Assembly (NCBI GenBank): GCA_021805735.1
Contig: JAJZEE010000025.1
Span: 1-43,801 of the forward strand
Direction: 5' to 3'
Length of the DNA: 43,801 bases
DNA from: Bacillota bacterium
GTDB lineage: Bacteria; Bacillota; Bacilli; Alicyclobacillales; SLC66
The position numbers were made by a program, and so were the translations under genes. The notes under the pieces are model-generated. The model saw nothing but the letters and a program-made list of their open reading frames with translations, made no database searches and was not told where the DNA came from. Of this stretch, positions 1-43,801 are shown piece by piece; the stretch's first letter is position 1, and each line of letters begins with the position of its first letter.

Positions 1-11
1 TGAATTAGAGG

Positions 12-584
12 ATGCAGCATCCCGTGCATGGGGAGACGATTCTAAAGGATTCCGGGGTGAGCGACCTCATCCTGCAGGCTGTGCGCTCCCACCATGAATG
101 GATACGTGGGGGCGGTTATCCGGACAACCTCAGAGGGAATCAGATTCCTGTGATCGCGCGTATTGTTGGGGTGGCGGATTCATTTGACGCCATGGTTTCC
201 AATCGGCCCTACAAGAAAGGCTTCTCCATTGACGAGACCATCATGAGATTGGAGAATGGAAGGGATTTGCAATTTGATCGCCGGGTGGTCGATGCGTTCG
301 TGTCGCTCATCCACTCGATGAGCGTCGAGGAGTTGAACGCCATCGGCTATGGAGAAGAACCACCCAATGTGGAGAGTCCGCCGATTGAGGTTCTGGGCGA
401 CATCAGCCCCAATTTGAAGGAGCGACTGGAGGAGGCGGCGAAGCGGCCGTTTGATCCCAGTATCTACGATGAAGCGGCGACGGGTATGGAGGATCGCAGT
501 GGCGGGTCGTCCGATGTTCCTGACGCACATCCGCCTGTTCCCGGGTCCAACTCGGACGCGGATGAACCGTCTGCGCCGAAGTGA
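12..584 (+). CDS. HD-GYP domain protein, C-terminal part (5' cut or frameshifted)
   Basis: This is the C-terminal part of an HD-GYP phosphodiesterase-type domain, a family that degrades cyclic di-GMP or related nucleotides. Visible motifs are the HP..G helix at the start, HHEWIRGGGYP (the HHE..G.GYP signature) near residues 27-37, IPVIARIVGVADSFDAM and RPYKKG. A charged, proline-rich tail of about 80 residues follows. The N-terminal half, with the HD dyad, is missing. The frame is closed by TAG at positions 6-8 and the ATG at 12 has no spaced ribosome binding site (GAGG abuts it), so 12 is unlikely to be a real start. Reading the neighbouring frame at the window edge gives Glu-Leu-Glu, and one added base would join it to Arg-Met-Gln-His-Pro as in the family. 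A one-base frameshift or a nonsense mutation is therefore possible. Family assignment is secure; whether the gene is intact cannot be decided from this window. Confidence 0.75.
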   Translation: MQHPVHGETILKDSGVSDLILQAVRSHHEWIRGGGYPDNLRGNQIPVIARIVGVADSFDAMVSNRPYKKGFSIDETIMRLENGRDLQFDRRVVDAFVSLIHSMSVEELNAIGYGEEPPNVESPPIEVLGDISPNLKERLEEAAKRPFDPSIYDEAATGMEDRSGGSSDVPDAHPPVPGSNSDADEPSAPK

Positions 585-672
585 TTCTGATCCCAGTCAA
601 CTGCATCTGATTGTGATGGCGCCCCCTGACGGAGGTTCTTTTTGGTGTGTTTTCCTCGCTGCCGAGATGCAT

Positions 673-678
673 TATACT
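673..678 (+). promoter_or_regulatory. candidate -10 element of the YheA-like gene
   Basis: TATACT lies 75 bases before the ATG of the YheA-like gene, in the 170-base gap after the HD-GYP gene. No convincing -35 hexamer lies 16-18 bases upstream, so this is only a weak promoter call. Confidence 0.3.
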
Positions 679-752
679 GTATGAGGCGGTGCTCGTTTGG
701 CGCAATACTGGTCAGGAATCTTCTGACACCTTACACCACGAGGGGGGCAGAC

Positions 753-1091
753 ATGAATCCTTATGATCGCGCGCACGAATTGGTGCGCGCCATTCAGGAC
801 GCGGATGCTTTTCGCGCCATGAAAGTCGCGAAAGGCAAGATTGAACCCGATGAACAGGCAAAGCGCATGCTCAATGACTTCCATATGAAACAACTGGAGT
901 TTGAGCGCAAGCAACTGATGGGCGAGGAACCTACGCAGGATGAGCAGGAGGGGCTGCAAAAGTTGTACGACGTTTTGCAGTTGCACGCGCCGGTCCGGGA
1001 CTACCTTATGGCGGAATATCAGTTGAGCGTCCTGATGCAGGACATCCAGAAGATTTTGGGCGAGGCGCTGCAGGAGATTGCGATCATGTAA
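753..1091 (+). CDS. YlbF/YmcA-family protein, YheA-like (UPF0342)
   Basis: This 112-residue, helical, charged protein starts MNPYDRAHELVRAI and contains AKRMLNDFHMKQLEFERKQ and AEYQLSVLMQDIQKILGEAL, the pattern of the YheA (UPF0342) branch of the YlbF/YmcA family. YlbF and YmcA act with YaaT on RNase Y-dependent mRNA processing and on competence and sporulation in Bacillus. The role of the YheA branch is not established. The start at 753 was chosen because GAGGGGGG lies just upstream; a longer in-frame extension to 642 has no ribosome binding site. The stop is 52 bases before the start of ytkL, so the two could be cotranscribed. Confidence 0.85.
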   Translation: MNPYDRAHELVRAIQDADAFRAMKVAKGKIEPDEQAKRMLNDFHMKQLEFERKQLMGEEPTQDEQEGLQKLYDVLQLHAPVRDYLMAEYQLSVLMQDIQKILGEALQEIAIM

Positions 1092-1143
1092 GTATTGGGA
1101 AGTTGCGTTTTGGCCAATACATACGAAAAGGGGTTTGTGTACG

Positions 1144-1827
1144 GTGAAGGTGACGTATCTGGGACATTCCGCCGTTGCGGTTGACACAGGGGATCATCGC
1201 GTTTTGATCGATCCATTTCTGACGGGTAATCCGATTGCCGGCGCGGACGCGGGCGAGGTGCGGGCGGACGCCATTTTGCTGACACACGCTCATTCTGACC
1301 ACGTCGGCGATACCGTCGCCATTGCAAAGCGAACAGGAGCGACCGTCGTGGCGGTGTTTGAACTGGCGAGTTGGCTCGGGCGTCAGGGCGTAAAAGTGCA
1401 TCCGATGCACATCGGCGGAGCTCACGCGTTTTCATTCGGTCACGTCAAGTACACGCTTGCCTTTCACGGGGCTGGCATTGAGACTGACAGCGGCATGGTG
1501 TACGGGGGCAATCCGGCGGGCGTGTTGTTTACCGCAGGCGGCAAAACCATTTTTCACGCAGGGGACACAGGACTGTTTGGCGACATGAAAATTATTGGCG
1601 AGTTCAATCAAATCGACTTGGCCATTCTGCCGATTGGCGACAACTTTACCATGGGACCCGAGGATGCGGTAGTTGCCGCGACGTGGCTTAGGGCAAAGGC
1701 GGTCCTTCCCGTGCACTACAACACATTCCCGCTCATTGCCCAAGACGGCGAGGCGTTTGCCGCGAAACTGGCGGCGCGTGACATCCGGGGTCTGGCGCTT
1801 AGTCCTGGAGGCAGCGTGGACATTTGA
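1144..1827 (+). CDS. ytkL: UPF0173 metal-dependent hydrolase YtkL
   Basis: This 227-residue metallo-beta-lactamase-fold protein belongs to the UPF0173/YtkL family, predicted Zn-dependent hydrolases of unknown substrate. The sequence shows VTYLGHSAV, DPFLTGNP, the metal-binding THAHSDHVGD (HxHxDH) near residue 53, FHAGDTGLFGDMK (third metal ligands) and VLPVHYNTFP (last His). The GTG at 1144 fits the family length and is preceded by AAAAGGGG at 1127-1134. The in-frame ATG at 1078 would overlap the previous gene and add a non-conserved 22-residue leader. In Bacillus subtilis ytkL lies near ytoI and dnaE, which also occur further along this window, so the synteny supports the call. Confidence 0.9.
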   Translation: MKVTYLGHSAVAVDTGDHRVLIDPFLTGNPIAGADAGEVRADAILLTHAHSDHVGDTVAIAKRTGATVVAVFELASWLGRQGVKVHPMHIGGAHAFSFGHVKYTLAFHGAGIETDSGMVYGGNPAGVLFTAGGKTIFHAGDTGLFGDMKIIGEFNQIDLAILPIGDNFTMGPEDAVVAATWLRAKAVLPVHYNTFPLIAQDGEAFAAKLAARDIRGLALSPGGSVDI

Positions 1828-1929
1828 CAGTCTGGCGCAACGAAACGGGATCGATACGGCGATTCGCGATGCATGGGTCTATGAACACGGTCGGCCAATG
1901 AATCGGGAGGGTTACCGATTCCACGGCGA

Positions 1930-1952
1930 GGCAGGCGGATTGTCCGCCTGCC
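1930..1952 (+). terminator. perfect 10-bp hairpin between convergent ytkL and DUF3243 genes
   Basis: GGCAGGCGGA and TCCGCCTGCC form a perfect 10-bp stem with a TTG loop in the 146-base gap between two convergent genes. Neither side has a T-run, so it is not a typical intrinsic terminator, but its position fits a shared transcription barrier. Confidence 0.4.
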
Positions 1953-1973
1953 AGAGTGCTGTGTCGTTCAGTA

Positions 1974-2312
1974 TCAGTGGGTAGTGGGAGCGGCGGGTTG
2001 CGCTATCAGATTGACCACAATGCGCGCCAGCACGCGTTGGTCCTCTTTGGAACTTGACTCCCACATCTGCTTTAGCAGCCGTTCCTGCGCATTTTCGGGG
2101 TCGATCTTTTCAGCCAAATACGACCCGAGTTTGAACGCCGCCTCATCGATTTGCTTCTCTGACATACCCATGTCTTGCGCCCGTTGAACCTGAATCTGCA
2201 AAAACTCGCGCCACTTGCTAAAATCGTCAAGCACATGTCCGGCAGTCGCGCCCAACGGGTGCGTTGTTCCGGTTGTAGTTGCATTCGTGGGGATGGAATT
2301 CGAATTCATCAT
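1974..2312 (-). CDS. DUF3243 family protein (YmfJ-like)
   Basis: This protein of about 112 residues has the conserved core FSKWREFLQIQVQRAQDMGM, the segment SEKQIDEAAFKLGSYLAEKIDPEN, and a closing LARIVVNLIAQ. This matches DUF3243, a small helical protein family of bacilli (YmfJ in Bacillus subtilis) with no known function. Relative to the usual ~85 residues it has a polar Thr/Asn-rich N-terminal extension. On the minus strand GGAGGG is followed by two consecutive ATG codons three and six bases away; the second (2309) has the better spacing, so the true product may lack the first Met. It stands alone, convergent with ytkL and divergent from the next gene. Confidence 0.85.
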   Translation of the reverse strand: MMNSNSIPTNATTTGTTHPLGATAGHVLDDFSKWREFLQIQVQRAQDMGMSEKQIDEAAFKLGSYLAEKIDPENAQERLLKQMWESSSKEDQRVLARIVVNLIAQPAAPTTH

Positions 2313-2561
2313 TTGCCCTCCAGACCGATTGGTGTAAAAAATTCCTTCGAGCCGTATTGTTTGTTGCGTTTCACGAAGTTATGCGCGAATGCCATCTCAA
2401 GCAACCCGACATAGGTTAGGAGCCGCCAGGATGCGGCAACTGGCGCGACTTTGCGCCAATCAATCTCAGCGGTCTACTCATGAAGGCCGTCCGCATATGC
2501 TACAGAGTGGCTCGTCTAAGCGCGGCGCCGTAGAAGACTGTGGCTGGGGTGAGGGCGGCAT

Positions 2562-2858
2562 ATGATCAGACCAAACAGAACGCCGAACAGGGTGTTGTCG
2601 ACGACGTACGTTTTGCTTTCTACGGGGATACTGGTTGTTGCAGTTCCAAGACTGCCGAGGTTGTCGGTGAACATAGACGGTGTATTTGCCTTTTTCTGGA
2701 TTGCGTTTGCCCTCGTCGTTCTGGGGGCAAATCTGTGGTTTGCCTTGGCGGCAGATCGTGAACGGCGTTTGTTGACCACGATGAAGGCGCGCCGCAAGCG
2801 CACGAGCGACACATCGGACGACGATCGACGGACGATCGGTGAACGGCTGCTGCGTTAG
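2562..2858 (+). CDS. hypothetical small two-helix membrane protein
   Basis: This 98-residue protein has two hydrophobic segments, about residues 14-32 (TTYVLLSTGILVVAV) and 40-62 (DGVFAFFWIAFALVVLG), followed by a strongly basic and then acidic tail (KARRKRTSDTSDDD). I do not recognise a family. The ATG at 2562 is preceded by GGTGAGG at a usable distance. The reading frame has clear membrane-protein hydrophobicity, and the overlapping frames on the other strand look like shadows. A function cannot be given; a small membrane anchor or regulator is possible. Confidence 0.55.
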   Translation: MIRPNRTPNRVLSTTYVLLSTGILVVAVPRLPRLSVNIDGVFAFFWIAFALVVLGANLWFALAADRERRLLTTMKARRKRTSDTSDDDRRTIGERLLR

Positions 2859-2890
2859 CACTTTAATTCTTTCTCACTCTCTGATATAGC

Positions 2891-2903
2891 GCGATAGTAT
2901 CGC
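2891..2903. promoter_or_regulatory. 13-bp perfect palindrome GCGATAGTATCGC
   Basis: GCGATA-G-TATCGC is a perfect dyad with a single central base, so it is more suited to protein binding as DNA than to an RNA hairpin. It lies 33 bases after the small membrane protein gene and about 300 bases before the TPR gene. No promoter hexamers are clear around it. Confidence 0.3.
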
Positions 2904-2979
2904 CGGCTTTATCGTCTGCGGGATGCCTGGTCAAAGATAGCCGTGAACCGCAAAAGCAGAGTTTTCGCTCGTGGCAAGA

Positions 2980-3086
2980 CGTTTGCAGGGGTGGGTGTTG
3001 CCTGCACAAACGCGCTCCTGTACCTTATGGTACAGGAGCGCGTCTGTGCAGTCTCGCTCGGCCCTTGCGCCCCAGCGGCGCAGGGG
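2980..3086 (+). other. structured intergenic region with overlapping hairpins
   Basis: The gap of about 345 bases before the TPR gene holds three stems. Hairpin I pairs CGTTTGCAGG (2980-2989) with CCTG and CAAACG (3001-3012), with a two-base bulge. Hairpin II is a 22-bp inverted repeat (3003-3024 with 3029-3050, one mismatch, loop TTAT). Hairpin III pairs CCCTTGCGCC (3062-3071) with GGCGCAGGGG (3077-3086). I and II share bases 3003-3012, so they cannot form together. There is no T-run after any of them. The region could be a structured leader of the TPR gene, a small RNA, or a palindromic repeat. The rest of the gap shows nothing further. Confidence 0.5.
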
Positions 3087-3202
3087 CGTCGAGTCGTTTT
3101 GGACAACCTCGCAGAGAGATTTTTTCACTGTTTTGTGGTTGACCGAGTACTTGGTGTATGCTGATTGTCATGAAGGATAAGACGCCAGAAAGGGGTAAGT
3201 CG

Positions 3203-4033
3203 ATGTCAGAAAAGAGTACTGGGTTCATTGCGGAACAGGGTCAGAAAGATCAGGGAAACGCCCCCAGGGGCAAATTGTCACAGGCGATTGACATGCTCCA
3301 GACGGCGACGGGTGAGCGTACGCAGGAGGAACGCGTCGAGATCGCCCGCCAGGCGCTTGCCATCTCACCGGAATGCGTAGAGGCGTGGCTGCTCCTTGCA
3401 AGCGATGATTCCGGGGGTTTGGAGGACACCAGGAAGTATCTGCAGGAGGCTGTCGACGCTGGCGATCGATTATTTGCCGACAAGAAGCAGGAGTGGACGG
3501 GAAAGTTCTGGCAAATTTCACGAACTCGTCCCTATATGCAGGCACGGTCGTCGCTCGGTCAAGTATTATGGGAACTGGAGCAGTATGAAGAAGCAATCGC
3601 CGTACTCGAAGAAACACTTCGGTTGAATCCCGGAGACCATCAGGGCATCCGTTATATCCTTCTAAAAGCGCTCCTGGATACCTCGCGGTATGAAGAGGCG
3701 GCCAACCTCTTGAACTCTTATGAACAGGAACAGACCACTCTAATGCTTTACGGGAAGCTTTTGACGACTTTTATGCTCCAGGGAGATTCTCTGATGGCGA
3801 GGTCGGCGTTTCTGGCAGCGCGCAAGCAAAATCCTTTTGTTCTCGATTATCTCCTGCACCTGCGCTCGATGCCGCAGAGATTGCCAAAACAGAGCGATAC
3901 GGGGCAGGAATCGGAAGCCATTCGGTTCAGCGCGGCTTTTGGCGACACATGGGAGAGCGCTGAGGGCGCGATCGACTATCTGCGCGCCCAAAAAAAGTTG
4001 CGGCAGGACAAAGAGTCGCGCAAGATGCGTTGA
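3203..4033 (+). CDS. TPR protein (ST7-like)
   Basis: This protein of about 276 residues has tetratricopeptide-type helices across most of its length (for example AIAVLEETLRLNPGDHQGIR). The phrases ISRTRPYMQARSSLGQVLWE, LNPGDHQGIRYILL and GDTWESAEGAIDYL are typical of a bacterial TPR family annotated as ST7-like or plain TPR proteins. No enzymatic motif is visible, so it probably acts as a protein-binding scaffold in the cytoplasm. The ATG at 3203 was chosen because AAAGGGG lies 8 bases upstream; upstream ATGs at 3158 and 3170 lack this. Its stop codon TGA (4031-4033) is part of the -35 element of the next operon. Confidence 0.8.
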   Translation: MSEKSTGFIAEQGQKDQGNAPRGKLSQAIDMLQTATGERTQEERVEIARQALAISPECVEAWLLLASDDSGGLEDTRKYLQEAVDAGDRLFADKKQEWTGKFWQISRTRPYMQARSSLGQVLWELEQYEEAIAVLEETLRLNPGDHQGIRYILLKALLDTSRYEEAANLLNSYEQEQTTLMLYGKLLTTFMLQGDSLMARSAFLAARKQNPFVLDYLLHLRSMPQRLPKQSDTGQESEAIRFSAAFGDTWESAEGAIDYLRAQKKLRQDKESRKMR

Positions 4034-4056
4034 AACTTTTGCCGTTTCTTGACGTA
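4031..4056 (+). promoter_or_regulatory. ECF sigma-W-type promoter for the YbjQ/PspA operon
   Basis: TGAAAC (4031-4036), exactly 16 bases, then CGTA (4053-4056) reproduces the consensus known for Bacillus sigma-W promoters (TGAAAC-N16-CGTA). It lies about 30 bases before the first gene of a unit that ends in pspA, and the Bacillus subtilis pspA operon is itself in the sigma-W regulon. The -35 element starts on the stop codon of the upstream TPR gene. This is a match read directly from the sequence; which sigma factor uses it is inferred. Confidence 0.75.
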
Positions 4057-4087
4057 TTAACAAATATGGCGTGCGCATTAGGAACAG

Positions 4088-4486
4088 GTGGTGAAGTGGA
4101 CGCTTATGGGGGAGGACATCCTGTTTGACTTGAATGCTGCTTCCTGGCGGCACGGACATGCCGACGAACTCGCTTATGTCGAGGCGCTGGCGGTCCGTCT
4201 TGAGAAGTCGCTGCCGGATCTGGTCAGGATTGAACGAGAACACAAGCTGTTTTCAAAAGAGCACCCCGTGGCAAAGGTGGAAGTCGCCATGGATGGCGAC
4301 ACATTTGTGCTCGCGAAAGAATCTGGGCGACTCGTGGCGCGGCGAGCGAAGGCCGTGCGTGGCATCGTGTTGTCTACGAAGGTCATTCCGATGATGGATT
4401 GGCTCAACGAGTTGTCTGAAGCGCTCAGCGCATATGCGAAAGAACACGATCACGCCCGGCAATCGCTGGAGGACTTTTTGCTGTAA
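4088..4486 (+). CDS. conserved unknown protein, first gene of YbjQ/PspA unit
   Basis: This 132-residue soluble protein is first in a four-gene unit behind the sigma-W-type promoter. The N-terminal part is helical and acidic (LAYVEALAVRLEKSLPDLVRIE). The middle has a short beta-rich stretch (VAKVEVAMDGDTFVLAKESG, then RLVARRAKAVRGIVL), and the C-terminal part is again helical (MDWLNELSEALSAYAKEHD). No signal peptide or membrane segment is seen. I do not know a named family; I have the impression that similar proteins accompany YbjQ/PspA genes elsewhere, but could not check this. GTG codons at 4088 and 4091 follow AGGA at 4080-4083, and 4091 has the better spacing. An ATG at 4106 is a further option. 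Confidence 0.65.
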   Translation: MVKWTLMGEDILFDLNAASWRHGHADELAYVEALAVRLEKSLPDLVRIEREHKLFSKEHPVAKVEVAMDGDTFVLAKESGRLVARRAKAVRGIVLSTKVIPMMDWLNELSEALSAYAKEHDHARQSLEDFLL

Positions 4487-4514
4487 ATAGATTGCAGACA
4501 GGAGGTGAGCATCA

Positions 4515-5507
4515 GTGTTTCGATTTCATCTTGGCCTGGGTTCCCATGAGGAGAAAAACCGGAAACCGGACGACCGGAACAGTCCGCCGCCCCCGAAGCT
4601 TGATCTGGCCGCGCTTAAGCAGGCGGAGATGGAGCGTTCGCGCAAGTCGCTCGACGCGCTCACTCACGGTCATCTGCCTCCGAACGTGGTGGAGCGCATT
4701 CACTCGCAGCAGGCGGGTGACTTGCCCTGGACGAGCGACCTGACGGTCAATGAGTGGCTTGCCCTGCGCCAGTACAAGATCAGGCCGCTCGGACAGGTTA
4801 TGGGCAGTTCGTTCTATCAGGTGGGCTATGTGGGGCCATCTTCCTACAATACATTCGGCGGGTACTACACGGCGTCGCATGAACTTCAGGGACCGACGCA
4901 GGCGTTATATGAAGGTCGTCGGCTGGCCATCAACCGCCTGGAACAGGAAGCTGCTCTCATGGGCGCCAATGCGGTTGTGGGCGTGCATCTTGAGAAAAAG
5001 GGATTCAGTCAGGCCGACGGTGTTGTGGAGTATGTATGCTATGGCACGGCAGTACGGGTAGAGGGCCTGAAACAACCCGCCAAACCAGTGTTGTGTACGG
5101 TGTCTGGTCAGGATTTTGCGCGTTTGATGGTTGCTGGCCATTTGCCGGTCGGCCTCGCGCTTGGCGCGTCGTTTTACTATTTGCGGACAGACTGGTGGGA
5201 CGCGCGACAGGAGCGCAGCTGGTACAATCAGGAGATGCAACACTTTACACAGGGTGTGTATTCGGCGCGGCATCTGGCGCAAAAGAAATTGCGGGAAGAT
5301 TTACAGAGATTTGGCGCGACGGGTGTTGTCGGCGCGGAGTTTGAAATGCATGTGGAGGAAATCGAAGGCGGGCAGGCTTCTGGCGAAGGGGAGCGCATTA
5401 TGGATCACATCATTGAAGTTGTCATGCTGGGAACTGCGGTAGAACGCGTGGAGAGTGGCGTGCATCCGGATCTGAGCGTGACTGGGGTGTTTGATCTCAG
5501 ATCCTAG
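4515..5507 (+). CDS. tandem YbjQ/DUF74-like domain protein (copy 1)
   Basis: This 330-residue protein has two repeated modules resembling the YbjQ (DUF74, 'heavy-metal-binding') fold. Module 1 (about 74-185) reads TSDLTVNEWLALRQYKIRPL, GQVMGSSFYQVGY, then GANAVVGVHLEKK and YVCYGTAV. Module 2 (about 198-315) reads SGQDFARLMVAGHLPVGLAL, GASFYYLRT, then FGATGVVGAEFEM and IEVVMLGTAVERV. YbjQ proteins are small oligomeric (pentameric) proteins whose biochemical role is not settled. The first 70 residues are charged and proline-rich. The GTG start at 4515 follows a full AGGAGGTGA, 28 bases after the preceding gene, so this is one operon. The neighbours (a second tandem-YbjQ protein and PspA) suggest an envelope-stress role. 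Confidence 0.8.
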   Translation: MFRFHLGLGSHEEKNRKPDDRNSPPPPKLDLAALKQAEMERSRKSLDALTHGHLPPNVVERIHSQQAGDLPWTSDLTVNEWLALRQYKIRPLGQVMGSSFYQVGYVGPSSYNTFGGYYTASHELQGPTQALYEGRRLAINRLEQEAALMGANAVVGVHLEKKGFSQADGVVEYVCYGTAVRVEGLKQPAKPVLCTVSGQDFARLMVAGHLPVGLALGASFYYLRTDWWDARQERSWYNQEMQHFTQGVYSARHLAQKKLREDLQRFGATGVVGAEFEMHVEEIEGGQASGEGERIMDHIIEVVMLGTAVERVESGVHPDLSVTGVFDLRS

Positions 5508-5561
5508 TGGACGCAGAACTATAACGCCGGTTGCTTTCTATACATAGAGGGAGGAATCATA

Positions 5562-6377
5562 GTGGCTGACAGCGAGTTTAAGGATCTTCCAAAACATGCG
5601 TTGGAGAGGCTTGAAGGGCTGCGTAACGCCAATCATCCGGGCGGCGTTTTCACAAGCGATCTTACGGTCAATGAGTTTTTGCTGGTGCGCGAGGCGGGCT
5701 TCGAACCGATTGGCATGGTGGTTGGAAGTTCCATTTACCACATCGGTTTTCAACAGGCCAACTATCGCAGCAATGAAGAGTTGCAAGTGCTTAGTCAGGC
5801 GATGTATCACGCGCGCGAACTCGCCATGAGTCGCATGGAAGAAGAGGCGCAGGCTCTTGGCGCAGACGGCGTTGTAGGTGTACGCCTTGAGGTGGGACGC
5901 TACGAGTGGGGTGAAGACCTGGCCGAATTTATTGCCGTTGGAACGGCCGTGGCCGCCAGAAATAAAGGGAACTATCGCATGTTGAACAACAAGCCGTTCA
6001 CCAGTGATCTGTCGGGTCAGGATTTCTGGGCCTTGTTACGCGCCGGCTATCGGCCACTCTCGCTTGTGATGGGCAGTTGCGTGTATCACGTGGCTCATCA
6101 GAGTTTCAAGCAGTTTTTGCGCAGCGTCGGTCAAAACTGCGAGATGCCAAATTATACTCAGGCCTTGTACGACGCGCGTGAGCTGGCCATGGAGCGGATG
6201 CAGATGGAGGCGCACAGCGCAAAGGCAGAAGGCATTGTCGGCGTGCATTTACACGAAAAGAGTCATGGCTGGGGCAGCCACGTGATCGAATTCTTCGCGG
6301 TGGGTACAGCCGTTTTGCCGACCTCCAGCGACCATACGATTGCGGTGCCGCAACTCGTTCTATCATTGAACGACTGA
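5562..6377 (+). CDS. tandem YbjQ/DUF74-like domain protein (copy 2)
   Basis: This 271-residue paralogue of the preceding protein also has two YbjQ-like modules. Module 1 (about 27-135) reads TSDLTVNEFLLVREAGFEPI, GMVVGSSIYHIGF, then LGADGVVGVRLEV and FIAVGTAV. Module 2 (about 145-258) reads TSDLSGQDFWALLRAGYRPL, SLVMGSCVYHVAH, then AEGIVGVHLHEKSHG and FFAVGTAVL. It lacks the long polar N-terminus of copy 1. His-rich stretches (YHVAHQ, HLHEKSHGWGSHV) in module 2 could bind metal but this is not shown. The GTG start at 5562 is preceded by GGGAGGAA. The operon position between copy 1 and pspA suggests the two proteins assemble together. Confidence 0.8.
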   Translation: MADSEFKDLPKHALERLEGLRNANHPGGVFTSDLTVNEFLLVREAGFEPIGMVVGSSIYHIGFQQANYRSNEELQVLSQAMYHARELAMSRMEEEAQALGADGVVGVRLEVGRYEWGEDLAEFIAVGTAVAARNKGNYRMLNNKPFTSDLSGQDFWALLRAGYRPLSLVMGSCVYHVAHQSFKQFLRSVGQNCEMPNYTQALYDARELAMERMQMEAHSAKAEGIVGVHLHEKSHGWGSHVIEFFAVGTAVLPTSSDHTIAVPQLVLSLND

Positions 6378-6420
6378 GACTGGAAATCCGGAAACGGGCT
6401 GACCTGGGAGGGAACGGCGC

Positions 6421-7026
6421 ATGGGACTCTTTAAGCGGACTGCCAAGATTGTGCAGGCGACCATCGAGGATCACAAAGAGAAGCAACTTGACCCGGCGGC
6501 CGAACTGCAGGCTGTCTATCAGCAGTTGATCATGCAGACAAGCGAGATCAAACGCATGATCGGCGAGGTCGCGTTTGCTCACCAGCAACTCGTGCACGAA
6601 GCGGAGTCGCTGGAGCGACGAGTGGACGATTTGGAGAATGAAGCCAGAGAGGCTCTCTCCAGAGGCGATGAGGACCGTGCCCGTGAACTGCTTGGCAAGC
6701 GCCGCAAAGCGCAGGATAAGCTGGAAGACGTGAAAGCTCGCGAGAAGTTGCTGCGCAGAAAACTTGAGCATCTGCAGGATGCCGAGGAGGAACTGCGCGA
6801 CCAGGTTCTGGCGTTTCGCGATCGCAGGGACGAGGCGGAATCCAGATTGTCCGCCGCGTCGGCGAATCTCGCTTTGCAAAAAGCGTCTGAAGCGATGACC
6901 CACGCCGGTGAGAAGGCTTTGGAGAGCGCCAGAGATCAAGCCCGCATGGCTGAGGCTCGAGTGGAGATGTCCGAGAGCATTGATGATCAGTTGGAGCGAT
7001 TATTGCGCGAGAGTAAGGAACGGTAG
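6421..7026 (+). CDS. pspA: PspA/IM30 family phage shock protein
   Basis: This 201-residue, almost wholly helical, coiled-coil protein matches PspA/Vipp1 (IM30), an ESCRT-III-like peripheral membrane protein that binds and stabilises stressed cytoplasmic membranes. It begins MGLFKRTAKIVQATIEDHKE, then has long heptad-rich helices (VHEAESLERRVDDLENEARE, KRRKAQDKLEDVKAREKLLR). It is somewhat shorter than typical PspA (~220-230). GGGAGGGAA precedes the ATG. It is last in the four-gene unit, 43 bases after the second YbjQ-type gene, and is followed by a strong inverted repeat. Regulation by the upstream sigma-W-type promoter is inferred. Confidence 0.85.
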   Translation: MGLFKRTAKIVQATIEDHKEKQLDPAAELQAVYQQLIMQTSEIKRMIGEVAFAHQQLVHEAESLERRVDDLENEAREALSRGDEDRARELLGKRRKAQDKLEDVKAREKLLRRKLEHLQDAEEELRDQVLAFRDRRDEAESRLSAASANLALQKASEAMTHAGEKALESARDQARMAEARVEMSESIDDQLERLLRESKER

Positions 7027-7057
7027 GCGAGAACCCGGGCCATTGAGCGATCCGGTG

Positions 7058-7108
7058 AACAGTACGCCACGCAGTTCAGGCGAGTCCTGAGCTGCGTGGC
7101 GTACTGTT
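7058..7108 (+). terminator. long inverted repeat after pspA (likely bidirectional terminator)
   Basis: A 23-bp stem (7058-7080 with 7086-7108, one G-U pair, loop CGAGT) lies between the convergent pspA and DUF4855 genes. A T6 run occurs about 12 bases downstream rather than directly after the stem, so it is an atypical terminator. The rest of the gap to 7219 holds a short direct repeat of TGGGCGCCA near 7148-7165 and nothing else clear. Confidence 0.5.
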
Positions 7109-7218
7109 ACGGACTTGATTTTTTGATAGCGAAGCCGTGTGCGTGTGGGCGCCAAGTGGGCGCCACATGGCTGCGGCGCCGCTAAAGGCGGACGGTGGAA
7201 GGCGATCGCAGGGGTCGC

Positions 7219-8901
7219 TCATGAAACGGGTTTGTACGTGCTGTAAGTGAATTGCCCCAAAATGAAGTCATATGTGTCAACATACAGGCTTCTCACAGAC
7301 GGATTGGTGCTGTACGCGGCAGCGTAAAGCACTTGTGATCCAGCATAGAATGCATGCGCGGCCTGGGTTTCTACACCTGACAGATAGTCGGCGACCAATT
7401 CGTTGAAATAGCGATGTCGGTATGTTGCTGATTGCAGGATCTGCGGTCCAAGCTCCACTTCCATGCCTAACCCATTTTGCAGGGCGATGTCGGAGGTCTC
7501 AGCGACGCGAGAAACGGGTAAACGGGGCTCTTCATAGTAGTGAGACTGAATAAAAACGCTGTCGAATCCCAACTCGTTCCACGAGATCAACCCTGGGGCG
7601 TCGAACGTCGGAATCCATATGAGCGGCACATGCGCATTGTGAGCCAACGCCACGGCATCCTGGATCACATTCGTTTCGTACGGTGTCGAATAGTTTACGG
7701 ATTCACTGTCCCAGTACAATCCGACCAGCTTCAGGTTTGTAAAATGCGCCGCCTTCCACTTTGACAGGAGAGAGCGCACATACCAGGTGATGGCGGCCAT
7801 GCGATTCTGATAGGCGGTCTGGGCCCCGACAGTCTTGCTATTAAATGACAGATCCTGACTGCCATACGGCAATCGACCAAAGTTCGTGATACTTGGATTC
7901 GGATAGGGGATGGCCAAAACGACATTGACAGTCGGTTCGGCGATTCCAATCTGTTTGAATCCCGCGGCAGCGTTGGCCACTGTCTGGTTGAGGGCCGACA
8001 ACTGTTCATTCGGGGCAAAAAGTGACGTCAGATACTGATTCCAGCCGCCTGCCGTTTTGAGAAGACTCCCGTAGGGCAGAAACAGAAAACTGTCGAACAT
8101 CTGACCCTCGATTTGCCCGGTGGGGCTCACATAGGCCACCATGGGCAAAAACTGTTGGGGTGTCCATGTGCCCTCGGCGCCGTTTGCCCCGCTATAAACC
8201 AGAAGCATATTGCTGATTCCTCCGGCGGATGCGGATTTGGGCGCCAGATAACCCTGAATTCCGCCGTTAGGGGGCGCTGCAGGCAGTTGAACGAGGCTCT
8301 GTCTCTGCCACGGCGATCCGATGATCCGCAAGTTGCGCGCCAGGGCCCACACGTCAACGGGAAATTGGATGCGCACATACTGAGCCGGGATTCGATCAAG
8401 AGTGACGGCATAGGTCTGAAGCAGTTTGCCGCCGTAAAAAGGCGCTACCGTAGAGAGGACTTTACCGGCTTCGTACCAGTGCTGCCCATCTTGCGAAACC
8501 TGGAAATTGACGTAAGAAGGGAAGAGGATACTGTCTGAAGTGAATTCCATGAATTGCAGCGAGATGCTGTCAACTTGTGTCGGGTGACCCAAATTCACAG
8601 TGATGACGCGTCCGGACTGGCGTAAAAAGCCTGTCCATGTCAAACTGTTTGCGACGATCCCGCCAGCGGGTCCTGGGTATGCCTTTATTTCCTCTGCATG
8701 GAATAGCGGATCTGTCGGGTCGATGCTCTGGATTGTGACAGTGCTGTTGTGAGCGACGTTAAACGTAGTATTGAGAGGAAATGATGGCGTGACATCGGCC
8801 ATCGCCGGTTGTCCCGTCCAATATAATCCGAGCGTTAAAATGACGGCGGCGCAGGTGGGCGCGATCCAGGAAATCCATCTGGCATGCGTACGCGAGCTCA
8901 T
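7219..8901 (-). CDS. exported DUF4855 domain protein with discoidin-like region
   Basis: This 560-residue protein has a signal peptide (SWIAPTCAAVILTLGLYWTG, then a likely cleavage after PAMA). Residues about 90-195 look like an F5/8 type C (discoidin) beta-sandwich (VITVNLGHPTQVDSISLQF, FQVSQDGQHWYEAGKV, YVRIQFPV). Residues about 225-555 match DUF4855 (LLVYSGANGAEGTW, LVGLYWDSESVNY, FIQSHYYEEPRL, YADTYDF-like end). DUF4855 is a presumed TIM-barrel glycosidase-like family of extracellular proteins in Bacillota with unknown substrate. AAAGGACGGGG precedes the ATG. It is divergent from lysC across the triple-repeat region and convergent with pspA. Confidence 0.8.
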   Translation of the reverse strand: MSSRTHARWISWIAPTCAAVILTLGLYWTGQPAMADVTPSFPLNTTFNVAHNSTVTIQSIDPTDPLFHAEEIKAYPGPAGGIVANSLTWTGFLRQSGRVITVNLGHPTQVDSISLQFMEFTSDSILFPSYVNFQVSQDGQHWYEAGKVLSTVAPFYGGKLLQTYAVTLDRIPAQYVRIQFPVDVWALARNLRIIGSPWQRQSLVQLPAAPPNGGIQGYLAPKSASAGGISNMLLVYSGANGAEGTWTPQQFLPMVAYVSPTGQIEGQMFDSFLFLPYGSLLKTAGGWNQYLTSLFAPNEQLSALNQTVANAAAGFKQIGIAEPTVNVVLAIPYPNPSITNFGRLPYGSQDLSFNSKTVGAQTAYQNRMAAITWYVRSLLSKWKAAHFTNLKLVGLYWDSESVNYSTPYETNVIQDAVALAHNAHVPLIWIPTFDAPGLISWNELGFDSVFIQSHYYEEPRLPVSRVAETSDIALQNGLGMEVELGPQILQSATYRHRYFNELVADYLSGVETQAAHAFYAGSQVLYAAAYSTNPSVRSLYVDTYDFILGQFTYSTYKPVS

Positions 8902-9025
8902 TGTATCCCCGTCCTTTCAAACGTATCTGCGTTTTGCGCGCAGGTGGCAGCGATGTGGAATTCGTGCTGTCGCTGTAGTCTGCAATCGGCGTCAGTCTCT
9001 TCATTGTACCGAACTGCAGACAAAA

Positions 9026-9054
9026 ATCGTAACAACACTTAGCAAATGTCACAA
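9026..9054 (-). promoter_or_regulatory. candidate promoter of the DUF4855 gene
   Basis: On the minus strand TTGTGA (plus-strand 9049-9054) and TACGAT (9026-9031) are separated by 17 bases; each matches 4 of 6 consensus positions. The -35 hexamer lies in the first 30-bp repeat, so a protein on that repeat would cover it. Confidence 0.4.
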
Positions 9055-9130
9055 ATTGTGCAATACCTGTAGCAAGAGTCACAAATTGCGCAAGACACTT
9101 AGCAAGCGCTACAAATTGTGCTAGGATACG
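9041..9130. repeat. three 30-bp tandem repeats with CACAAATTGTG-type palindromes
   Basis: Units at 9041-9070, 9071-9100 and 9101-9130 each start AGCAA and carry a dyad 5 bases later: CACAAATTGTG in unit 1, CACAAATTGCG in unit 2 and TACAAATTGTG in unit 3. The dyad is CACAA-A-TTGTG. The period is exactly 30 bp, close to three helical turns, so bound proteins would sit nearly on one face. The array lies between the divergent DUF4855 and lysC genes and overlaps both candidate promoters, which suggests cooperative operators. The regulator is not known. Confidence 0.65.
9099..9127 (+). promoter_or_regulatory. candidate lysC promoter
   Basis: TTAGCA (9099-9104), a 17-base spacer and TAGGAT (9122-9127) match 4 of 6 positions each. 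The third palindrome of the repeat array lies in the spacer, a position suited to repression. The leader to the ATG is then only about 40 bases, which leaves no room for a lysine riboswitch. Confidence 0.45.
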
Positions 9131-9173
9131 ATGCATAACTATGCGTTTCATACAGAGAGACAGGAGTGGAACT

Positions 9174-10385
9174 ATGTCTTTGCTCGTCATGAAATTTGGC
9201 GGAACTTCCGTTGGTTCCCCAGAACGAATCCGCGCCGTCGCCGCCCGCGTGGCTCGCGCTGTCGCAGATGGACATCAGTGTGCCGTGATCGTTTCTGCCA
9301 TGGGGCACACGACTGATGAACTGGTTGGATTGGCGGCGGAAATTGCCGAGCAGCCTGATCGCAGAGAAATGGACGCGCTTTTGGCAACTGGTGAACAGAT
9401 CGCCACCGCGCTTGTTGCGATGGCGCTGCACGAAACAGGCGTGAAAGCAGCTTCCTTTACCGGTTGGCAGGCTGGGATCCAGACGGAGCCAGTGCATGGG
9501 GCGGCGCGCATTGAAGCCATTGACGCGAGTGCGCTTGTAAGTAGTTTACATCAAAACGTGGTGCCTGTGATCGCCGGCTTTCAGGGTATTGCGCAGGGTG
9601 CTGTCACAACTCTGGGCCGCGGCGGATCAGATACAACCGCAGTCGCTGTTGCGGCGGCGCTTCGCGCTGACCGCTGTGAAATCTATACAGATGTCAACGG
9701 TGTCTATACAGCCGATCCAAGGCTCGTGCAAAACGCGCGGAAACTCATGGAAATCAGTTATGAGGAGATGCTGGAACTCGCGAACCTCGGCTCCCAAGTA
9801 CTTCATCCGAGGGCTGTTGAGACCGCGAAACGAAACGGTGTCGCGCTGGTCGTACGATCGAGCTTTTCGAATGAAGAAGGAACGGTGATAAGAGATATGG
9901 CGACAATGGAGCGTTTGCGCATTGTTACAGGCGTCGCGTGCGAGAAAGAGGTGGCGCGTGTCGCTCTGCTTGGCATGACGGTCTCGCACCATCATTTGGC
10001 AGATATCTTCTCGGCGTTGGCGCAAGCCTCGGTCAACGTCGATGTGATCGTGCAGAGCGTTGTGAAAACCGGCGAGACGGACGTGTCCTTTACCGTTTCA
10101 GAGGGAGATGTGGCGCGGGCGGTCGACATTTGCGAAGAGTTCGCGACTCGTCTTGGGTGTCAGGAAGTCAAGCAGGAAACAGGTCTCTCGAAGATCTCGA
10201 TCGTCGGAGCCGGCATGATCAGCAATCCCGGCGTCGCCGCCCACATGTTTCAGGCACTCGCGGCAGCCCAGGCGGATATCAAAATGGTCAGCACATCAGA
10301 GATCAAGGTGTCCTGCATCATAGCGGCCGACAGTCTCGACGCGGCGGTGCAAAGCGTCCACGACGCCTTTAGTTTGGCGGAGTAA
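9174..10385 (+). CDS. lysC: aspartate kinase, LysC type
   Basis: Aspartokinase phosphorylates aspartate, the first step to lysine, threonine, methionine and diaminopimelate. The 403-residue protein opens MSLLVMKFGGTSVGSPERIR (the KFGGTSV signature), has VSAMGHTTDEL, LGRGGSDTTAVAVAAAL and EIYTDVNGVYTADPR, and ends with two ACT regulatory domains (ARVALLGMTVSHHHLADIFS; LSKISIVGAGMISNPGVAAH). It resembles Bacillus LysC rather than DapG. The ATG at 9174 follows CAGGAG; an in-frame ATG at 9141 has no ribosome binding site. An internal Met before the ACT domains (near 9897) might give a separate beta subunit as in Bacillus LysC, but this is uncertain. The stop overlaps the convergent GH18 gene by 17 bases. 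Confidence 0.92.
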   Translation: MSLLVMKFGGTSVGSPERIRAVAARVARAVADGHQCAVIVSAMGHTTDELVGLAAEIAEQPDRREMDALLATGEQIATALVAMALHETGVKAASFTGWQAGIQTEPVHGAARIEAIDASALVSSLHQNVVPVIAGFQGIAQGAVTTLGRGGSDTTAVAVAAALRADRCEIYTDVNGVYTADPRLVQNARKLMEISYEEMLELANLGSQVLHPRAVETAKRNGVALVVRSSFSNEEGTVIRDMATMERLRIVTGVACEKEVARVALLGMTVSHHHLADIFSALAQASVNVDVIVQSVVKTGETDVSFTVSEGDVARAVDICEEFATRLGCQEVKQETGLSKISIVGAGMISNPGVAAHMFQALAAAQADIKMVSTSEIKVSCIIAADSLDAAVQSVHDAFSLAE

Positions 10386-12471
10386 GCCCGGGAAACACAC
10401 TCTTCAACGCCGACCAGAAATGGGCGTCTTCCGACCCGAGATGCCATACGGCCAGACCGCGCAATCCAAAGCTTTGAACAAGACGGGCGATGGCGGCGAT
10501 GCTCTGGCTGTTTTCATACCAGACCGTATGCAGAGTTCCCGATGCGCTGTGATAGGAAAATGTGGCGCTGTAAGATGCCGGGTCCAGCGTGATGCGCGCT
10601 CCGTGCGCTTGCGCCAGGGCGTCAGCCTGCGCCATGCTTACCTCTTGCGCGCTGCCGCCGGACCAGTTATAGCCGTAATCTGCGGCGCCAAGGAGAATCT
10701 TGCTCGCAGGCATCTGCTGCAGAGCATACTGGATGACCCGCTGGTCGTTGGAAAGAGTTGCGATGGGACCTGGCCCGCTGTTTGGGGTGTGCTCGTCGTA
10801 GGTGATCAGCATGACCAGGTCTGCCTGCCGGGCCAGCGCGGCGTACGCGTAGGGGCTTTGTCCGCCGGTGCTCATGTCGCGCTCCGGCAAACAGATCATG
10901 GTGAGGGCGCCTTCGGCCTGCAGCGCTTGGTGCAGTTCGCTCATGAAGGTCACATACACTTGGCGGTCTTTGGGCCAGATGTTCTCGAAATCAACAGTGA
11001 CGCCCGCAAGCCCCTCGGCGGAGACGATGTGGGCAACTTCCTGAACGAGGCCCGTGCGGGTCGCCGCGTTTTGGAGCATCTGATTCACGATTTGCGGGTT
11101 GGGTTGATTGGTCGCGTCGTTATAGTTGGCCAGAACGAGGAATGGACGCACGCCGTCCGTCTGCGCCAACTTCAACTCCTGCACGACGGCGGGGCCAGCC
11201 GACAGCGCGGTGAGCAGGTATTGTGTGTGGTCGATGGCCTCTCTGGTGCGTGCGGAACCGCTTGGGAAATCGGCGATGAACGGATAGTCGGTAAGGCCCA
11301 CGGCGGACATGTTGCTCCGATTGGCGGCCAGATCCGCGTCCTGCGCAGACAGTGTGGGCGAACTCGTGCTGAAGAAATATAGCCAGGGGTGCTGAACGGG
11401 CGCCGGTGCAGGCGGCGACAGCCACTGCGATGGCTGTTTCGGTTTTCCCATGACGCTGTTCGCGTGTGCGATCAGGGATCCATATTCCGCTCTTGTCATC
11501 GTGGCGGCGGGCGCGAAGACACCCGGCGAGACCGTGGTCATGATGTTCGTCGCGAGAATGCTGTTGACGTACATGGCGTCGCCAACAGACACACCCGTCA
11601 TATCAGTCAAGGCAAATGGTCGAAGATAGTCGAATTGATTAATTCCATAAATATGGGCGAGCAGCAATGCAATCCAGAGTCGCGGCGCCGGGGCTGAAAA
11701 TGACGGGATCGACAACCCGTTCAGGTCTCCGCGCGCCTCGGCAAACCAGACGTAAGGAGCGACGCTGGCGCCAGGCGCCTGTCCATTGGCGGCATGCACG
11801 GGAACAGCCTTGGCGGCAAGAATATTGGAGTGATACGATAAGGCGATTGCGATGGCATCCTCATAACTGACAGGAGCGGCAGGATCCAGGGTGGTGTCGA
11901 CGGCGTTCGGGGGCAACTGCGCGAGCATGCGCAGGGCGAGTGCGCGCAGGGGCGATACATCTGTCAGACGCAGGAGAATCGAACGGGCAAGACTGAACTG
12001 ACGGACACTGCTGTCTGCATAACAGTTTGCCAGACCCCATTCTCCGTAAGGGTTGTTCGGGGCCAGCACCAATTGATTTCGAAATGCCGCCTCGGCGGCG
12101 TGGAAATTGCGTTGCACATAATACCCCCAGCCAATGATGTTCCACACTGTGTCATCGCGTGGGTTCAGTTGCAGCGCGTGCATGAGTATGGGTAAGGCGG
12201 CCTTGAAATTGCTGCTTGCCAGCAGCGCGCCCTCAGCATAGACGGGCTGCTCCCAATGCGGAGCGAGCTTTGCAGCGCGCGCAAAGTCTTTCAGCGCCGC
12301 CGCGGGATTGGTGGATTTGGCCGCCAGACCCGCCTGATACAGGGCGACTGCCTGCGCCGGCACGGCAGCCGCCTGTGCGACTGGCGCAGCCCAGTACGGC
12401 CCGGCAACATCGGCGCAAAGTACAGTGACGATCATGATCGGCAATATGAGCATGCGTTTCATTTTATTCAA
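10369..12471 (-). CDS. exported TPR / SLH-like / GH18 (YaaH-like) protein
   Basis: This 700-residue protein has a signal peptide (MLILPIMIVTVLCADVAGPY, Ala-rich end near residue 36). TPR repeats span about 40-150, one or two degenerate S-layer-homology segments lie at about 200-340 (ATNIMTTVSPGVFAPAATMT is typical), and a GH18 glycosidase-like domain covers about 380-695. The GH18 strand reads GVTVDFENI, with E497 in the place of the catalytic acid, as in spore cortex-lytic YaaH/SleL-type proteins. Likely role: cell wall or spore peptidoglycan binding and cleavage; the substrate is inferred. The combination of TPR, SLH and GH18 in one secreted protein is uncommon. Its end overlaps lysC by 17 bases. 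Confidence 0.8.
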   Translation of the reverse strand: MNKMKRMLILPIMIVTVLCADVAGPYWAAPVAQAAAVPAQAVALYQAGLAAKSTNPAAALKDFARAAKLAPHWEQPVYAEGALLASSNFKAALPILMHALQLNPRDDTVWNIIGWGYYVQRNFHAAEAAFRNQLVLAPNNPYGEWGLANCYADSSVRQFSLARSILLRLTDVSPLRALALRMLAQLPPNAVDTTLDPAAPVSYEDAIAIALSYHSNILAAKAVPVHAANGQAPGASVAPYVWFAEARGDLNGLSIPSFSAPAPRLWIALLLAHIYGINQFDYLRPFALTDMTGVSVGDAMYVNSILATNIMTTVSPGVFAPAATMTRAEYGSLIAHANSVMGKPKQPSQWLSPPAPAPVQHPWLYFFSTSSPTLSAQDADLAANRSNMSAVGLTDYPFIADFPSGSARTREAIDHTQYLLTALSAGPAVVQELKLAQTDGVRPFLVLANYNDATNQPNPQIVNQMLQNAATRTGLVQEVAHIVSAEGLAGVTVDFENIWPKDRQVYVTFMSELHQALQAEGALTMICLPERDMSTGGQSPYAYAALARQADLVMLITYDEHTPNSGPGPIATLSNDQRVIQYALQQMPASKILLGAADYGYNWSGGSAQEVSMAQADALAQAHGARITLDPASYSATFSYHSASGTLHTVWYENSQSIAAIARLVQSFGLRGLAVWHLGSEDAHFWSALKSVFPGLTPPN

Positions 12472-12529
12472 TTCCTTTCGCGCTACTCGTCGTTATAGTT
12501 TATAGAATGCGGATATGGTACGGATAGGA

Positions 12530-12535
12530 TACAAT
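12530..12535 (+). promoter_or_regulatory. candidate -10 of the amidase gene
   Basis: TACAAT lies 63 bases before the amidase ATG in the short divergent gap to the GH18 gene. No good -35 is present at the right distance. Confidence 0.25.
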
Positions 12536-12597
12536 AGAAACATAGGTTCGTACAGGTGTGGTTTCCGGGGGACTTGGGCTAGGGGGCGAAGCGGTCT

Positions 12598-13986
12598 ATG
12601 GATCTGACAGAACTGTCTGCGCGGCTTGGCGCGCGAGACATCACCAGTGAAGAAGTGGTCGGCGGCTATTTGAACCGGATCAAGGCGTACGACGGCATGT
12701 TGAATTCGTATATCACAGTCTGTGCCGAAGAAGCGCTGGACGCGGCGCGGGCGGCCGACAGGAAGCGCGCGACGAATCCTGGAACCAGGCGTCTGCATGG
12801 TGTTCCCCTAGCGATCAAGGATCTGATCGCGACAAAAGGGGTTCGCACTACAGCGGGATCCAGAGTGTTGGCGCAGGACATTCCGGCGCAGGATGCCACA
12901 GTGTGGCGCAGACTGGCGCAGGAAGGCGCCATTTTGTTGGGCAAGTTGAACCTGCATGAATTTGCCTATGGCACCACGACCGAGAATCCCCATTATGGAC
13001 CCGCGCACAATCCGTGGAATGTGTCGCGCATCGCCGGTGGATCAAGCGGCGGCAGCGCGGCGGCTGTCGCGGCCGACCTGACTCCTGCTTCGATTGGCAC
13101 TGATACGGGAGGATCCATAAGGATCCCAGCCGCATGTACGGGAACGGTTGGTCTCAAGCCTACTTACGGCCTCATCAGCAAAGCGGGGGTGGCGCCGCTC
13201 GCGTATACTCTGGACCATGTCGGACCCATGACGCGCTCGGTGCGTGACGCGGCGCTGCTGTTGCAGATTCTGGCGGGGGTTGACGAGGCTGATCCTACGA
13301 CCCGCAAGGATCCAAAAGGCGACTATGCCGCTCTGATCGGCGCATCGGTCACCGGCCTGCGCATCGGGTTTGATGAGCGGTTTTTCCTTCAGTCGGTCGC
13401 GGCCGAGGTGGCGCTTCGCACGGATGAGGCTGTCAGTGTCCTGCGTGAGGCGGGGGCCGTGATCAAGGCGGTCGAACTTCCCCTGATCGATGAAGTGGCG
13501 CAGAACCAGAATGTCATCATCTCCTCAGAAGCCCTGGCAGTGCACGATCAGTGGCTGCGCGAGCACGCGCAGATCTATGGGGATGACGTGCGGGAACGCC
13601 TGGAGGCCGGAAGGGCATACTCAGGCATGGATTATGCCCGCGCGCATGAGTTTCGTCTGCGGTTTACGCACGGGATGGCGAAGGTCTTTACAGAAGTTGA
13701 CGCGATCCTCTCACCCACCATTCCCTTTGTTGCAACCGGCATTGGAGAGAAACACGTGCAGCTTGGCGGCAAACAGCATCAGGTGAGACCCACTTTGACT
13801 CGTTTTACGCATCCATTCAATCTCGCTGGGCTACCGGCGTTGTCCATGCCCTGCGGTCTGTCAAGAGACGGGTTGCCGATCGGAATTCAACTGATCGGCC
13901 CATGGTTCGGCGAGGCGCCGCTCCTGCAACTCGGGGCCGTTCTTGAGGCGGCCTGGCCTTTTGCGGCGCCACCGCTGTTTCACTGA
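12598..13986 (+). CDS. amidase signature family protein (GatA-like)
   Basis: This 462-residue protein has the amidase signature fold with the Ser-cisSer-Lys triad: Lys in GVPLAIKDLIATKGVRTT, and the serines in GGSSGGSAAAVAAD and IGTDTGGSIRIPAACTGTVG. It ends in the typical LPALSMPCGLSRDGLPIGIQ. The family hydrolyses amides or, as GatA, supplies ammonia to the tRNA-dependent amidotransferase. No gatC or gatB lies beside it, so it may be a stand-alone amidase; the substrate is unknown. A purine-rich AGGGGGCGAAG precedes the ATG. The gene is monocistronic as far as can be seen and is followed by structured repeat element A. Confidence 0.85.
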   Translation: MDLTELSARLGARDITSEEVVGGYLNRIKAYDGMLNSYITVCAEEALDAARAADRKRATNPGTRRLHGVPLAIKDLIATKGVRTTAGSRVLAQDIPAQDATVWRRLAQEGAILLGKLNLHEFAYGTTTENPHYGPAHNPWNVSRIAGGSSGGSAAAVAADLTPASIGTDTGGSIRIPAACTGTVGLKPTYGLISKAGVAPLAYTLDHVGPMTRSVRDAALLLQILAGVDEADPTTRKDPKGDYAALIGASVTGLRIGFDERFFLQSVAAEVALRTDEAVSVLREAGAVIKAVELPLIDEVAQNQNVIISSEALAVHDQWLREHAQIYGDDVRERLEAGRAYSGMDYARAHEFRLRFTHGMAKVFTEVDAILSPTIPFVATGIGEKHVQLGGKQHQVRPTLTRFTHPFNLAGLPALSMPCGLSRDGLPIGIQLIGPWFGEAPLLQLGAVLEAAWPFAAPPLFH

Positions 13987-14016
13987 CTTGCTTGGGCCCC
14001 ATGTCGCTGCGCAGTA

Positions 14017-14116
14017 ACATCAGTGGAATGAAAAACCCGCTTGTCAGGATTCACATGCTGTGCCCGTCGCGAGTTCGGCGTAGCCGTGTCTGAGCAGGGG
14101 CACAGCATGTGAATCC
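14017..14116 (+). repeat. structured intergenic repeat, copy A
   Basis: The element opens ACATCAGTGGAATGAAAAA then CCCGCTTGTCAGGA. A perfect 19-bp stem follows (14047-14065 with 14098-14116). The 32-base loop contains GCGAGTT and a small hairpin CGGC-GTA-GCCG (14076-14086). Copy B, 4 kb away in the same orientation, has nearly the same leader and loop but a different, perfectly paired stem. No T-run follows. It lies between the amidase and phosphohexomutase genes. Confidence 0.65.
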
Positions 14117-14163
14117 GGCCAGCAGGGACATTTTTCGGGACCGGAAAGGGTGTTTAACCTGTT

Positions 14164-15903
14164 ATGACGGAGATGGTCGAAACCGTATGGCGACGGTGGC
14201 ATGGCGAAGCGCGGTTGCTTCCCCCATTGCGTTTGGAACTGCAGACGTTGATTGAGTCTGGCGCACAGGCAGAACTTCTCGACCGCTTTGGCGAGGACCT
14301 GCAGTTTGGCACTGGCGGGTTGCGCGCCAAAATGGGCGTTGGCACCAATCGGATGAATGTATACACGGTGCGCCGGGCGACCGCTGGCGTGGTGGAGTGG
14401 ATTCGAGAGACTGCGCCCAGGGAACGGCGGCGATTGGCCATCGGATTTGATGGAAGACGCGATTCGCAGACGTTTGCCAGGGAGATCGCCGGCGTGGCTG
14501 CGGCGCGAGGCGTGCCTGCCTGCCTGTTTGCCGCAGCGAGACCCACGCCGATGCTGTCGTTTGCAGTCCGTCACCTGCAATGTGCGGCAGGTGTGATGGT
14601 GACCGCCAGTCACAATCCGCCAGAGTACAATGGTTACAAAGTATATGGACCTGATGGTGGACAGGTACTGCCGGATGATGCCGAGCGAATGGTGGCGCTC
14701 ATGCGGCAGGAAGCCGACATGTTCGACATCGCTGCGCTGACGCCGGAGGATGAACAGTACCGCGCGCTGGTCGCGATTCTCGCAGAGGATGTGGAACGCG
14801 CGTATTACGAGCGGCTGGCGCCGCTGATGACTGCAGAATCGGCGGGCAACAAAGACGCGCTGACGATTGTCTATACGCCGCTGCATGGCACGGGCGGGGA
14901 AACGGTTCCGCGCGCGCTGCGATTGGCGGGCTACAATCACGTATACACAGTTCCGGAACAGTCTGCGCTGGACGACAGATTTACCTTTGCGCGCAGCCCC
15001 AATCCCGAGGAGGGTATTGCGTATGACCGCGCTCTTGTCCTTGCGCAGGAGAGGTCAGCGGATATCGTGCTCGCGACCGACCCGGACGCGGACCGCGTGG
15101 GCATGATGGCGAGGCGGACAGACGGTCAGTACGAACTGCTTACTGGGAATGAAGTTGGCGCGCTGTTCCTGTCTTATTACCTGGAGGCGCTCAGTGGACA
15201 GGGGAGAGTGCCCGAGCGAGGCGCCGTGGTCACGACCATCGTCTCGTCCGATTTTGGTGAAGCGGTCGCGCGGTCCTATGGCGTGAGTACTGAGCGGACG
15301 CTCACAGGATTCAAGTACATTGGGGACAAGATTGGGCAATACGAACGGGATGGAACTCGTCAGTTTGTGTTTGGCTATGAAGAGAGTGTGGGGTATTTGT
15401 TACTCCCGTTTGTGCGCGATAAAGACGGCATCCAGGCGGTGGTGTTTCTGGCCAACATGGCGGCTTCCCTGAAACGTCGACACGGCGATCTGAGCATAGC
15501 GCTGCAGGCGTTGCACAGTCGCTACGGATACTATCGCGATCGGTTGCTCAGCTACACATTTGCGGGCCGCGACGGGTTGCAACGCATGAACGCCCTGATG
15601 TCCGATTTGCGCCGCAACCATCTTCACGCGCAGGATGCGCCACTGTCCGCCGTGGAAGACTATCTGACGCTGCTTGCCACTGATATGACTGGCGGCCAGC
15701 AAAGCGCCCTCAACCTTCCGGCGTCGGACGTTTTGAAATTCCGGTTTACAGGCGATGCGTGGATTGCTGTTCGTCCATCCGGCACCGAGCCAAAACTGAA
15801 GGTGTACATTGGCGTGAAGGGAACCGATACGCAGACGGCCAACGACCAGGTGGAACGCTTGCAGTCAGTGGTGGAGGCTCGTCTGCAGGCGTTTCTCGCA
15901 TAG
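14164..15903 (+). CDS. pgcA: phospho-sugar mutase (phosphoglucomutase type)
   Basis: This 579-residue enzyme of the alpha-D-phosphohexomutase family interconverts glucose-6-phosphate and glucose-1-phosphate and feeds UDP-glucose synthesis. The active-site loop is VMVTASHNPPEYNGYKVYGP (catalytic Ser). The metal loop is ATDPDADRVGMM, the sugar-binding loop is GYEESVGYLLLPF, and the phosphate-binding loop is RPSGTEPKLKVYIGV. N-terminal LQFGTGGLRAKMGVGTNRMN is typical. Length and motifs fit Bacillus PgcA (about 580). The ATG at 14164 is taken from the alignable N-terminus; the ribosome binding site (AAAGGGTG) is weak and a second ATG lies at 14173. The enzyme could also act on mannose phosphates. 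Confidence 0.9.
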   Translation: MTEMVETVWRRWHGEARLLPPLRLELQTLIESGAQAELLDRFGEDLQFGTGGLRAKMGVGTNRMNVYTVRRATAGVVEWIRETAPRERRRLAIGFDGRRDSQTFAREIAGVAAARGVPACLFAAARPTPMLSFAVRHLQCAAGVMVTASHNPPEYNGYKVYGPDGGQVLPDDAERMVALMRQEADMFDIAALTPEDEQYRALVAILAEDVERAYYERLAPLMTAESAGNKDALTIVYTPLHGTGGETVPRALRLAGYNHVYTVPEQSALDDRFTFARSPNPEEGIAYDRALVLAQERSADIVLATDPDADRVGMMARRTDGQYELLTGNEVGALFLSYYLEALSGQGRVPERGAVVTTIVSSDFGEAVARSYGVSTERTLTGFKYIGDKIGQYERDGTRQFVFGYEESVGYLLLPFVRDKDGIQAVVFLANMAASLKRRHGDLSIALQALHSRYGYYRDRLLSYTFAGRDGLQRMNALMSDLRRNHLHAQDAPLSAVEDYLTLLATDMTGGQQSALNLPASDVLKFRFTGDAWIAVRPSGTEPKLKVYIGVKGTDTQTANDQVERLQSVVEARLQAFLA

Positions 15904-15931
15904 CATGCGCCCAATGTGCGCGCCTATGTGT

Positions 15932-15943
15932 ACGTGCGCACGT
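15932..15943. promoter_or_regulatory. 12-bp perfect palindrome ACGTGCGCACGT
   Basis: This perfect dyad lies 46 bases before the start of the HTH gene. TATGCT (15952-15957) could be a -10 but the -35 is poor. Autoregulation by the HTH protein is an obvious but untested idea. Confidence 0.35.
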
Positions 15944-15989
15944 TTGTGTGCTATGCTGTGTGCACAAACCACTTCAGGAGGGCGTTCAA

Positions 15990-16457
15990 ATGGAATTTAC
16001 GACTTATGAAATTGCATACCGTCTCAATGTATCTGAAGAAACTGTGCGCAGATGGATTCGGACTCATCAGTTGCCCGCGGACGATTCAAGCGGCAAATAC
16101 CTCGTTAAAGAGGACGATTTACAACAGTTTTTGAGCAGACGCGGCACTCCCGCCGGAAAGGCCGTCAGTTGGCTGGCCAGTCTAAGCAGCGCGGGTGTGC
16201 GCGCTGCGGCTCCTGGAGTCGCATTTGCGGCGACCAATATGATGACGTCCGCCGCTCTGTCCGGGCTAAAATTGTATAAGGTGCTGTCAGGCGCAGAGCA
16301 GGTAGGGGCCGACGAACTGTCGCACATGATTGACGATGTCGACAAGAGTATCGCCAGTTTGCAGGAGAACTTGCGTCTGATCATGGAGCAGAAGGATAAA
16401 CTCGAAACTGGCATCGCTGAATGGCAGGAGATTCGTGAGAAACTGCTGAAATCCTAG
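15990..16457 (+). CDS. excisionase-type HTH protein with hydrophobic segment and coiled coil
   Basis: This 155-residue protein starts with a MerR/excisionase-type helix-turn-helix (MEFTTYEIAYRLNVSEETVR, RWIRTHQLPA, then a wing ending KYLVKEDDLQQFL). Residues about 60-105 are Ala-rich and weakly hydrophobic (AGVRAAAPGVAFAATNMM), possibly membrane-interacting. The last 50 residues form a coiled coil (DDVDKSIASLQENLRLIMEQ, KDKLETGIAEWQEIREKLL). CAGGAGG precedes the ATG at a good distance, so upstream in-frame starts inside the mutase gene are not needed. The next gene begins five bases after the stop, so the two are probably coexpressed. DNA binding is likely; the target is unknown, and no phage or integrase gene lies nearby. 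Confidence 0.7.
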   Translation: MEFTTYEIAYRLNVSEETVRRWIRTHQLPADDSSGKYLVKEDDLQQFLSRRGTPAGKAVSWLASLSSAGVRAAAPGVAFAATNMMTSAALSGLKLYKVLSGAEQVGADELSHMIDDVDKSIASLQENLRLIMEQKDKLETGIAEWQEIREKLLKS

Positions 16458-16461
16458 CGGC

Positions 16462-17181
16462 ATGAACTTCCAGGAAGGCGAGGCTCTGCTCGTGAGATTT
16501 GATCGAGTCAGCCTGAACATGACACAGCAGGACATGGAGAATGCGGTCAATGAACAGCTTCCTCCAGACTTTCACGTATGTGATCTGCATCTGACGACAG
16601 GTGGGGCCGTCGCCACATTGGTGACACCTTGGCTCCGGCTGAACGTGATGTTGCGGGTGATTCCGCAACATCACGAGGCTACAGGAAACTCTGCTGAGGC
16701 TACAGGAAACTCTGCCGAAGCTGCTGAGATGGCTGAGACGGCTGAGACTGCAAGCCCGTCTGCACAACCCGCTTCGGTTTCGCAAAGCGGCCAGGGGATG
16801 GAAGCAGAATGGTCTCCGAAACGTCCGGGGCGCAAGTCATTCTTGGAACACCACTCGTTTCCCGGAAGAGACGGTTCGTCGCGGGAGACATTGGTGAGAG
16901 ACGGAGTCGCGCTGATTGAAGTGCGGGCATCCAGATGGATTCCGATACCGCGCCCAATGCTGGCGAATCTGCTCGAACGTTTTATCGGTGATGTGTCGCC
17001 GGCTCTTCGCGTTACAGGCACATGTCTGCGCGCTGACATCCGTGGATTGCTGGAGCCTTTGTTCAAGGTACAGGACGTCGACATGATCCTTGAAGATGGG
17101 ATGCTGCGGCTCGAGGGAACCGGAGTGATTGTTGACGCGACGCCTGCGGCGCCTGCCTGCTCCAGGAATGGCACCGTCTAG
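16462..17181 (+). CDS. unknown two-part protein with repetitive linker
   Basis: This 239-residue protein is of no family I recognise. An N-terminal part (1-75; GEALLVRFDRVSLNMTQQDM) and a C-terminal part (150-230; LIEVRASRWIPIPRPMLANL) are joined by a low-complexity linker with EATGNSA repeated and EAAEMAETAETA. Both ordered parts alternate strands and helices and might be distant duplicates, which is only an impression. No signal peptide or membrane helix is seen. The ATG at 16462 lies just after the HTH gene and lacks a strong ribosome binding site, so translational coupling is likely. A 13-bp perfect inverted repeat and a 21-bp tandem duplication lie in the coding DNA just before and in the linker. 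Confidence 0.6.
   Translation: MNFQEGEALLVRFDRVSLNMTQQDMENAVNEQLPPDFHVCDLHLTTGGAVATLVTPWLRLNVMLRVIPQHHEATGNSAEATGNSAEAAEMAETAETASPSAQPASVSQSGQGMEAEWSPKRPGRKSFLEHHSFPGRDGSSRETLVRDGVALIEVRASRWIPIPRPMLANLLERFIGDVSPALRVTGTCLRADIRGLLEPLFKVQDVDMILEDGMLRLEGTGVIVDATPAAPACSRNGTV
16644..16675 (+). repeat. 13-bp perfect inverted repeat inside a coding region
   Basis: CGTGATGTTGCGG (16644-16656) and its exact complement (16663-16675) are separated by GTGATT. It encodes the last residues of the N-terminal part of the unknown protein and ends where the 21-bp duplication begins. Confidence 0.6.
16675..16716 (+). repeat. 21-bp tandem duplication in linker coding sequence
   Basis: Two units (16675-16695 and 16696-16716), differing only at the last base, each encode Glu-Ala-Thr-Gly-Asn-Ser-Ala. 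They are followed by a degenerate GCTGAGA-type run. The near identity points to a recent slippage event. Confidence 0.75.
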
Positions 17182-17196
17182 AGAGGAGCGCGTTCT

Positions 17197-17958
17197 TTGC
17201 ATCAAACTGCCATTGTGTGGGTCGGGGTGATTACCGCAGGGTTTATAGCAGGATTGTTCGATTCCGTGGTCGGAGGGGGCGGCGTGATCACACTGCCCAC
17301 TTTGTTATGGACGGGTTTGTCTCCCTATTATGCCCTTGGTACGAATAAATTGGCGGGTACCTTTGCGTCCTCGACGAGTTCGTTGACATATTTCCGTTCG
17401 AACAAACTATACATGCCCCTTCTGGCCTGGATGATACCCTTTACGTTTGTTGGAGCGCTGATTGGCGTTAACACTGTTTTGGGGGTTAATCAGCGCAATT
17501 TGCGTCTGGTCATCTTTTTTGCCATCGTCGTGATCACTGCAGTGACGCTCTTCAAGCGCCGCATGGGCGCAGAGAACAGATTTCCCGGGTTGTCGGCGCG
17601 CGTCGTGGCCAAGGCCATGGTGATTGCTGCGGCGCTAGGTTTTTACGACGGATTTGTGGGTCCTGGAACTGGAACATTTTTGCTGTTCGCCTTTCTGTCC
17701 GTGTTCCAATTTGACTTTCTCGGCGCCGCCGGAAACGGCCGAGTACTGAATTTCACCAGCAATGCGGCTGCGTTGCTGATGTTTTCGCTGCGCGGAAAGA
17801 TTGTGATTGCAATCGGTCTGCCCATGGGCGTTGCCATGATGATCGGAGCTCGTGTCGGCTCCCGATTTGCGATCAAACAGGGAGCGCGAGTCATCAGACC
17901 GCTGTTTGTCGCGGTCGCCGTCGTACTGTCCGTCAAGATGGCGTTGTCGGTGTTTTGA
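17197..17958 (+). CDS. TSUP-family permease (TauE/SafE)
   Basis: This 253-residue integral membrane protein has about eight hydrophobic helices. The family motif GLFDSVVGGGGVITLPTLLW lies near the N-terminus and its echo GFYDGFVGPGTGTFLLFAFL in the second half, with LGTNKLAGTFASS between. TauE/SafE (TSUP) proteins are thought to move sulfite, sulfoacetate or other sulfur-containing or organic anions across the cytoplasmic membrane. The substrate here is unknown. The TTG at 17197 follows AGAGGAG at a good distance and is 15 bases after the preceding stop, so the gene may be the third in the unit started by the HTH gene. It is followed by structured repeat element B. Confidence 0.85.
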   Translation: MHQTAIVWVGVITAGFIAGLFDSVVGGGGVITLPTLLWTGLSPYYALGTNKLAGTFASSTSSLTYFRSNKLYMPLLAWMIPFTFVGALIGVNTVLGVNQRNLRLVIFFAIVVITAVTLFKRRMGAENRFPGLSARVVAKAMVIAAALGFYDGFVGPGTGTFLLFAFLSVFQFDFLGAAGNGRVLNFTSNAAALLMFSLRGKIVIAIGLPMGVAMMIGARVGSRFAIKQGARVIRPLFVAVAVVLSVKMALSVF

Positions 17959-17999
17959 GGGCGGTTTTCAGGATAGACTGCCATGATGCTTTCGCGCCA

Positions 18000-18116
18000 C
18001 CATCAGTGGGAAGAAAAACCCGCTCGCCAGGACGGATCATGCATTGCACTGCAGCGAGTTTTGCGGCCTTTTGGCCGCACCTGTTGAAGGGCAGTGCAAT
18101 GCATGATCCGTCCTGG
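18000..18116 (+). repeat. structured intergenic repeat, copy B
   Basis: The element opens CCATCAGTGGGAAGAAAAA then CCCGCTCGCCAGGA. The stem is a perfect 26-bp inverted repeat (18027-18052 with 18091-18116). The 38-base loop carries GCGAGTT and an inner hairpin TGCGGCC-TTTT-GGCCGCA (18062-18079). Leader and loop resemble copy A (14017-14116), while the stem bases differ yet pair fully. It ends about 20 bases before the ribosome binding site of the following gene. Confidence 0.7.
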
Positions 18117-18150
18117 CATGGCAGGAACACACGATGAAGGAGGACCGGGC

Positions 18151-20085
18151 ATGACCACTGCTAAACCCGCTTTGCTCTCTTATCTGCGCGACCGGATGCT
18201 GATCGGCGATGGCGCCATGGCTACACAACTCTATCAGATGGGAGTTCCGGTCGGAGTTTGTTACGAGGAACTGAACATCTCCAGGGCAGAGATTGTTGCG
18301 CGTGTGCATCGGTCTTATTACGACGCGGGGGCGCGTTTGATTGAAACGAACACATTTGGCGCTCACAGCGCGGGGTTGGCGCGGTATGGCCTTGAAGACC
18401 GGATGGCGGACATCAATCGCGCGGCTGTGCGTGTCGCCCGCGATGCAGTGGGCGCGGATGCCTTCATCGCAGCCACCGTTGGCTCAGTAACCGGAGTAAG
18501 GCGCAACTTTGCGCCCCCTGTCGATCTGGAACATGCGTACAGTGAACAAGTCGCCGCGCTCCTTGAAGAGGGGCCGGATGCGGTGCTGCTGGAAACGTTC
18601 CTTGACCTGGAGGAATTGCTTCTGGCAGTCGGTGTCGTGCGCAGGCTTAGCGACCTGCCAGTAATTGCGCAACTGGCGCCGCTCGATCTGGCGGTGACGC
18701 GAGACGGTCATCGATTGCAGGACGCGTTTGAGACGCTGCTTGCCGCGGGGGCGTCAGTGGTAGGGCTGAACTGTCGCTTTGGCCCGGCGGATATGCAGCG
18801 CGCTCTGCGCGCCGTCGCCTTTAACCCTGATGCACTCGTTTCCATCTTTCCGAACGCAGGATTGTTAAGCATGACAGACGGTCACTACCATTACCCTTCA
18901 GAACCCGCGTACTTCGCCTCGGCGGCGATTGAATTTCATGCGCTTGGCGTGCGGATCATAGGGGGCTGTTGTGGAACTTCGCCTGAGCACATCCGCGCCA
19001 TGGCAGAGGCTGTCTCCCAGCTTCCCCCGCAAAGGCCTGGCATCGTCGCCAATGCTGTGGAAACGGCCAAGCCCGCGCGTCAGGTAGAGGTTGCGAACGT
19101 AACCGCGCCTGCGCATCGGCATGATGCGACGCGCGCGCTGTCTTTAGAACCCGCACAGGACGGGGGAGCGTCTGTACACCCGATGCTTGTACACGAGAAA
19201 GTGCTGCGGGAACACACCGTCATCGTAGAACTGGATCCGCCGAAGGACCTCGCCGCAGACGCGTTTCTAAGCGGAACGCAGGCTCTTCAGGAGGCTGGCG
19301 CGGACGCCGTGACACTGGCGGACAACTCGCTGGCGATCACACGCATGAGCAACGTCGCTCTTGGGGCGCTGATGAAACAGCGCGGCGTGGAGCCGCTCCT
19401 GCACATCTCCTGCCGTGACCGAAATCTGATCGGGCAGCAGTCACATCTCATGGGGTTGCATGCGCTCGGAATCAGACAGGTGCTGGTGATTACAGGGGAC
19501 CCCTCCCGATTCGGCGATCTTCCGGGAGCGACGTCCGTGTTTGACGTATCGTCTTTTGATATGATTCGCATGGTCAAGCAATTAAACGCCGGTCTCGCGT
19601 TTTCTGGCCGCCAGCTCTCTGAAGCATCCTCCTTTGTGGTGGGCGCCGCCTTCAATCCTAATGTACGGCACTTTGACAAAGCCATTCGCAGGCTGGAGAG
19701 AAAGGTTGAAGCCGGGGCTGACTTCATCATGACGCAACCAGTTTTTGACCCGAGATTCTTTGAAGTGCTCAAAGAGGCCACGAAGCATCTGCCTGTGCCT
19801 CTCTTTGTGGGAATCATGCCCCTGCTGAGCCATCGCAACGCAGAGTTCCTGCACAATGAGGTTCCGGGCATTTCGTTGTCTTCCGAGGTCCGAACGCGCA
19901 TGACGCAGTACGAAGGTCGACGCGCTCGCGACGAAGGCCTGGCGATCGCCAGGGAGTTGCTGGATGCCGCCATGCCCCACTTTAACGGAATCTATCTGAT
20001 CACTCCGCTGTTGCGGTACGAGATGACAGCCGCTCTGACGAGGCACGTTAAGGAACACGCGCAAAAGCACGGGCGCGTCAGATAG
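18151..20085 (+). CDS. yitJ: homocysteine S-methyltransferase / methylenetetrahydrofolate reductase fusion
   Basis: This bifunctional methionine-synthesis protein has about 644 residues. The N-terminal part (about 1-300) is a Zn-dependent homocysteine methyltransferase: GDGAMATQLYQMG, IETNTFGAHSAGL, and the metal cysteines in GLNCRFG and GGCCGTSPEHIRAM. The C-terminal part (about 350-640) is a MetF-like flavoprotein that reduces methylene-THF: ELDPPKDLAAD, GADAVTLADNSLA, LVITGDPSRFGD, AGADFIMTQPVFD. The same fusion is known as YitJ in Bacillus. The ATG at 18151 follows AAGGAGGA; the upstream in-frame ATG at 18094 lies inside repeat element B and is unlikely. Bacillus yitJ is controlled by a SAM (S-box) riboswitch; none is seen in the 190 bases upstream here. 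Confidence 0.9.
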   Translation: MTTAKPALLSYLRDRMLIGDGAMATQLYQMGVPVGVCYEELNISRAEIVARVHRSYYDAGARLIETNTFGAHSAGLARYGLEDRMADINRAAVRVARDAVGADAFIAATVGSVTGVRRNFAPPVDLEHAYSEQVAALLEEGPDAVLLETFLDLEELLLAVGVVRRLSDLPVIAQLAPLDLAVTRDGHRLQDAFETLLAAGASVVGLNCRFGPADMQRALRAVAFNPDALVSIFPNAGLLSMTDGHYHYPSEPAYFASAAIEFHALGVRIIGGCCGTSPEHIRAMAEAVSQLPPQRPGIVANAVETAKPARQVEVANVTAPAHRHDATRALSLEPAQDGGASVHPMLVHEKVLREHTVIVELDPPKDLAADAFLSGTQALQEAGADAVTLADNSLAITRMSNVALGALMKQRGVEPLLHISCRDRNLIGQQSHLMGLHALGIRQVLVITGDPSRFGDLPGATSVFDVSSFDMIRMVKQLNAGLAFSGRQLSEASSFVVGAAFNPNVRHFDKAIRRLERKVEAGADFIMTQPVFDPRFFEVLKEATKHLPVPLFVGIMPLLSHRNAEFLHNEVPGISLSSEVRTRMTQYEGRRARDEGLAIARELLDAAMPHFNGIYLITPLLRYEMTAALTRHVKEHAQKHGRVR

Positions 20086-20138
20086 AGACTGTCATGCTGC
20101 CGTGAAAAGAGCAGACACTTATTTTTCGCAATCTGTTG

Positions 20139-20144
20139 TATAAT
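20139..20144 (+). promoter_or_regulatory. -10 element of ytoI promoter
   Basis: A perfect TATAAT lies 30 bases before the ytoI ATG. The -35 is weak (CACTTA at 17 bases). The 90-base gap after the methionine gene has no terminator. Confidence 0.45.
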
Positions 20145-20174
20145 AGCGATAGCCATTCGAAGGCGAGGGGGATC

Positions 20175-21479
20175 ATGGCGACAAAACACAATCAGATACT
20201 GGAACACATCGAAAATCTGGCGATCGGGCACAAGATATCAGTGCGTCAGGTTGCGAAACAACTCGCTGTCAGCGAAGGAACAGCTTATCGCGCCATCAAG
20301 GAAGCGGAAGGCCAGGGTCTGGTCACGACCATTGAGCGCGTAGGAACAGTTCGTATCGAGAAGAAACAGCGACGCGATATCGATCGTCTAACCTTTGCGG
20401 AAGTCGTGAACATCGTGGATGGAAGTGTGCTCGGCGGACGCTCGGGGTTGCACAAGACGCTGCAAAAATTTGTCATCGCCGCGATGGAGATCGGGGCGAT
20501 GGTCAAATATGTCGATCCCGGTTCACTTGTCATCGTCGGCAATCGGGAAGCGGTTCATTTGGCGTCCCTGGAACATGGGTCTGCTGTTCTCATCACTGGC
20601 GGGTTTACGACCAATGGGTCGGTGATTGACCTCGCAGACCGACTTGCGCTGCCGATCATCTCATCGGCGTACGACACGTTTTCCGTAGCATCGCTCATCA
20701 ACCGCGCGATTTATGACCGTCTGATCAAGAAAGAGATTCTTTTGGTTGAGGATTTGCTGGGCAAGGATCAGCCCAGTGTACTGTATAGTTCCAGCACTGT
20801 TCACGACTATCGCGCACTCGTCGACGCCACTGGACATTCCCGCTTTCCGGTTTTGCAGGAAGACGGCCGACTTGCAGGCGTGGTGGCGGCAAAAGATGTG
20901 TATGGACAACCGTCTGACGTGCCGATTGAGCGCGTGATGACGAGGCAGCCAATCTCCGTAACCCCCAAGACATCCGTTTCATCGGCCGCCCATATGATGG
21001 TCTGGGAAGGCCTCGAGTTGTTGCCAGTGATCGACTTCAAACGTCTCGTCGGCGTCATCAGTCGACAGGATGTGATTAAGGCGCTGCAGTACAATCAAAA
21101 GCAGCCGCAGGTGGGCGATACGATCGAGGATATCGTGTTGGCGCGCTTCGCTTCGACCATTGAGGATAAGACTGTACACTTGACGGGCGAAGTGACCCCT
21201 CAAATGTCCACGCCTCACGGGGGCCTTTCCACCGGAGCGTTTATGACTGTGATCACTGAGGCGGCAGTGCAGGCGATGAGAAAAATTCGCGATGCTAACG
21301 TCCTGATCGAAAATTGTACGTTGTACTTCCTGAAACCGGTTCAGATCGACCAGCGGATTGAGGCGCGCGCGCGCGTGATCGACTCTGGCCGCAAGGTGGG
21401 AAAAATCGATGTCGAGGTGTATCGCGGGCAAGAGTTGATCGGGAAAGCGCTGGTCACGATCCAGGTCCTGGAGCGATAA
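20175..21479 (+). CDS. ytoI: HTH-DRTGG-CBS-hotdog regulator YtoI
   Basis: This 434-residue protein has four parts. An N-terminal helix-turn-helix covers about 1-65 (KISVRQVAKQLAVSEGTAYR). A DRTGG-type domain covers about 80-185 (GSAVLITGGFTTNGSVIDLA, SSAYDTFSVASLINRA). A CBS pair covers about 195-310 (HSRFPVLQEDGRLAGVVAAK, VMTRQPISVTPKTSV, LLPVIDFKRLVGVISRQDV). A hotdog thioesterase-like domain closes it (MSTPHGGLSTGAFMTVITEA). This is the YtoI architecture of bacilli, a presumed transcription factor that senses nucleotides (CBS) and perhaps acyl-CoA. The target is unknown. GAGGGGGATC precedes the ATG. ytoI lies upstream of dnaE in Bacillus too, with different genes between. Confidence 0.85.
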   Translation: MATKHNQILEHIENLAIGHKISVRQVAKQLAVSEGTAYRAIKEAEGQGLVTTIERVGTVRIEKKQRRDIDRLTFAEVVNIVDGSVLGGRSGLHKTLQKFVIAAMEIGAMVKYVDPGSLVIVGNREAVHLASLEHGSAVLITGGFTTNGSVIDLADRLALPIISSAYDTFSVASLINRAIYDRLIKKEILLVEDLLGKDQPSVLYSSSTVHDYRALVDATGHSRFPVLQEDGRLAGVVAAKDVYGQPSDVPIERVMTRQPISVTPKTSVSSAAHMMVWEGLELLPVIDFKRLVGVISRQDVIKALQYNQKQPQVGDTIEDIVLARFASTIEDKTVHLTGEVTPQMSTPHGGLSTGAFMTVITEAAVQAMRKIRDANVLIENCTLYFLKPVQIDQRIEARARVIDSGRKVGKIDVEVYRGQELIGKALVTIQVLER

Positions 21480-21514
21480 CAGAGACGGGACTGGCGAAAT
21501 GAGGTGTGGGGAAA

Positions 21515-22201
21515 GTGGACGCGGCGGGAGGGCCGACCTCTGTCCTGGTGGTTGAAGATGAGCGCAGAATCGCCCGTATTATTGAGTTGGAGCTCGCGCA
21601 TGAGGGTTTTGCCGTGGTTCTGGCGACAGATGGGGTCACAGGACTGCGCATGGCGCTGGAGCAAGAGTTTGGAGTCATTATTTTGGATCTGATGCTGCCC
21701 GGACTCGGCGGTCTGGAAGTATGCAAACGGGTGCGCATACACAAGCGGACTCCCATCATCATCCTCACTGCCCGCGACACAACAGGAGACAAGGTAGCCG
21801 GGCTGGATGCGGGAGCGGATGACTATGTGACAAAACCATTTGCGACAGAAGAACTGCTCGCGCGTGTGCGCGCTGCGATCAGACGCGGCGAAACGCGGGC
21901 CGAGGAACTCGCCTGCGGGGACCTTGCTGTATTTCCCGCGGCGCGTCGCGCAACGCGGGCGGGATTGCAACTGGAACTGACGGCGCGCGAATTCGATTTG
22001 TTGCATTTTCTGATGGAGCATACCGACAAAGTGCTGTCGCGCGACGTGATTTTACGTCGGGTCTGGGGGTATGACTTTGAAGGAGAGACCAATGTGGTGG
22101 ACGTATACATCCGCTATCTGCGCATGAAGGTGGACGAGCCATTTGGCTCCCCTCTCATTCACACGATACGAGGCGTCGGCTACGTCTTGCGGCGATCATG
22201 A
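21515..22201 (+). CDS. OmpR/PhoP-family response regulator
   Basis: This DNA-binding response regulator has about 228 residues. The receiver shows the acidic pocket VVEDERR, the phospho-acceptor Asp in IILDLMLPGLGGLEV (about residue 58), ILTARDT and DYVTKPFATEELLARVR. The winged-helix output domain has LELTAREFDLLHFLMEH, LSRDVILRRVWGYDF and DVYIRYLRMKVD. The GTG at 21515 is taken because GAGGTGTGGGG lies upstream; an in-frame GTG at 21506 sits too close to it. The stop overlaps the sensor kinase start (ATGA). The pair is PhoPR- or ArlRS-like; the signal is unknown. Confidence 0.9.
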   Translation: MDAAGGPTSVLVVEDERRIARIIELELAHEGFAVVLATDGVTGLRMALEQEFGVIILDLMLPGLGGLEVCKRVRIHKRTPIIILTARDTTGDKVAGLDAGADDYVTKPFATEELLARVRAAIRRGETRAEELACGDLAVFPAARRATRAGLQLELTAREFDLLHFLMEHTDKVLSRDVILRRVWGYDFEGETNVVDVYIRYLRMKVDEPFGSPLIHTIRGVGYVLRRS

Positions 22202-23592
22202 AACGGACGATCACGACACGGTTTGTTGCGCTCTCAACGATCGTTGTGGCCATCATTTTTCTGCTCTTCAACACGTTTGTGTATCTTGAATTCATGAATG
22301 TCACCATAGAAAACGAGAAACAGATCGTGCTCAGTCGACTGTCAGACGTTGTGCGCCGCATTGACGGGAGCACGGCGGCGCAGGCGATTGCCGATGTCAA
22401 GCGAATCGTTCCGGACCCTCACCAGATGGTGCGTCTGCTGTCTCCGAAGGGTGCGGTCGTGACCGCGTCGGACGCCAATTTTTTGCCCGGCTGGATTCCC
22501 AAAGGACGCGGCTATACCACCGATTTGGGGCACGGCGTCCTGCTGTTTCAGTATGAAACCCAGCGAATCCTCATGGCGAGCGCCCAGTTGCGCCTGCGCG
22601 GCGGACCGATGACGCTGGAATGGCTGGAAAACGTGGAGTCGCTTGACCACAGCATTGCATTCGTATTTTATCTTCTGCTCACGGGTTCCATCGGTGGATT
22701 GGTGCTGGCGGCCGTCGCCAGTTACTTCCTCGCGCGCTATTCATTGTTGCCGATTCGGGAGATGATCGCGACAGCGCGGGCGATCACGCCGGGAGATCTG
22801 AGCAGCCGCATCGAAGTGCCAAAGCGCAAGGATGAACTCACGGAACTCGCCCACACATACAACGCCATGCTTGATCGGATTTTTAGGGCGTTCAGCCGTG
22901 AGCGGCAGTTTGTGGCGGATGCATCGCACGAACTTCGTACACCGCTTTCGGTTTTGGAGGGGTATGTGCACTTGTTGCGCCGCTGGGGTTGGGAGGACAA
23001 GGCGGTGCGCCAGGAAGCCGTTGCGGCTATTGAAGAAGAGATTCGCCATCTGCGGGAGATGACAAACCAGCTTCTGGCTCTGGCGGCGATCGATCGGGAT
23101 GCATCGGAAGAAGCGGGCGTGGTGTCCGCATCCGCGATCGCGTTGCGCGTGGCCCGCAAATGGAAACGTCTGTATCCGGGTTACAGATGGGCACTGCACA
23201 TGGACCAGGACGATGCAACGCGCGTGCGCATTACAGAGGTGCGACTGGAGCAGGTATTTCGCGCGCTGCTGGATAACGCCAGAAAATACACGCGGCCGGG
23301 AGACGCAATCAACGTCGAAGTGACGCGCGCCGACGATGCGGTGCGGATCGTGATTCAGGACTCCGGGGAAGGCATTCCGGCAGAAGACCTGCCACATGTC
23401 ACGGAACGATTCTACCGCGTTGACAAGGCGCGCAGTCGCCAGGAAGGCGGCATCGGTCTGGGACTTGCCATTTGTCGTGAGATCGTGGAGCGATTTCACG
23501 GTCGTCTGATCATCTCAACTCCCAGCCAGGGCGGAACCAGAGTCGAGGTTACGCTTCCTTGCTGCGATGTGGAAGGGGGGTCGGATGGATGA
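22198..23592 (+). CDS. sensor histidine kinase
   Basis: This 464-residue transmembrane kinase is partner of the preceding regulator. TM1 lies at about residues 8-28 (VALSTIVVAIIFLLFNTFVY), an extracellular sensor region at about 30-150, TM2 at about 155-182 (GGLVLAAVASYFLARY) and a HAMP linker at 183-235. The HisKA helix has the phospho-acceptor His in FVADASHELRTPLSVLEGYV, followed by HATPase motifs N (LLDNARKYTRPG), G1 (IVIQDSGEGIPAEDL) and G2 (GGIGLGLAICREIVERFHG). It overlaps the regulator by four bases and the dnaE start by four bases, so all three appear translationally coupled. Confidence 0.9.
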   Translation: MKRTITTRFVALSTIVVAIIFLLFNTFVYLEFMNVTIENEKQIVLSRLSDVVRRIDGSTAAQAIADVKRIVPDPHQMVRLLSPKGAVVTASDANFLPGWIPKGRGYTTDLGHGVLLFQYETQRILMASAQLRLRGGPMTLEWLENVESLDHSIAFVFYLLLTGSIGGLVLAAVASYFLARYSLLPIREMIATARAITPGDLSSRIEVPKRKDELTELAHTYNAMLDRIFRAFSRERQFVADASHELRTPLSVLEGYVHLLRRWGWEDKAVRQEAVAAIEEEIRHLREMTNQLLALAAIDRDASEEAGVVSASAIALRVARKWKRLYPGYRWALHMDQDDATRVRITEVRLEQVFRALLDNARKYTRPGDAINVEVTRADDAVRIVIQDSGEGIPAEDLPHVTERFYRVDKARSRQEGGIGLGLAICREIVERFHGRLIISTPSQGGTRVEVTLPCCDVEGGSDG

Positions 23593-26500
23593 GCGAAGTA
23601 GTTCATCTGCGCGCCTATAGCGAATACAGTCTGCTTTACAGCGCGGCTCGAGTGTCGGAACTGGCCGCTGCGGCCGTAACCGACGGCATGCGGGCCCTCG
23701 GTGTTGTTCACCGGGGTGGAATGTTCGGGGCCATCGCCTGTCACCAGACCCTTCAGAAAGCTCAATTAACATCTTTGATGGCGTACGAAACAACCATTGC
23801 AGGCGATCGTTCACATAAAACCATACGACAGTCGCAGTCGGCCATGCTCTGTTTCGCTGATTCAGTCGCTGGCTACGGCGCCTTGACCGAATTGGCGACT
23901 CTTGCCGCGCAGTCAGGCGATCTGGACGCCGTCTGCAATACATGGGATGAAGTCGCCGCTCACGCGCAAGGGCTGCTGTGCCTGGCAGGCGCTGTGACAG
24001 GCCCCCTTGGGCAAGCCGCGCGGACGTCGGACAGGGCGCTGGCCGTTCGAGTGCTGAACCGTCTGACGGAAGTGTTTGGAGCCGACCGTGTGTATATAGA
24101 ACTGCAGAGTCAAGGCCTTCCTGAAGATCGCGCACGCAATCAGTGGCTCGCCGGAGTGGCGCAGAGTGTGCGCCTGCCCGTGGCGGCCACGACGGCGATC
24201 CGTCACATACAGCCGCGGGATGTACGGCTGCTGGACGCGCTTGAAGGCATTCACGCTGGAAAGGATCTTGAAACAGCGGCGATCGAACGGGCAGGTGTCA
24301 GTTTCCACTTTCGCACGCAAGAGGAGATGCGCCGCCTGTTTGGGGACTTTCCCGCCGCACTGGCGGCCACCACTGAGATTGCCCAGAGGGCGTCGGTTGT
24401 CTTGCCGCTCAACCAGCGCAGCATGCCCAGCTTTCCTCTCCCCGCTGACAGGTCGGAAGATGATATGCTGAGGGAACTCGCCACACGCGGATTGACCCTG
24501 CGCAACGTGGCGGACCGCGCAGACTACGTCGCGCGACTAGAGCATGAGTTGACCGTGATTCGGCAAATGGGTTTCTCGGGCTACTTTCTGATCGTATGGG
24601 ATTTCATGCGGCATGCGCATGAACAGGGAATCTCCACAGGCCCTGGACGCGGTTCGGCGGCAGGCAGTCTTGTCTCCTATGTATTGGATATCACCGATGT
24701 CGATCCCCTGGCGCATGATCTGCTGTTTGAACGCTTCCTCAATCCCGAGCGGGTGTCCTGGCCGGATATCGACATCGACTTTGAAACGGAGCGGCGCTAT
24801 GAGGTAATCGCCTATGTCGCGCGCAAATACGGCGGCGACAGAGTCGCGCAAATCGGCACTCTCGGCACGTTCGCCGCCCGCGCGGCCATTCGCGATGTGG
24901 CGCGGGTGTTAAAGACGCCAAGTACGGACATCGAGAACTTCGTGCGGCGCATTCCCGCAATGCCCGGCGTCACGATTGAATCGGCGCTGCAGGGCGACAG
25001 CGGTCTGCGCGGCGAACTGGAGAAATCGCCCGCTTTGCGCCGCGTCGTCGATCTGGCAGTCAGAATCGAGGGGCTGCCAAGGCACGCGTCGGTCCACGCG
25101 GCGGGCGTCGTGATCAGTCACAGACCTCTGGCCCAGTTTGTACCACTCATGCAGGGAATCGAGAGCATTCCTGTGACGCAGTACGGGATGGACGATATTG
25201 CCGCGCTTGGCTTGCTGAAAATGGACTTTCTGGGACTGCGGACACTAACCCTGTGTGACCGTACAAAAGCGTATGTGGAGCGCATGCGCGGGGAACACAT
25301 CGCCTATGAAACGCTGACGATTGACGATCGTACAGCGCAGCTTCTGGCAGACGGCGACACGGATGGCTGTTTTCAACTGGAGTCGACCGGAGTCAGGCAG
25401 GTGTTGCGGGAATTGCGGCCCACCACGCTCGAGGATCTGATCGCTGTGATTTCCCTGTATCGCCCCGGTCCGATGGATCAGATCGGAGCCTTCATCGACG
25501 CGCGTCGCGGCCGCAAACCCATTGTTTACGAAGTGCCCGCGCTCGAACCCATATTGCGCCCGACCTATGGCATACTCATCTACCAGGAACAGATCATGCA
25601 GATTGCATCGGTCATGGCGGGCTTTTCCCTGGGAGAGGCGGACGTCTTGCGTCGCGCCGTAGGGAAAAAGCAGCGCGATGTCATGGATCAGGCCAGACAT
25701 TCCTTTGTCAGGGGGTGCGCCTCTCGTGGTCACGACGATCACATAGCGAATCAGGTCTATGATTTGATCGTACGGTTTGCCGATTATGGATTTCCCCGGT
25801 CGCACGCGGCGGCGTATGCCGTTCTGGCCTATCGAACGGCTTATTTGAAGGCCAATTATCGACCGGAATTCATGGCTGCTCTCATTTCCGATGTTGTGTC
25901 GCGTCCAGAGAAAGTCGCTCAGTACGCACAGTCATGCAGACGCAACGGCATACCTGTATTGCCGCCGGATCTCAATAGAAGCGCGGGCGACTGCCTGCCG
26001 GAGGCGCTGTCGGGCGGCCGGATCGGTGTACGGTTGGGCCTCTTTGCCGTTAAAAATGTGGGTGTGACCGCGGTTGCGCACATCATGGCCGAGCGTGTTG
26101 CGGGCGGATCGTTCTCTAGTGCGCAGGATGTGCAGGATCGTCTGGATTCGCGGGCGGTCTCCAGGCGGGGGATGGAGAGTCTGGTGACTGCGGGCGCGTT
26201 GGATTGCTTCGGTCGCGCTCGAAAGACGTTGCTGGCAGAATTGCAGACGCCCGTACGGCATGTGCGGTCCGAACAGGCGGGCAGGCAGTTGTCACTTCTG
26301 GAAGCGCCCGAGGGTGATGAGAGTAACGGGGGTCAGACAGTGAGTTCGCGCAAGGCGGATCTGCAGGAGCGCGATGATCCGCGCCAGATCGCAGAATGGG
26401 AGAAAGACCTGATAGGATTTGTGGTGTCCTATGACGCCTTTGAAAAGGTGACAGCTGCCGCGCAGCGCTTGGGATTGCAGCCCATTTCGGAACAGTTGGC

Positions 26501-27008
26501 GATGCTGGACGGGAAAACGGGAGCGGCGCGCGGCGCTTTTGTAAAAATAGTGGGTCAAGTGGCGACGGTGCGCGCTGTGCGAACAAAAAAAGGCGACACA
26601 ATGGCGTTTTTGACGGTTGAGGACGGCACCGCGCGGGTCGATATCGTGGCGTTTCCCGCTGTTTTTCGACTGTTGGAACGAGTTCCCGAACCGACCGAGA
26701 TCCTTCTGTTGTCGGTGCGGCGCGACGAGAATCGGGCAACGACGCTGATAGCGAACCAGATTACGAAGTACACGGAGCGCACCGACGCCCGGCTCTATAT
26801 CCATGTGGGCGAAGACCTGGAGCGTCAGCGCGCAAGACTTATACAGTTGCGCAAGAGCCTACTGGCGCACCCTGGCCACACGCCCGTTGTTCTTGTGTAC
26901 GCCTCGGGAAAGATCAGGCCGCTTGGCGCCCTGCAGGTGCGAGTCACGGATGACCTGTTGGAAGCGTTGCGAGCGATCACGGGTCAAGATTCGGTGCGAG
27001 TGGTGTGA
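23589..27008 (+). CDS. dnaE: DNA polymerase III alpha subunit DnaE
   Basis: This 1139-residue replicative polymerase is of the DnaE class. The palm carries FSGYFLIVWDFMRHAHEQGI, GPGRGSAAGSLVSYVL, the catalytic Asp pair WPDIDIDFETERR and the third Asp in LLKMDFLGLRTLTLCD. The finger motif SLYRPGPMDQIGAFI, HhH and an OB fold near residue 970-1050 (VKIVGQVATVRAVRTKKGDT) follow. The N-terminal PHP domain is degenerate: VHLRAYSEYSLL lacks the second and third His of HxHxH, and VHRGG stands where TDHGN is usual, so PHP nuclease activity is unlikely. The ATG at 23589 overlaps the kinase stop and follows GGGGGG. The 3' end overlaps a convergent methyltransferase gene by 32 bases. Confidence 0.93.
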   Translation: MSEVVHLRAYSEYSLLYSAARVSELAAAAVTDGMRALGVVHRGGMFGAIACHQTLQKAQLTSLMAYETTIAGDRSHKTIRQSQSAMLCFADSVAGYGALTELATLAAQSGDLDAVCNTWDEVAAHAQGLLCLAGAVTGPLGQAARTSDRALAVRVLNRLTEVFGADRVYIELQSQGLPEDRARNQWLAGVAQSVRLPVAATTAIRHIQPRDVRLLDALEGIHAGKDLETAAIERAGVSFHFRTQEEMRRLFGDFPAALAATTEIAQRASVVLPLNQRSMPSFPLPADRSEDDMLRELATRGLTLRNVADRADYVARLEHELTVIRQMGFSGYFLIVWDFMRHAHEQGISTGPGRGSAAGSLVSYVLDITDVDPLAHDLLFERFLNPERVSWPDIDIDFETERRYEVIAYVARKYGGDRVAQIGTLGTFAARAAIRDVARVLKTPSTDIENFVRRIPAMPGVTIESALQGDSGLRGELEKSPALRRVVDLAVRIEGLPRHASVHAAGVVISHRPLAQFVPLMQGIESIPVTQYGMDDIAALGLLKMDFLGLRTLTLCDRTKAYVERMRGEHIAYETLTIDDRTAQLLADGDTDGCFQLESTGVRQVLRELRPTTLEDLIAVISLYRPGPMDQIGAFIDARRGRKPIVYEVPALEPILRPTYGILIYQEQIMQIASVMAGFSLGEADVLRRAVGKKQRDVMDQARHSFVRGCASRGHDDHIANQVYDLIVRFADYGFPRSHAAAYAVLAYRTAYLKANYRPEFMAALISDVVSRPEKVAQYAQSCRRNGIPVLPPDLNRSAGDCLPEALSGGRIGVRLGLFAVKNVGVTAVAHIMAERVAGGSFSSAQDVQDRLDSRAVSRRGMESLVTAGALDCFGRARKTLLAELQTPVRHVRSEQAGRQLSLLEAPEGDESNGGQTVSSRKADLQERDDPRQIAEWEKDLIGFVVSYDAFEKVTAAAQRLGLQPISEQLAMLDGKTGAARGAFVKIVGQVATVRAVRTKKGDTMAFLTVEDGTARVDIVAFPAVFRLLERVPEPTEILLLSVRRDENRATTLIANQITKYTERTDARLYIHVGEDLERQRARLIQLRKSLLAHPGHTPVVLVYASGKIRPLGALQVRVTDDLLEALRAITGQDSVRVV

Positions 27009-28485
27009 GAGCCTTTGGCACTGTACCCTTCAACATTTGCATCGGGAAATACGACACCAATTTTTCCGGTGGATATTTTGACCCAATTTCCTTGCCGCGT
27101 TTCCGAACCGTTTCTATGATGTCTTCGCGGGCTTTCCAGGGCAATGTCGAGAGTTCTTCCTGCAGCCAGCCGACACCGTACATGAAATGCCGAATGACTT
27201 TGTCGGGATCCTGGAAGATCGTTGTTAAACGACGCTCGTCAACAACCAGATCCAAAAGTTCGGCTGCTTTGAAAGCTTGCGGCGCTTGTCCGGGAAAAAG
27301 CGTAAAATCCCGCGACAGCGCCTGGTGATCGCCCTTCAATTCCAAAATAGGCGAAAACCACTCCCGCATCGCGGGTTCATTCAGTATGGACGATTTAAGG
27401 GGATGAAAACTCGCGACAATCCCTCCCGGTTTGGTCACGCGGCGCATTTCACGCGCAGCCATTTCCAAATCGGTGAAGTGCAGAAAACCGACACCGATTG
27501 CCGCGTCAAACATGCCGTTGTCAAATGGCAGTTCTTCCGCGCGCGCCTGTCGAAATTCAGCCCAGTCGACACCCCGCGATCGTTGCTGTTGCCAAGCTCG
27601 TTCAATCATGCCGGCGGACGGATCGATGCCTATGATGTGTCCTGTGGGGCCCACACGCTCCGCCAATCCACCTGCAAAGGTGAAGACGCCATTGGCGCAG
27701 CCCAGTTCCAGTACTCGCATACCCGGCTCAATGCCCGACCAGTCGAGAAATTCGCGGCGCAACTCAGCGGAATCTGGCCAAATTTCCGCAGACAACTGCT
27801 CATAGTCAGTGAAACGGCTCAACTGCGAAATGCGCAACATCCGCAAACGTTGCGCGAGATACCCCGACTTCTCAAGAATATCGTGCCCCAATCGCAACGA
27901 TTCCCTGCCTTCATCCGTAAGCGCTACGAAGCGATGTCCGTCGATGATGTCGATTCTGTAATTTCCGAGCAATGTTCCAAACAGGAGTTCCTCGCCAAGG
28001 TCATAATCAACCCACGGACGATGCCAGTTGCCGAGTAAAAACTCCCGTTCTGGAATGGAGCCGTAATACGCGATCGCGTTCTGATTTTCCCAACTCGTTG
28101 CGATCATGTACAGTTGCAGAAGTTTCGAAAACCCGTGTTGCTGTGCAAATGCAACCGTTTTCTCCAAAGCTTCTGCGGCCAATAGCTCATCCACCTCCAG
28201 GCCGCCGGTTCGTTCATGGGCCATGAGGACGGCCGTGGACGCCACAATCTCGTACATGGCCGTACGCGGCAATTTCTCGGGAGACGGAAGATCGTTCAGG
28301 ACGTGCAAGCGTTCCCATTCGGTCCATGATCGAATGGCGAAGGAACGGATTCCCTCGTCGAGCATTTCGAATATACTCGCATCGAAGCGCCCGTTGCCAT
28401 TAACCCCTGCCAACCATGGACTGATCACCAATCCGGCCGCCTCGAATTCCCGAAATTCGTCTATTAGATCCGGATATATAAACAT
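26977..28485 (-). CDS. SAM-dependent methyltransferase with unassigned N-terminal half
   Basis: This protein of about 502 residues has a class I methyltransferase domain at about 265-400 (MRVLELGCANGVFTFAGG = motif I, GHIIGIDPSAGMIERA, FDAAIGVGFLHFTD, MRRVTKPGGIVASFHP). The first ~240 residues are helical with a winged-helix-like stretch (YRIDIIDGHRFVALTDEGRE); I do not recognise this part. The last 100 residues are also unassigned (LTTIFQDPDKVIRHFMYGVG). The substrate is unknown. The ATG at 28485 follows GGGGG eight bases upstream; a GTG at 28548 with a longer leader is possible. It interrupts the usual dnaE-malic enzyme neighbourhood on the opposite strand and overlaps dnaE by 32 bases, which suggests a later insertion. 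Confidence 0.75.
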   Translation of the reverse strand: MFIYPDLIDEFREFEAAGLVISPWLAGVNGNGRFDASIFEMLDEGIRSFAIRSWTEWERLHVLNDLPSPEKLPRTAMYEIVASTAVLMAHERTGGLEVDELLAAEALEKTVAFAQQHGFSKLLQLYMIATSWENQNAIAYYGSIPEREFLLGNWHRPWVDYDLGEELLFGTLLGNYRIDIIDGHRFVALTDEGRESLRLGHDILEKSGYLAQRLRMLRISQLSRFTDYEQLSAEIWPDSAELRREFLDWSGIEPGMRVLELGCANGVFTFAGGLAERVGPTGHIIGIDPSAGMIERAWQQQRSRGVDWAEFRQARAEELPFDNGMFDAAIGVGFLHFTDLEMAAREMRRVTKPGGIVASFHPLKSSILNEPAMREWFSPILELKGDHQALSRDFTLFPGQAPQAFKAAELLDLVVDERRLTTIFQDPDKVIRHFMYGVGWLQEELSTLPWKAREDIIETVRKRGKEIGSKYPPEKLVSYFPMQMLKGTVPKALTPLAPNLDP

Positions 28486-28622
28486 CTGGATACCCCCGCA
28501 GTGAATTCGTGTTTCTGTATTCGACGATAATCCCCTCCAATCCTTCACCCATAGGCTTATTTACGCTCATTGGCCGAATCGCGACCATGCAAAAAGAATC
28601 ATTCTACCGGTCGATTGGTCCA

Positions 28623-28631
28623 TGATATAAT
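28623..28631 (+). promoter_or_regulatory. extended -10 promoter of the malic enzyme gene
   Basis: TGATATAAT is a perfect extended -10 (TGnTATAAT) about 54 bases before the start codon. The -35 region is weak, which is usual for extended -10 promoters. Confidence 0.55.
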
Positions 28632-28684
28632 AACTCAATACGCTTCGAGTGAAAGAAGCCTGCGCCAGGAAGGAATGGACCACC

Positions 28685-29911
28685 ATGGATCTGTACCAAG
28701 AGGCCCTAAAAATGCACAGAGAGCACCAGGGCAAAATCGCGCTTTATCCGAAGGTGCCTGTCGCGACCGCAGTGGATTTGAGTCTCGCCTATTCTCCTGG
28801 AGTCGCGGAACCCTGTAAAGAGATTCACAAGGCTGTGGAAACCGTCTATGAGTACACCGCAAAGGGCAACCTCGTTGCGGTCGTGTCCAATGGCACGGCA
28901 GTTCTCGGCCTCGGGAACATTGGCCCGGAGGCGGCGATGCCCGTGATGGAAGGCAAGGCTGTTCTGTTCAAGTGTTTTGGCGGTGTTGATGCATGGCCGC
29001 TGTGCATCGATGCGACCGAAGTCGATCGAGTTGTTGACTTTGTGAAGATGGTCGCGCCGACGTTTGGGGGGATTAACCTCGAAGATATTGCCGCGCCTGC
29101 CTGTTTTGAGATCGAGGAACGCCTGAAGCGCGAAACCAACATTCCCGTATTTCACGACGATCAGCACGGCACTGCCATTGTTACGCTCGCGGCGCTGATC
29201 AATGCGATGCGGATCGTGGACAAGAAACTGCAGGAGATCAAGGTGGTCGTGAGCGGCGCCGGCGCTGCGGGTATCGCGACTGTGAAACTGCTCTTGTCCT
29301 GCGGGGTGCGCTATGTCATCATGTGTGATACCAAGGGCGCGATCTTTGAAGGCCGCGATCACATGAACCCCCTTAAGGACTGGGTTGCCAAGAACACCAA
29401 TCACGATCGCGTACAGGGGCCGCTCGAAGAAGTGATCAAAGGGTCGGACGTATTTGTCGGAGTGTCTGTGGCAAACACGGTTACGCAGGACATGGTTCGA
29501 TCCATGGCCACTGAACCTATCATCCTGGCCATGGCGAATCCAGACCCGGAAATCATTCCTGCGGAAGCATTGGCGGCTGGGGCTAAAGTCGTTGGTACAG
29601 GCCGTTCCGATTATCCGAACCAGGTGAACAATGTGCTGGCTTTCCCGGGAATCTTTCGCGGGGCGCTGGACACCCGCGCTTCGACAATCAATGAACCGAT
29701 GAAGATTGCGGCGGCCTACGCCATCGCAGGACTCATTGAGGAGAAGGATCTGCGGCCGGACTACGTGATTCCCAGGCCGTTTGATCCGCGCGTTGCGCCG
29801 ACTGTGGCGCGCGCTGTCGCCCAGGCAGCCATGGATTCCGGCGTCGCGAGGGTGCGCGTAAGCGCTGCGGACGTCGAGGCAAGGACTCGCGAACTCGCCA
29901 GCATTCACTAG
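28685..29911 (+). CDS. malic enzyme (NAD(P)-dependent, YtsJ-like)
   Basis: This 408-residue enzyme oxidatively decarboxylates malate to pyruvate, linking the TCA cycle to pyruvate and fatty acid synthesis. The motifs [73 protein letters not shown] (metal and substrate sites), [17 protein letters not shown] (Rossmann loop) and [20 protein letters not shown] are all present. The short bacterial form and its place before accDA match ytsJ of Bacillus. Cofactor preference cannot be read with certainty. The ATG at 28685 follows AGGAAGGA; an upstream in-frame ATG adds 12 non-conserved residues. Confidence 0.92.
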
Positions 29912-29999
29912 CTGCGCCGCCTTTGATTCCTTTTCTTGCTACTGCACTTTTTCGCGTGTTAAGATGATAGTAATTAAACGAGCCGACTAGGAGGTACTG

Positions 30000-30203
30000 G
30001 TGGCAGTGTGGACAGTTATCTACATAGCGGCTAGTAAACGGCTGGCGGATAAGATTTGCGAAACACTGTCTGCGGAAGGATTCCTGGTCAAACAGCGGCA
30101 GGCAAGCACGGCAAAGCAGCAGTTCGAGATTCTCGTGCCGGAGTCCGAACTGGATGATGTGCGGGACATGCTGAATGACATTTTGCATTCTTCGTTATCC
30201 TGA
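30000..30203 (+). CDS. small DUF2007-like protein upstream of accD
   Basis: This 67-residue protein is VWTVIYIAASKRLADKICET, LSAEGFLVKQRQ, then FEILVPESELDDVRDMLNDI. This is a beta-alpha-beta fold like the DUF2007 ('putative signal transducing protein') family; such proteins often precede accD in Bacillota. TAGGAGG stands nine bases before the GTG. No function is established. It is 59 bases upstream of accD and probably cotranscribed. Confidence 0.75.
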   Translation: MAVWTVIYIAASKRLADKICETLSAEGFLVKQRQASTAKQQFEILVPESELDDVRDMLNDILHSSLS

Positions 30204-30261
30204 GCGAGCGATTTCTGGCGGCCTGAGGTGGTTGGTCCGTGAAAAAACATGAGGTGACGGA

Positions 30262-31143
30262 GTGTTAAAGGATCTTTTTCCAAAGAAAAAACGGTATGCC
30301 ACGGTGGCGCCTCATCCCGGCGCGCGCGACAAGGTGCCGGAGGGTCTGATTGAGAAGTGTAAACGTTGCGGGCAGATTCTTCTTGGCAAGGAACTCGAAA
30401 AACACCTGAAGACTTGCCCGCACTGTGGCTATCATTTCACTCTCACCGCTCCCGAGCGCATTCAGATCACGCTGGATGAGGGTTCTTTCGAAGAATTCGA
30501 CGCGGACCTGACGCCGGGCGATCCCTTGCTCTTTCCTGATTATCCAAGTCGCGTCGCGAAGGCGCAGGAGGCCACGGGGCTTAGACAAGGAGTTGTGACT
30601 GGTCGTGGCGCCATTTGCGGCTGCCCTGTAGTCGTAGGCGTGATGGATTCGCGGTTCATCATGGGCAGCATGGGTTCCGTGGTCGGAGAGAAACTCGCGC
30701 GCGCTGTGGAGGCCGCGGTGAAGTTTGGTTTGCCTGTGGTCCTTTTTACCGTGTCTGGCGGCGCCCGCATGCAGGAAGGGATCTTCTCGCTCATGCAGAT
30801 GGCCAAGATATCGACCGCTCTTGCGCGACTGAATGAGAGTGGACTTCTTTACATAGCCGTACTGACCAACCCCACCACAGGCGGAGTCACCGCCAGTTTC
30901 GCCATGCAGGGCGACATACACTTGGCGGAACCCGGAGCGACCATCGGATTTGCGGGACGGCGAATTATCGAACCGCTCATACGGCAAAAATTGCCGGACG
31001 AGTTCCAGACGGCGGAGTTCGTTCTCGAACACGGGATGCTCGACCAAGTTGTGCATCGCAAGGATATGCGGACGCTGCTGGCGACAATTTTGTCGCTGCA
31101 CCCTCAAGGAGGCGAGACTGTTGGCTGTGGAACTGCCCTTTGA
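30262..31143 (+). CDS. accD: acetyl-CoA carboxylase carboxyltransferase beta subunit
   Basis: This 293-residue beta subunit of carboxyltransferase transfers the carboxyl group from biotin to acetyl-CoA to make malonyl-CoA, the first step of fatty acid synthesis. The N-terminal zinc ribbon (CKRCGQ...CPHCGYHF, about residues 32-57) is complete. The crotonase-fold core shows GRGAICGCPVVVGVMDSRFI, GSMGSVVGEKLARAVEAAVK, VSGGARMQEGIFSLMQMAK, TNPTTGGVTASFAMQGDIH and EPGATIGFAGRRIIE. The GTG at 30262 follows GAGGTGACGGA. It overlaps accA by 23 bases, as expected for a 1:1 complex. Confidence 0.95.
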   Translation: MLKDLFPKKKRYATVAPHPGARDKVPEGLIEKCKRCGQILLGKELEKHLKTCPHCGYHFTLTAPERIQITLDEGSFEEFDADLTPGDPLLFPDYPSRVAKAQEATGLRQGVVTGRGAICGCPVVVGVMDSRFIMGSMGSVVGEKLARAVEAAVKFGLPVVLFTVSGGARMQEGIFSLMQMAKISTALARLNESGLLYIAVLTNPTTGGVTASFAMQGDIHLAEPGATIGFAGRRIIEPLIRQKLPDEFQTAEFVLEHGMLDQVVHRKDMRTLLATILSLHPQGGETVGCGTAL

Positions 31144-32167
31144 GAAGCCGTTGATTGAATTGCGCCTGAAGATCGAGGAACTGAAGCAGTTTACCGAAGA
31201 GAAAGGCATCGACATGAGTGTGGAAGTCGCGACCCTTGAGGCAAAGGCGAAGGCGCTCGCCGAATCGATTTACCGGGATTTGACGCCCTGGCAAAAGGTG
31301 CAGATCGCGCGCCATCCAGAACGCCCGACCACTCTTGACTATATCAGGGGCATGTGCGACGACTTCGTAGAATTGCACGGTGACCGATCCTTTCGCGAAG
31401 ACGCGGCCATTGTCGGAGGCATCGCCAGATTTGACGGGTATCCGATCACTGTCGTGGGCACGCAAAAAGGGCGCGATACAAAGGAAAACATCTTTCGCAA
31501 CTTTGGCATGGCTCACCCTGAAGGGTATCGGAAGGCGCTGCGACTGATGAAACAGGCGGAGAAATTTGGGCGCCCGGTTTTGACTTTTATCGATACGGCG
31601 GGCGCGTATCCCGGCACTGGAGCGGAGGAGCGCGGACAGGGAGAAGCCATAGCACGCAATCTGATCGAAATGGCAGCGCTGCGCGTACCGATTGTCTGCA
31701 TCGTTACCGGCGAAGGCGGCAGTGGCGGCGCGCTGGGACTTGGGATTGGGGATCGGTTGCTGATGCTGGAACACGCGTACTACTCTGTGATCGCGCCGGA
31801 GTCGGCGGCCGCGCTGCTGTGGAAAGACGCCAGTCAGGGTCAACGGGCAGCCAATGCGATGAGTATCACCGCGCAGGATCTGTTCCGTTTCGGGATTGTG
31901 GACGAAGTGTTGCCGGAACCGTTTGGCGGGGCGCATCGCGATCCGGCCGCCATGATTCGAACGGTTAAAACGGCCGTGTCGGGAGCGTTGGCGAGCCTTA
32001 GGGAAAGACCTTCCGTGGATCTGTCGACATCGCGGTATGACAAATATAGAAGTATGGGCGTAGTCATGGGAGGCGCGACACACAGCAGACTGGTTGACAC
32101 TGCTGTGGGCGATGAGGGAACAAACGGTGCTGAACTTGAACCGGAAGTGCAGGATTCCCGCCATTGA
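31121..32167 (+). CDS. accA: acetyl-CoA carboxylase carboxyltransferase alpha subunit
   Basis: This alpha subunit of about 348 residues is partner of AccD. The coiled N-terminus (ELRLKIEELKQFTEEKG, then VATLEAKAKALAESIYRDLT) is followed by WQKVQIARHPERPTTLDYIR, FVELHGDRSFREDAAIVGGI, FGMAHPEGYRKALRLMKQAE, TFIDTAGAYPGTGAEERGQG, EGGSGGALGLGIGDRLLMLE and VIAPESAAALLWKDASQGQR. The TTG at 31121 is the best start: AGGAGG lies at 31107-31112 and the product then has the family N-terminus. It lies within the end of accD. The C-terminal tail after the conserved core is about 25 residues longer than in Bacillus. Confidence 0.94.
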   Translation: MAVELPFEKPLIELRLKIEELKQFTEEKGIDMSVEVATLEAKAKALAESIYRDLTPWQKVQIARHPERPTTLDYIRGMCDDFVELHGDRSFREDAAIVGGIARFDGYPITVVGTQKGRDTKENIFRNFGMAHPEGYRKALRLMKQAEKFGRPVLTFIDTAGAYPGTGAEERGQGEAIARNLIEMAALRVPIVCIVTGEGGSGGALGLGIGDRLLMLEHAYYSVIAPESAAALLWKDASQGQRAANAMSITAQDLFRFGIVDEVLPEPFGGAHRDPAAMIRTVKTAVSGALASLRERPSVDLSTSRYDKYRSMGVVMGGATHSRLVDTAVGDEGTNGAELEPEVQDSRH

Positions 32168-32179
32168 CGTCGAATTGTA

Positions 32180-32206
32180 TGCCATCCCGAGAAAAACGGG
32201 TTGGCA
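32180..32206 (+). terminator. hairpin between accA and pfkA
   Basis: TGCCATCCCG and CGGGTTGGCA form a 10-position stem with one mismatch and an A-rich loop, 13 bases after the accA stop. No T-run follows, so it may be a weak terminator or an RNA-stability element. The rest of the 210-base gap shows nothing more. Confidence 0.35.
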
Positions 32207-32340
32207 TCGGTTGGATTTACCGTGATTGAAGGAAAATGGGTGTGTCGGCATGGCGGGACGTGAAATGTCCTACAGGGTCATATTTCGTCGAAGCATGGAA
32301 TTTATCCATATTTTGCGCGTGCTTCAACCGGAGAGTATGA

Positions 32341-33378
<1,038 letters not shown>

Positions 33379-33415
33379 GGAACACTGTGGTAAGTGGTAA
33401 AAGGAGAGTGTGAAT

Positions 33416-35167
33416 ATGCGAAAGACGAAGATTGTATGCACGATGGGGCCCGCAACGGCCGACTTGCCGGTATTGCGACAACTGGTCCGCGCGGGCATGA
33501 ACGTGGCTCGGTTAAACTTTTCTCACGGCTCGCACGCAGACCATCGCGCGATGATTGAAACGGTTCGCGAAGCGGCGCGTCTTGAGGGCAAAATCGTGGG
33601 GATCATGCTCGATATCAAGGGGCCAAAGATCCGCACTGGCATGGTCGAAAATGATGGTGTGGAACTGGCCGACGGCGATCACATTGTGCTGACGACCGAA
33701 ACGGTGTTGGGCACGAAGGAGCGCGTTTCCATCAGTTATGACGGCCTTCCAGAGGATGTGCAGGTGGGATCAGTCATCCGCATTGACGATGGGCTGGTCG
33801 GACTGCGCGTGGAGCGGGTGGACGGACATGACATTCACTGCGTAGTCACAAACGGCGGGGCGCTGAAAAACCGCAAAGGCATCAATGCTCCCGGTGTGCG
33901 GTTGCGACTTCCCGGCGTCACCGAGAAAGACATTGAAGACATCAAGTTCGGCATTGAGCAGGGTGTTGACATCATCGCGGCATCATTCGTACGCAAGGCG
34001 GCCGATGTTCTGGAGATACGCAAACTGTTGGAGGACGCGGGAACTCACTGCGATATTATCGCGAAGATTGAAGCTCAGGAAGGGCTAGACATGATCGCCG
34101 AGATTCTTGCCGTTGCTGACGGACTGATGGTGGCGCGGGGCGATTTGGGTGTTGAGATCGCGACTGAAGAAGTGCCTATCGTTCAAAAACTTCTGATTGA
34201 GCGGTGCAACAGGGCGGGTAAGGTAGTCATTACAGCGACCCAGATGCTCGATTCGATGCAGCGCAATCCGCGCCCCACGCGAGCGGAAGCGACCGATGTG
34301 GCGAACGCTATATTTGACGGCACGGACGCGATCATGCTGAGTGGCGAGACTGCGGCGGGCAAATATCCGGTGGAGGCTGTGTCCACCATGGCGCAGATTG
34401 CGGAGCGGGCTGAACGGGCGCTCCTGTCGCGGGAGGTCACGGGCCGCCATCGCGACGAAGTGGAGCGAACCCAGACGGACGCCATCAGCAACGCGGTGCG
34501 GAGTATCGCTGATGAGTTGGAGGCGCGCGCGGTCATCACGTCCACTGAGGGAGGGTTCACGGCGCGGATGGTGTCGAAACACCGTCCGCGCGCGGTGATT
34601 GTGGCCGTCACTCCACATGCGCAGGTTGCGCGGCGCCTGACACTTTGCTGGGGCGTGCATCCAGTCCTCGTGAAGCCGACGGCGACGACGGACGAGATGC
34701 TGGCTGTGGCTGTGGATGGAGCGCTCTCCACAGGAATCGTAAGCAGCGGCGACCTGGTTGTAATCACGGCTGGAGTGCCCGTTGGAGAGGCGGGTACGAC
34801 GAATCTGCTCAAGGTTCATATCATTGGGGATGTGATTGCGCGCGGCATGGGCGTCGGGGGCAAAAGCGTGGTTGGGAAGGCCGTCGTGGCCACCAGGACG
34901 GCGGACATTTTAGATCGCCTGGAACCGGGGAACGTACTCGTTACAACGATGACTGACCGCGATATGATCCCGGCTTTTGAACGCGCGGGCGCCGTGGTCA
35001 CGGAACAGGGCGGGCTGACGTCGCACGCCGCTGTCGTGGGGCTGTCGCTGGGTGTTCCCGTGATTGTGGGCGCCATTGGCGCGACTGCCGCGATACGCGA
35101 TGGTGAGATCGTGACGGTGGATTCTGTGCGCGGGCTCGTCTATCGGGGAAAAACCCAGGTGCTTTAG
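33416..35167 (+). CDS. pyk: pyruvate kinase with C-terminal PEP-utilizer domain
   Basis: This 583-residue enzyme converts PEP and ADP to pyruvate and ATP. The barrel motifs MRKTKIVCTMGPATADL, ARLNFSHGSHADHR, MLDIKGPKIRTGMVEN, IIAKIEAQEGLDMIAEI, DGLMVARGDLGVEIATEEVP and VVITATQMLDSMQRNPRPTR are all present, followed by the allosteric C domain. Residues about 495-583 are the extra PEP-utilizer mobile domain found in bacilli (VVTEQGGLTSHAAVVGLSLG, VPVIVGA). The ATG at 33416 has AGGAG nine bases upstream; a GTG six bases earlier is too close. Together with pfkA it forms the usual glycolytic pair. Confidence 0.95.
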   Translation: MRKTKIVCTMGPATADLPVLRQLVRAGMNVARLNFSHGSHADHRAMIETVREAARLEGKIVGIMLDIKGPKIRTGMVENDGVELADGDHIVLTTETVLGTKERVSISYDGLPEDVQVGSVIRIDDGLVGLRVERVDGHDIHCVVTNGGALKNRKGINAPGVRLRLPGVTEKDIEDIKFGIEQGVDIIAASFVRKAADVLEIRKLLEDAGTHCDIIAKIEAQEGLDMIAEILAVADGLMVARGDLGVEIATEEVPIVQKLLIERCNRAGKVVITATQMLDSMQRNPRPTRAEATDVANAIFDGTDAIMLSGETAAGKYPVEAVSTMAQIAERAERALLSREVTGRHRDEVERTQTDAISNAVRSIADELEARAVITSTEGGFTARMVSKHRPRAVIVAVTPHAQVARRLTLCWGVHPVLVKPTATTDEMLAVAVDGALSTGIVSSGDLVVITAGVPVGEAGTTNLLKVHIIGDVIARGMGVGGKSVVGKAVVATRTADILDRLEPGNVLVTTMTDRDMIPAFERAGAVVTEQGGLTSHAAVVGLSLGVPVIVGAIGATAAIRDGEIVTVDSVRGLVYRGKTQVL

Positions 35168-35235
35168 CGGATCGCCGTGATCTGCAACCGTATGTGAAAT
35201 TGCAGATGAATTCGCGATCCTTGGGAGGGAGACGC

Positions 35236-35649
35236 GTGAATCAAGGCGTCACTTGGTCGGAGATCCGGGTCCGATATCGGGAAACGGATCAGATGGCCAT
35301 TGCATGGCATGGCAATTATATAGAGTGGTTTGAAGTAGCCCGTACCGACTGGCTGAGAGGGCATGGGCTTTCGTACAGGGAACTGGAGAATCGCGGTATT
35401 TTGCTGCCAGTGTTGCGCGTTTCATGCGACTATGCCAGACCGGCTCGTTACGATGACGTCCTTGTCATTGAGACGAAACTGCAGTCTTACAATGGATTGC
35501 GACTGACCCTTTCCTACATCGTGCGCGCGCAGCAGGAGGAGTCTATCGTTGCCAGTGGGCATACGGAGCACGCGTTTACCAACGCGAAGCTCCACCCTAT
35601 ACGCATAGCGCGCAGCGCGCCGGAGATTCACCGTCTTTTGGAAGGATAG
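35236..35649 (+). CDS. acyl-CoA thioesterase (4HBT, YbgC-like)
   Basis: This 137-residue hotdog-fold protein has the catalytic signature VRYRETDQMAIAWHGNYIEW, FEVARTDWLR, an Asp-containing helix typical of 4-hydroxybenzoyl-CoA thioesterase/YbgC proteins, then LPVLRVSCDYARPARYDDVL. It likely hydrolyses acyl-CoA or acyl-ACP thioesters; the substrate is unknown. The GTG at 35236 follows GGGAGGGAGA. It lies 68 bases after pyk and 42 bases before a transporter gene, so it may be in the same transcript. Confidence 0.85.
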   Translation: MNQGVTWSEIRVRYRETDQMAIAWHGNYIEWFEVARTDWLRGHGLSYRELENRGILLPVLRVSCDYARPARYDDVLVIETKLQSYNGLRLTLSYIVRAQQEESIVASGHTEHAFTNAKLHPIRIARSAPEIHRLLEG

Positions 35650-35691
35650 TCCAGCCTTGCGAAATGGGCATGGGGTAAGAGGGGGGCTCAG

Positions 35692-36621
35692 GTGAACGGT
35701 CAAAAACGTCATTGGATCGCATACAGTGTCATGGGTGTCGCGGTTGTGGCGGTATCGTTCGCCGCCATTCTCATCAAGATGACATCAGCGCCAGCGCCCG
35801 TCACGGCGGCGTACCGCATGTGGATGACGGTTCTTCTGCTCAGTCCATTTGCCCTGCGGGGCATCGGGCCTGCCTGGCGGGCGCTTACCGGACGGGACAA
35901 GATCATTTTGGGTTCCAGCGGGGCGGCGCTTGCCGTCCATTTTATCTTCTGGATCAATTCGCTCTTCTACACATCTGTTGCCAGTGCGACCCTGCTGCTG
36001 GCTCTTCAGCCGATCTTCGCGCTTCTTGGCGCCCACATCCTGTTTCGGGAACGCGTCAAGTATTCTGTGTGGCTGTTTGCCCTGATTGCAGTTTTTGGAA
36101 CGGCATTGATCGGCTGGCGGGATATCCGGTTGGGCGGAACAGCCGCGTATGGGGATCTGCTCGCGGTCATTGGCACAGTTGCAGTCACTGCCTACATGTT
36201 GGCGGGCCAGCGCGTGCGGCAGGTGCTGTCAGCCATGCACTACAGTTTTCTTGTCTATGTAGTTGCGGGTGTCGTGCTCACTCTATACAGTGTGGCTCAC
36301 GGCTATTCGCTTTATGAGTATCCAGCGTCTGACTGGCGGGTATTTATTCTGTTGGCTTTGATCCCGACGATTTTGGGGCACACACTATTTAACACTTTGC
36401 TCAAATATCTCCCTGCGTCCACCATTGCCATGAGCATTGTGGGTGAACCGATCGGCGCGACAGCGCTGGCTTATGTAATCTTTGGGGATGCGATTCCACG
36501 GTTGTGGTACTTGGGGGCGGCGCTCGTTGTGCTCGGAATCGTGTTATTTATGAGGGCGGCCCATCGCTCGCACGCGGATCGCCAGGTGGTTCGCGGTGTG
36601 AAACCAGGGTTCATAGAGTGA
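35692..36621 (+). CDS. EamA-family (DMT) transporter
   Basis: This 309-residue membrane protein has ten predicted helices in two EamA halves (first: SVMGVAVVAVSFAAILIKMT, VTAAYRMWMTVLLLSPFALR; second: LLAVIGTVAVTAYMLAGQRV, LPASTIAMSIVGEPIGATAL, AYVIFGD). This is the drug/metabolite transporter superfamily; substrates are typically amino acids or metabolites, and none can be assigned here. AGAGGGGGG precedes the GTG start. It lies between the thioesterase and icd. Confidence 0.88.
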   Translation: MNGQKRHWIAYSVMGVAVVAVSFAAILIKMTSAPAPVTAAYRMWMTVLLLSPFALRGIGPAWRALTGRDKIILGSSGAALAVHFIFWINSLFYTSVASATLLLALQPIFALLGAHILFRERVKYSVWLFALIAVFGTALIGWRDIRLGGTAAYGDLLAVIGTVAVTAYMLAGQRVRQVLSAMHYSFLVYVVAGVVLTLYSVAHGYSLYEYPASDWRVFILLALIPTILGHTLFNTLLKYLPASTIAMSIVGEPIGATALAYVIFGDAIPRLWYLGAALVVLGIVLFMRAAHRSHADRQVVRGVKPGFIE

Positions 36622-36631
36622 GAAAATTACG

Positions 36632-36661
36632 TTGAATGCGTCGCGGCGGATATGGTATGAT
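36632..36661 (+). promoter_or_regulatory. icd promoter with extended -10
   Basis: TTGAAT (36632-36637), an 18-base spacer and TATGAT (36656-36661) with TGG directly before it (TGn extended -10). It starts ten bases after the transporter stop and about 90 bases before the icd start. Confidence 0.5.
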
Positions 36662-36752
36662 GATCAATGGATTTTTGCGGGAAGACTGTCCTTGTGGCAT
36701 TCCCGGCGGATATGTGCACGACTGCAAGGTACATACGGGAGGGGTTGCGATC

Positions 36753-38048
36753 ATGTCGTTGTTTGCAAAACTGGAGATGCCCAGCCGCGGCGAAAAGATT
36801 GAGATGCGCGGCGGTGGGTTGCATGTGCCGGATCACCCGGTGATTCCCTTCATCGAGGGCGATGGCACGGGTCCGGATATTTGGCGGGCTTCGGTGCGTG
36901 TTTTGGATGCAGCCGTGGAGAAACTTTACGGAGGCAAACGCAAGCTTGAGTGGTTTGAAGTGTATGCTGGCGAAAAGGCGTACAACAAGTTTGGCGAATG
37001 GTTGCCCGCTGACACCCTGGTGGCGTTGCGTGAGTATCTGGTCAGCATCAAGGGTCCTCTGACGACGCCGATCGGCGGGGGTATTCGCAGTCTGAACGTG
37101 GCGCTGCGTCAGGAACTTGATCTCTATGTGTGCCTGCGGCCGGTGCGCTATTTTGACGGAGTGCCTTCGCCGGTGAAGCGCCCGGAACTGGTGGACATGG
37201 TGATCTTCCGGGAAAATACGGAAGACATCTACGCGGGAATCGAGTGGGCGTCTGAATCGGTTGAGGCGAAGAAGCTGATTGACTTCTTGCGTACGGAGAT
37301 GGGCGTCAAGAAAATCCGTTTTCCCGAGACGTCAGGAATCGGCGTCAAACCCGTATCACAGGAGGGAACCGATCGTTTGGTGCGAGCGGCCATCGAGTAC
37401 GCCATCAAGCACAACCGCAAGAACGTGACGATCGTCCACAAGGGAAATATTATGAAGTACACGGAAGGCGCCTTTAAAAATTGGGGATACGCTCTGGCGG
37501 AGCGGGAATTCCCCGAGCGCACGTTTACCTGGGCCCAGTACGACAGGATCAAGGAAGAGTCTGGCGCAGCCGCCGCCGATCAGGCGCAACGAGACGCTGA
37601 AGCGCAGGGTAAACTCGTCGTTAAAGACACGATCGCCGATATCTTTTTACAACAAGTGCTCACCCGCCCGGCCGAATTTGACGTTGTCGCAACCACGAAT
37701 TTGAACGGCGACTACATGTCAGACGCGCTAGCCGCTCAAGTCGGGGGCATCGGCATCGCCCCAGGGGCCAATATCAACTATGTCACAGGGCATGCCGTAT
37801 TTGAAGCGACTCACGGAACCGCCCCCAAATATGCGGATCTCGACAAGGTCAATCCAGGCTCGGTCATTCTCTCCGGCGTCATGATGCTCGAACATCTCGG
37901 GTGGCAGGAGGCGGCTGACGCCGTTGTCGCGTCGCTGCAAAAGACGATCCAGCAAAAGGTCGTCACTTATGACTTCGCCCGTCTCATGCAGGGCGCACAA
38001 GAAGTAAGGACATCAGAATTTGCTGACGCCGTGATTAAAAACCTGTAA
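36753..38048 (+). CDS. icd: isocitrate dehydrogenase
   Basis: This 431-residue TCA-cycle enzyme oxidises isocitrate to 2-oxoglutarate. It has [20 protein letters not shown], the substrate loop [20 protein letters not shown] (Ser and Arg ligands), [45 protein letters not shown] (Lys), [16 protein letters not shown] (Asp metal ligands) and [20 protein letters not shown], with the NADP-type adenine site likely. The ATG at 36753 follows GGGAGGGG; the 39-residue upstream extension of the frame is non-conserved. In Bacillus icd sits between citZ and mdh; neither is here. A good terminator follows. Confidence 0.94.
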
Positions 38049-38094
38049 AACAGCACTCGCACACGGATCAGCAGGGCGTTGCGAAGAAAATACC

Positions 38095-38131
38095 AGGGAA
38101 GGGATGCTCACGGGCCTTCCCTTCTCTTTTT
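38095..38131 (+). terminator. intrinsic terminator of icd
   Basis: AGGGAAGG (38095-38102) pairs with CCTTCCCT (38115-38122), followed by a T-rich run ending TTTTT at 38131. It lies about 47 bases after the icd stop and is the clearest Rho-independent terminator of the window. Confidence 0.8.
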
Positions 38132-38176
38132 CATATGCGGCGTCACTGTGCTATGGAAAAATATGAAATGACGATC

Positions 38177-38206
38177 GTGTCAATTTAATAGAAATCGGAA
38201 TATAAT
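38177..38206 (+). promoter_or_regulatory. promoter of the DJ-1/PfpI gene
   Basis: GTGTCA (38177-38182), an 18-base spacer and a perfect TATAAT (38201-38206), 67 bases before the start codon and after the icd terminator. The -35 matches 4 of 6. Confidence 0.55.
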
Positions 38207-38272
38207 AGAGGCAAGGATCGGACAGACTGTCACATCTCGACTCTTTTTGAACAACCTCTAAAAGGATGGTGA

Positions 38273-38833
38273 ATGATCTTGGCAAAGAACGTACTGCTCG
38301 TAACGGGCGACGCAGTGGAGGCTCTGGAAGTGATTTACCCGTACTACCGGTGTCTTGAAGAAGGATTCACCTGTGTGATTGCCGCGCCCAGGAAGAAGCG
38401 GCTGCAAACGGTCGTCCACGATTTTGAAGCGCACATGGACACCTACACTGAGAAACCCGGCTACGGACTTGACGCCCATGTGGCGTTTGCGGATGTCAAC
38501 GCGGCGGACTTTGACGCTTTGATCATCCCTGGGGGACGTGCGCCGGAGTACATCCGCCTGGATCCGGACCTGCCGGGAATCGTCGCCCACTTTTTTGAAA
38601 CGGGTAAACCGGTGGCCTCCATCTGCCATGGATCGCAAGTTCTGGCAACCGTGCGCGAACACCTAAAAGAGCGCACTCTGACCGCATACCCCGCCTGCCG
38701 CCCGGATGTCGAATCGTGTGGCGCCACTTACGCGACTTCTGCTCCGTACGTCGAAGACAACCTGGTAACCGCGCAAGCGTGGCCCGATTTGCCAGGATTC
38801 ATGCGCGAATTTTTGAAACTGCTGGCCAAGTGA
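38273..38833 (+). CDS. DJ-1/PfpI family protein
   Basis: This 186-residue class I glutamine amidotransferase-like protein has the nucleophile elbow PVASICHGSQVLATV (Cys118), an acidic residue in GDAVEALEVIYPYYR, and FDALIIPGGRAPEYIRLDPD. DJ-1/PfpI members act as glyoxalases, deglycases, chaperones or proteases; the specific activity is unknown. Two starts are possible: the ATG at 38273 or the TTG at 38279 (giving AKNVLLVTGD, the family N-terminus); both use AAAGGATGGTGA. It is monocistronic with its own promoter. Confidence 0.85.
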   Translation: MILAKNVLLVTGDAVEALEVIYPYYRCLEEGFTCVIAAPRKKRLQTVVHDFEAHMDTYTEKPGYGLDAHVAFADVNAADFDALIIPGGRAPEYIRLDPDLPGIVAHFFETGKPVASICHGSQVLATVREHLKERTLTAYPACRPDVESCGATYATSAPYVEDNLVTAQAWPDLPGFMREFLKLLAK

Positions 38834-38944
38834 GCGATCAGATCAGGATGATCGACAGCCTGCAGGTTGATTCGGATTTATACTGCGCAGGCACCTTCGC
38901 GCAAGCGGCGGACTGACAACTTCACAGTTGAACGACAGGCGCTC

Positions 38945-38983
38945 CTCGTGTTGATCGAGTGAGCGCTGTTTCTATGTTACAAT
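38945..38983 (+). promoter_or_regulatory. hairpin and candidate -10 region before polA
   Basis: GCGCT-type stem (GCGCTC + CTCG pairing with CGAG + GAGCGC, one T bulge) is followed by TGTTTC and by TATGTT/TACAAT at 38973-38983. TTGATC (38951-38956) with TATGTT at 16 bases could be the polA promoter, but it overlaps the stem. Otherwise the 200-base gap before polA shows nothing. Confidence 0.3.
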
Positions 38984-39031
38984 GACCAAAATGGAGTTTG
39001 TTAGCCGTGTGTTCGATTGGAGAGGGTTGTT

Positions 39032-42000
39032 TTGGCTGGCCTGCATAGCGGCAAGGTTCTGAAAAACGATGGCAGTGCACGCGACAAACTGCTGCTGATC
39101 GATGGGAACAGTGTGCTTTACCGCGCCTTTTATGGCGTGCCGCTGTTGTCCACCGCCAGTGGTCTCTATACGAACGCGGTGTACGGTTTTGCGATGATGC
39201 TGTTGAAACTTCTGACCGATGAGCAGCCGACTCACGTGGCTGTGGCGTTCGATAAAGGAAAGATGACGTTTCGGCACAGTGAATTCCCGGAATACAAAGG
39301 GAGGCGTCAGGCGACTCCACAAGAATTGTCCGGACAGTTCCAGATGGCGCGGGATCTGCTCGGATATTTTCGTATTCCCGCTTTGGAACTCGAGACTTAC
39401 GAGGCTGACGATATCATAGGAACACTGGCGACGGCTGCGAAGTCGGCTGACTTTGACGTATTTGTCGTTTCTGGTGACAAAGATCTGCTGCAACTTGTTT
39501 CTGATCACATTACGGCGGGCATGACGCGCAAGGGTACGACCGATATTGTTCGATACGACCCGGCAGCGGTGTTTGAACGGTATACTTTGAAACCCAGCCA
39601 GATCATCGATCTAAAAGGTCTGATGGGCGATTCGTCGGACAACATTCCCGGCGTTCCGGGAGTCGGCGAGAAAACGGCAATCAAACTGCTGAGCGCATAC
39701 GGCTCGGTTGAAACAGTCCTTGACCACATCGACGAGATCCATGGGAGCAAACTGCAGGAACGCCTGCGCGAGAACAGGGAACTCGCCCTGTTGTCAAAAC
39801 GTTTGGCCACTATCCTTTGCCAGGTTCCTCTGGGGCTTGGACCTGACGACTTGCGCTATGACGGTTATGAACTCAATGATGTCAAGGCAGCTTTTCGGCA
39901 GTATGAGTTTCGTTCGCTGCTGTCGCGGATTCCCACCTGGAAAGGCGCAGGACCGAGTGAGGGCAACCGCGTGAACCGAAATGGAAACGATGTGCAGGAC
40001 GAACTGTTTGCCGAGGGGGATGCGGGGTCGCCGTGGATGCACCGAGCAGCAGCAGGGGCGACAGACTTGGACACAGGAGCACCGTTACACACAGGAGGTG
40101 AAACGTCGCAAGCAGGGGCCTCGCCGCACGATGAGGCACTCAGCGGCAGGGGCGCAGATGCGACGCCTGTGAAGGATGCCGGAGGGATGGCGGCGCCTGA
40201 TGGCGCCGACGCGTTCGTCGCGGGCGCCGCGCGTGGCGGCGTCGCAAGTGTCGCAAGTGTCGCAAGTGTTGCCAGTGTTGCCAGTGTTGCCAGTGTTGCA
40301 GATGGCGTTGCGCGTGGCGGCGTCGCAAGCGTCGATGTTGTTTCATGGGCGGAGTTCGGGCAGCGGGTGAATGGGATCTCCGACGTTTTTGCCGTGTCAA
40401 TGGATCTGCAGGGGAACTATCAAACGGGCGCATGGCGCGGGATGGCGATTGCCCATCACGATGACGCCTTTTATGTGCCGCTTTCGGATGAACTGCTGCG
40501 ACAGCCTGAGACGAAGGATGCACTGGAGACGTTCCTGAAGAACGACGCCGTCAAAGTTGTATTTGACAGCAAGGCTCTGATGGTGCGCGGTGTGCTCACG
40601 GGCCTCGCGCAGACCGCTGGGCAGGTGTGTCCGCGCATGTTTGACACGCTGCTGGCCTCTTATCTGATCCATACATCCGAGGGAGAGCCCGATCTGCTGG
40701 ATGTCCTGGGGAAGGCGCTGCCCGAGGAGGACGTGCCAGAGTCGCTGCGCGAAGCGATGGAATCGGCGAGCGACGGCGCGCCGTGGGCGCACATCGAATG
40801 CGCAAGGCGGCTGCTCAGGGCGCACGGCGCACTGCAAAAGATGCTTGATGACTATGAGTTGACTCCGCTGTATGAAAAGGTCGAGGCGCCTCTCGCGGTC
40901 GTGCTCGCCGAGCTTGAACTGTACGGCGTGCGTTTGGATGTGTCGCGGTTGGAGACGATTGGCAAGGAACTCATTGCGGGCATCGAAAGACTGACAGCGC
41001 AGATTTATGCGTTGGCAGGCCATCCATTCAACATCAACTCGACGAAACAACTCGGTGAGATCCTGTTCGACAAGATGGGGCTGCCGCCGGTAAAAAAGAC
41101 AAAGACGGGCTTCTCCACGAGCGCCGATGTGCTTGAAAAATTGGCGCCGCACAGTGAAATTGTATCGTTAATCCTGGAGTACAGACAACTCGCGAAGTTG
41201 CAGTCCACGTACGTGGAAGGTCTCTTGCGGGTGGTTCGCGCGCCACAGTCTCGGGTGCACACCTCATTTCATCAGGCCATGACGGCGACCGGAAGATTGT
41301 CAAGCGCGGATCCCAATCTGCAAAATATCCCGATTCGCATGGAGGAAGGACGTCGGTTGCGCCAGGCCTTCGTGCCGAGCGATGCAGAGTGGCTGATCGT
41401 GTCCGCCGACTATTCGCAGGTTGAACTGCGCATCCTGGCGCACCTGTCGCAAGACGAGGCGCTTATCGACGCGTTTTTGCACGACATGGACATTCACACG
41501 CGCACTGCCAGTGATGTCTTTGAGGTGCCTGCCGAACGCGTGACCCCTCTTATGAGACGGCAGGCCAAAGCGGTCAATTTTGGCATCGTATACGGCATCA
41601 GCGATTATGGATTATCGCAAAATCTCAATATTTCGCGCGCTCAGGCGGCTGACTTTATCGCGCAGTATTTTGCCAAATTTCCTGGCGTCAAACAGTACAT
41701 GGATGCATCGGTCGAACAGGCGAGGGAACGCGGTTATGCGGAGACTGTGCTTGGCCGGAGGCGGTATCTGCCACAAATTCGCAGTCGCAACTTTAATGAG
41801 AGAAGTTTCGCCGAACGCACGGCGATGAACACGCCCATCCAGGGCACGGCGGCGGACATCATAAAAATCGCCATGGTCAAACTTGGGGCGTTTCTTCGCA
41901 CTGGCGAACTGAAAGCCCGGATGCTGCTTCAGGTGCATGACGAACTGATCTTTGAGTGTCCGGAGAGGGAATTGTCTATACTGTATGATCACGTAAGAAA

Positions 42001-42082
42001 CGCGATGGAAGGGGCCGTGGAGTTGTGTGTTCCCCTAAAGGTTGATCTGCACTCCGGGCCTACCTGGTATGATGCAAAATAG
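39032..42082 (+). CDS. polA: DNA polymerase I
   Basis: PolA has about 1016 residues and does repair and Okazaki-fragment processing. The 5'-nuclease covers about 1-305 (LLLIDGNSVLYRAFYGVP, YEADDIIGTLATAA, VVSGDKDLLQLVSD, LMGDSSDNIPGVPGVGEKTA). A 130-residue low-complexity insert (about 310-435) follows, then a degenerate exonuclease domain where the catalytic DTE reads SMD and later Asp ligands are absent, so no proofreading is expected. The polymerase domain has motif A (VSADYSQVELRILAHLSQDE), motif B (RRQAKAVNFGIVYGIS) and motif C (LLQVHDELIFE). The TTG at 39032 follows GGAGAGGG; a TTG at 39017 is the alternative. The usual length is about 880; the insert explains the excess. mutM follows closely. 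Confidence 0.93.
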   Translation: MAGLHSGKVLKNDGSARDKLLLIDGNSVLYRAFYGVPLLSTASGLYTNAVYGFAMMLLKLLTDEQPTHVAVAFDKGKMTFRHSEFPEYKGRRQATPQELSGQFQMARDLLGYFRIPALELETYEADDIIGTLATAAKSADFDVFVVSGDKDLLQLVSDHITAGMTRKGTTDIVRYDPAAVFERYTLKPSQIIDLKGLMGDSSDNIPGVPGVGEKTAIKLLSAYGSVETVLDHIDEIHGSKLQERLRENRELALLSKRLATILCQVPLGLGPDDLRYDGYELNDVKAAFRQYEFRSLLSRIPTWKGAGPSEGNRVNRNGNDVQDELFAEGDAGSPWMHRAAAGATDLDTGAPLHTGGETSQAGASPHDEALSGRGADATPVKDAGGMAAPDGADAFVAGAARGGVASVASVASVASVASVASVADGVARGGVASVDVVSWAEFGQRVNGISDVFAVSMDLQGNYQTGAWRGMAIAHHDDAFYVPLSDELLRQPETKDALETFLKNDAVKVVFDSKALMVRGVLTGLAQTAGQVCPRMFDTLLASYLIHTSEGEPDLLDVLGKALPEEDVPESLREAMESASDGAPWAHIECARRLLRAHGALQKMLDDYELTPLYEKVEAPLAVVLAELELYGVRLDVSRLETIGKELIAGIERLTAQIYALAGHPFNINSTKQLGEILFDKMGLPPVKKTKTGFSTSADVLEKLAPHSEIVSLILEYRQLAKLQSTYVEGLLRVVRAPQSRVHTSFHQAMTATGRLSSADPNLQNIPIRMEEGRRLRQAFVPSDAEWLIVSADYSQVELRILAHLSQDEALIDAFLHDMDIHTRTASDVFEVPAERVTPLMRRQAKAVNFGIVYGISDYGLSQNLNISRAQAADFIAQYFAKFPGVKQYMDASVEQARERGYAETVLGRRRYLPQIRSRNFNERSFAERTAMNTPIQGTAADIIKIAMVKLGAFLRTGELKARMLLQVHDELIFECPERELSILYDHVRNAMEGAVELCVPLKVDLHSGPTWYDAK
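40229..40329 (+). repeat. 9-bp minisatellite within a direct duplication in polA
   Basis: Three copies of GTCGCAAGT (40241-40267), three of GTTGCCAGT (40268-40294) and a partial unit encode six Val-Ala-Ser repeats. A 20-base direct repeat (GCGCGTGGCGGCGTCGCAAG) begins at 40229 and again at 40310, exactly 81 bases (nine units) apart. The array keeps the reading frame at any copy number and lies in the linker after the 5'-nuclease. Confidence 0.85.
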
Positions 42083-42255
42083 GGATGGGAGGCAGTAATC
42101 GCCCGGCAACGATCCCAAGGGCAATGAGTGAGCGTCCGGCCATGGTCGGCGCGCGGTGCCGTCGTGTCGCTGTTTTGCGCGCAATGGGCAGTTGCCAGTG
42201 GCGGAACGCCTGTCGTCACAGGGTGGAACCAAAGATGGGATGGGAGATGACCGAT

Positions 42256-43143
42256 GTGCCAGAACTGCCCGAGGTCGAAACTGTCCGCCGCAGTCTTGAA
42301 ACGTTGATTGTAGACCGGACGATTCGCTCGGTGGATGTGCATTTAAATCGTATCGTACGGTCGCCGACTGTTTCTGAGTTTTGCGCCCGTCTGGTTGGAC
42401 AGACGGTTCGCGGTGTGGGAAGACGAGGCAAGTATCTGTTGATCGATTTGGATACTGATGTGCTGGTGTCTCATTTGCGGATGGAAGGTCGATATGGGTT
42501 CTACAGTGCCTATGATCCGGTGGAAACTCATACTCATATTGTTTTTCAGTTTGATGGGCGTACGGAGTTACGGTACAGGGATGTCCGACAATTTGGCACC
42601 ATGGACCTGTTGGAGCGACCCGCACTTCACTTGTTGCCAGGCCTGCGCGATCTGGGGGTCGAACCGATCGAGGCGGGTTTTGATGGAAGATATCTGATGA
42701 CCGCATTTCGTCGCCGACGTGCGCCTGTGAAGGCGGTGCTGCTCGATCAGACGGTGGTAGCCGGACTGGGCAATATATATGTGGATGAGGCGCTCTACCG
42801 TGCGAGGGTGCATCCAGAACGCCGAGCCCATACGCTGTCGGCCAAAGACGCGGCTGCGATTGCGTCTGCGGTTCGGGAGGTCATCAGTCAGGCTATTGAG
42901 CAAGGCGGCAGTTCGGTCAAGTCGTACGTAAATGGATTCGGCAAACCAGGGGGATATCAATTTGCCTTGCAGGTGTACGGGCGGACAGGCCAGGCATGCG
43001 CCGGCTGTGGAAGTTCGATCGTCAAAGGTCGGGTGGCGGGCAGGGGCACACACGTATGCGTTCATTGCCAACGACCCCCGCGCAATGCGACAATATCGCG
43101 CAAGTCATCGGATGTGTCGCCTCGGCGCGCGGGTGTGAAATGA
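42256..43143 (+). CDS. mutM: formamidopyrimidine-DNA glycosylase (Fpg)
   Basis: This base-excision repair enzyme of 295 residues removes 8-oxoguanine. The start decides the enzyme: GTG at 42256 gives (M)PELPEVETVRRSL, so Pro2 and Glu3 are the catalytic N-terminus. In-frame upstream starts (from 42085) would bury the proline and are rejected. GGGAG lies upstream. Other motifs: the Lys in RRGKYLLIDLD, LRMEGRYGFYS, LGNIYVDEALYRARVHPERR (helix-two-turn-helix) and QFALQVYGRTGQACAGCGSS with CxxC-x16-CxxC zinc finger (ending THVCVHCQ). A 20-residue tail after the finger is extra. It follows polA by 170 bases, in the order polA-mutM-coaE known from Bacillus. Confidence 0.92.
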   Translation: MPELPEVETVRRSLETLIVDRTIRSVDVHLNRIVRSPTVSEFCARLVGQTVRGVGRRGKYLLIDLDTDVLVSHLRMEGRYGFYSAYDPVETHTHIVFQFDGRTELRYRDVRQFGTMDLLERPALHLLPGLRDLGVEPIEAGFDGRYLMTAFRRRRAPVKAVLLDQTVVAGLGNIYVDEALYRARVHPERRAHTLSAKDAAAIASAVREVISQAIEQGGSSVKSYVNGFGKPGGYQFALQVYGRTGQACAGCGSSIVKGRVAGRGTHVCVHCQRPPRNATISRKSSDVSPRRAGVK

Positions 43144-43192
43144 GGCTGTGACTGTACTGTTGATACCGTCAACGTGCAGTGGCGCTACTGTG

Positions 43193-43258
43193 CGCCGTCG
43201 CACGGCGACATAGTGTGTGGCGCAGTGTGTGGCATAGTGTGTGACGCAGTGTGCCAGA
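43193..43258 (+). repeat. small hairpin and 12-bp tandem repeats between mutM and coaE
   Basis: CGCCGT-CGC-ACGGCG (43193-43207) is followed by units of 12 bases, YAGTGTGTGRCR, at 43211-43222, 43223-43234 and 43235-43246, and a broken fourth at 43247-43258. Alternate units resemble each other, so the original period may be 24. No coding sense is seen on either strand. Confidence 0.7.
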
Positions 43259-43322
43259 TTGTCGGCCGGAAGTGTGTTTGGCGTGTACAAGGCGGTCAGG
43301 GCCAGCAGGGGAGGCGCGCGGG

Positions 43323-43801
43323 GTGATTGTGGGATTGACGGGCGGAATCGCTTCCGGCAAGAGTTCGATTTCCAGCCAATTGGCCAGGATGGACTTTCTC
43401 GTCATTGACGCGGATGTATTGGCGCGGGAGGTTGTGCAGTCAGGAACAGACGGCCTCCAGGAGGTTATTTCCACATTTGGAGAACAGTATGTGGGACCCG
43501 ACGGAAATCTCGATCGCGAACGGTTGGCGACGCTGATTTTTTCTGACCCGGAGGCGCGCGCGAGGCTAAACGGCATCATTCATCCACGCGTTCGAGAGGC
43601 CATGCGGGAGAAGGCTGAAGAATACACAAAGATGGACGCTCGACGGGTTGCCGTATTGGATGTTCCCTTATTGTTTGAGGTCGGTACGCATACACTGGTT
43701 GATGTAACGGTGCTTGTCTATGCGCCGGTTCCGATGCAACTCTCAAGGCTCATGAAACGCAATGGGCTGGATGAGCATGCCGCGAGGCAGCGTAGATCGG
43801 A
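43323..43801 (+). CDS. coaE: dephospho-CoA kinase (cut by window end)
   Basis: The first 159 residues of dephospho-CoA kinase, the last step of coenzyme A synthesis: MIVGLTGGIASGKSSISSQL (P-loop), DADVLAREVV, IIHPRVREAM, VAVLDVPLLFEVGTHTLVDV (LLFE), VYAPVPMQLSRLMKRNGL. The GTG at 43323 follows GGGGAGG at a suitable distance and starts at the family N-terminus. The frame is open to the window end; the missing part is about 40 residues. In Bacillus ytaF lies between mutM and coaE; here it is absent and only tandem repeats occupy the gap. Confidence 0.9.
   Translation, partial: MIVGLTGGIASGKSSISSQLARMDFLVIDADVLAREVVQSGTDGLQEVISTFGEQYVGPDGNLDRERLATLIFSDPEARARLNGIIHPRVREAMREKAEEYTKMDARRVAVLDVPLLFEVGTHTLVDVTVLVYAPVPMQLSRLMKRNGLDEHAARQRRS

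Follow-up and report, generated by a model that had tools for sequence, protein, structure and literature searches.

BOX, RUP and SPRITE are published examples of structured repeats (PMC3049150). The BOX element of Streptococcus pneumoniae, composed of boxA, boxB and boxC, is short, modular and intergenic, has a high copy number and strong secondary structure, and contains variable internal modules (PMC3049150). BOX is probably mobilised in trans, and its presence differs between strains (PMC3049150). It is found almost only in the pneumococcus and S. mitis, and S. suis has related elements. The family of hairpin repeats described here, from a bacterium of the Bacillota, is alike in all these respects of structure and placement, and its copies likewise vary by site. 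The likeness is one of layout only: there are many intergenic copies without an open reading frame, and modules differ in type or number at orthologous sites. Unlike BOX, the family swaps its stems wholesale and keeps the loop, and its core recurs in other phyla and in a permuted order.

Several other systems share some of these properties. REP/BIME elements, which are associated with RAYT proteins, are also interspersed intergenic hairpins in mosaic clusters, and one RAYT gene, in genome G066, is flanked by permuted copies of our family. In contrast to REP/BIME, the family lacks GTAG/GGAG, has no RAYT in the genome, has much longer stems, and conserves the internal loop rather than the stem sequence. 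Integron attC sites are hairpins with free stem sequence that are recognised by structure. The family has the same kind of free stem, but it has no cassette array and its boxes lie in the internal loop, not at the stem base. Rickettsia palindromic elements are selfish palindromes with stable folds that have spread genome-wide, and they are known for insertion inside genes; by description this contrasts with our family, of which only 6 of 129 copies lie in predicted genes. Intrinsic terminators and Rfam RNAs are stable hairpins near gene ends, whereas the family mostly lacks a T-run.

The window is the whole stretch of DNA that was analysed, 43,801 nt (positions 1 to 43,801 of contig JAJZEE010000025.1, assembly GCA_021805735.1). 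It contains two copies, for which the chances seem to us about even that both are a non-autonomous, modular, BOX-like interspersed hairpin repeat, its hairpin recognised by shape and core loop. The features are as follows.

13988..14131, + strand: copy 1 with its scaffold; the stretch is absent at the same site in the related genome G002 and present in G001
14018..14041, + strand: conserved linker of copy 1, CATCAGTGGAATGAAAAACCCGCT; 23 matches in the genome at ≤3 mismatches, 0 for the reversed control
14047..14065, + strand: left stem arm of copy 1, type A, GGATTCACATGCTGTGCCC; pairs perfectly with 14098-14116
14069..14075, + strand: core strand 1 of copy 1, GCGAGTT; kept in the family and across phyla
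14076..14086, + strand: inner hairpin of copy 1, CGGC-GTA-GCCG; helix 4 of the consensus fold, which covaries
14087..14095, + strand: core strand 2 of copy 1, TGTCTGAGC; kept in the family and across phyla
14098..14116, + strand: right stem arm of copy 1; partner of 14047-14065, 19 bp
17964..18125, + strand: copy 2 with its scaffold (head TTTTCAGGATAGACTGCCATG, small hairpin, linker, type C hairpin); a different hairpin stands at the orthologous site in G001
from 18001, + strand: linker of copy 2; the same linker as in copy 1
18026..18052, + strand: left stem arm of copy 2, type C, 27 nt; pairs with 18091-18117
18054..18060, + strand: core strand 1 of copy 2, GCGAGTT; family core
18062..18079, + strand: inner hairpin of copy 2, TGCGGCC-TTTT-GGCCGCA; part of the fold
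18082..18089, + strand: core strand 2 of copy 2, TGTTGAAG, deviating from the family consensus TGTTTGAGC
18091..18117, + strand: right stem arm of copy 2, type C; pairs with 18026-18052
20081..20096, + strand: scaffold remnant GATAGAGACTGTCATG without a hairpin, directly 3' of the homocysteine methyltransferase/MTHFR gene

The original prediction had described two like structured copies on the + strand, with a common linker, GCGAGTT loop and inner hairpin and with unlike outer stems, and our analysis bears this out. The stem of copy 1 is a perfect 19 bp, as had been stated, and that of copy 2 is 27 bp rather than 26. Both copies fold as RNA far better than shuffled sequences (z-scores of -6.0 for copy 1 and -10.5 for copy 2, with no shuffle as good). 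The genes that had been named downstream were also correct: a phosphohexomutase gene (14164) follows copy 1, and a gene for a bifunctional homocysteine S-methyltransferase/MTHFR (ATG at 18154) follows copy 2. The methyltransferase probably starts at this ATG, which has GGAGG upstream, and the open reading frames that run through the hairpins (one on the - strand, window 14044-14940, and one with a GTG start at 18094, window 18094-18153) are probably spurious.

A likeness by chance is excluded by the linker matches given above (23 versus 0 for the control) and by the matches of a covariance model throughout the genome. The model, built from 22 copies, found 142 matches in the genome at E≤0.01, a few of which are antisense self-matches of the palindrome, and 129 sense copies were extracted. 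These fall into four stem subfamilies (A, 36 copies; B, 37; C, 27; D, 25) plus single variants; the copy at 14017 is of type A and that at 18003 of type C. The family is intergenic and has no open reading frame of its own. Copies between co-directional genes are in the sense orientation in 74 cases and antisense in 9, and by our tally about three in four copies on long contigs lie on the strand indicated by GC skew. A search of relatives found at least 96 and at least 83 copies in two species of the same genus, and 12 and 37 copies, with stems of other types, in two other genera of the same taxonomic family. Thirty-six further relatives had none.

The claim that the stems covary stood up to statistical testing. 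Across the 129 aligned copies, in an alignment that leans to the model because it was fitted to it, 97.1% of cells are paired, compared to 83.4% in shuffles; 20 of 24 stem pairs have changed on both sides, and two-sided changed cells number 495, versus 139 in shuffles and 8-29 in slid controls. None of 500 shuffles reached any of the observed covariation measures, and sliding the partner by 1-3 columns reduces the paired share to 27-49%. A direct count of the arms that uses no model gave 2745 Watson-Crick pairs out of 2832, with perfect stems in 70 of 128 copies and 74 distinct left arms. The small upstream hairpin varies likewise (GGCGC/GCGCC, GCTGC/GCAGC, GCCGC/GCGGC). A pseudoknot between leader and loop was considered and rejected: it is perfect in the relative G005, but in this genome 119 of 128 copies offer just 3-5 nt of it, and it would be sterically awkward beside a stem of 19-27 bp.

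The mismatches that do occur carry a strand signal. With neutral scoring, each of the five sets has more G.T than A.C on its core strand (29:16, 10:8, 13:1, 15:7 and 48:16; 115 versus 48 when summed), significantly so in two of the five; the ratio for this genome, 29:16, has p 0.07. Because of this excess, the fold of the core strand seems to count, whether in RNA or in single-stranded DNA. Covariation above controls and the G.T excess together support a structured RNA or ssDNA.

The presence and the type of the hairpin both differ between related species. At the 14017 site, G001 is filled and G002 is empty, reading TTTCACTGACCTATTCTCAGGACCGG without window positions 13988-14131. At the 18000 site, a similar leader in the sister species G001 is followed by another hairpin, one that reads like a chimera between types A and B. 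At the 20097 site, this genome has only the scaffold remnant, G001 has 381 extra bases with two hairpins, and G002 has a type C hairpin. The two downstream genes look incidental, since the 14017 copy is absent in G002 and another hairpin type precedes the methionine gene in G001. The loci are mosaic, and a shorter module can replace the large hairpin between the same scaffold ends (L187 versus L366). Among orthologous flank pairs compared between this genome and G001, 28 were filled in both and 7 were scored as not filled in G001; this figure is an upper bound, since on individual alignment some turned out to hold other modules or to run into assembly ends instead of being clean empty sites. 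Five of 21 single-element ortholog pairs had switched type or were below 75% identity. Neither a target-site duplication nor sharp element ends could be fixed in the insertions compared, since most of these insertions are mosaic.

Rates of change differ strongly between the parts of an element. In 16 same-type ortholog pairs from this genome and G001, differences fall at 4 of 418 positions in the core loop (1.0%), 40 of 638 in the stem (6.3%) and 193 of 1228 in the flank (15.7%, an upper bound that includes misaligned stretches). Between these sister species, 12 stem pairs have changed on both sides and are still Watson-Crick, versus 13 that have changed on one side; by our estimate, independent mutation would yield less than one two-sided change. 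Possible contributors are conversion from other copies, template switching and selection. Perfect stems have been reported to arise by template switching, which both creates and repairs hairpins (PMC8794818). Two loci show signs of the footprint described for it (PMC8794818): a matched, compensating insertion in both arms at C121:13533, and a stem extended with the element's own linker, copied exactly and in inverted form, at C96:37966.

The core also recurs in distant bacteria. Beyond the relatives, a contig scan found it in one Omnitrophica genome and two Coriobacteria genomes; other scattered matches of that scan were rejected, as they lack a stem and look like chance. The whole genomes hold 11 copies in Omnitrophica and 2 and 1 in Coriobacteria, with no control matches. 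Each Omnitrophica copy has an unrelated and mostly perfect stem, the inner hairpin covaries, and the upstream linker is similar (around TCTCCGTTTCACAGCCCCC). All 11 exact core matches of this genome, G440 (L421-L434), have the same contig orientation, and most right arms adjoin the end of the neighbouring gene. In Atopobiaceae (L132/L418), the core has an inverted counterpart (GCTCAGACAG...AACTCGC) a little way upstream.

In other Bacillota the two core strands occur in the opposite circular order. The permuted order, TGTYTGAGC-GNA-GCGAGTT, was found in 13 of 398 Bacillota genomes at 1-36 copies each, with long, variable stems and no control matches, whereas the unpermuted order was found in 1 of 396, namely this one. 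The permuted core is also present in prophage contigs, about 18 of them with clear stems among the matches listed; the many viral matches of the permuted pattern without a matching stem were left out of membership. A prophage copy used as query had no match in a phage collection and one partial match, outside the core, in a plasmid collection. In P2-like prophages (L209 5800-6020; L217 ~1191-1209), the permuted copy lies between apparent terminase small subunit and head completion genes; behind it comes a conserved tail, TTCTTTGGTTCTTTCTTG, which has a hairpin too, and other phage contigs have similar tails after their copies. Several Bacillota and phage copies also share another internal loop, in which GTTAAGA faces TTA, some 10-20 bp below the permuted core (L333, L332, L240, L231). 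In G247 (L357-L360), many contigs end about 50 bases from a permuted copy, which suggests that many near-identical recent copies broke the assembly. Orientation to genes is reversed in these distant sets (Omnitrophica, 8 antisense and 1 sense; permuted Bacillota, 13 antisense and 3 sense). A recognised internal-loop motif would be expected to look like this, its two strands opposed in the same way whichever side carries the closing loop. Because the stems change yet stay paired, and because the same unpaired core is found around unrelated stems in distant bacteria, shape rather than sequence appears to be recognised.

Comparison to known families gave no membership. The original prediction knew of no named RNA family with this layout, and indeed Rfam has no match in the window at the gathering threshold; a permissive search with copy 1 gave only implausible weak matches, and permissive searches of relatives also yielded none that plausibly matched the element. 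A literature search on the core sequence found nothing relevant. TTTT follows only 5 of 128 stems, which argues against an intrinsic terminator. The integron integrase profile TIGR02249 had no match over the cut-off in 8 carrier genomes, and an attC identity was rejected. Membership of the REP/RAYT group was also rejected: GTAG/GGAG occurs within 10 nt 5' of the stem in only 2 of 128 copies, and no RAYT protein homologue was found in this genome (G000) or in G001, G002, G005 and G010. The two Y1 proteins tested are of the IS200 type. Near the Y1 genes the type A consensus has no significant match; a type C copy lies about 0.9 kb from one truncated Y1 gene, an arrangement that does not recur at the other Y1 loci, and an identity as IS200 ends was rejected. 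Searches for a linked transposase identified no mobilising protein for the family, the Y1 searches being negative or unlinked.

What maintains these hairpins could be explained in other ways. The copies might be co-transcribed in sense, with a protein or ribonuclease that binds the folded RNA and so controls the stability, processing or attenuation of the mRNA, and with selection at each locus keeping the pairing. The sense bias in this genome, the core loop that diverges by 1% beside flanks at 16%, and the excess of G.T over A.C are what favour this, and yet we think it unlikely. A conserved sense-RNA role is not supported across lineages because the orientation bias is reversed in the Omnitrophica and permuted Bacillota copies; moreover, presence and type of copies differ at orthologous sites, and few stems are followed by TTTT. 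The element could instead be single-stranded DNA that a Y1 (HUH) transposase, of either the REP/RAYT or the IS200/IS605 type, mobilises in trans, with the core loop as the recognition site. The motifs known for stable DNA hairpins include GCGNAGC and tandem G.A pairs (as in the GCGAAGC mini-hairpin), many copies follow the GC-skew strand, and IS200-type Y1 transposases are present in this genome. In G066 (L356 812-2144), a gene for a REP-associated tyrosine transposase lies between two permuted copies. However, that gene is inside a cluster of ordinary GTAG hairpin repeats, the RAYT gene of G247 also sits among ordinary GTAG repeats with none of the family's elements nearby, and the core is carried without any Y1 match in G440, G439, G286 and G401. 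Together with the scarcity of GTAG/GGAG beside the stems and the absence of a RAYT homologue from this genome and the relatives searched, this makes mobilisation by a Y1 protein improbable in our judgement.

It is also conceivable that the hairpins have no function and are old palindromes, kept perfect only through quasipalindrome correction in replication and conversion among copies. The compensating insertion, the stem extension by an inverted linker copy and the two-sided changes far above independent mutation all fit this idea, as does the creation and repair of hairpins by template switching (PMC8794818). We nevertheless give it little credence. It leaves unexplained a core loop that is unpaired yet most conserved and that recurs in other phyla around unrelated stems, and strand-neutral correction predicts equal numbers of G.T and A.C, which the summed sets do not have.

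We return to the BOX-like, shape-recognised repeat. A short conserved scaffold would carry exchangeable hairpin cassettes between genes, the large cassette being a stem of 19-27 bp, an internal loop in which GCGAGTT lies opposite TGTYTGAGC, and a small inner hairpin. The fold and core loop may be what is recognised, in single-stranded DNA or in RNA, and a trans-acting factor may spread the element; hairpin-templated copying and conversion between copies might then keep the arms matched. If co-transcribed, the element would leave a stable hairpin between genes and affect expression no more than locally. Four observations count against this BOX-like repeat: the searches identified no mobilising protein, the mosaic insertions gave neither a target-site duplication nor sharp ends, conservation of the core across phyla exceeds what BOX is known to show and may mean a cellular function, and plain selfish insertion alone does not explain the strong orientation bias relative to genes.

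The original prediction held that the pair were functional structures and not plain mobile copies. The first half agrees with the covariation, the G.T excess and the conserved core loop; the second does not agree with some 130 copies, presence and absence at orthologous sites, and exchange of cassettes. The contrast between structure and mobile copies fails because the family is both.

The family is real and unusual. It is BOX-like in behaviour and is set apart by free but matched stems and by a core common to distant bacteria in two circular orders. Most interspersed repeats of bacteria are recognised by sequence, whereas this family conserves sequence only where its fold is unpaired. Because sequence is kept only in the unpaired parts while the stems change freely but matched, the family is nearly invisible to sequence search and is absent from Rfam. 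We speculate, with chances that we put clearly short of even, that the loop GCGAGTT / TGTYTGAGC, in both circular orders and with unrelated perfect stems in Bacillota, Coriobacteria, Omnitrophica and prophages, marks an undescribed and widespread class of shape-recognised mobile elements, with a factor in many phyla, in which only unpaired sequence is inherited, while each site has its stems written afresh or rewritten. The roughly 130 copies in one genome and the ortholog pairs of a sister species provide a dense natural set for weighing selection against template switching in compensatory change. A circularly permutable core common to several phyla also points to a recognition factor that can be sought directly.
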